Below, piece after piece: positions 1 through 32,134 of a stretch of 32,134 nucleotides of DNA. Below the pieces are notes generated by a model. It worked only from the letters and a program-made list of their open reading frames with translations. It made no database searches and was not told where the DNA came from. Each line of letters opens with the position of its first letter. Within the stretch, counting starts at the first letter, position 1. Both the position numbers and the translations under genes were made by a program. The DNA lies in NCBI RefSeq assembly GCF_003149045.1, contig NZ_QGDU01000037.1, positions 1 to 32,134 on the forward strand, written 5' to 3'. Source of the stretch: Fibrobacter sp. UWR4. Its GTDB lineage: Bacteria > Fibrobacterota > Fibrobacteria > Fibrobacterales > Fibrobacteraceae.

Positions 1-52
1 ATTAAATTTTAGAAAATAGCCCATTTTTTGTTTAATTTAGGCGAAAGTCAAC

Positions 53-75
53 AAAAAAGGGTGGCGAAGCCACCC
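53..75 (-). terminator. Intrinsic terminator-like hairpin, minus strand
   Basis: A perfect 7-bp stem (59-65 with 69-75, loop GAA) is followed, on the minus strand, by six T residues (complement of the A run 53-58). On the plus strand the same hairpin has no T run and lies in the leader of the large surface-protein gene, just before its candidate ATG codons at 80 and 86. There is no recognisable minus-strand gene immediately to the right, so what it terminates is unclear. Confidence 0.5.
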
Positions 76-116
76 ACACATGTTGATGAAGAGCCAGAAT
101 TTTTTCTTATATCACA

Positions 117-3100
117 TTGGCTTTGTCCTTGGTTTCTTTTGTAAGTGCTGCAACAGTGATACCTGCAAAACCGAAACTTGTGGATGGATGCTATCAAATC
201 GGTACGGCCCAGGAACTGTATGGCTTTGCAGCCATTGTAAACGGTTCTAACGGGATGACGCAAGATCCCGCTGCCTGTGGTAAGCTTACTGCAAATATCG
301 TCGTAAACAAGAACGTTTTGAAAGACGGAGTTCTAAGTGCAGACAGTAACAGCTTTTCTGTTTGGACTCCCATTGAAAACTTCCGAGGCGTTTTCGATGG
401 TCAGTACCATACTATTTCAGGTTTGTATTTCAACAACCCTGATTATACCGAAAAAGATGTTGGGGCTGCTTTGTTTGCCTCCACAAAGACTGCTGCAAGG
501 GATACAATCGTTATCAAGAATTTTGGCTTGGAGGACTCCTATTTCGAAGGCCCAAATTCTGCAGGATTCGTGGCTGAATTGGATACAGGTGTGTTGTATA
601 TGGAAAACGTTTACAATGTATCGAAGTCAAAATCGGGTTTTATTGGAGATTTAGGTTCTACGGGTGTTCGTAGGCTGATTATCACAAATGCTTTTGATTT
701 GGAACCGAATGTAGTTTCTAAGCCTGTTCGAAAATTGTATGGATATACTGGTAGATATGAGATTGCCACCAATGTCTATTATATAGGCTCTTATCGAAAG
801 TCAGAGGGAGTTTATCTTACAAATGTTGTGTATGAGGATTTTGAAAATGGCTTAATCGCTTCTCTATTGCGTAGTGATGCTCATGGAGCAGCCTGGGGAC
901 AGGTGGTGGGTTCTGATCCTTATCCTCTGTTCAAGAGCGAAATGAGTGGTTATGATGGGGATTTGAAATTCTCCAAAATTACTTGGAACGCCTATACAGA
1001 ACATGAACCGTATCCGGATCGGTACTTGGAAGAACGTGGGATGGTTCTCCCTGAACCGACCCGTGAAGGCTATGTGTTTATTGGCTGGTACGAAGAAGAG
1101 GACTTGTCTAAAGCCCCTATAAAAGAGATTGAAAGTAAAATGACGGGGGACCTGAATCTTTATGCCCGTTGGGGGAAGGTCCCTGCATTAGTCGACGGTT
1201 GCTACGAAATTGGAACTGTAGAAGAACTATTCGGCTTTGCGAAGGCTGTTAATCGCAAAAGTAGAGATAGCAGATCATTCTGCGGAAAGCTGACTGCGAA
1301 TATTGATTTGAATGCCGCTTATGGAAATGACGACAAAAAATGGACCTACTGGATTCCTATCCAGAATTACAGTGGAATATTTGATGGTAACGGATTTACT
1401 ATTCATGGCCTGGAAATTAATCGTTATGCCAAGCATGCGGTCGATACTGTAAATGTTGGCTTGTTTGGAAGTGTCTTTTCTGCTTCAGTAACGGAACGTT
1501 CTGTCATCAAGAATCTGGGGGTGACAGGTGTGTACCTGGATGCCCGTTACTGCGTTGGTTCTCTTGTTGGCGATGCCTTTGATGTGGATATCATTAACAG
1601 CTATGCAGTAGGTACACCCCATGGAGACTTGATGACAGGTGGTCTTGTGGGTTGCGCCAAAAATGTTTCTATCAAGGAATCTTATTTTAGGGGTGCTGTA
1701 GGTTATGGCTGTGACTGTGGCTTGATATCCAAGGGCGGTCTTATTGGGGAAGGCTGTGGAAAAATTGAAATTATAAATTCCTACTATGCAGGCACATCGT
1801 CTTATCGTCCTTCGAGTGAACGTAATTTTGGTGGCTTGATTGGCTCAAGATCGGACTCCTTGACAATCATCAATTCCTTCGCCAAGAATTTTTATGAAAC
1901 CAAGGCCTTGGAAGGCGGTTTGCTTGGCCATGGTTCTACTTCTGGTGTTGTAATTGAAAATTCCTTCTATCAAACAAAGTCAACTTCGGATACAATCGCA
2001 TACGGCGCTACCTCTGCTGAATTTAAGAACGGTACCGTTGCTACCAAGTTGCGTAATTACAACAAGGATGGGGTGGATGGCTCCGTATGGGGACAGCTGG
2101 TTGGAGAGGATGAATATCCTAAGTTAATCGGGAAGATTACGGTCAATAAGGAAAATTCCATTGTGCCGAAAAATCCGAAACTGTCGGATAAGGGGTGCTA
2201 CCAGATTGGAACCGCAGAGGAACTGTATGGCTTTGCCCTTCTTGCAGAAGCGTCTCGCTTTGATCTGCTCCCGATTTGTGGCGAATTGACCGCAGACATC
2301 GTGGTGAATAAGAATGTGGTTGTCCAGGATAGCCTGCTGAATGGGGATGGCCGCAACTTCATTGTTTGGAATCCCATCAGAAATTTCAACGGCACATTGG
2401 ATGGAAAGGGCCATGTTATTTCTGGCCTGTATTACAATGATGCCATGGATACAAATGCGGTTGCCTTTATCGGTAATGCCCTTAGCGTGGATGAATTGTA
2501 TCCTTCCAAAATAGAGAATCTTGGAATTGTGGATTCCTACTTTAGAGGGAGTCGCACGGCAGCCGGCCTTGTGGGGAAGGTGGATGAGGGTAGTAAGAAA
2601 TTCTTTATCCGCAATAGCTATAACAGAGCTACGGTTCATGGCTACGAAGTGGGTGGCCTTGTTGGGTACTCCAAAGCAGATTATCTTGAAATTTCACAAA
2701 GCTACAATGGTGGTGCTCTTCTCGGAAGTTTGACCGCAGGTCTTGTGGAATATGCAAGGGGTGTGATTTCTATTGATAACTCCTTTAATGTAGGTTTTGT
2801 GAATCGCGGTTTTGGCCTAGTCAATGGTGTGGCGGATTCCCTGTCTGTCAGAAATTCCTATAGTGTGGATTTGGTTAATCCCAATCCTACTCATGGAATG
2901 GCTTGGGTTGGTGCAAGCTGGATTTCTGGCAAATACTCCTTTGAGAATGTGTTCGGTGTTGCGATGGATCCTTCTAAAGCGACAATACTTGCTTCCGATA
3001 GTAGTACCATTTGGGTAACGCTGGAACAGTATAAGAATGGTTCTGTGGCGACCGCACTGCATAACTATCATGGCGATGGTATGGATGGTTCCGTCTGGGG

Positions 3101-4976
3101 CCAGAATGTGGGTGTGGATTCTCACCCGGTGTTCTCTGGCAAAATTCAAAACTTGAGTAAGGATGTTATAAAGTCCAGTGTCAAGTTTGTGACCTTTGAC
3201 GGTGATACTCGAGAATACTATAGCGAGTATGTGGAAGGGGTGGCAATGGCCTTGCCATTTACTGCAAGAGAAAATCATGTGTTTGATGGTTGGTACGATA
3301 ATCCTACCTACGCCGGTTATCCAGTCACAGAAATTCCTGAGGACGCTACAGGAGCAAAGACTTATTACGCCAAGTGGATGCATTATCCGGATATTGTAGA
3401 GAACTGCTATGAAATCGGGGATGATGGAGAACTTTTCCTGTTTGCAGAAACTCTGAATAAGATTTACGACGATAGTAAAAATGAGGGTCGCGTCCTTTGT
3501 GCAAAGCTGACTGCAGATATTGTGGTCAATAGGAACGTTCTTGTGGACGGTACTCTAAATGTCGCAGATTCTTCCAAGTTCAAGAGATGGATTCCCATTA
3601 CTCGCTTTAGTGGTCTCTTTGATGGTCAGGGACATTCCATTTCAGGTTTGTTCTTTAGTTCTTCTGCAAATTATGTTGGCTTTATAAAAGAAGTTTTCGG
3701 AAGAACCGTTATCCGCGATTTGGATATTAAGGATTCCTATTTCAAGGGGTACGAAGGGGTAAGTTCGCTGGTCTCTGTTATGGATGGTTCTTCCAATCTC
3801 CTGCTGGAAAATGTACATAGCGAAAGTTATGTGTATGCCCAGTACCGGTATGGAGGCGGTCTGGTTGCCTATGCTGATGATGACGACACTCTAACTGTAA
3901 TAAATTGCGGTAAGTCCGATTCTACAAAGATGGGTAATCTGGGTGGTGGTCTATTAGGTGTATTCCACGGGACAGATGTGGTTATCGCAAACTCCTATAA
4001 TAAGGGCGATGTCTATGGAAGAAGCGATGTGGGCGGTCTACTTGGAAAGTTGAGTAGCGGAGGTTCTCTTAGCATTTACTATTCCTATAACGAAGGAAGT
4101 GTGGATGGATCTGCTGCTATTGGTGGCCTTTTTGGGGAAACCTCTCGCAATCTTCGTCTATGGAATTCCTATAACGTGGGTACGGTGACAGGCTTGAAAG
4201 TTGTGGGCGGTCTCTTTGGGTATTTTGCTGGCAGTGATTTCTCAGTGGTGAATACCTACAGCATGGCTACTGTGGTTGGCGATTCTGCAGTGGGAGACCT
4301 GATTGGCGGTACTTATAAATCAATGCCCGTAGAATTTGTCAATAGCTACTATGCCTATAACTCCTTGCCTGATGTTGGCGACACCAAGGCGACCTTGGCA
4401 GAATTCGTCGATGGCACGGTAGCGAAGAAGTTGCATGACTACAAGGATGAAAATCTGGATGGAACAGCCTGGGTGCAGTTGCCCAATGTGGATCATCCTG
4501 TCCTTGATGGGGAAGTGGTGGAATCCTTCGTTCGCAAACTTCCACGACTGCAGTTGAACAAGGACGATCTCGGACCGGAAAGTTCCAGTAGCACAATCTC
4601 CTGTTCTAGCAGTTCTGTGCAGAGTTCTTCCAGCATTGATGTTTCCAGCAGTTCTGAAAATGTTTCAAGCAGCTCTGTTACTTCGTCTTCTTCTGTGGAT
4701 ACAGAATCCTCCAGTTCTGAAGCGGAATCCAGCAGTAGCGAGAATCCTCTTGTTGCTCTCGGAATGACAGCTGCCCAATTCCGGGTTTACGGGATTTCTC
4801 GCGGCATTCAGGTGACGAATGTTCGCGTGGGGAGCGCTTACGCTGTATTTGATATGCAAGGACGTACTTTGCAAAATGGCATCGCAGGAACAACGGATTT
4901 CGTCCTGAAAATCCAGTCTCCGGGACGTTATCTGGTAAAAATTGCGGATTTGACGAAGAGTGTAATTGTAAAGTAG
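117..4976 (+). CDS. Giant secreted GLUG-repeat surface protein with InlB-type repeats and C-terminal sorting-like domain
   Basis: Probable secreted or surface-attached protein; its ligand cannot be told from the sequence. It contains four related modules beginning near residues 21, 359, 689 and 1093, each with a CYxIGTxxEL motif, a CGKLTA(N/D)I motif, a W-x-PI-x-x-(F/Y)-x-G-x-(F/L)-DG motif and many GLUG-type repeats (GGLVG, GGLIG, GGLLG). Listeria-Bacteroides (InlB B-repeat-like) units lie at about 290-350 and 1030-1085. A Ser-rich linker (about 1488-1544) precedes a C-terminal beta domain ending GRYLVKI...VIVK, which resembles type IX secretion sorting domains. The only in-frame start is TTG at 117, giving a hydrophobic signal core without its basic n-region. 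ATG at 86 encodes MKSQN in another frame; removing one T from the six-T run 100-105 joins it to the ORF and yields a classical signal peptide (MKSQNFSYITLALS, with cleavage after VSA). The gene is therefore probably frameshifted, phase-variable or carries a sequencing error. It is monocistronic, with a terminator downstream. Confidence 0.85.
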   Translation: MALSLVSFVSAATVIPAKPKLVDGCYQIGTAQELYGFAAIVNGSNGMTQDPAACGKLTANIVVNKNVLKDGVLSADSNSFSVWTPIENFRGVFDGQYHTISGLYFNNPDYTEKDVGAALFASTKTAARDTIVIKNFGLEDSYFEGPNSAGFVAELDTGVLYMENVYNVSKSKSGFIGDLGSTGVRRLIITNAFDLEPNVVSKPVRKLYGYTGRYEIATNVYYIGSYRKSEGVYLTNVVYEDFENGLIASLLRSDAHGAAWGQVVGSDPYPLFKSEMSGYDGDLKFSKITWNAYTEHEPYPDRYLEERGMVLPEPTREGYVFIGWYEEEDLSKAPIKEIESKMTGDLNLYARWGKVPALVDGCYEIGTVEELFGFAKAVNRKSRDSRSFCGKLTANIDLNAAYGNDDKKWTYWIPIQNYSGIFDGNGFTIHGLEINRYAKHAVDTVNVGLFGSVFSASVTERSVIKNLGVTGVYLDARYCVGSLVGDAFDVDIINSYAVGTPHGDLMTGGLVGCAKNVSIKESYFRGAVGYGCDCGLISKGGLIGEGCGKIEIINSYYAGTSSYRPSSERNFGGLIGSRSDSLTIINSFAKNFYETKALEGGLLGHGSTSGVVIENSFYQTKSTSDTIAYGATSAEFKNGTVATKLRNYNKDGVDGSVWGQLVGEDEYPKLIGKITVNKENSIVPKNPKLSDKGCYQIGTAEELYGFALLAEASRFDLLPICGELTADIVVNKNVVVQDSLLNGDGRNFIVWNPIRNFNGTLDGKGHVISGLYYNDAMDTNAVAFIGNALSVDELYPSKIENLGIVDSYFRGSRTAAGLVGKVDEGSKKFFIRNSYNRATVHGYEVGGLVGYSKADYLEISQSYNGGALLGSLTAGLVEYARGVISIDNSFNVGFVNRGFGLVNGVADSLSVRNSYSVDLVNPNPTHGMAWVGASWISGKYSFENVFGVAMDPSKATILASDSSTIWVTLEQYKNGSVATALHNYHGDGMDGSVWGQNVGVDSHPVFSGKIQNLSKDVIKSSVKFVTFDGDTREYYSEYVEGVAMALPFTARENHVFDGWYDNPTYAGYPVTEIPEDATGAKTYYAKWMHYPDIVENCYEIGDDGELFLFAETLNKIYDDSKNEGRVLCAKLTADIVVNRNVLVDGTLNVADSSKFKRWIPITRFSGLFDGQGHSISGLFFSSSANYVGFIKEVFGRTVIRDLDIKDSYFKGYEGVSSLVSVMDGSSNLLLENVHSESYVYAQYRYGGGLVAYADDDDTLTVINCGKSDSTKMGNLGGGLLGVFHGTDVVIANSYNKGDVYGRSDVGGLLGKLSSGGSLSIYYSYNEGSVDGSAAIGGLFGETSRNLRLWNSYNVGTVTGLKVVGGLFGYFAGSDFSVVNTYSMATVVGDSAVGDLIGGTYKSMPVEFVNSYYAYNSLPDVGDTKATLAEFVDGTVAKKLHDYKDENLDGTAWVQLPNVDHPVLDGEVVESFVRKLPRLQLNKDDLGPESSSSTISCSSSSVQSSSSIDVSSSSENVSSSSVTSSSSVDTESSSSEAESSSSENPLVALGMTAAQFRVYGISRGIQVTNVRVGSAYAVFDMQGRTLQNGIAGTTDFVLKIQSPGRYLVKIADLTKSVIVK

Positions 4977-5010
4977 ACTTATATCGCCAACTGTAGACTT
5001 TTAAAAGAAG

Positions 5011-5041
5011 AAAAGTGTGGACTTTTGTCCGCACTTTTTTT
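5011..5041 (+). terminator. Rho-independent terminator
   Basis: A 10-bp stem (5013-5022 with 5027-5036, one G-U pair, TTTT loop) runs into a T tract ending at 5041. It ends the transcript of the large surface-protein gene and separates it from the TIGR02147 gene. Confidence 0.85.
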
Positions 5042-5097
5042 ATATTGATATTGTATAGTCCTAAACCGAAAATATCTGCAATATTTTAGTTCCCTTT

Positions 5098-6018
5098 ATG
5101 ATTAATCTTTTTGAATATTTGAACTATCGAGAATTTTTAAGAGACGCATACGAAGAACGCCATTCAAGTGACTGGCGCTTTAGTCATCGCTTTATTGCAG
5201 AAAAGGCGGACTTTGATGCTTCCATGTTCAACAAGATTCTTCAGGGCAAGCGTAACTTGACACCTCGCCTGGTGTCCGTCTTTGCGGATATTTTCTGTCG
5301 TGACGAGCGAGAGAAGCAGTACTTTTCCGACATGGTTTCCTTTAACCAGGCGAAAAATCATTCTGAAAGTCGTCAGTATCTGGAAAAACTGGTGGCGACT
5401 AAGGAATGCAAGGTTGAGGAAGTTGCCCGCGATCAGTTTGAATATTTCGATCATTGGTATCATGCGGTTATTCGCGAACTGGTGACTTTTTATCCTTACG
5501 TGGGCGATGACGCTGCTTTAGGCTTGATGGTGCGTCCGCCTATTACCGCTAGTCAGGTGAAGTCTTCTATTGCTTTATTGGAACGACTTTCCATGATCCG
5601 CAAGAATCCAGAAACCGGTTTTTATGAACAGACCCAGGGCTTGATATCTAGCGGTAGCGAATCCTACAGCACCGCCGTAAATTCCTACATCCAACAGAAT
5701 CTGAATGTGGCAACTTCCGCAATTGACCGCTTCGATCGCGAGGAAAGAAATCTATCCACTCTGGCTTTTGCCTGTGACGAAAGTACCTACAGCGAACTTG
5801 TGGAAATGGTACGCAGGTTCCGTCGTGAAATTCTTGCGAAAGTAGGCCAGTGTCAGAAACCCAATCGTGTTTTCCAGTTGGGAATGCAGTTGTTTCCTTT
5901 AAGTGATCCCTATCCACCTCCTGTAAGGCGTGGACGTAAGCGCAAGATCCTTGGTGAGGAGTTGCGCAATGGTGACGTGTCTGATGATGTAGCTTCTCAG
6001 GAGGAGTCCGATGATTAA
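5098..6018 (+). CDS. TIGR02147 family regulator-like protein
   Basis: The 306-aa product opens with MINLFEYLNYREFLRDAYEE, followed by an HTH-like segment of the type FSHRFIAEKADFDASMFNKI...GKRNLTP (about residues 27-60). This is the hallmark of the TIGR02147 family, a paralogous group expanded in Fibrobacter and usually encoded beside a lipoprotein or carbohydrate-active gene. The N-terminal part resembles a helix-turn-helix, so a DNA-binding role is a reasonable inference but not proven. The C-terminus is rich in basic residues (RRGRKRK, about 279-285) and then acidic. The stop codon overlaps the start of the next gene by 8 bp, and the coding tail supplies that gene's AGGAGGA ribosome-binding site, so the two are translationally coupled. 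No clear promoter was recognised in the preceding 56 bases. Confidence 0.88.
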   Translation: MINLFEYLNYREFLRDAYEERHSSDWRFSHRFIAEKADFDASMFNKILQGKRNLTPRLVSVFADIFCRDEREKQYFSDMVSFNQAKNHSESRQYLEKLVATKECKVEEVARDQFEYFDHWYHAVIRELVTFYPYVGDDAALGLMVRPPITASQVKSSIALLERLSMIRKNPETGFYEQTQGLISSGSESYSTAVNSYIQQNLNVATSAIDRFDREERNLSTLAFACDESTYSELVEMVRRFRREILAKVGQCQKPNRVFQLGMQLFPLSDPYPPPVRRGRKRKILGEELRNGDVSDDVASQEESDD

Positions 6019-8173
6019 GCTTCGTTCGTTCCTACGCAGTGCACTTCCCGTTTCCCTGGTTGCGCTTTTGGGCCTTACCGCCTGCTCCGACAAGAAGGAT
6101 GTTGCTGGCGGTACCGAGGCGGAATCCACCATTGCGCTCCAGATTCAGCTGGCCGATGGTTCTCCTGCTGCAATGACCCGCGTGCGCATGCTGTCCGAAG
6201 ATTATATGTCCGATGGATTAGCTGACGCAGAATGGATCGTTTCGGATGACAAAGGTAAAGTCAAGTTTGAAAATGTATCCAACGGTTCTTACACCATTGA
6301 AGCTAGAAATACTTCTGGTGACAATGCGGAAGGCGCTGTTACCTATGTGACCTTGAATTCTGGAAACGAGATTTCCAATGTCATTGAGTTGGGGGAACTT
6401 ACTACCATTCAGGGGCGTGTAGCCGCCGGCCAGGGACCTTCTGTCATTCGCATTGCTGGCCTGGACCGTTATGTGGTTCCTGATAGTGCAGGCTATTTTG
6501 TAATTGACTCTCTTCCTGCAGGCAGTTTTGATTTGCAGATTGAAAGCCTTTCCAATCGCGGGACGATCAAGCTTGCCGCAGAAGCAGGCTCTGAAGTACC
6601 GGAAGTAAGTCTGGGTAGGGCCCGTGGCTTTGTGGTGGAAGACTTCGAAAGCTTTACGGGAATTTCCGCTACTGGCGAAATCCTTGGGGATGGCTGGTGG
6701 TATGCCCTGGATGCCGAAGGGAAGAACGTGATGCCCCTCTGGAATAAGGATCTTACCCGCAAGTATTCCGGTAGCGAGGGCTGCGCTTCTGGCGGCTGTG
6801 CCCGTACCGAAAACCGTATCGGGTTCCTTCTGGGAAATGCTGACTCGGCCTATGTCTTGCCGGGGCTTGATTCTCTTATGTTCTCTGCCCGCGGTAATGG
6901 AACCTTGCGTGTTGCAGTTTCCTTCGGTGGTTTCGGCGATTCTACAGAAGGTGGCTACGAAGCTGAAGTTGAACTGAAAAAAGTCTGGAAAGGCTTCGCC
7001 CTCGCAATTGAAGATATGAAGCCTTATGGTAAGGCTTCCGATAAGGATGTTAAGGTGGGTCGAATTGATTTCCGACTCATCGATGGTGATACCCTGTTCC
7101 TGGATGATGTGACCCTCGGTGGAATCGATGAAAGTGTGGTGAAAAATGCTGCGACCAAAAATCAGGATTATTCCGTCTACTCTGAAGATTGGTCTGCACA
7201 CGATGCCCTGATTGCTTCTGCAGAAGGTTATGCTGCCGGTATTCAAGGTGGTGCAGGTGGTATCATTTGCCGCGTGACCACTCAGGAAGATTACATCGTT
7301 GTGGATGATTCCACCAATATTGATACTTTGGGCAACGTGGGGACAAAGGTCATTGTGGCTCCTGGTTCCTTGCGTGATTGTGCCATGCGCGATACTGCAG
7401 CTTGGGTTTTGTTTGAAAAGAGCGGTGAGTACCATTTGGGGTCTCCTCTCCGTATTGCTTCTAACAAGACTTTTGATGGCCGCGGTCGCGATGTCCAAAT
7501 TACTGGAACAGGAATCATGACTGATGGTACTACGGAAGTGATTTTTGAAAATATCACTTTCAATGCGCCATCCCTTTACGAAAAGGACTCTACCATGCGC
7601 AGGGCTATTTCCCTGCACAACATTACCAGCAAGATTTGGATTGACCATTGTACTTTCGATGAATACCCGATTTATCAGATTGACATGAAGCGCGGCTCCT
7701 TCGATGTGACGATTTCCTGGTCCAAGTTCCAGAATGCGGAAACAGGTGTCCTGTTTGGCTTGGAACCGGACTTGTTCAAGGAAACGTTCCAGACATTGAC
7801 CATGCATCATAACTACTTTGCCAATATGAGTGTGTCTGGCGTATTTGCCCGTGCCGGTATGCTCCATGCCTACAACAACTTCTTTATGGACGTAGACCAC
7901 TATGGCGTGGAATGTACGGATTCTGCCCGTTGCTACATCGAGAAGAACATTTTCACCAAGGACAATGCCGTTTCCCTCTACAGATTGTGGGAAGATGGCG
8001 TTGCTGTGGATACCACTGTCGGCTTTGTGAAAATGACTGAAAACTGGTATGTGAACGGCGGCAAGGAAATGATTAGCGACGCATTCGGTTATAAGCCCGA
8101 ATATGAATATGCCGCAGAAGCTGCTGACGCAAAGCTTGCCTGGACTCTTAAGAAAAAAACAGGTCCCCGTTAA
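6011..8173 (+). CDS. Lipoprotein with CarboxypepD_reg-like, carbohydrate-binding-like and PL1 pectate-lyase-like domains
   Basis: The N-terminus is a lipoprotein signal peptide with lipobox LTAC, predicting lipidation at Cys25 and anchoring in the envelope. Residues about 40-200 look like two small beta-sandwich regulatory repeats. Residues about 211-373 resemble a galactose-binding-type carbohydrate-binding module (VVEDFESFTG...LFLDDVTLGG). Residues about 395-700 match polysaccharide lyase family 1: WIDHCTFD, VTISWSKF, HHNYF (from 599) and HAYNN (619-623). In PL1 the stretch between HHN and HxYNN normally contains R-x-P-x-x-R. Here the aligned catalytic Arg is Ser609 and the Pro is Val611; only the second Arg (614) remains. 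The domain may therefore be inactive as a classical pectate lyase, a binding module, or use another mechanism. The start at 6011 is supported by AGGAGGA just upstream and by the overlap with the TIGR02147 gene. Confidence 0.88.
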   Translation: MIKLRSFLRSALPVSLVALLGLTACSDKKDVAGGTEAESTIALQIQLADGSPAAMTRVRMLSEDYMSDGLADAEWIVSDDKGKVKFENVSNGSYTIEARNTSGDNAEGAVTYVTLNSGNEISNVIELGELTTIQGRVAAGQGPSVIRIAGLDRYVVPDSAGYFVIDSLPAGSFDLQIESLSNRGTIKLAAEAGSEVPEVSLGRARGFVVEDFESFTGISATGEILGDGWWYALDAEGKNVMPLWNKDLTRKYSGSEGCASGGCARTENRIGFLLGNADSAYVLPGLDSLMFSARGNGTLRVAVSFGGFGDSTEGGYEAEVELKKVWKGFALAIEDMKPYGKASDKDVKVGRIDFRLIDGDTLFLDDVTLGGIDESVVKNAATKNQDYSVYSEDWSAHDALIASAEGYAAGIQGGAGGIICRVTTQEDYIVVDDSTNIDTLGNVGTKVIVAPGSLRDCAMRDTAAWVLFEKSGEYHLGSPLRIASNKTFDGRGRDVQITGTGIMTDGTTEVIFENITFNAPSLYEKDSTMRRAISLHNITSKIWIDHCTFDEYPIYQIDMKRGSFDVTISWSKFQNAETGVLFGLEPDLFKETFQTLTMHHNYFANMSVSGVFARAGMLHAYNNFFMDVDHYGVECTDSARCYIEKNIFTKDNAVSLYRLWEDGVAVDTTVGFVKMTENWYVNGGKEMISDAFGYKPEYEYAAEAADAKLAWTLKKKTGPR

Positions 8174-8174
8174 T

Positions 8175-8441
8175 ATGAAGAAAAAACTTCCTGCAATTCT
8201 TTTCCTGATTTCTACAGGCTTTTCTGTGGTGGTCTACCTAAAGGTAGCTGAATTTTCTGGCTACGAACTTCTGGGAGCGTTTGCTGCCATCGGTTTCTAT
8301 ATGGCGGTGTTCGCCCTTCTTTGTGTACTGTTCAATACCAAGGAGAACGAAGGGGAGACTAAGTCTACCTGGCAGGAATTGAAGGAACTTCAGGAAGCCG
8401 CCAAGAAGGCGGCGGAACAAGTTGAAGCCGAAAAGAAATAG
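8175..8441 (+). CDS. Small membrane protein with C-terminal coiled coil
   Basis: An 88-aa protein, not recognised as a named family. It starts MKKKLP, has two hydrophobic segments (about residues 6-22 and 32-52) and ends in a charged helix of Lys, Glu and Ala (EELQEAAKKAAEQ type) likely to form a coiled coil in the cytoplasm. The ATG at 8175 lies one base after the lipoprotein stop codon, so the gene is probably the third member of the TIGR02147-lipoprotein operon. Longer in-frame starts lie inside the lipoprotein gene and are less likely. Confidence 0.7.
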   Translation: MKKKLPAILFLISTGFSVVVYLKVAEFSGYELLGAFAAIGFYMAVFALLCVLFNTKENEGETKSTWQELKELQEAAKKAAEQVEAEKK

Positions 8442-8458
8442 GTGGCACGTAATTTGCG
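8442..8458 (+). promoter_or_regulatory. Sigma-54 (-24/-12) promoter for the M32 peptidase gene
   Basis: TGGCACG at 8443-8449 and TTGC at 8454-8457 have the GG and GC dinucleotides separated by exactly 10 bases, matching the sigma-54 consensus TGGCACG-N4-TTGC. It begins immediately after the stop codon of the small membrane protein and points at the carboxypeptidase gene. The predicted transcription start is near 8469. This is a sequence match only; the activator site was not identified. Confidence 0.65.
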
Positions 8459-8475
8459 TACATCCCTATGGAAGT

Positions 8476-8505
8476 CCCAGACGCTGCCTGGGCTTTTCAT
8501 TTTTT
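8476..8505 (+). terminator. Hairpin with T-rich tail: terminator or leader attenuator
   Basis: CCCAG (8476-8480) pairs with CTGGG (8488-8492) and is followed by two T runs (8494-8497 and 8500-8505). It could end the upstream lipoprotein operon. Because it lies only a few bases after the predicted sigma-54 start, it would also form at the very 5' end of the peptidase mRNA. The stem is short, so either reading is tentative. Confidence 0.45.
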
Positions 8506-8560
8506 GTCGTTTTTATAAATTCTTGCGGAAACAATTACATCCCTTGTTAAAAGGTTCGTC

Positions 8561-10072
8561 ATGTCTAAACTTTCTGATTCTCTTGCCCTCGTTAAGAAAA
8601 CTCTTTCCGAAGTTCGCATGTACAATCATGCCTCTTCTGTCCTGAATTTTGACCAGCAGACCATCTGCCCTAAGGGCGGTATGGAGGAGCAGGGTGAAGT
8701 GGATGCGTTCCTCAGTAACAAGGCTTTTATTCTCCAGAAGGATCCAGCCTATATTGAGGCCTGTCAGTACATTTATGAACATCGGGATGAACTGACGGAT
8801 GAATTTGATGTGGCCCTTGCGGAATCTCTCCATCGTGACTTTGCCAAGGAAAAGAACATCACTCCCGAAATGCAGCATGAACGTTCCCTGGTTTATAACC
8901 GGGCTTATGTCAATTGGCTCAATGCAAAGCAATCCAAGGATTTCAGTATTTTTGCTCCTAGCCTTGCTGAAGTTCGTGATGTACAAATCCGTGAAGCCAA
9001 TCTTCACGAGGATCGCAAGGAAACGCCTTACGATACAATCTTTGATGGATATGAACGTGAATTGTCTAGCAAGGACCTGGATGAGACCTTTAACGAATGC
9101 AAGGAACGCCTGGTACCGTTACTGAAACGTATTATGGCCAGCAAGAAGAAAATCCGTACGGATTTTTTGAGCCGCCCTGTTTCTGATGAATCTCAAAAGG
9201 CATGCGCTCAGTACCTGCTGGAAACCATGGGCTTTGATTTCAATCGCGGTGCGTTTGCGACGACGGAACATCCCTTTACCATCGAGATGGGGAAGAACGA
9301 TACCCGAGTAACGACCCACTACTATCCGGATGCGTTCTATTCCAGCATGTTCAGCATTATTCACGAAGGGGGTCATGCCCTTTTCGAACAGAACCAGCCG
9401 GCGGAAAACTATAGCCATTATATTGAATTCAACAAGACTATGGGCATGCACGAAAGTACAAGCCGTTTCTATGAAAACCGCATTGGCCGCAGTCGTGATT
9501 TTATTTCCTTAATTTATCCTAAATGCTGTGAGCTGTTCCCCAACGTTTTTGAAGGTGTCTCCGAACAGGAATTCTACGAATCCATGAATACGGTAACGCC
9601 TAGCCTGATTCGTACGGAAGCGGATGAGTTCACCTATACCTTCCACATTATTATTCGTTACGAAATTGAACGGATGATCGTAAATGGGGGAGGTTGCGAT
9701 ATTTCCGCATTGCCTAAACTGTGGAACGAAAAGTACAAGGAATATCTGGGAATCGCTCCTGCCCATGATGCAGAAGGAATTCTACAGGATATTCACTGGA
9801 CAAGCGGCTTTGGCTATTTCCCTACTTATGCGTTGGGCAACATGTACAATGCCATGTATTACAACAAAATGGCGAACGAATTTGACTTGAAGGCTGCTGT
9901 CCGCTCCGGAGACTTCCAGAAGATTAATGGCTGGATGAAGCAGAAGGTGTGGGCCCGCGCTGATCGTGAACCTCCTAAGACCTGGATCAAGAACATTACG
10001 GGACGCGACTTTACGCCCAAGGATTTCCTGGACTATCTGGAAACGAAGTATTCCGAAATCTACGACCTGTAA
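8561..10072 (+). CDS. M32 family metallocarboxypeptidase (carboxypeptidase Taq)
   Basis: A cytosolic zinc carboxypeptidase that removes C-terminal amino acids from peptides. The 503-aa length is normal for family M32. The zinc-binding HExxH motif is HEGGH at 268-272, with Glu269 as general base, and the downstream HEST (297-300) in MGMHESTSRFYEN supplies the third zinc ligand Glu298. Other family signatures are visible, including the IRTEADEFTYTFHIIIRYE helix and the C-terminal HWTSGFGYFPTYALGN segment. The ATG at 8561 has AAAAGG as ribosome-binding site. The gene stands alone behind a putative sigma-54 promoter, which is unusual for this family. It converges on the next gene with only six bases between stop codons. 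Confidence 0.95.
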   Translation: MSKLSDSLALVKKTLSEVRMYNHASSVLNFDQQTICPKGGMEEQGEVDAFLSNKAFILQKDPAYIEACQYIYEHRDELTDEFDVALAESLHRDFAKEKNITPEMQHERSLVYNRAYVNWLNAKQSKDFSIFAPSLAEVRDVQIREANLHEDRKETPYDTIFDGYERELSSKDLDETFNECKERLVPLLKRIMASKKKIRTDFLSRPVSDESQKACAQYLLETMGFDFNRGAFATTEHPFTIEMGKNDTRVTTHYYPDAFYSSMFSIIHEGGHALFEQNQPAENYSHYIEFNKTMGMHESTSRFYENRIGRSRDFISLIYPKCCELFPNVFEGVSEQEFYESMNTVTPSLIRTEADEFTYTFHIIIRYEIERMIVNGGGCDISALPKLWNEKYKEYLGIAPAHDAEGILQDIHWTSGFGYFPTYALGNMYNAMYYNKMANEFDLKAAVRSGDFQKINGWMKQKVWARADREPPKTWIKNITGRDFTPKDFLDYLETKYSEIYDL

Positions 10073-10078
10073 GGATCG

Positions 10079-11068
10079 CTACAGCCCTAGCGCGCTTTCG
10101 AAAGTTGCCTGAGTGGTCGTGGGGTCGTCGGACTTGAGCCAACTCAAGGTTTCCGTACCGCGGTAGCTCCAGGCGAAAACGTTCTGGATGCCTGCCTTGA
10201 TGCTTTCTTCCGTAGCGATGGCAAGGTCCCCTTCGCGGCCTCTTTCTATCTGGTAGGCCTTGATCCACATCTGGACATCCTTGCCGTACTTGGCTGCGGC
10301 CTGGGTCAGCTTGACAGCGGTTTCCGCATACTTTTCGCGGACCCATTCTGCGGTGGCGCCACGTTCCCAGTAGGGGTCGCTGGCGATTTCGTCGACGCTT
10401 TTCAGACGGGCGATCTTTTCCCAATCGTCTAGACCTGCGGGGAACCAGGGAGGGAGCATGCAGACGCAGTTGCACTTTCCGTGGGCGTGTACGTCTTCCG
10501 TCATTTCCTTCAGGAAGTCGATGAGGCTGTCTTCGCGGAATTCCTTTACGTCATCGGAGAGCTGTGCGGGCATGTCGTAATTGAATCGTTCCTGGAATTT
10601 CTTCTTGCAGGTCTCGCAGCGGCAACTCCATTTTTCCAGACCGCCCTTCTCGAAGTAGAAGTGGGGTTCGTCCCAAAAAATCGTGTCTACACTTGTATTA
10701 CAGACTGTCTCGATCCAGCGGTGCATATATTCGCGGAAGCGGGGATGGTTGGGGCAGGCGGCTACCTTGGGGTTTCCGTCCACGCCAATCTGGCACATGT
10801 CATGGTCACGGGCGGTCAGCTCGGAGTAGGCTTCGCCACCGAATACACGACCGACACCCCAGGGATTGACGTAAACCTTTAGCCCCATGGCTGCAGAACC
10901 GTCTACGATGTCCTTCATGGTGTCGTAGTAGTACTGCTGGTCTTCTTCACTCCAGGTGTGCAGTACGGCGTTAAAGCCTTTATTCTGGATTTCCTTCATG
11001 TCGGATAGAACATGCTTAGGGTTACGTACGCCAAAATAGCTTACGCCTCTGATCTTGACCTTTGCCAT
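10079..11068 (-). CDS. Uncharacterised TIM-barrel-like protein, possible glycosidase relative
   Basis: A 329-aa soluble protein without signal peptide. I do not recognise a named family with certainty. The pattern of an N-terminal strand (GVSYFGVRNP), alternating strands and helices, an acidic strand end (TIFWDEPHFYF, Asp133 and Glu134) and a late strand (IQNVFAWSYRGTE) resembles the barrels of uncharacterised glycoside-hydrolase-like proteins. Cysteines 149, 151 and 154 (CRCETC) follow directly after the acidic motif and, with Cys123, might bind a metal. The start is supported by AAGGGA upstream. It is the second gene of a minus-strand pair, 15 bases after the receiver-like gene, and converges with the M32 peptidase gene without room for a terminator between them. 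Confidence 0.7.
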   Translation of the reverse strand: MAKVKIRGVSYFGVRNPKHVLSDMKEIQNKGFNAVLHTWSEEDQQYYYDTMKDIVDGSAAMGLKVYVNPWGVGRVFGGEAYSELTARDHDMCQIGVDGNPKVAACPNHPRFREYMHRWIETVCNTSVDTIFWDEPHFYFEKGGLEKWSCRCETCKKKFQERFNYDMPAQLSDDVKEFREDSLIDFLKEMTEDVHAHGKCNCVCMLPPWFPAGLDDWEKIARLKSVDEIASDPYWERGATAEWVREKYAETAVKLTQAAAKYGKDVQMWIKAYQIERGREGDLAIATEESIKAGIQNVFAWSYRGTETLSWLKSDDPTTTQATFESALGL

Positions 11069-11083
11069 AAAAATCCCTTGGGA

Positions 11084-11515
11084 TTAAATCTCGTTGCGTT
11101 CGGCCCACTGAGGGGAACCGTTGCGTAAAAGGACCTGCTGCAGGGTGGCTGCCCATTCTTCTTCGCGAACAGGGCGACGGACCCAGAAGAATCCGCTTTC
11201 TTCCTTGGGAAGAGGCATGTCATCGGGGACCAACTCCACAATCCAGGATTCAGGAATGCTGTCGTGGAGGAGCTTGCTGAAGTTCAGGTTTTCTTCCCTA
11301 GGCTTGTCCGAATGATCCAGGATAATCAGTGCCGGGGACTGGCCGATAATCAGGGCGCTTTCCAGCAGGTTGGTTGCATCCTCGATGGAGTTGCAGGTGT
11401 AGAGGGTTGAATCTTCCGCCATGTCCCCATGTTCCAAAAGCCAACGGAAGGTCCATTGGCAAAGCCGGTCCAAACTGCCCGGTGCGGAAGGGGATATAAA
11501 GAAGATGTGTCCCAT
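11084..11515 (-). CDS. Hypothetical protein, possible degenerate receiver-like domain
   Basis: A 143-aa protein not assigned to a named family. The order of elements hints at a response-regulator receiver fold: a strand at the start (GHIFFISP), a central hydrophobic strand ending in Asp (ALIILDHSD) and a late strand with basic residue and proline (FFWVRRPVREEEW), which sits where receivers have K-P before the last helix. The acidic pocket at the N-terminus is missing, so phosphorylation is doubtful. I chose ATG at 11515; a TTG at 11551 would add 12 residues. It lies upstream of, and probably cotranscribed with, the TIM-barrel-like gene. Confidence 0.55.
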   Translation of the reverse strand: MGHIFFISPSAPGSLDRLCQWTFRWLLEHGDMAEDSTLYTCNSIEDATNLLESALIIGQSPALIILDHSDKPREENLNFSKLLHDSIPESWIVELVPDDMPLPKEESGFFWVRRPVREEEWAATLQQVLLRNGSPQWAERNEI

Positions 11516-11571
11516 GCCTGTAAATCTAGAAAAAAAGCGAAAACTCTCCAAATGTGGGGAATGTAGACTTG

Positions 11572-11603
11572 CTGAAAAAATCTAGTTTTTCACTGAAAAA
11601 ATC
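11572..11603. repeat. Direct repeat of 11 bp with 21-bp period in the intergenic region before thiL
   Basis: CTGAAAAAATC occurs at 11572-11582 and again at 11593-11603, exactly two helical turns apart, between the divergent receiver-like gene and thiL. It may be a protein-binding site or an intrinsically bent A-tract pair; no function is shown. Confidence 0.5.
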
Positions 11604-11623
11604 AAGAAAAGTACTTGTTATCC

Positions 11624-12613
11624 ATGATAAAACTTGGCGAATTTCAGTTTATAGAATCCCTGTTGCAGAATGCGACACCCCTTGCGGAGATTGCCCCGAA
11701 AACCAGGACCTGGCTCGGGGTAGGGGATGATGCTGCCATTTTCGATGGCTGGGTGGTGACGAAGGATCTTTCCGTAGAGAATACCCATTTCCGCCTGAAC
11801 TGGTCCACTCCCGAGCAGGCGGTGGAAAAGCATATCGTATCCAATGTTTCCGATATCTGCTCCATGGGGGCTAGGCCTCGTATCGCCCTGCTTGGACTTT
11901 GCTTGAATCGCCATTGGTCCGACGAGATAAAGGCTAGAGTCCGTAAGGCTCTTTCGGATGGTTTTGCCAAGCGAGGCATCACCTTGATTGGTGGTGATAC
12001 CGTATCTGGGGAAGAAGGCGTTTTTTCCACCACCTTGCTGGGTGAGCTTGCTGGAGATAGACCTCTTGTTCGCACCGCCTTGAAGCCTGGAGATAATTTG
12101 TATGTAAACGGAACTTTGGGAAAGTCCGGCGCTGGGCTTTGGCTGCTATTGAACCATCCCGAGGATCGTGCTAAGTTTCCGGAACTGGTGGAGTACCACC
12201 TGAATCCGAAAATTCCTGAGCACAGCGGGGAAGAATTAGCCCGTATGAATGCTTACGGCGCCTGTATGGATATTAGCGATGGTCTTTCCTCGGAACTGAA
12301 CCACCTGGCGCATTCCTCCGGTGTTTCCATCGAAATTGACGAGAAAAAACTGCCCATTGACCCGCAAGTGGTCAAAATGTGTGAATATTACGGAATTTCG
12401 CCCCTTGAATTCGCTCTAAATGGGGGGGAGGAATATCAACTTCTGTTTGCCAATTCCCTGCCAGATAGTATATTTACAAACAAAAATGTGCTTTTGGGTG
12501 AGGTGTGTAAGATTGGGGTTGCTACAGTGAACGCTGTAGAACCGAAGGTCGCCATGCTTTGCCAATCTGGAGAAAAGGTGCCCGTTGAACCGCGGGCATG
12601 GTCGCATTTATGA
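11624..12613 (+). CDS. thiL: Thiamine-monophosphate kinase
   Basis: Catalyses ATP-dependent phosphorylation of thiamine monophosphate to thiamine diphosphate, the last step of cofactor synthesis, in the cytoplasm. Family motifs are all present: GVGDDAAIF near the N-terminus for Mg-ATP binding, SNVSDICSMGARP, GGDTVSG, MDISDGLSSELNHLA and NGGEEYQLLF. The 329-aa length is typical. The ATG at 11624 gives the expected GEFQFIESL N-terminus; a TTG at 11615 would add three residues. The last four bases (ATGA) overlap the start chosen for the next gene, suggesting coupling with a functionally unrelated pilus/secretion ATPase. Confidence 0.95.
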   Translation: MIKLGEFQFIESLLQNATPLAEIAPKTRTWLGVGDDAAIFDGWVVTKDLSVENTHFRLNWSTPEQAVEKHIVSNVSDICSMGARPRIALLGLCLNRHWSDEIKARVRKALSDGFAKRGITLIGGDTVSGEEGVFSTTLLGELAGDRPLVRTALKPGDNLYVNGTLGKSGAGLWLLLNHPEDRAKFPELVEYHLNPKIPEHSGEELARMNAYGACMDISDGLSSELNHLAHSSGVSIEIDEKKLPIDPQVVKMCEYYGISPLEFALNGGEEYQLLFANSLPDSIFTNKNVLLGEVCKIGVATVNAVEPKVAMLCQSGEKVPVEPRAWSHL

Positions 12614-14544
12614 TTAGTAATACTAAGATGAACTTAGGTCAGTTGCTGCTCCGTCAGGGCGTCCTTGACGAAGACCAGCTGGCTCATGCAATGTCGGAAC
12701 ATAAACGTACCGGCATTATGTTGAGTAAGATTCTCGTTCGCCTGGGTATGGTCAGCGAAGATACGTTGACGAGCATTCTGGGCGTACAGATGCAGTCCGC
12801 CACCAAGATGCGTATTGGTGAAATGCTTTTGGCTCAGGGCTATATTAACGAAGATCAGCTGAACAAGGCTCTGGAAACCCAGAAGACAACGGGTAAGCGT
12901 CTTGGACGTACTTTGGTGGACTTGGGCTTTATGCCCGAAGAACGTCTTATCGAAATTCTTTCCAGACAGTTCGAAGTTCCCTACGTTAAGTTGGAAACAT
13001 TCCATATAGACCCTGAAGCCTATAATTACTTGCCAGAAGACTTGTGTAAGCAGTATAAGGTTGTGCCTCTGTTTGTTCAGCAGACCGAGGACGAACGCCA
13101 TCAGTCCCGTCAGGTCATGACGATCGCCATGACGGACCCCACCAACATGCGTACCATTACCGCAGTCCGCTTCAAGGTGAAGATGGAAGTGGATGTGGTC
13201 ATGGCCTCCGACGAAGATGTGAAGAAGGCTATCGAACGCATTTTTGCGGGCCACGGCGGTGTTTCCGAAGAATCCCTTGCAGACCTTATCGGTGATTCCA
13301 AGGATGGTGAAGAACTTGAAACCGTGGAACGTGGTCAGGGCAACCAGGAAGAAGAACTGAGTGACGAAGAAGGTCGCCAGGTCGTGAAGATCGTGACTAC
13401 CTTGATTCACGAAGCAATTGCCCGTAAGGCTTCCGATATTCACCTGGAACCTCAGGAAACTTACCTGAAGCTCCGTTACCGTATTGACGGTGACCTCCAG
13501 GTCATGTCCCCCATTCCGGCTCGTTTGATGCCGCAGATTTTGTCCCGTATCAAGCTTCTTTCCAAGATGGACATTGCTGAAAAGCGTAAGCCCTTGGATG
13601 GTCGTTTCACGGTGCGATACAAAGGCTCCGAAGTTGACCTTCGTGTGTCTTCTTTCCCCATTTCTCTCCGTAAGCGCGGCGTTTGCGAAAAGATCGTTAT
13701 GCGTATCTTGAACCCGAACTCTGGTCAGTTCCCGCTGAAGGACATGGGCTTCGACCCCCGCGTCCTCAAGCAGTTCATCGACGCCATTAACGCTCCTAAC
13801 GGCATCGTGCTGGTGACCGGTCCTACGGGTTCCGGTAAGTCTACTACGCTTTACGCATCTATTGGTGAAATTCTTGATAGTACTATTAACATTTCTACCA
13901 TGGAAGACCCTGTGGAATTGAATATCGACGGTGTCAACCAGGGACAGATCAACAATGCGGCCGGGTTTACGTTTGCCGCGGGCATTCGTGCCTTGCTCCG
14001 TCAGGACCCTGACGTGATCATGATCGGTGAAATGCGTGACCAGGAAACCTCCTCAATGGCTATCGAAGCTGCTTTGACGGGTCACTTGGTCTTCAGTACC
14101 CTCCATACCAACGATGCTGCTGGTGCGTTCCCTCGTCTTCTGGAAATGGGCCTGGAACCCTTCCTTGTGTCTACCGCTATTAAGGGCGTGTTGGCTCAGC
14201 GACTGGTGCGCCGCATTTGTAAGTTCTGTAAGGAACCTTACGAAATTTCTGAAGAAATGCGTAACGAACTTCACCTGACTCCGGATATGCAGTTCTTCCA
14301 CGGCCGTGGCTGTGAAAAGTGCGATGGCTCCGGTTATAAGGGCCGTGCCGGTATTTACGAATTCCTGGTGCCTAACGAATCCGTTCGTAACCTGATTATT
14401 AAGCGTTCCTCCGGTGACGTGATCAAGCGAGCCGCTATGCAGGAATGCGATATGATCACACTGCGTATGGATGGCATCTCCAAGGCTCTTCAGGGTATTA
14501 CCACTCTGGAACAGGCCGTGGGTGCATCCGCTGCGGACGATTAA
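12610..14544 (+). CDS. pilB: Type IV pilus / type II secretion assembly ATPase (PilB/GspE family)
   Basis: Hexameric cytoplasmic ATPase that powers pilus extension or type II secretion. Two MshEN-like repeats occupy the N-terminus (LGQLLLRQGVLDEDQL and IGEMLLAQGYINEDQL). The core carries Walker A GPTGSGKST (about 404-412, Lys410), a Walker B segment DPDVIMIGEMRD, the HLVFSTLHTND motif and a zinc tetracysteine (CKFC...CEKC) typical of PilB and GspE but absent from retraction ATPases such as PilT. I chose ATG 12610 because it forms an ATGA overlap with the thiL stop; ATG 12598 would add four residues and ATG 12628 would remove six. PilB versus GspE cannot be settled without the platform genes, which are not here. 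Confidence 0.92.
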   Translation: MISNTKMNLGQLLLRQGVLDEDQLAHAMSEHKRTGIMLSKILVRLGMVSEDTLTSILGVQMQSATKMRIGEMLLAQGYINEDQLNKALETQKTTGKRLGRTLVDLGFMPEERLIEILSRQFEVPYVKLETFHIDPEAYNYLPEDLCKQYKVVPLFVQQTEDERHQSRQVMTIAMTDPTNMRTITAVRFKVKMEVDVVMASDEDVKKAIERIFAGHGGVSEESLADLIGDSKDGEELETVERGQGNQEEELSDEEGRQVVKIVTTLIHEAIARKASDIHLEPQETYLKLRYRIDGDLQVMSPIPARLMPQILSRIKLLSKMDIAEKRKPLDGRFTVRYKGSEVDLRVSSFPISLRKRGVCEKIVMRILNPNSGQFPLKDMGFDPRVLKQFIDAINAPNGIVLVTGPTGSGKSTTLYASIGEILDSTINISTMEDPVELNIDGVNQGQINNAAGFTFAAGIRALLRQDPDVIMIGEMRDQETSSMAIEAALTGHLVFSTLHTNDAAGAFPRLLEMGLEPFLVSTAIKGVLAQRLVRRICKFCKEPYEISEEMRNELHLTPDMQFFHGRGCEKCDGSGYKGRAGIYEFLVPNESVRNLIIKRSSGDVIKRAAMQECDMITLRMDGISKALQGITTLEQAVGASAADD

Positions 14545-14572
14545 TCCGCTGTTCACAAGCGCTTGTAATAAG

Positions 14573-14603
14573 AAAAAGGACCTTCCTAAGGAAGGTCCTT
14601 TTT
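14573..14603. terminator. Strong bidirectional terminator
   Basis: A perfect 14-bp stem (14573-14586 with 14590-14603, 3-base loop) has A residues on one side and T residues on the other, so it can stop transcription of the pilB gene from the left and of fabF from the right. Confidence 0.92.
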
Positions 14604-14637
14604 GCAGGTAATCCAAGGAGCGGAGCCCCTTGCGTCA

Positions 14638-15888
14638 TTAACCGTTGTACTTCTTGATGATCACGATACCGTTGTGACCGCCGAAGCCGAGAGAGGCGGA
14701 AGCGGCAACATCCACGTTCATGGAAACGCCCTTGTTCGGGGTGTAATCCAGGTCGCATTCCGGATCCGGATTTTCCAAGTTGATGGTGGCCGGAACAAAG
14801 GAATCGCGGATAGCCAAAGTGCTGATGAGGGCTTCGCAGATGCCTGCCGCACCGACGCAGTGACCGGTCATGCTCTTGGTGCTGGAAACCTTGATCTTGC
14901 GAGCGTGATCGCCCAGGGCAAGCTTCAGCATGGCTGTTTCGGTAACGTCGTTCAGGTGGGTGGAAGTACCGTGTGCGTTGTAGTAGTCAATGTCGGTGGG
15001 TTCGATGCCTGCGTCCTTGATGGCGCGGAGCATTGCCTTGGCGCAACCGCTTCCATCCGGCTTGGGGCTGGTAATGTGGTATGCGTCGGCAGAAGCGCCG
15101 TAGCCGGCCAGTTCTGCATAAATCTTTGCGCCACGAGCCTTGGCGTGTTCCAGTTCTTCCAGAACGAGAACTGCACCGCCTTCACCCATGATAAAGCCAG
15201 AACGGTCCTTGTCGAAGGGACGGCTTGCCTTTTCGGGAGCGTCGTTAAACTTGTCGGTCAAGGCGTGCATGCCTGCGAAAGCCTTGATAGAATAGTCGGT
15301 CACGCCACTTTCAGAACCACCTGCAAGGCAGATGTCCAGACGGCCGGAACGGACGGCGTCCAGGGCAACACCAAGAGCGTCGGTACCAGAAGCGCATGCG
15401 GTCGCAACAGTCCAGGCGCAACCGGTAATGCCCAAGTTGATAGAAACGTTTGCAGCGCCTTCGTTCGGGATAAGTTCAGCCATGGCGAGAGGAGAAACGC
15501 GACGCTTGCCGCCAGCCACATACTGGTTGAAAGTGGAGTCGGTAACATCGATACCGCCGAGACCGCAACCTGCGATCACGCCAGTGGTATCTGCGTGAAG
15601 ATCGTCTTCGCTCAAGTTTGCGTCAGCCACAGCTTCCTTGGAGGCTGCCAGCAGGAACTGGGTAAAGCGTGCCATACGGCGGGCTTCCTTGGGGTCGATG
15701 CCGTGTTCTTCTGGCTTGAAGTCCTTGACTTCGGCAGCGATCTTCACCGGACAATCGGTGGCGTCGAACAGAGTGATGGGGCCAATGCCGCACTTTTCGT
15801 GCTGGATGCCATCCCACAGTTCCTTAACGTTCTGGCCAAGAGGTGTCACTGCACCCATACCTGTAATTACAACGCGTCTTCTAGTCAT
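14638..15888 (-). CDS. fabF: 3-oxoacyl-[acyl-carrier-protein] synthase II
   Basis: Condensing enzyme of type II fatty acid synthesis that elongates acyl-ACP with malonyl-ACP. The Cys-His-His active site is visible: Cys165 in TACASGTD, His306 in HGTST and His343 in SMTGHCVGA. The N-terminal RRRVVITGMGAVTPLG is the family signature, and the 416-aa length is normal. ATG 15888 is preferred because it gives this signature N-terminus with a GAGAA-type ribosome-binding site; a longer in-frame start gives only an unconserved nine-residue extension. No other fab genes or acpP adjoin it. A terminator separates it from the acyl-CoA ligase gene upstream, so it may have its own promoter. Confidence 0.95.
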   Translation of the reverse strand: MTRRRVVITGMGAVTPLGQNVKELWDGIQHEKCGIGPITLFDATDCPVKIAAEVKDFKPEEHGIDPKEARRMARFTQFLLAASKEAVADANLSEDDLHADTTGVIAGCGLGGIDVTDSTFNQYVAGGKRRVSPLAMAELIPNEGAANVSINLGITGCAWTVATACASGTDALGVALDAVRSGRLDICLAGGSESGVTDYSIKAFAGMHALTDKFNDAPEKASRPFDKDRSGFIMGEGGAVLVLEELEHAKARGAKIYAELAGYGASADAYHITSPKPDGSGCAKAMLRAIKDAGIEPTDIDYYNAHGTSTHLNDVTETAMLKLALGDHARKIKVSSTKSMTGHCVGAAGICEALISTLAIRDSFVPATINLENPDPECDLDYTPNKGVSMNVDVAASASLGFGGHNGIVIIKKYNG

Positions 15889-15923
15889 ATGATTCTCGTT
15901 AAAAGTTTTTGCCAAAATATAGA

Positions 15924-15951
15924 AATCCCGACGCTGTTACACGTCGGGATT
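15924..15951 (-). terminator. Hairpin terminator after the acyl-CoA ligase gene
   Basis: A perfect 10-bp stem (15924-15933 with 15942-15951) lies 20 bases past the ligase stop codon on the minus strand, followed by a T-rich but interrupted tail. It probably limits read-through into fabF. Confidence 0.65.
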
Positions 15952-15971
15952 CCTTGAACTTTTATTTCAGA

Positions 15972-17714
15972 TTACTTCTCCGCATTGCCAGCTTCTGCCG
16001 TGGGAGCGGAAGCGTTGTCTGCTGGAGTGGGCTTTTCAGTGTTAGCAGCGTCTGCTGCAGCCTTGTCGTTGTCGCGGATTGTTGCACGACGGATCTTGCC
16101 ACTGATGGTCTTGGGAAGTTCATCCACAAAGTCGATGAAGCGGGGGCTCTTGTAAGCGGCTGCCACCTTCTTTGCGAACAACTGGATTTCCTTGGCCAGT
16201 TCCCTGGATGCTTCGTAGCCCTTGTGGAGCACGATGGTTGCCTTCACGGCCTGACCACGGGTAGCATCCTCAACGCCAGTCACAGCCACTTCCATAACGG
16301 CCGGATGCTGGTGGAGAACTTCTTCCACTTCGAAGGGACTTACGCGATAACCGGAAGTCTTGATCAGGTCATCGGTACGGCCTACGAACCAGTAGTAGCC
16401 ATCCTTATCGCGCCATGCGGTGTCGCCCGTATGGTAAACGCCACCTTCGAAAACTTTCTTGGTGCGTTCTGCATCGCGGTAGTATCCGCCGAACAGACCG
16501 AAAGGCTTTCCGCCATCAATGCGGATGATGATTTCACCCACTTCTTCAACACCGCAGGAAGATCCATCGGGGTTGATGATGTCCAGGTTGTAACCGGGGG
16601 AGGGCTTACCCATGGAACCGGGCTTGGGCTCCATCCATTCGTAGTTGCCGGTAATGAGGGTGGATTCAGTCTGGCCGTAACCTTCACGGAGCTTATGGCC
16701 TGTCTTTTCCAACCACTTGTTAAAGATGTCGGAGCTAAGGGCTTCACCTGCAGTGACGCAGTAGGTGAGGCTGGAAAGGTCATACTTGCTCAGATCCTGC
16801 AAAAGCAGTGCGCGGTAAGCGGTGGGAGGTGCGCAGAAGGTCGTAATCTTGAACTGTGCCATCTTCTCCAGCATCTTGCCCGGGATGAAGACCTTCATGT
16901 CATATACGAATACGGCGGAACCTGCGAGCCACTGACCGTAGATCTTACCCCACATGGCCTTTGCCCAACCGGTTTCAGCGATACTCAGGTGACGGCCTCC
17001 GTCAATTACGTGCTGCCAGAAACGTGCTGTGTTAATGTGGCCCAGAGGGTAGGTAAAGGTGTGTGCCACCATCTTGGGGTTGCTGGAGGTGCCACTGGTA
17101 AAGTAGACCAGCATGATGTCGTTGTTGGTGGTTCCTGCGTCACCAGTGGGACGCTTGAATTCCCTGGGCATCATTTCGTAATCGTCATAGAAGCTGATCC
17201 AGTTCTGGCGGGCAGAACCGATGGTCACCAGCTTTTCCACAGAGGGGCTCTTTGCCTTTGCTGTTTCCACTTCCTTCTGGAGGGACGGCTCGTCGTAGGA
17301 GACGACCATCTTGATGTCCGCTGCGTTAAAGCGGTATTCCAGGTCGTGGGCGGAAAGCATGTTGGTTGCAGGAATGACGATAGCGCCAATACGATGCAAG
17401 GCGAGGATAAAGAACCAGAATTCGTAACGACGGCGGAGGATGAGCATGACGCGGTCACCCTTCTTGATGCCGTTATCTACCAGGAAGTTTGCTGTACGCT
17501 GGGAAGCAACGGACAAATCCTTGAAGGTGAAGATATGGCTTTCGTCGTTATCGTCACACCAAACCAAAGCTTCGCGCTTGGGTTCGGATTTTGCGTATTC
17601 GTCTACGACGTCGTAGGCGAAGTTGAAATTTTCCGGAATGGAAATCTTGAAGTTCTCGTGGAGATCTTCGTAGGAGTTGAAATCAACTCGGGAAAGAAAC
17701 TTGTTTAAAATCAT
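15972..17714 (-). CDS. AMP-forming acyl-CoA synthetase (medium-chain-like)
   Basis: Activates a carboxylic acid to acyl-adenylate and then to acyl-CoA. The ANL-superfamily motifs are complete: YFTSGTSSNPK (204-214), EGYGQTES (344-351), HTGD (428-431), GRTDDLIKTSGYR hinge (445-457) and the catalytic Lys540 in LPKTISGKIRR. The sequence most resembles medium-chain or acetate-type synthetases; the substrate cannot be deduced. The last 30 residues are a low-complexity tail rich in Ala, Pro, Asp and Glu that is not part of the fold. The start follows the stop of the DUF2334-like gene by two bases, so the two are cotranscribed. Confidence 0.92.
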   Translation of the reverse strand: MILNKFLSRVDFNSYEDLHENFKISIPENFNFAYDVVDEYAKSEPKREALVWCDDNDESHIFTFKDLSVASQRTANFLVDNGIKKGDRVMLILRRRYEFWFFILALHRIGAIVIPATNMLSAHDLEYRFNAADIKMVVSYDEPSLQKEVETAKAKSPSVEKLVTIGSARQNWISFYDDYEMMPREFKRPTGDAGTTNNDIMLVYFTSGTSSNPKMVAHTFTYPLGHINTARFWQHVIDGGRHLSIAETGWAKAMWGKIYGQWLAGSAVFVYDMKVFIPGKMLEKMAQFKITTFCAPPTAYRALLLQDLSKYDLSSLTYCVTAGEALSSDIFNKWLEKTGHKLREGYGQTESTLITGNYEWMEPKPGSMGKPSPGYNLDIINPDGSSCGVEEVGEIIIRIDGGKPFGLFGGYYRDAERTKKVFEGGVYHTGDTAWRDKDGYYWFVGRTDDLIKTSGYRVSPFEVEEVLHQHPAVMEVAVTGVEDATRGQAVKATIVLHKGYEASRELAKEIQLFAKKVAAAYKSPRFIDFVDELPKTISGKIRRATIRDNDKAAADAANTEKPTPADNASAPTAEAGNAEK

Positions 17715-17716
17715 TT

Positions 17717-18487
17717 TTAGAGGTCCCTGTACATGATCTTTTCGCGGAGAGAGCTTGCGTAGCGAACCATGTTCAGCAGACGCTTTTCGCCGATGGTCTG
17801 GAAATCACTGTTGTGGATGACCAGACGGGGAGTGCCTCCGGGAAGAAGCATGGTGAGGCAGGCGACGCTCTGAGCGATACCCAGCAGGAACTGCGGGATG
17901 ACGGAGAAGGTCAATACTTTAGACTTCAAGGATGTGAAACTGATGTCGGTTTTCTTGTAAATGCGGCACAGATCTTCGTAGTAATCCAACTGTTCAAGTG
18001 CTTGACTCTTGAGGTGCTTGTTGGCAAACCATACCGGCGGAATAAAGCCGGTGGGCTGACCGGAGCCGTTGGCGTTCCACAGGGCGAGACTGCGGTTCAA
18101 CAAAGCCTGGGAGAAACGTTCGTTCAAACCGGCGAATTCTGCACCATTGTTGGAGAGCCACAGTGCTGCTCGACCGATGAAATTTCTGTTGATGAACAGG
18201 TCTGCACGATGGCGAGCGCCATGCAGGAGAATTTCGTAGCCTTCGTTGACGAACTTTTCCAGTTCCTCGTGGAAGTATTCGATTTCGGATTCAGGTACGC
18301 CACCGACGGAGGGCACCACTGCGATAGAGATAGGAGAGCCTGCGGCTTCGGCAATCTTGCGGATTTCGACCACGGCCTTCTTGCAGTTCTTTACAGTGAG
18401 GTTGTGGTAGCAGAGGATGTACTTCTTGTCCTTATGACGTTTTTGTTCTGCAGCTTGGAGGTCTGCGATGTCCTTATTCATTTCCAT
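17717..18487 (-). CDS. DUF2334-like polysaccharide deacetylase-family protein
   Basis: A 256-aa protein resembling DUF2334, a branch of the NodB-like deacetylase fold. Visible signatures are an early strand (YILCYHNLT), SISIAVVPS near residues 53-60 and HGARH at 89-93, which corresponds to the metal-binding H-x-x-x-H of the fold. Activity on a real polysaccharide is unproven. The ATG at 18487 is preceded by GGGTAGG, which overlaps the stop codon of the micro-ORF upstream; this argues for translational coupling. A second ATG at 18481 is possible. Being in one operon with an acyl-CoA ligase suggests a role in envelope or lipid modification, but that is inference. Confidence 0.75.
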   Translation of the reverse strand: MEMNKDIADLQAAEQKRHKDKKYILCYHNLTVKNCKKAVVEIRKIAEAAGSPISIAVVPSVGGVPESEIEYFHEELEKFVNEGYEILLHGARHRADLFINRNFIGRAALWLSNNGAEFAGLNERFSQALLNRSLALWNANGSGQPTGFIPPVWFANKHLKSQALEQLDYYEDLCRIYKKTDISFTSLKSKVLTFSVIPQFLLGIAQSVACLTMLLPGGTPRLVIHNSDFQTIGEKRLLNMVRYASSLREKIMYRDL

Positions 18488-18493
18488 AGTGAC

Positions 18494-18598
18494 CTACCCG
18501 TTAAAATTTTCCTTGTCCAGCTTGCTGGAAATATAGACGTGGTAAATTGCAAAAATAATTGCAGAGAGTAAAGCGAGTCTTCCGAGAACTTTGCCCAT
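18494..18598 (-). CDS. 34-aa single-pass membrane micropeptide
   Basis: The short ORF encodes MGKVLGRLALLSAIIFAIYH followed by VYISSKLDKENFNG. It has a basic N-terminus, one hydrophobic stretch (about residues 8-23) and a charged tail, as in small membrane proteins. An excellent ribosome-binding site, AAAGGTGG, lies five bases before the ATG. The stop codon TAG is part of the GGGTAGG ribosome-binding site of the DUF2334 gene six bases downstream, so the two appear coupled. It is the first gene of the micropeptide-DUF2334-ligase operon. I know no family for it. Between its start and 18792 lies AT-rich sequence, presumably holding the operon promoter, but no convincing -35/-10 pair was seen. 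Confidence 0.65.
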   Translation of the reverse strand: MGKVLGRLALLSAIIFAIYHVYISSKLDKENFNG

Positions 18599-18792
18599 AG
18601 GAACCACCTTTAGTTGAAGTTAATAATCCACCTGGAAAAATAGCAAAATGTGACTTACTAAGATAATTACTTTTTTATTCCAATTGATAACGAATGTATG
18701 TAAGAAAAAAAGAAAGAAACGCTCGTGTTTTAAAGAACCTGAAAAAGACCCGTTTTTTTATGGTTTAGTGGAAAAAATGGCGTTTTTAGACG

Positions 18793-18829
18793 AAAAACGG
18801 CAGGAATTTGCGTTACCAAATCCCTGCCG
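18793..18829 (-). terminator. Rho-independent terminator for the alpha-E gene
   Basis: A 13-bp stem with one mismatch (18798-18810 with 18817-18829, loop CGTTAC) is followed on the minus strand by a T run (complement of 18793-18797). It ends the transcript of the alpha-E gene. On the plus strand, T residues near 18836 could give weak termination too. Confidence 0.8.
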
Positions 18830-18884
18830 CGGCGCTTTTTTTGGAATGGAGTGCGCCTTTGTTGCTGTGTGGATCAGCAGTAAT

Positions 18885-19814
18885 TTAACAGAAGAAGTCC
18901 TTCCAGATTTGTGTGCCAAGATCGCAAAGGTTCACCTGCATTTCTTCAATCTTCTCGTGAAGACCGCTCTTGATGATTTCCTCGATGGTGGAGAAAGCCA
19001 TATCGGAACGCATCTTCCCGAGAAGACGGAGAGAGTCCGCGTTGCTCTTTACGGGGAAGGCAATATTCTTGAGGCTGATTTCGGCCTGTTCCAGGCAGTA
19101 GCGGAGGGACCTGGGGAAGTCTTCGCTCAATAGCAGGAATTCGGCAACGTTCTGGGGCGTCACATTGGAATTCTTGCGATGAAACATTTCGTAAGCGCCC
19201 ACGCTCTTGAGAACCGCATTCCACTGGACGGTATCCAGAGCCATGCCCACCATGCTTACATCCGGAAGGAGGATGTAGTACTTCACATCCAGAATTCGGG
19301 AAGTCTGGTCGGCGCGTTCAATCATGGTGCCGAGACGCGCGAAGTTCCAGGCTACGTCATGGGTCATGGTTCCCTGAATGATACCTACGGTCAGCTGGCT
19401 GAATTCCTTCACGCTGTTGTAGAAGGCGTGGGGTGCGGCTAAAGCCTGCTTGGGCATTTCGGGATCGTTCAACTTAAGATAGAACTGGTTGATGGCAATC
19501 CACAATTCAGAGGAAATTCTCTCGCGGACGCAGCGGGCGTTTTCGCGGGCGGCAGCCACGCAGGAAATAATGCTGCTGGGATTATCCTTATCGAAGGTAA
19601 GGAAGGTGAGGGCGTTTTCGGTAGAGACGTGGGCGTAGCTTTTGAAGAAGGCATCGGCGTTACCGGCGGTCTGGATCACCGGTTCCCAGGGGCGTTCTTC
19701 GCCGGGCAAGTCCAGCTGCAACTGAAGATTGACATCGATGGCGCGTGCCACGTTTTCTGCACGTTCAATGTAACGGCCCAACCAGTAAATGGAATCTGCA
19801 ACTCTGCTTAACAT
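18885..19814 (-). CDS. Alpha-E domain protein (DUF403)
   Basis: A 309-aa helical protein with the family start MLSRVADSIYWLGRYIERAE and the internal YILLPD segment. Alpha-E proteins occur almost always beside circularly permuted ATP-grasp and transglutaminase-like genes, and comparative genomics predicts a joint role in forming or processing amide-linked peptides; the biochemical role of alpha-E is unknown. The ribosome-binding site CGGAG precedes the ATG. It is separated from the ATP-grasp gene by 165 bases that hold a palindromic element and a terminator, so its expression may be uncoupled from the rest of the cluster. A second alpha-E domain is fused to the first gene of the same cluster. 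Confidence 0.92.
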   Translation of the reverse strand: MLSRVADSIYWLGRYIERAENVARAIDVNLQLQLDLPGEERPWEPVIQTAGNADAFFKSYAHVSTENALTFLTFDKDNPSSIISCVAAARENARCVRERISSELWIAINQFYLKLNDPEMPKQALAAPHAFYNSVKEFSQLTVGIIQGTMTHDVAWNFARLGTMIERADQTSRILDVKYYILLPDVSMVGMALDTVQWNAVLKSVGAYEMFHRKNSNVTPQNVAEFLLLSEDFPRSLRYCLEQAEISLKNIAFPVKSNADSLRLLGKMRSDMAFSTIEEIIKSGLHEKIEEMQVNLCDLGTQIWKDFFC

Positions 19815-19849
19815 TATAAAACTCCGAAATAAAAAATTAAAGGGGTTAG

Positions 19850-19957
19850 AGACTAGGGGCTAGGGGATTGTGAAATATTTGGCACCTTCGGCGCTCTTTA
19901 TAAAAACGGCTCCGCCGTCATTTTTTTTCTAATCACTAATCCCTAAAACCTAGCCCC
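19850..19957. repeat. Palindromic intergenic element (MITE/REP-like)
   Basis: Imperfect inverted arms at 19856-19873 and 19933-19957 share GGGGCTAGG against CCTAGCCCC (9 bp perfect) and then GGATT-GTGA against TCAC-TAATCC. Between the arms lie two further small hairpins, including a terminator. The arms also contain short CTAGGGG iterations. The structure suggests a non-autonomous repeat inserted between two genes of the cluster; copy number in the genome is unknown. Confidence 0.55.
19901..19928. terminator. Bidirectional terminator-like hairpin inside the palindromic element
   Basis: ACGGC (19906-19910) pairs with GCCGT (19914-19918). On the minus strand it is followed by five T residues, and on the plus strand by CA and an eight-T run. 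On the minus strand it would reduce transcription from the ATP-grasp gene into the alpha-E gene. Confidence 0.6.
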
Positions 19958-19961
19958 TGCA

Positions 19962-19986
19962 GCAATAATTGCAAAGCAATTATTGC
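19962..19986. repeat. Perfect 11-bp inverted repeat spanning the ATP-grasp stop codon
   Basis: GCAATAATTGC (19962-19972) and GCAATTATTGC (19976-19986) are perfectly complementary with a 3-base loop. The right arm contains the TAA stop and the last glutamine codon of the ATP-grasp gene, so the mRNA would fold across its own stop codon. No T tract follows directly. Confidence 0.65.
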
Positions 19987-21473
19987 TGCTGCTGTTGTTG
20001 TTCCATCCATTGCTTGGCCTGGCCTAGTTCTGGAGCCTTTTCGTTTTCGGCAATGACCCAGGTATCCTTGCAGCCTCCGCCCTGGGAACTGTTCACCACG
20101 ATGGACCCCTTCTTCAGGGCCACGCGAGTGAGGCCACCCGGCAGGATGTAGGTTTCCTTACCCTGCACAATGTAGGGACGCAAATCCACGTGACGGCCTT
20201 CGAAGTTTCCGTCCACAATGCAGGGCACACGGCTCAAGGAAATCATGGGCTGTGCGATGTAATTACGGGGATTGGCCTTGATCTTTTCCTTGAAGGCTTC
20301 GCATTCGGCCTTGGTGGACTTGGGGCCAACAAGCATGCCGTAGCCACCGGATTCGCTGGCAGCCTTCACCACCATGTTCTCGATATGGTCGATCACATGC
20401 TGCATGTGCTTCGGGTTTTCGCAGACGAAAGTGGGAACGTTGGGAATGATGGCTTCTTCACCAAGGTAGTACTTGATGATCTGCGGAACGTAAGTGTAGA
20501 TGGCCTTGTCGTCGGCAACTCCGCAACCAGGGGCGTTGGCGAGGGCCACGTTTCCGGCCTTGTAGGCTTCCATCAGTCCCGGCACACCCAGGCAGGAGTC
20601 GGGGCGGAAAACTTGCGGATCCAGAAATTCGTCATCTACACGACGGTAGATCACGTGAACCTGCTTCAGGCCGCGGGTGGTGCGGGCGTAGACTTTCTTG
20701 TCCTGAACAATCAAGTCGTTTCCGGTGACCAGGTCAACACCCATCTGCTGAGCTAGATAGGAATGTTCATAGTAGGCGGAGTTATACACACCTGGGGTCA
20801 GCACGACGACCTTGGGTTCTGCGACGCCATCGGCCAGGTATTCCAGGGCCTTGCGGAGGCGGGTGCAGTATTCATCCACAGGGCGGATGCTGCAATGGGT
20901 GAACACCTGGGGGAATGTGCGCTTGAGGATCTGGCGGTTCTGCAGCACATAGGAAACACCGCTGGGGCAACGCATGTTGTCTTCCAGCACGTAGAAGGTG
21001 CCGTCGGTATCGCGAACCAGGTCGGTACCGGTGATGTGTGCCCAGATTCCCTTGGGCGGAACGAAGCCTTCCATCTGCGGGCGGTAAGCGGTGCAGGTGT
21101 TGATGAGGCTTTCGGGTACTACCTTGTCGCGGAGAATCTTGCGGTCGTTATAGATGTCCGTAAGGAAGCAGTTCAAAGCTTCGGTACGCTGGCGAAGGCC
21201 TGCATCCAAATGCTTCCAGTCTCCGGCGCTGACAATACGGGGGATGACATCGAAAGGAATGATCTTGTCCTTTCCATCCTTGTTGCCATAGACGGCGAAG
21301 GTGATGCCGTTGTCGAAGAAAGCCGACTCTGCAACTTTCTGACGACGCTGCAGCTCACCTTCCGGCAGTTCGTTAATGCGGGTAATGAGCGGTTCTGCTG
21401 ACGGACGGGGAGTTCCATCAGGCAGACACAATTCATCGTAGAATCCTTCTGTGTTATAGTTACCGAACTTCAT
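19980..21473 (-). CDS. Circularly permuted type 2 ATP-grasp protein
   Basis: A 497-aa protein of the circularly permuted ATP-grasp family (DUF404/DUF407 type), predicted to form amide bonds from a carboxylate, an amine and ATP. Signatures include VLEDNMRCPSGVSY (a conserved family motif), YRRVDDEFLDP, NAPGCGVADDKAIY, VVKAASESGGYGML and HVDLRPYIV. The natural substrate is unknown. The start has AAGGA six bases upstream and lies 23 bases after the transglutaminase stop codon, in the same operon. The C-terminus is oddly a run of six glutamines (CAA and CAG codons) just before a palindrome at the stop codon, which may have been created by the nearby repeat element. Confidence 0.92.
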   Translation of the reverse strand: MKFGNYNTEGFYDELCLPDGTPRPSAEPLITRINELPEGELQRRQKVAESAFFDNGITFAVYGNKDGKDKIIPFDVIPRIVSAGDWKHLDAGLRQRTEALNCFLTDIYNDRKILRDKVVPESLINTCTAYRPQMEGFVPPKGIWAHITGTDLVRDTDGTFYVLEDNMRCPSGVSYVLQNRQILKRTFPQVFTHCSIRPVDEYCTRLRKALEYLADGVAEPKVVVLTPGVYNSAYYEHSYLAQQMGVDLVTGNDLIVQDKKVYARTTRGLKQVHVIYRRVDDEFLDPQVFRPDSCLGVPGLMEAYKAGNVALANAPGCGVADDKAIYTYVPQIIKYYLGEEAIIPNVPTFVCENPKHMQHVIDHIENMVVKAASESGGYGMLVGPKSTKAECEAFKEKIKANPRNYIAQPMISLSRVPCIVDGNFEGRHVDLRPYIVQGKETYILPGGLTRVALKKGSIVVNSSQGGGCKDTWVIAENEKAPELGQAKQWMEQQQQQQ

Positions 21474-21496
21474 AATGTTTCCTTGTGTTCGTTTTT

Positions 21497-22372
21497 TTAA
21501 GGTGTATATTCGTCTACGTTTACACCGACCTTGAGGATCGGGTTTCCGCCTCCGGTAATGACGCCCTTCAGTGGGCTTACATCGCCGAAGTCGCGTCCCC
21601 AGGCCAAGATAATGTGCTCGTCACCTCCGAGAACATTGTTGGTAGGGTCAAACTCAACCCAGCCATGGCCCGGTATGAAGGTGGCGACCCAAGCGTGAGT
21701 GGCATCTGCGCCAATCAGCTTCGGCTGACCTTTGGGTGGATGGGTTCGCAGGTAGCCGCTGATGTAGCGGCAGGGCAGGTGCAGCGAACGCAGGCATCCG
21801 ATCATCAGGTGTGCGAAATCCTGGCAGACGCCTTTACGTCCACGCAAGATTTCCTGGGGCTGGGCTCCGATACGGGTTGCGCCCGGTGTGTAAGCGCAGT
21901 CCGTAAAAATTCTGGTCATCAGCTCCTTGGCGCTATCGAAAATAGGGCGGCCGGGCTGAAAACTTTCCAATGCATAATTCCGAACAGAGTCGTCGGTATT
22001 TGCAAAGGGAGAAGAGTAGGCATACATGGAAGCTTCCAGAGTGTCGCTATCCGAGGGACACTTCAAAAGTTTTGCCACTTCTTCCCAGGCGGGGCTTTGG
22101 GCAGGAGGTTCTTCAGCCTTAACTTCCACGACAGCAGTAGTCTTGAATCTGAAATGTTCGTGTTCCTGTTCAATGCTGAAGGCCAAAGCCCTGTTCCCGT
22201 AAATATCCAAGCGTTCCTGCCTTGCGGTGGGATTGGGCTCCACCTCGATGCGGTGGGAAATCCAGTTCTGGCGAGGTACCGCGCGGGGCAGCATATAGGC
22301 CAAATGATTACTATACAAAACAGGCAGTGTATAGTCGTAGACAGTTTCGTGATCGATCTGATAAATAGGCAT
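21497..22372 (-). CDS. Transglutaminase-like protein with N-terminal bacterial transglutaminase domain
   Basis: A 291-aa cytosolic-looking protein with the bacterial transglutaminase N-terminal beta domain (YQIDHETVYDYTLPV...) and a papain-like core. The catalytic triad is visible: Cys183 in GVCQDF, His226 in DATHAW and Asp242 in EFDPTN. Such enzymes may cleave or form amide bonds; with ATP-grasp and alpha-E partners they are thought to act on a peptide product. I place the start at ATG 22372 because of AAGGAG directly upstream; a longer in-frame ORF to 22429 overlaps the preceding gene. It sits ten bases after the fusion gene's stop codon, in the same operon. Confidence 0.92.
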   Translation of the reverse strand: MPIYQIDHETVYDYTLPVLYSNHLAYMLPRAVPRQNWISHRIEVEPNPTARQERLDIYGNRALAFSIEQEHEHFRFKTTAVVEVKAEEPPAQSPAWEEVAKLLKCPSDSDTLEASMYAYSSPFANTDDSVRNYALESFQPGRPIFDSAKELMTRIFTDCAYTPGATRIGAQPQEILRGRKGVCQDFAHLMIGCLRSLHLPCRYISGYLRTHPPKGQPKLIGADATHAWVATFIPGHGWVEFDPTNNVLGGDEHIILAWGRDFGDVSPLKGVITGGGNPILKVGVNVDEYTP

Positions 22373-22382
22373 CTTAAACTCC

Positions 22383-24854
22383 TTACACTTCTGTTGCCAT
22401 GGCGTGAACAACGCCAGTTCTTGGTGCATGGTTTAAGTAGAGCCTACTGATCAATTCAGCCACATGTTCAATGGATGCGATCTTTTCGTCTACCAGTTTG
22501 GTCAATGTTTCTCGTTCACTTCCGTTTGCCTGAACAAGACTTTCGATGTTAGCTAAGCGCAGGTCTGCCTGCAATCTCATCAATTCCAGATCCAGCGGAG
22601 AGAAGGCGGCTTCGCCCTGGTTGTTGCCAGGCAGATGTTCCGTCTCTTCGCGGAGACGTGCAACCTGATAGGCAACGCTTCGCGGGTTGGACTCGTCGGA
22701 AAGGAGCAAGTCCAGAACCGGAGTGACCTGCAGGCGTCCGCCATAGCGACGATGGTACGTCATGAGGCCGTCACCGATTTCAAGCACAGCCTGCAGCAAT
22801 CGCAGGTTCGTGATTTCGTCTGCAGGAGCGCGGCTCAAAAGACTCTTGATCAATTGCAACGTACGGATGGCGCTTTCGATCTGGCGACCCATTTCAAGGA
22901 ATCGCCATTCGTGGCCGCGGGTCATGGAGTCTGCAGCAAGGCCTGCCACAGCCGTACTGTCGGAAAGTACGGACTTCAGGTAAGGCAACAAGGCTGCGGC
23001 GCCGTTTCCAGCAGGCATTTCCGCCACGCCGAATCCGTTCAAGGCCAGCCACAAGTCCTCGGAAATTCTATCACGGAGCTGTACTGCCAAGTCGCGGATT
23101 TCCGTGAGGGAACATTGCATGCCGTACTTGTTGTCCTTTCGCAAAATGAAGTAGCGCAAGGCGTTTTCCGGATCCTGAGAAAGCTTCGTCAGGGAGTCGT
23201 CGGAGATTCCCGCCTTCAGAATCCAAGGCAGTTCCGGCATTTCCATCCAGGATTCGTCGGAAAGGCGCACGGCGATACCGCGGGCGATTCGGGCCATCAT
23301 GTTGGACGCAGACAAGTCGCGACCCAAGCGGAACAAGTTTTCTGCTGCGCGGCTAGGCAAATCGCCTCCAGCTCTCGACGGCATGACCACTTGATCCGCA
23401 GGGGCCAACAACGAGAAGTTTGCCACAGGTCTTTCGGAAAGGACCCAGATGTCCTTTTCTCCGACTTCCTTGTCGGCAGGTTCTGCGGCGGAAGTTGCAA
23501 GGCTTCCGTCTACCAGCTGGAACATGCCAAGGCCACCCGGCATTACAGAAGTTCCATGCATGGTGTTCACTGCAAAGATTCGCATGGAAGCCTTTGCGGT
23601 GACAAACTTTCCATCCTTGTAGGCGGGCACCGTAGAAACCTCCACGTAGCGCTCCGCGATCCAGGCTTCAGGATTTTCTTCCAGAGTCTGCAACAGGGCC
23701 AGCTGCGCTGTAGAAGTCATGGCGGCGTAAGCCTTGGGCGCTTCCTTGCGGACTTCGTTTCCGTTGGCGCCAACCTTCTCCGGGAAGGCCTTCTTGAAAA
23801 TCCATTTTTCCGGCTCCCGCATCACCTCGTCACGGCGGGATTCGTCGCCGAGCCAGACCGTTTCCACATCGGGAATCAACAGCTCTTCGCCAAGCAAGGT
23901 GCGGCAAATTTCTGGCAGGTAGGGCGTGAACATGGGTGTTTCCAGAACGCCGGAACCCAAAAAGTTTGAAATGGCCACATTGCCGGCACGCACAGTACTG
24001 ATAAGGCCCACGGCGCCTTCGCCGCTGTCGATGCGCAGTTCCAGCGGGTCGCACATGCGGTCTTCTACACGGCGGAAAATGGCGCCGATTTTCTTGAGGC
24101 CCATGAGGGTCTTCATGTACACTTGCAAATTGCGGACGGCAAGGTCATCATTTTCTACTAGAGGAATTCCCAGGTAGCGGGCAAGCAGTGCGTCCTCTGC
24201 ACGACGGTGACTGTCAGGGCCGCTGGCCAGCATCACCACGCGACCTTCGCCACTTGCCGCCCGCGACGAACCCCGCGCGGCATCAGCTCCGATTTCAGCC
24301 TGCAATCCGTCCAAGCAGTCCAGCAACTTCTTGAAGAACCCTGCCAGGCGCTCCGTACGCATGCTGCGGAAAAGTTCCGGGAAGGCACGGCTTACTCCAA
24401 TGCGGTTTTCCAACGCACGTCCCAAACCTTCGGGGACTTGCAGATGGTCTGCCATCACGCGGTAGGAACCATCTTCCAGCCGCACGATGTCCGAAGCGGA
24501 AAGATGCACATAGATGTCGCCTGCAGGTTTTACCTTCCAGGCCACTTGCAAAAATTCAGGGTTTGCATAAAGCAAAGCCGCCGGCAACTTGCCTTCTTTC
24601 CAAAGCTTCTGATCGCCGTAAATGTCGGCGGCCAATGCGTTGAAAAGTCGGGCGCGCTGGGCGATACCCTTTTCGATGATGGACCATTCGTCGGGGCGAA
24701 TCACAAGGGGCAAGGGATCGGTTCCCTTGTGGTTGACGCCCACTGTCGACGAAAGGTCATTTTCTTCCAGCACGTTTCGGAGCCGCTTGCAGCGGTGCTC
24801 AAGTTCCTGCGAACTCATGCTAGTTATTTCTGTTTCCACACAGCTCATTTTCAT
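22383..24854 (-). CDS. Fusion of circularly permuted ATP-grasp and alpha-E domains
   Basis: An 823-aa two-domain protein. Residues about 45-500 form a circularly permuted ATP-grasp domain (LVIRPDEWSIIEKGIAQRA, MADHLQVPEGLG, FRRVEDRMCDPLEL, HGTSVMPGGLGMF). Residues about 525-810 form an alpha-E domain beginning RAAENLFRLGRDL. It is the first gene of the minus-strand cluster and partly duplicates the content of the separate ATP-grasp and alpha-E genes downstream. The ORF is open back to 25010, but the sigma-54 site at 24928-24944 would start transcription near 24917, so the start must be downstream; ATG 24854 or ATG 24848 (GGA upstream) are the best choices. Known families predict an amide-forming activity, substrate unknown. 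Confidence 0.88.
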   Translation of the reverse strand: MKMSCVETEITSMSSQELEHRCKRLRNVLEENDLSSTVGVNHKGTDPLPLVIRPDEWSIIEKGIAQRARLFNALAADIYGDQKLWKEGKLPAALLYANPEFLQVAWKVKPAGDIYVHLSASDIVRLEDGSYRVMADHLQVPEGLGRALENRIGVSRAFPELFRSMRTERLAGFFKKLLDCLDGLQAEIGADAARGSSRAASGEGRVVMLASGPDSHRRAEDALLARYLGIPLVENDDLAVRNLQVYMKTLMGLKKIGAIFRRVEDRMCDPLELRIDSGEGAVGLISTVRAGNVAISNFLGSGVLETPMFTPYLPEICRTLLGEELLIPDVETVWLGDESRRDEVMREPEKWIFKKAFPEKVGANGNEVRKEAPKAYAAMTSTAQLALLQTLEENPEAWIAERYVEVSTVPAYKDGKFVTAKASMRIFAVNTMHGTSVMPGGLGMFQLVDGSLATSAAEPADKEVGEKDIWVLSERPVANFSLLAPADQVVMPSRAGGDLPSRAAENLFRLGRDLSASNMMARIARGIAVRLSDESWMEMPELPWILKAGISDDSLTKLSQDPENALRYFILRKDNKYGMQCSLTEIRDLAVQLRDRISEDLWLALNGFGVAEMPAGNGAAALLPYLKSVLSDSTAVAGLAADSMTRGHEWRFLEMGRQIESAIRTLQLIKSLLSRAPADEITNLRLLQAVLEIGDGLMTYHRRYGGRLQVTPVLDLLLSDESNPRSVAYQVARLREETEHLPGNNQGEAAFSPLDLELMRLQADLRLANIESLVQANGSERETLTKLVDEKIASIEHVAELISRLYLNHAPRTGVVHAMATEV

Positions 24855-24927
24855 TCCATTCGTTTTGCCGGATTTCGGACTAATCAACCAAAAGTCGCCC
24901 GAAAGTTCGGCCTTCCGACCATATAAA

Positions 24928-24944
24928 TGCAAAAGCCGTGCCAA
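24928..24944 (-). promoter_or_regulatory. Consensus sigma-54 promoter of the ATP-grasp/transglutaminase cluster
   Basis: Read on the minus strand the site is TTGGCACGGCTTTTGCA, which fits the consensus YTGGCACGRNNNTTGCW at every defined position, with 10 bases between the GG and GC dinucleotides. Transcription would start near 24917, giving a leader of about 60 bases before ATG 24854. It implies control by an ATP-dependent enhancer-binding protein. Confidence 0.8.
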
Positions 24945-25040
24945 AGTCTGTGATGTTACGATGAAATTGAAAAAAACGCCTAGCCTAAACGCCCCAAGCT
25001 TGCTGAACAAATTGCTTTTAAGACATTTTCCGACAAATTT

Positions 25041-25055
25041 TTCGTTTTTGACGAA
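25041..25055. promoter_or_regulatory. Inverted repeat, candidate activator site
   Basis: TTCGT and ACGAA form a perfect inverted repeat around TTTTG, about 130 bases upstream of the predicted sigma-54 start. That distance suits an enhancer-binding protein, but the repeat is short and could be chance. Confidence 0.25.
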
Positions 25056-25093
25056 CTGATAACTTTATCGTAAGATTTATGTAGATACAATTC

Positions 25094-25257
25094 TTGATTG
25101 TTTTACAATTTTTGTTTGTAAAGGGACGTGGGCCTTTGGTTTTTGTTATGGGAGTCCATCAACCCTTGAAACGGTGCGAAGTAGCCTTAAGAAAACACCG
25201 TTTTACTGTAAAAATCTAAAAATAATTATGTTAGTATGCGAAATACTACAAAAAATC
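25094..25257 (+). other. Intergenic region with hairpin and possible weak promoter
   Basis: The span between the two divergent operons holds no convincing gene. TTGATT (25094-25099) and TGTAAA (25117-25122), 17 bases apart, could be a weak promoter. A 10-bp stem with 19-base loop (25167-25176 with 25196-25205, one G-T pair) is followed by little T. A 6-bp palindrome, TAGTAT/ATACTA, lies at 25232-25248. A small RNA or an operator region is possible; neither is established. Confidence 0.3.
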
Positions 25258-25286
25258 TTGCTTTTGCAAATGAGTTTGATTATATT
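25258..25286 (+). promoter_or_regulatory. Sigma-70-type promoter of the restriction-modification operon
   Basis: TTGCTT (25258-25263) and TATATT (25281-25286) are separated by exactly 17 bases. The expected start is six to eight bases later, that is at or next to the A of ATG 25293, predicting a leaderless mRNA. Confidence 0.6.
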
Positions 25287-25292
25287 TGTAGC

Positions 25293-25883
25293 ATGTCGAA
25301 AGATTTATCCATAATTGTGCAGTTAGGGGACGTTGCCGACCTGTTGGTAGGCTATCCTTTTCGCAGCACTTGCATTCCAGGGGGACAGGGGGTACTTACC
25401 TGTTTTTTAAAGGATGTGGATGCCGGCGGAGTCCTTAACGTGCTTGCCCTAAAGCGTGTGGAGGGCGTGTCTCCTAGCCCCTCTCATTTAGCAAGCGAAG
25501 GTGACATTGTTTTCCGATCCCGTGGAACAAGTTTCGTAGCTGCCGTCGTACCCGAAGTTCGCGAACACATTCTTGTTGCCGCACCCATGATCCTCATTCG
25601 CGTGAAGGACGGCGTTGTTTTGCCTGAATATCTTGTTTGGTGGATAAATGGAGCGCCAGGGGAGTCTTATTTCAAGGAACACGCCAAAGGCACGGGGATT
25701 CCCCTAATAAGCAAGGCCGTCCTTGAAAAGATGCCCTTAAAATTGCCAAGCATCGAAGATCAGCAAAAAATCATTGACTTGGTCAACTTGAATAAAAAAG
25801 AACAATTTCTAATGTCAGAAATTGCCATTCGAAAGAACTTAATTTTAGAACGAGAAATTTCAAACTATCTGGAGTCGCTATGA
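25293..25883 (+). CDS. Small HsdS-like protein with a single target-recognition domain
   Basis: A 196-aa protein with one type I specificity-subunit unit: VQLGDVADLLVGYPF at the start, a variable region, then PEYLVWWIN, KGTGIPLISKAVLEKMPLKLP and the EDQQKIIDLVNLNKKEQ helix that normally spaces two such domains. It is about half the length of a standard HsdS, so it might work as a dimer to recognise a palindromic site, or modify specificity. ATG 25293 agrees with the promoter and gives the standard N-terminus; an ORF start at 25236 lies upstream of the predicted promoter. No ribosome-binding site is visible, consistent with a leaderless message. The ATGA at its end overlaps hsdM. Confidence 0.8.
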   Translation: MSKDLSIIVQLGDVADLLVGYPFRSTCIPGGQGVLTCFLKDVDAGGVLNVLALKRVEGVSPSPSHLASEGDIVFRSRGTSFVAAVVPEVREHILVAAPMILIRVKDGVVLPEYLVWWINGAPGESYFKEHAKGTGIPLISKAVLEKMPLKLPSIEDQQKIIDLVNLNKKEQFLMSEIAIRKNLILEREISNYLESL

Positions 25884-27445
25884 CCGAAAACAACGTCAAA
25901 AAAATTCAGCAAGACGACATTAACGCCGCAGCATGGGCCGCTTGCGATACATTCCGCGGTGCGGTTGATCCGGCTCAGTACAAGGACTACATCCTGGTGA
26001 TGCTGTTCCTCAAATATATGTCCGATGTTTGGCGCGACCATTACGAGGCTTACCGTAAACAATATGGCGACGACGAATCCAGAATTCGCCGCAAATTGGA
26101 ACGCGAACGCTTTGTCTTGCCCTTGGTCCAGCTCACGAATGAAAAGGGCAATGTGATAGATGAATTCACCGCTGACTACTACAGCCTTTACGATAGACGA
26201 ACCGCAGATAATATTGGCGACCTTATCAACATCGTTTTGGATAAAATCGAAACTCAGAACCGCCTGAAGTTGGAAGGCGTTTTCCGTAACATTGACTTCA
26301 ATTCCGAACCGAACTTGGGCAGAACCAAGGACCGCAACCGTCGCTTAAAAACACTTCTTGAAGATTTCCATAAAGAAGAATTGAACATGTCGCCCAGTCG
26401 CGTTTCCGAAGACATTATCGGCAACACCTACATGTACCTATTGGAACGATTCGGTACGGAATCCGGCAAGAAGGCGGGAGAATTCTTCACACCGTTCGTT
26501 GTAACGGAACTCGTGGCAAAACTCGCCGACCCCAAGGAAGGTGACAAGATTTGCGACCCCACTTGTGGCGCAGGCGGATTGCTGCTCCAGGCATCCAAGC
26601 AAATTGGCGGAAACAATTTCGCATTATTCGGCCAGGAATCCAACGGAAGCACTTGGGCACTTTGCCGCATGAACATGTTCCTGCATAGCACCGACAGCGC
26701 CCGCATCGAATGGGGCGACACGCTGAACAACCCCATGCTCGTTGAAAAAGACAAGTTGATGAAATTCAACGCCGTGGTTGCAAATCCCCCGTTCTCGCTA
26801 GATAAATGGGGTGCCGAAAATGCAGAAAGCGACCCTTACAACAGATTCTTCCGCGGTATTCCGCCCAAGAGTAAGGGCGACTGGGCCTTTATCACCCACA
26901 TGGTCGAAACGAGCCTCGTTGGCGAAGGTCGCGTTGTCGTGGTTGTTCCCCACGGAGTTCTTTTCCGTGGAGCATCCGAAGGCAAAATCCGCGAAGCCAT
27001 GATTGAAGAAAACTTGCTGGATGCAGTTATCGGCCTGCCCGAAAATCTGTTCCCGACCACAAGTATTCCGGTGGCAATCCTTGTATTTGACCGCAGTCGT
27101 GAAAAGGGCGGCAAGAACGAAAAACGCAAGGACGTCCTGTTCATTGACGCAAGCCGTGAATTTGTGCAAGGCAAAAAGCAGAATTCCCTTTCCGAAGAGA
27201 CCATCACAAAAATCGTAAATACCTACAAAAAGCGCAAGGCCATTGACAAGTACGCTCACCTGGCCACCCTCAAGGAAATCAAGGATAACGAATACAACTT
27301 GAACATCCCGCGCTATGTGGACACCTTCGAAGAAGAAGCCCCCATTGACATTGACGAGGTCCAGAAGGATATTGACCGCCTTGAAAAGGAACTGGCAGAA
27401 GTCCGCAAGCTGATGGCGCAAAAACTCAAGGAAATTAAGCGGTAG
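25880..27445 (+). CDS. hsdM: Type I restriction-modification DNA methyltransferase subunit
   Basis: N6-adenine methyltransferase of a type I RM complex. The N-terminal helical HsdM_N domain (about 1-160, with YILVMLFLKYMSDVW) is followed by the catalytic domain: the SAM-binding motif DPTCGAGGLLLQA from Asp226 and the catalytic NPPF at 302-305. Residues about 450-520 form a C-terminal region ending in a Lys/Glu-rich coiled coil (DIDRLEKELAEVRKLMAQKL), where HsdS usually docks. The 521-aa length is normal. The start overlaps the HsdS-like gene by four bases, and the next gene starts seven bases after its stop, so the order S'-M-accessory is one transcript. Confidence 0.95.
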   Translation: MTENNVKKIQQDDINAAAWAACDTFRGAVDPAQYKDYILVMLFLKYMSDVWRDHYEAYRKQYGDDESRIRRKLERERFVLPLVQLTNEKGNVIDEFTADYYSLYDRRTADNIGDLINIVLDKIETQNRLKLEGVFRNIDFNSEPNLGRTKDRNRRLKTLLEDFHKEELNMSPSRVSEDIIGNTYMYLLERFGTESGKKAGEFFTPFVVTELVAKLADPKEGDKICDPTCGAGGLLLQASKQIGGNNFALFGQESNGSTWALCRMNMFLHSTDSARIEWGDTLNNPMLVEKDKLMKFNAVVANPPFSLDKWGAENAESDPYNRFFRGIPPKSKGDWAFITHMVETSLVGEGRVVVVVPHGVLFRGASEGKIREAMIEENLLDAVIGLPENLFPTTSIPVAILVFDRSREKGGKNEKRKDVLFIDASREFVQGKKQNSLSEETITKIVNTYKKRKAIDKYAHLATLKEIKDNEYNLNIPRYVDTFEEEAPIDIDEVQKDIDRLEKELAEVRKLMAQKLKEIKR

Positions 27446-27452
27446 GGTCCCC

Positions 27453-28919
27453 ATGAACTTTAAAGACCTAGAAAGACTGATTTCGCAAGATGAAACAAAA
27501 TCCCTGGAATTGAAAAAATCTACTGGGGAGCTGAAGGAGGGAATGCGCTCGGCCTGTGCATTCCTGAACTCTGATGGTGGAATTCTTGTATTCGGTATTT
27601 CTCCGTCTTTAAAAATTATCGGGCAAATCGTGAATGAGTCCACCCGTCGTGACGTGGCTCAAATAATGTCAGGAATTGAACCTGCCGTTAATCCTGTCGT
27701 GGAATACATTGATATTCCTGGAAAACCAGGATTTCAGGCTATAGTTTTAAAGTTTAATCCGTGGGTGTATGGCACAAGACCATACACGTTTCAAGGCAAG
27801 CCCTATTATAGGGTAGAAAGCGTGACTAAGGTAATGCCTCGCGATTTGTTTGATGAAAGAATCATGCAGAATCGCCCGAGGAAATATGCCTGGGAAATGC
27901 AGCCCGCCGAAAACATCCGTATCGAAGATCTTGACGAAGGCCGAATCAGAGGCGCTGTCCGTGTCGGTGTGGAAGGAGGACGCATTTCAGAAATGTCCCT
28001 CCACGCATCTCTTGAAGAAATCTTGGAGAAATGGGAACTGCTCGAAAATGGCGTTTTGAACAACGCTGCAGCCGTGCTGTTCTCTAAAAAGAAAACCCGA
28101 GATTTCGAACTGAGAATGGCGCGCTTTCGCGGAACAGACAAGCTCCATTTCATAGACAATCAACGGGTACACGGGAATTTTTACGAACTGATGGATGCAG
28201 GGATGGCTTTTTTCTTTAAGCATCTATCTCTTAGCGGCGAAATTACAGGCTGGTACAGAGAAGAACATTTGGATATTCCAGTAGCGGCATTGCGCGAAGC
28301 CTTGATCAACGCCATTTGCCATCGCGACTACGAAAAATACCAATGCTCCATCGGCATCGCCATTTACGACGATCGTATCGAAATAGAAAGCCCGGGACTA
28401 CTCCCGAGGGAATTGACTCCAGAAAGCATAAAATTGCCGCACAGGTCCTACCCAAGAAACATCACCTTGGCGTCTGTATTGTACAGCACCATGGTTTTGG
28501 AAAACTGGGGTTCTGGAGTAAAGCGCATCATGGACGCCTGCAAGGCCGAAGGCGCCGAAGAACCTAGCTGGTTCGAAGAAACTGGATTTGTGGTAGTTTC
28601 ATTCCCGTTCAACAAGCTAAACGGCGTTGAAATCAAGAAAAATCGTGGTAATTCCCAGAACGAGCCTCAAAATGAGCCCCAAAACGAGCCTCAAAATGAG
28701 CCCCAAAAACGAAAGCTCAACATAGAAGATATAGTAAAGTCCAACAATACTATTTCTATCAATGAAATTGCCTTGAGTGTAGGAGTAAGCCGTATAACGG
28801 TAAAAAGAGATTTGAAAGCCCTTGGCATTAAGTGGGAAGGCCCTTCAAAAACTGGACATTGGGTTAAAAAAGAGAAAGAAGGGCGAGAAGGAGAATACTA
28901 TGACACCAAGAAAATCTAA
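27453..28919 (+). CDS. Schlafen-AlbA_2 / HATPase_c_4-type ATP-binding protein with C-terminal HTH
   Basis: A 488-aa protein of the AlbA_2-HATPase group often annotated as transcriptional regulator. The N-terminal AlbA_2 domain (about 1-130) has ESLELKKS-like and AFLNSDGGILVFGI motifs. A GHKL-type region follows (ALREALINAICHRDY...YDDRIEIESPG...ENWGSGVKRIMDAC). A linker with four NEPQ repeats leads to a winged-helix-like segment (about 425-470: SINEIALSVGVSRITVKRDL). Similar proteins are frequent in and beside type I RM and phage-defence loci, where their role is mostly unknown. Being between hsdM and hsdS suggests regulation or sensing for the RM complex. It ends 20 bases inside the next ORF. 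Confidence 0.85.
   Translation: MNFKDLERLISQDETKSLELKKSTGELKEGMRSACAFLNSDGGILVFGISPSLKIIGQIVNESTRRDVAQIMSGIEPAVNPVVEYIDIPGKPGFQAIVLKFNPWVYGTRPYTFQGKPYYRVESVTKVMPRDLFDERIMQNRPRKYAWEMQPAENIRIEDLDEGRIRGAVRVGVEGGRISEMSLHASLEEILEKWELLENGVLNNAAAVLFSKKKTRDFELRMARFRGTDKLHFIDNQRVHGNFYELMDAGMAFFFKHLSLSGEITGWYREEHLDIPVAALREALINAICHRDYEKYQCSIGIAIYDDRIEIESPGLLPRELTPESIKLPHRSYPRNITLASVLYSTMVLENWGSGVKRIMDACKAEGAEEPSWFEETGFVVVSFPFNKLNGVEIKKNRGNSQNEPQNEPQNEPQNEPQKRKLNIEDIVKSNNTISINEIALSVGVSRITVKRDLKALGIKWEGPSKTGHWVKKEKEGREGEYYDTKKI
28659..28706 (+). repeat. Tandem 24-bp repeat (four 12-bp units, NEPQ)
   Basis: Two identical 24-bp units, each made of two near-identical 12-bp units, encode four NEPQ tetrapeptides in the linker before the HTH segment of the Schlafen-like gene. 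Gain or loss of units keeps the frame and would change only linker length. Confidence 0.9.
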
Positions 28920-29187
28920 CAATCCGCAAATAACTATCCATAGTTGGCTAAGAAGTCGCGACATTGTGGAATTTTTGGGCCTACGGGAGAGCCTTCATAA
29001 CCCTGATTTTAAACGTAGCAAATTCGATACGTTTAAAAAAGATGCGGGTAGTTTTATAAAACAAGGCTTGCCTCAATCGGATCGTCTTGAAAAATTGCGC
29101 GAAACCGCAGAAAGTCAATTAAGAACCTTGCTTACCCTTAATTTGCAGAATCCTATTTTGGCGAATGGTGGCGAAAATGGCAAATAG
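28900..29187 (+). pseudogene. Internally deleted KilA-N domain protein (relic)
   Basis: A 95-aa ORF with a good ribosome-binding site (AAGGAG) at ATG 28900. Residues 12-50 (IHSWLRSRDIVEFLGLRESL, then HNPDFKRSKFDTFKKDAG) match the start of KilA-N domains, which read W-LRNRxTxEFLGxWExxxNPxFN...EFDxIxxxAG. From Ser51 the sequence (SFIKQGLPQSDRLEKLRETA) instead resembles the far C-terminal end of full KilA-N proteins found at RM loci, which run to about 250-280 aa. The central domain core and the region up to the C-terminal helix appear to be missing by an in-frame deletion. The ORF may be a harmless relic retained for translational coupling, or a mini-protein with a new function. It overlaps both neighbours (20 and 11 bases). 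Confidence 0.6.
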
Positions 29188-31207
29188 CAATGAACATATT
29201 GAAAACTATCTAAAGGAATATCTTCAGATTGATAGGCCTAGCTATGCCGTACTTATCAAAGGGGCATGGGGGTCCGGGAAAACATATTTTGTAAAAGACT
29301 TCATTGCAAATAATCTTGGCAAAAAAAACAATAGTACGCTAAAACCTGTTTATGTAAGTTTATTTGGAGTAAAATCTAAAGATGATATTGACGAACGAAT
29401 TTACGAGGCAGTACACAATATTTTTGGGAAACCCATTTCTAAATTGGCATTTAGCGTCGCAAAGACAGCAGCGCTAGTCGGTGCTAATGTTTTAGGAGGT
29501 CCTGCTGGACAAGGAGCTGCTTCTGGAGCAATGAAGGAAGCCGAAAAAATTGGAAAGCAGTTGCGTAAAGTAAACGACAATTTCGTTTTGTTTTTTGACG
29601 ATTGTGAAAGGGCTGCAACAAATCTGATTGAACTATTGAGTTTTATAAACCCGTTTGTTGAGGACGATGGTCTTCATTGCGTTATTGTTGCTGATGAAAA
29701 TGTTTGGAATGAGCAATTTAAAGAAAAAAATATCAAACAGAAGAATATTTACGAGATTGCTAATTCTACACAAGAACAAAATCAAACGCGCCAACTAAGA
29801 TACCAAATAGATGAAATTGAAGAAAAAAGTCGGACACAAAGCTTAAGATTTGTAAAAGAAAAAGTTATTGGCAGAGAGTTTCTTATAAAAACAAATGTCG
29901 AGGATGTTCTAAATCAGTGGCTCAATACTTCTGACAAGTCTTTGGGATTTTCGGATCGGACAAAAAAACTTTTAAAAGATAATCTCGACATCCTATTACG
30001 CGTAGTCTCTATTGCCAATGTTTCCAATTACAGGGCTATTCGCTACTCATTAATGGATTTTGATTTGTTTATCGGAGGACGAATAAAGCAAAAAAAGATT
30101 CCAGAATATCTCTTAAAGAATAACGAATTTAACTCTCTGTTTATTGCAGACTTCTTTAGCATACACTATGCATTTTATCTAGGTAATCTAACTGAAGGAG
30201 AAATTGGTGTTGAGACTCCCGATGGTGAGCGTATAAAAGCATATATGCACCACTCCTATGAAATTCCATCAACAGCATGGGAACGACACGCTGAATTTTA
30301 TTCTTCCATTGAAAGACTTTCTGCAAATACAGGAGACTATGGGAAAAAATGGTTTGATGTATGGAAATCCTGGATAAAGGACGGCCAATACGATGTTGAA
30401 TATGTTCGTAGATTGATAAAGGAGTCCATTTGGTTTGACAAAAAACTATCTTCTACCTACCAAAAAATATATAGATGGCCATTCTTACCATCATCAGAAG
30501 GTACTGAAGCGATTGAAGCGTTTTATGCGGCGTTAAAAGACGAAGCTCTTTTAAACACCAATGAAATTTTCTCATTATTCTACCATCTTTATTGGTATGC
30601 AAAAAAAGGTGCTTTAAAACAGTCTGGTGACGAATTTATCAAAGAGATGGAATCCTATGTACAGCGGGTGAAGGCAAAAAACAAACTGATTTATGAAGAA
30701 CTGGATTCTAAAGATTACATTTTGCAGTATCACTCTATTTATAAAGAATATGAAGATAAAAACGAAGCGTTCCGAAATTTTTTGGAAAATATGCAACAAC
30801 AGGCAAAAGAAAAACAAAGAGAGAAATCTAAGAATGATTTTTTCGTGTGTTTAGAAAGTGGAAATGTTAAGAAAATTGTAAAAGCATGTTCTTTGATTTC
30901 AAAATGCAATGGGTGTGATGAACTTTTTGTTCTTTCTGATATTGATATAAATCGATTTGTTGATGTTTTTCTTTCTTACGATCCGGACTCTCAAAATCGA
31001 ATAAGAACAGCCCTAGTTGAACGATATGATTGTGGACGTGTAAAAAAGGAAGATGAATTGGCTTTTTTGAAATCACTACGATGCTGTGTCCAAGAAAAAT
31101 TTAACGAGCCCATCAAAGACGGAGCACTATCAAAAACCACGAGCCAATTTGGATTACATTATTTTCAAATGACCTTGAATAAGATTTTGGGAAATCGAGA
31201 AAAATGA
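29177..31207 (+). CDS. KAP-like P-loop NTPase
   Basis: A large (about 676-aa) P-loop NTPase. The N-terminal NTPase has Walker A GAWGSGKT (29-36, Lys35) and Walker B FVLFFDDCER (Asp141-Asp142), with an inserted hydrophobic Gly/Ala-rich stretch between them (about 92-116: TAALVGANVLGGPAGQGAAS), as in KAP-family NTPases that contact membranes. The remaining 500 residues are helical without recognised domain. Such NTPases are commonly found in defence islands; the trigger and effector are unknown. GGTGG lies just before ATG 29177; an ATG at 29165 would add four residues. The gene is visibly more AT-rich than the upstream housekeeping genes, which fits lateral acquisition. The stop overlaps the next mini-ORF by four bases. 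Confidence 0.8.
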   Translation: MANSNEHIENYLKEYLQIDRPSYAVLIKGAWGSGKTYFVKDFIANNLGKKNNSTLKPVYVSLFGVKSKDDIDERIYEAVHNIFGKPISKLAFSVAKTAALVGANVLGGPAGQGAASGAMKEAEKIGKQLRKVNDNFVLFFDDCERAATNLIELLSFINPFVEDDGLHCVIVADENVWNEQFKEKNIKQKNIYEIANSTQEQNQTRQLRYQIDEIEEKSRTQSLRFVKEKVIGREFLIKTNVEDVLNQWLNTSDKSLGFSDRTKKLLKDNLDILLRVVSIANVSNYRAIRYSLMDFDLFIGGRIKQKKIPEYLLKNNEFNSLFIADFFSIHYAFYLGNLTEGEIGVETPDGERIKAYMHHSYEIPSTAWERHAEFYSSIERLSANTGDYGKKWFDVWKSWIKDGQYDVEYVRRLIKESIWFDKKLSSTYQKIYRWPFLPSSEGTEAIEAFYAALKDEALLNTNEIFSLFYHLYWYAKKGALKQSGDEFIKEMESYVQRVKAKNKLIYEELDSKDYILQYHSIYKEYEDKNEAFRNFLENMQQQAKEKQREKSKNDFFVCLESGNVKKIVKACSLISKCNGCDELFVLSDIDINRFVDVFLSYDPDSQNRIRTALVERYDCGRVKKEDELAFLKSLRCCVQEKFNEPIKDGALSKTTSQFGLHYFQMTLNKILGNREK

Positions 31208-31263
31208 GTATGAAAGAATTTGAAAAAGGGATTGAGAAAATCCTAAAGAGGGCCTTCAAATGA
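31204..31263 (+). CDS. 19-codon coupling mini-ORF
   Basis: ATGA overlaps the NTPase stop at one end, and the TGA of this ORF overlaps the ATG of hsdS at the other. The peptide would be MSMKEFEKGIEKILKRAFK, a basic amphipathic helix. It may serve only to carry ribosomes from one gene to the next; a real peptide product is unproven. Confidence 0.35.
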   Translation: MSMKEFEKGIEKILKRAFK

Positions 31264-32030
31264 ATTTGCCTAATGGATGGAAAAAAGTGAAGTTGGGAGA
31301 TGTTTGTTCTTTATTGTCAGGTCAAGACTTTGCACCAGAATTATACAGCGATGAAACATTGGGAACCCCTTATATTACAGGGGCGAGTAATTTCGCCAAC
31401 AATCATATTGTTTTAAATAGATGGACCAATTGTCCTAGGTGTATTGCTCACAGAGGTGAAATACTTTTAGTATGCAAAGGGTCCGGTTTTGGAACTTTGG
31501 CTATTGCAGATTTTGAATCAGCTCACATCGCCCGTCAAATTATGGCCTTGCAAAATTTGAAAGGCGTAGATAGGGACTTTTTGTTTAATGTAATTGCAAC
31601 AAACTTTTTGAATATAAAACAAAAAGGATGTGGACTAATTCCTGGCATTGATCGGAAAACTGTATTGAATATTTCCTTTGCGTTACCTCCTCTTGCGGAA
31701 CAGAAGAAAATTGCCGAGACTCTTTCTGTTTGGGATTCTGCCATTGAAAAAATGGAGAAGTTGGTGGTGCTTCAAAATAAAAGATTTCAACAAATGTTAA
31801 AGGAACATATTGTTGAAAAAATTGATGATGGAGCATGGGATACTTGCCGCGTAGGCGACCTTTTTGATGCCGTAACAAGAAAAAATAAAGAAAATTGTAA
31901 AAATGTACTGACATCTTCTGCGCAGCTAGGTTTGGTAAATCAGCAAGAGTATTACAAAAAAAGTGTTTCTGCTTTAGATGTTACAGGTTATTATTTCGCG
32001 GATTCTCATCGTCAAGTAAATCCGATCTAG
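31260..32030 (+). pseudogene. hsdS: HsdS specificity subunit, truncated inside the second target-recognition domain
   Basis: Target-recognition subunit of the type I complex. Residues 1-145 contain the first TRD (NGWKKVKLGDVCSLLSG... ending GIDRKTVLNISFALPPLAEQ), followed by the conserved spacer helix (KKIAETLSVWDSAIEKMEKLVVLQ). The second TRD starts near 190 (WDTCRVGDLFDAVTRKNKEN) but stops at residue 256 with ADSHRQVNPI, where full proteins continue for about 130-150 residues through the rest of the TRD and a second helix. Similarity fades after TGYYF, so the end may be a rearrangement or insertion junction. The methyltransferase could still work with one TRD plus the separate small HsdS-like protein. 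GAGGG precedes the ATG. Confidence 0.7.
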
Positions 32031-32039
32031 GCTGAAAAC

Positions 32040-32072
32040 AAAAAAAATCCCTAGAAAGTGAATTCTAGGGAT
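32040..32072 (-). terminator. Minus-strand intrinsic terminator after the hsdS fragment
   Basis: A perfect 10-bp stem (32047-32056 with 32063-32072, loop AGTGAA) is followed on the minus strand by eight T residues. It implies a minus-strand gene entering from the right of the window and converging on hsdS. Confidence 0.65.
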
Positions 32073-32117
32073 GGTTAGGTTTCTAACTTGCGTTTTCGAC
32101 CAAGAAAAGGACAAGCG

Positions 32118-32134
32118 ATGAGACTTAACCGAGA
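32118..32134 (+). CDS. Possible start of a plus-strand gene, cut by the window end
   Basis: ATG at 32118 encodes MRLNR and has AAAAGGA (32105-32111) at a good distance upstream. Only 17 bases are visible, so no function can be given. It competes with a minus-strand reading frame ending at 32075, which agrees better with the minus-strand terminator. Confidence 0.25.

Follow-up and report, generated by a model that had tools for sequence, protein, structure and literature searches.

Single-pass small membrane proteins are a known kind of protein. CydX, AcrZ and KdpF of Escherichia coli are conserved proteins of under 50 residues, each with a single hydrophobic helix, and they are found beside cytochrome bd, AcrB or Kdp. 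The Fibrobacter family described here is alike in these three respects but, where scanned, matched no Pfam or NCBIfam model at its cut-off, and the microprotein on which we concentrate lies beside enzymes apparently of envelope-lipid type. It is encoded in what we call the window, the whole stretch of 32,134 nucleotides of Fibrobacter sp. UWR4 DNA that was analysed. Members are of two kinds, termed copy 1 and copy 2, the window's gene very probably being an instance of copy 2.

Three further systems invite comparison. DltA is an AMP-forming ligase, and a Pfam model for DltX exists. One report presents DltX of the dlt operon as a small membrane protein in an envelope-modifying operon (PMC10903887). 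Our locus similarly combines a small membrane protein with an AMP-forming ligase in one operon, a comparison of how the systems work only, whereas its neighbours are DUF2334 and fabF, and the Pfam matches obtained at E ≤ 1 with 28 members of copy 2 and 21 of copy 1 include no DltX. The GpgSDF operon of Pseudomonas aeruginosa concerns glucosaminyl-phosphatidylglycerol, its deacetylase GpgD acting on GlcNAc-PG, and the part of that paper available to us names no microprotein (PMC12713373). The likeness here is that the neighbouring DUF2334 protein weakly matches the GlcNAc-PG deacetylase model NF053788, at 41.4 of 280 bits and hence far below the equivalog cut-off; however, the window's gene set yielded no gene of GpgS or GpgF type. 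Finally, YfhO proteins belong to lipoteichoic-acid glycosylation systems. In other genomes, copy 1 is followed by a gene that resembles YfhO by sub-threshold Pfam matches, but the window contains no such gene.

The microprotein gene and its neighbours

The features of the locus, in the direction of reading, are as follows.

18830..18797, minus strand: terminator-like hairpin between the upstream Alpha-E gene and the microprotein gene, by consensus match
18610..18604, minus strand: Shine-Dalgarno-like AAGGTGG, 5 nt before the microprotein ATG
18598..18494, minus strand: microprotein gene, very probably copy 2 of the family, 34 residues plus stop, recognised by its open frame and conservation
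17717..18487, minus strand: DUF2334 gene, predicted deacetylase-like, 256 residues, PF10096
15972..17714, minus strand: AMP-binding acyl-CoA-synthetase-like gene, 580 residues, 2 nt after DUF2334
14638..15915, minus strand: fabF, beta-ketoacyl-ACP synthase II, 425 residues as listed from a TTG start, above the cut-off of NCBIfam TIGR03150

The encoded peptide, read from 18598 to 18494 on the minus strand, is MGKVLGRLALLSAIIFAIYHVYISSKLDKENFNG. An earlier, sequence-only reading had correctly placed a membrane peptide gene at 18494-18598 without giving its strand, which is the minus strand, since the plus-strand frame contains a stop. That reading was equally right about the ribosome-binding site, in the form of the AAGGTGG, and about the downstream gene, which matches PF10096 with 50.4 bits against a cut-off of 26 bits (E 2.7e-13). 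It had also put the ORF at the head of its gene set, as the terminator-like hairpin separating it from the Alpha-E gene indicates; the hairpin consensus was matched once, against 0.3 matches expected in shuffles, and a promoter scan of 18441-18900 returned no sigma-70-like site. The stop codon (18496..18494, with the ATG of DUF2334 at 18487 following after 6 nt) does, as claimed, fall within the ribosome-binding site of DUF2334, but the feature is modest in the window, where the overlapped TAGG is weak.

What could not be sustained is the argument that these features are hard to explain by chance. Among the 245 ATG ORFs of 25-60 residues in the window, nested starts counted, five combine a Shine-Dalgarno-like site with a stretch resembling a transmembrane segment, and the four besides ours each lie inside a larger ORF. 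Such features alone are weak evidence for a gene; conservation decides.

The DUF2334 protein shares H28, H89, H93, D96, H225 and D228 with its paralog, residues which we take to have a putative metal role. A second DUF2334 gene, around 31-37% identical to that of the window, is present in most genomes of the genus and lies at C2:14207-14926 (L035) in the window's own genome. Three DUF2334 matches each were seen in five genomes of genus g18 and in a sixth genome.

Elsewhere in the window, the translations suggest by eye a type I restriction-modification locus at 25236-32030, with two specificity-like ORFs, a methylase-like ORF and further ORFs between them. A 1619-residue ORF at 117-4976 contains repeated modules and, close to the C-terminal end, a serine-rich stretch; by eye it looks like a surface protein.

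Sequence conservation and selection

Conservation was assessed in 80 Fibrobacter genomes, the window's own (G000) included. A DUF2334 ortholog, defined by E ≤ 1e-60, was present in 69 of these, and the upstream DNA was read in all 69, in G026 over the 154 nt before a contig end. In 51 of the 69, again counting the window's genome, DUF2334 is immediately preceded by a homologous ORF; 50 were recognised by motif pattern and one, in G077, by reading. A scan of genome contigs gave one relative only, a Fibrobacter MAG. When the window peptide by itself was used in tblastn, 51 of the 80 genomes gave matches at E ≤ 1, many of which were weak, with values of up to 0.08 at the DUF2334 locus. None of the 51 tblastn matches at the DUF2334 locus contains an internal stop. 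A profile of 28 copy 2 sequences raised the matches at this locus to 1e-14 or better, although it includes many of the sequences found.

A Shine-Dalgarno-like motif lies at most 16 nt upstream of the ORF in all 51 copies; in 48 it is GGAG, and the remaining three, that of the window among them, have AGGT. In 49 copies 3-12 nt separate the stop from the DUF2334 ATG, the others being G074 (26 nt) and G077 (21 nt), and in G011 the stop overlaps an AAGGAGG. This tight spacing suggests coupled translation.

The sequence-only reading had proposed looking in relatives for conserved amino acids with synonymous variation, and this is what is seen. Without correction for saturation, pN/pS is about 0.28 for the 44 distinct copy 2 sequences of the main clade, 0.23 for its 74 closest pairs and 0.33 over all 49 distinct sequences. 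Third codon positions are the most variable, divergence at positions 1, 2 and 3 being 0.162, 0.090 and 0.449 in the main clade over the first 34 alignment columns; the tail beyond these columns is loosely constrained (0.525, 0.433 and 0.595). In a set of 20 sequences, amino-acid changes amount to 0.316 per codon; placing as many changes at random, 200 times over, gives 0.530, with 0.523 as the lowest value. In window numbering, M1, K3, F16, H20, K26 and L27 are invariant among 28 aligned copy 2 sequences. The ORF is thus a small one, within about 50 codons, that is under selection on its amino acids. Together with the homologous open frames at one place in 51 genomes, these tests bear out the proposal of a real microprotein with one membrane segment, and we regard it as almost certain that the ORF encodes a real protein. 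The evidence for gene, selection, family, context and absence of copy 1 is computational throughout.

An ORF broken in relatives that keep DUF2334 had been named as the result that would count against the gene. The ORF is missing from 18 of the 69 genomes, but all of these lie outside the ORF-bearing branch: on the DUF2334 tree the 51 ORF-bearing genomes make up one side of a single branch (SH-aLRT 81), and the 18 others, for which two groups are needed, fall towards the root, itself set by two distant paralogs. No motif-bearing ORF was found in the 300 nt upstream of DUF2334 in the 18 (154 nt for G026), nor did the copy 2 profile find any match below E 0.04 in their whole genomes, so that these look like cases of absence rather than decay. 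One gain of copy 2 would be the simplest reading, though with an uncertain root one or a few losses are possible.

One pair of genomes behaves differently. Between the window's genome and its nearest relative, G036 (L002:1390-1491), only two of the 105 nucleotides of the microprotein gene differ. At third positions 1 of 34 differs, whereas DUF2334 has 87 differences in 256 (Fisher p 4e-5). Upstream of the Shine-Dalgarno site, no relationship between the two sequences is apparent. Such a near-freeze would be consistent with a role at the RNA level in these two genomes. There is no freeze across 206 pairs of the main clade, where third-position divergence is 0.456 in the microprotein gene and 0.387 in DUF2334.

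A wider family and its second genomic context

The copy 2 profile also gave weak matches in other genera which, on reading, proved to be relatives at a different place. Two profiles were built around these, neither with a copy 2 row: A3, from four relatives in other genera with no genus member, and A4, from 21 copy 1 sequences, 13 of them from the genus. A3 revealed a second copy of about 36 residues, away from DUF2334, in 76 of the 80 genus genomes at E ≤ 0.001. A4 matched 77 at E ≤ 0.01, counting G015, matched in part, whose copy 1 is a cut-off piece at a contig edge; those without a match are the window's own genome, G036 and G070 (71% complete). Elsewhere in the family Fibrobacteraceae, A4 matched 17 of 31 genomes, 15 of them at E ≤ 1e-5, and none of 12 in genus g16; beyond the family, it gave a weak match in one of 56 genomes, in a 231-residue frame. 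Weak profile matches in G130, G070, G068:C60 and G150:C50 were dropped as lying inside a longer ORF, broken by stops or having no fitting start. At least one family member was detected in 79 of the 80 Fibrobacter genomes searched; members are about 34-44 residues long, mostly with one copy of each kind per genome.

The two kinds of copy are connected most strongly through G011, a relative of the window genome that has both. Its copy 2 is found by A3 at 3.3e-6 and by A4 at 1.1e-5, the copy 2 profile finds the copy 1 of G161 at 0.001, and hhalign places copy 1 and copy 2 in register (94.6%, E 6.6e-8), with the proviso that profile scores of short hydrophobic peptides may be inflated by composition. 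For the window's copy alone the connection is weak, with an A3 match at 0.53 and none with A4 at 0.01. Overall, we are confident that the window ORF is copy 2 and homologous to copy 1.

The family is unnamed in the libraries and literature listings searched. Of the members scanned against Pfam, 28 of copy 2 and 21 of copy 1, none matched a model at its cut-off; the same was true of NCBIfam for the window peptide and the 21 copy 1 members. A solved-structure search gave no match at E ≤ 1, and literature searches on Fibrobacter small proteins or microproteins and on DUF2334 showed no title on the family among the matches listed. Weak matches to DUF1240, Flp_N, Gip immunity (6 of 21 members, best 2.1e-4) and Tmemb_9 were taken as chance.

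Copy 1 has a context of its own. In 24 of the 25 loci read a YfhO-like gene follows 56-242 nt downstream, measured to the tblastn match, the exception being G159, with no YfhO match in about 1.1 kb downstream. The YfhO assignment derives from Pfam matches below the cut-off, at 21 to 27.3 of 28.5 bits (1.2e-4 to 1.6e-6). Upstream, 20 of the 25 loci have a gene with ArsR-HTH and methyltransferase regions, at a distance of 63-228 nt in 19 of them and of 958 nt in G005; it was not found there in G074, G077, G009, G016 and G017. Several copy 1 genes have, judging by eye, a hairpin and a run of T behind them. The window's copy precedes DUF2334 and not a YfhO-like gene. In the window's genome and G036 the methyltransferase and YfhO-like matches are 62 and 53 nt apart, with no copy 1 peptide frame between them, which leaves copy 2 as the sole family member detected there. 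As a single event, this is suggestive of replacement of copy 1 by copy 2 in the window lineage.

Predicted structure and proposed role

Both hydropathy, with a mean of 2.04 for the best 17-residue stretch of the 51 copy 2 sequences, and an AlphaFold2 model with one helix from residue 2 to 33 (mean pLDDT 85.5) predict a single hydrophobic helix. The N-terminus is the more positive and the C-terminus negative in all 51 copy 2 sequences and in all 21 copy 1 sequences counted, G158 not being among the latter. Membrane protein topology generally follows the positive-inside rule, so this asymmetry points to an N-in/C-out arrangement, in which the basic N-terminus would lie inside and the acidic tail outside, the distal end of the predicted membrane segment bearing an F..YH......KL motif.

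The microprotein would most likely be a small accessory subunit binding membrane or membrane-associated enzymes of envelope-lipid modification. Ancestral copy 1 would work beside the YfhO-like membrane protein, and copy 2 would be made together with the DUF2334 deacetylase-like protein and the acyl ligase. The resemblance of DUF2334 to a glycolipid deacetylase model and the link of YfhO to glycosylation favour this role. Against it, copy 1 and copy 2 have different contexts, adjacent genes do not necessarily encode partners, the YfhO matches are below the Pfam cut-off and DUF2334 is far below that of the glycolipid deacetylase model. We therefore propose an N-in/C-out single-helix accessory subunit of envelope-lipid enzymes tentatively, judging it to fall just short of an even chance.

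Alternative explanations

A chance intergenic ORF could have explained the features visible in the window, given the four other ORFs that share them, but it is refuted by conservation in 51 genomes and by the deficit in amino-acid changes per codon; we reject it, allowing it practically no probability. Very improbable, too, is a hydrophobic peptide of type I toxin kind checked by an antisense RNA. The size, the one hydrophobic segment and the strong Shine-Dalgarno-like site would suit it, yet the family is near-universal in the genus at syntenic places, a genome mostly having a single copy of each kind, and the ORF sits in a gene set with enzymes. The proximity of stop and start in 49 of 51 copies, and the near-freeze in G000 and G036, are what one would expect of a leader peptide acting in cis only, whose translation opens or regulates the DUF2334 start while the peptide itself is irrelevant. 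However, the peptide is not free to vary: by pN/pS and codon position the constraint is on amino acids, and main-clade third positions diverge as much as those of DUF2334. Moreover, the homologous copy 1 does not abut its neighbour, and 18 genomes have DUF2334 without the ORF. No Rfam family or folded leader RNA was found either, the 190-nt fold being unremarkable (z 0.62, one fold) and 18400-18900 giving no Rfam match at E ≤ 0.1. A leader peptide is accordingly improbable, and it, like the toxin, fits less well than an accessory protein.

Harder to set aside is a real membrane microprotein whose partner is encoded elsewhere, for example a transporter, sensor kinase, protease or respiratory complex, the place before DUF2334 being a convenient site of expression. 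Copy 1 and copy 2 do lie in different operons, and the literature describes many small membrane proteins that act on larger membrane proteins. On the other hand, copy 2 is directly before DUF2334 in 51 of 51 genomes although its wider neighbourhood varies between clades. We regard a partner elsewhere as quite possible, at appreciably less than even probability.

For the accessory subunit of envelope-lipid enzymes, a history can be sketched. Fibrobacteraceae would need one dedicated microprotein for envelope-lipid or glycan modification. A single duplication would have placed a second copy in the DUF2334 operon; in the window lineage this duplicate would have taken over from the ancestral copy, whose clean deletion would have followed. 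Taken as a whole, this scenario is doubtful.

Conclusions

The case shows that real small genes can be separated from chance ORFs where sequence features alone fail. Fibrobacter are fibre degraders of the rumen and gut, and to these organisms our results add an unnamed Fibrobacteraceae family of small membrane proteins of about 34-44 residues. With one copy linked to a YfhO-like gene, another to a deacetylase-like gene and a lineage keeping only the second, the partner and function of the microprotein are directly testable.
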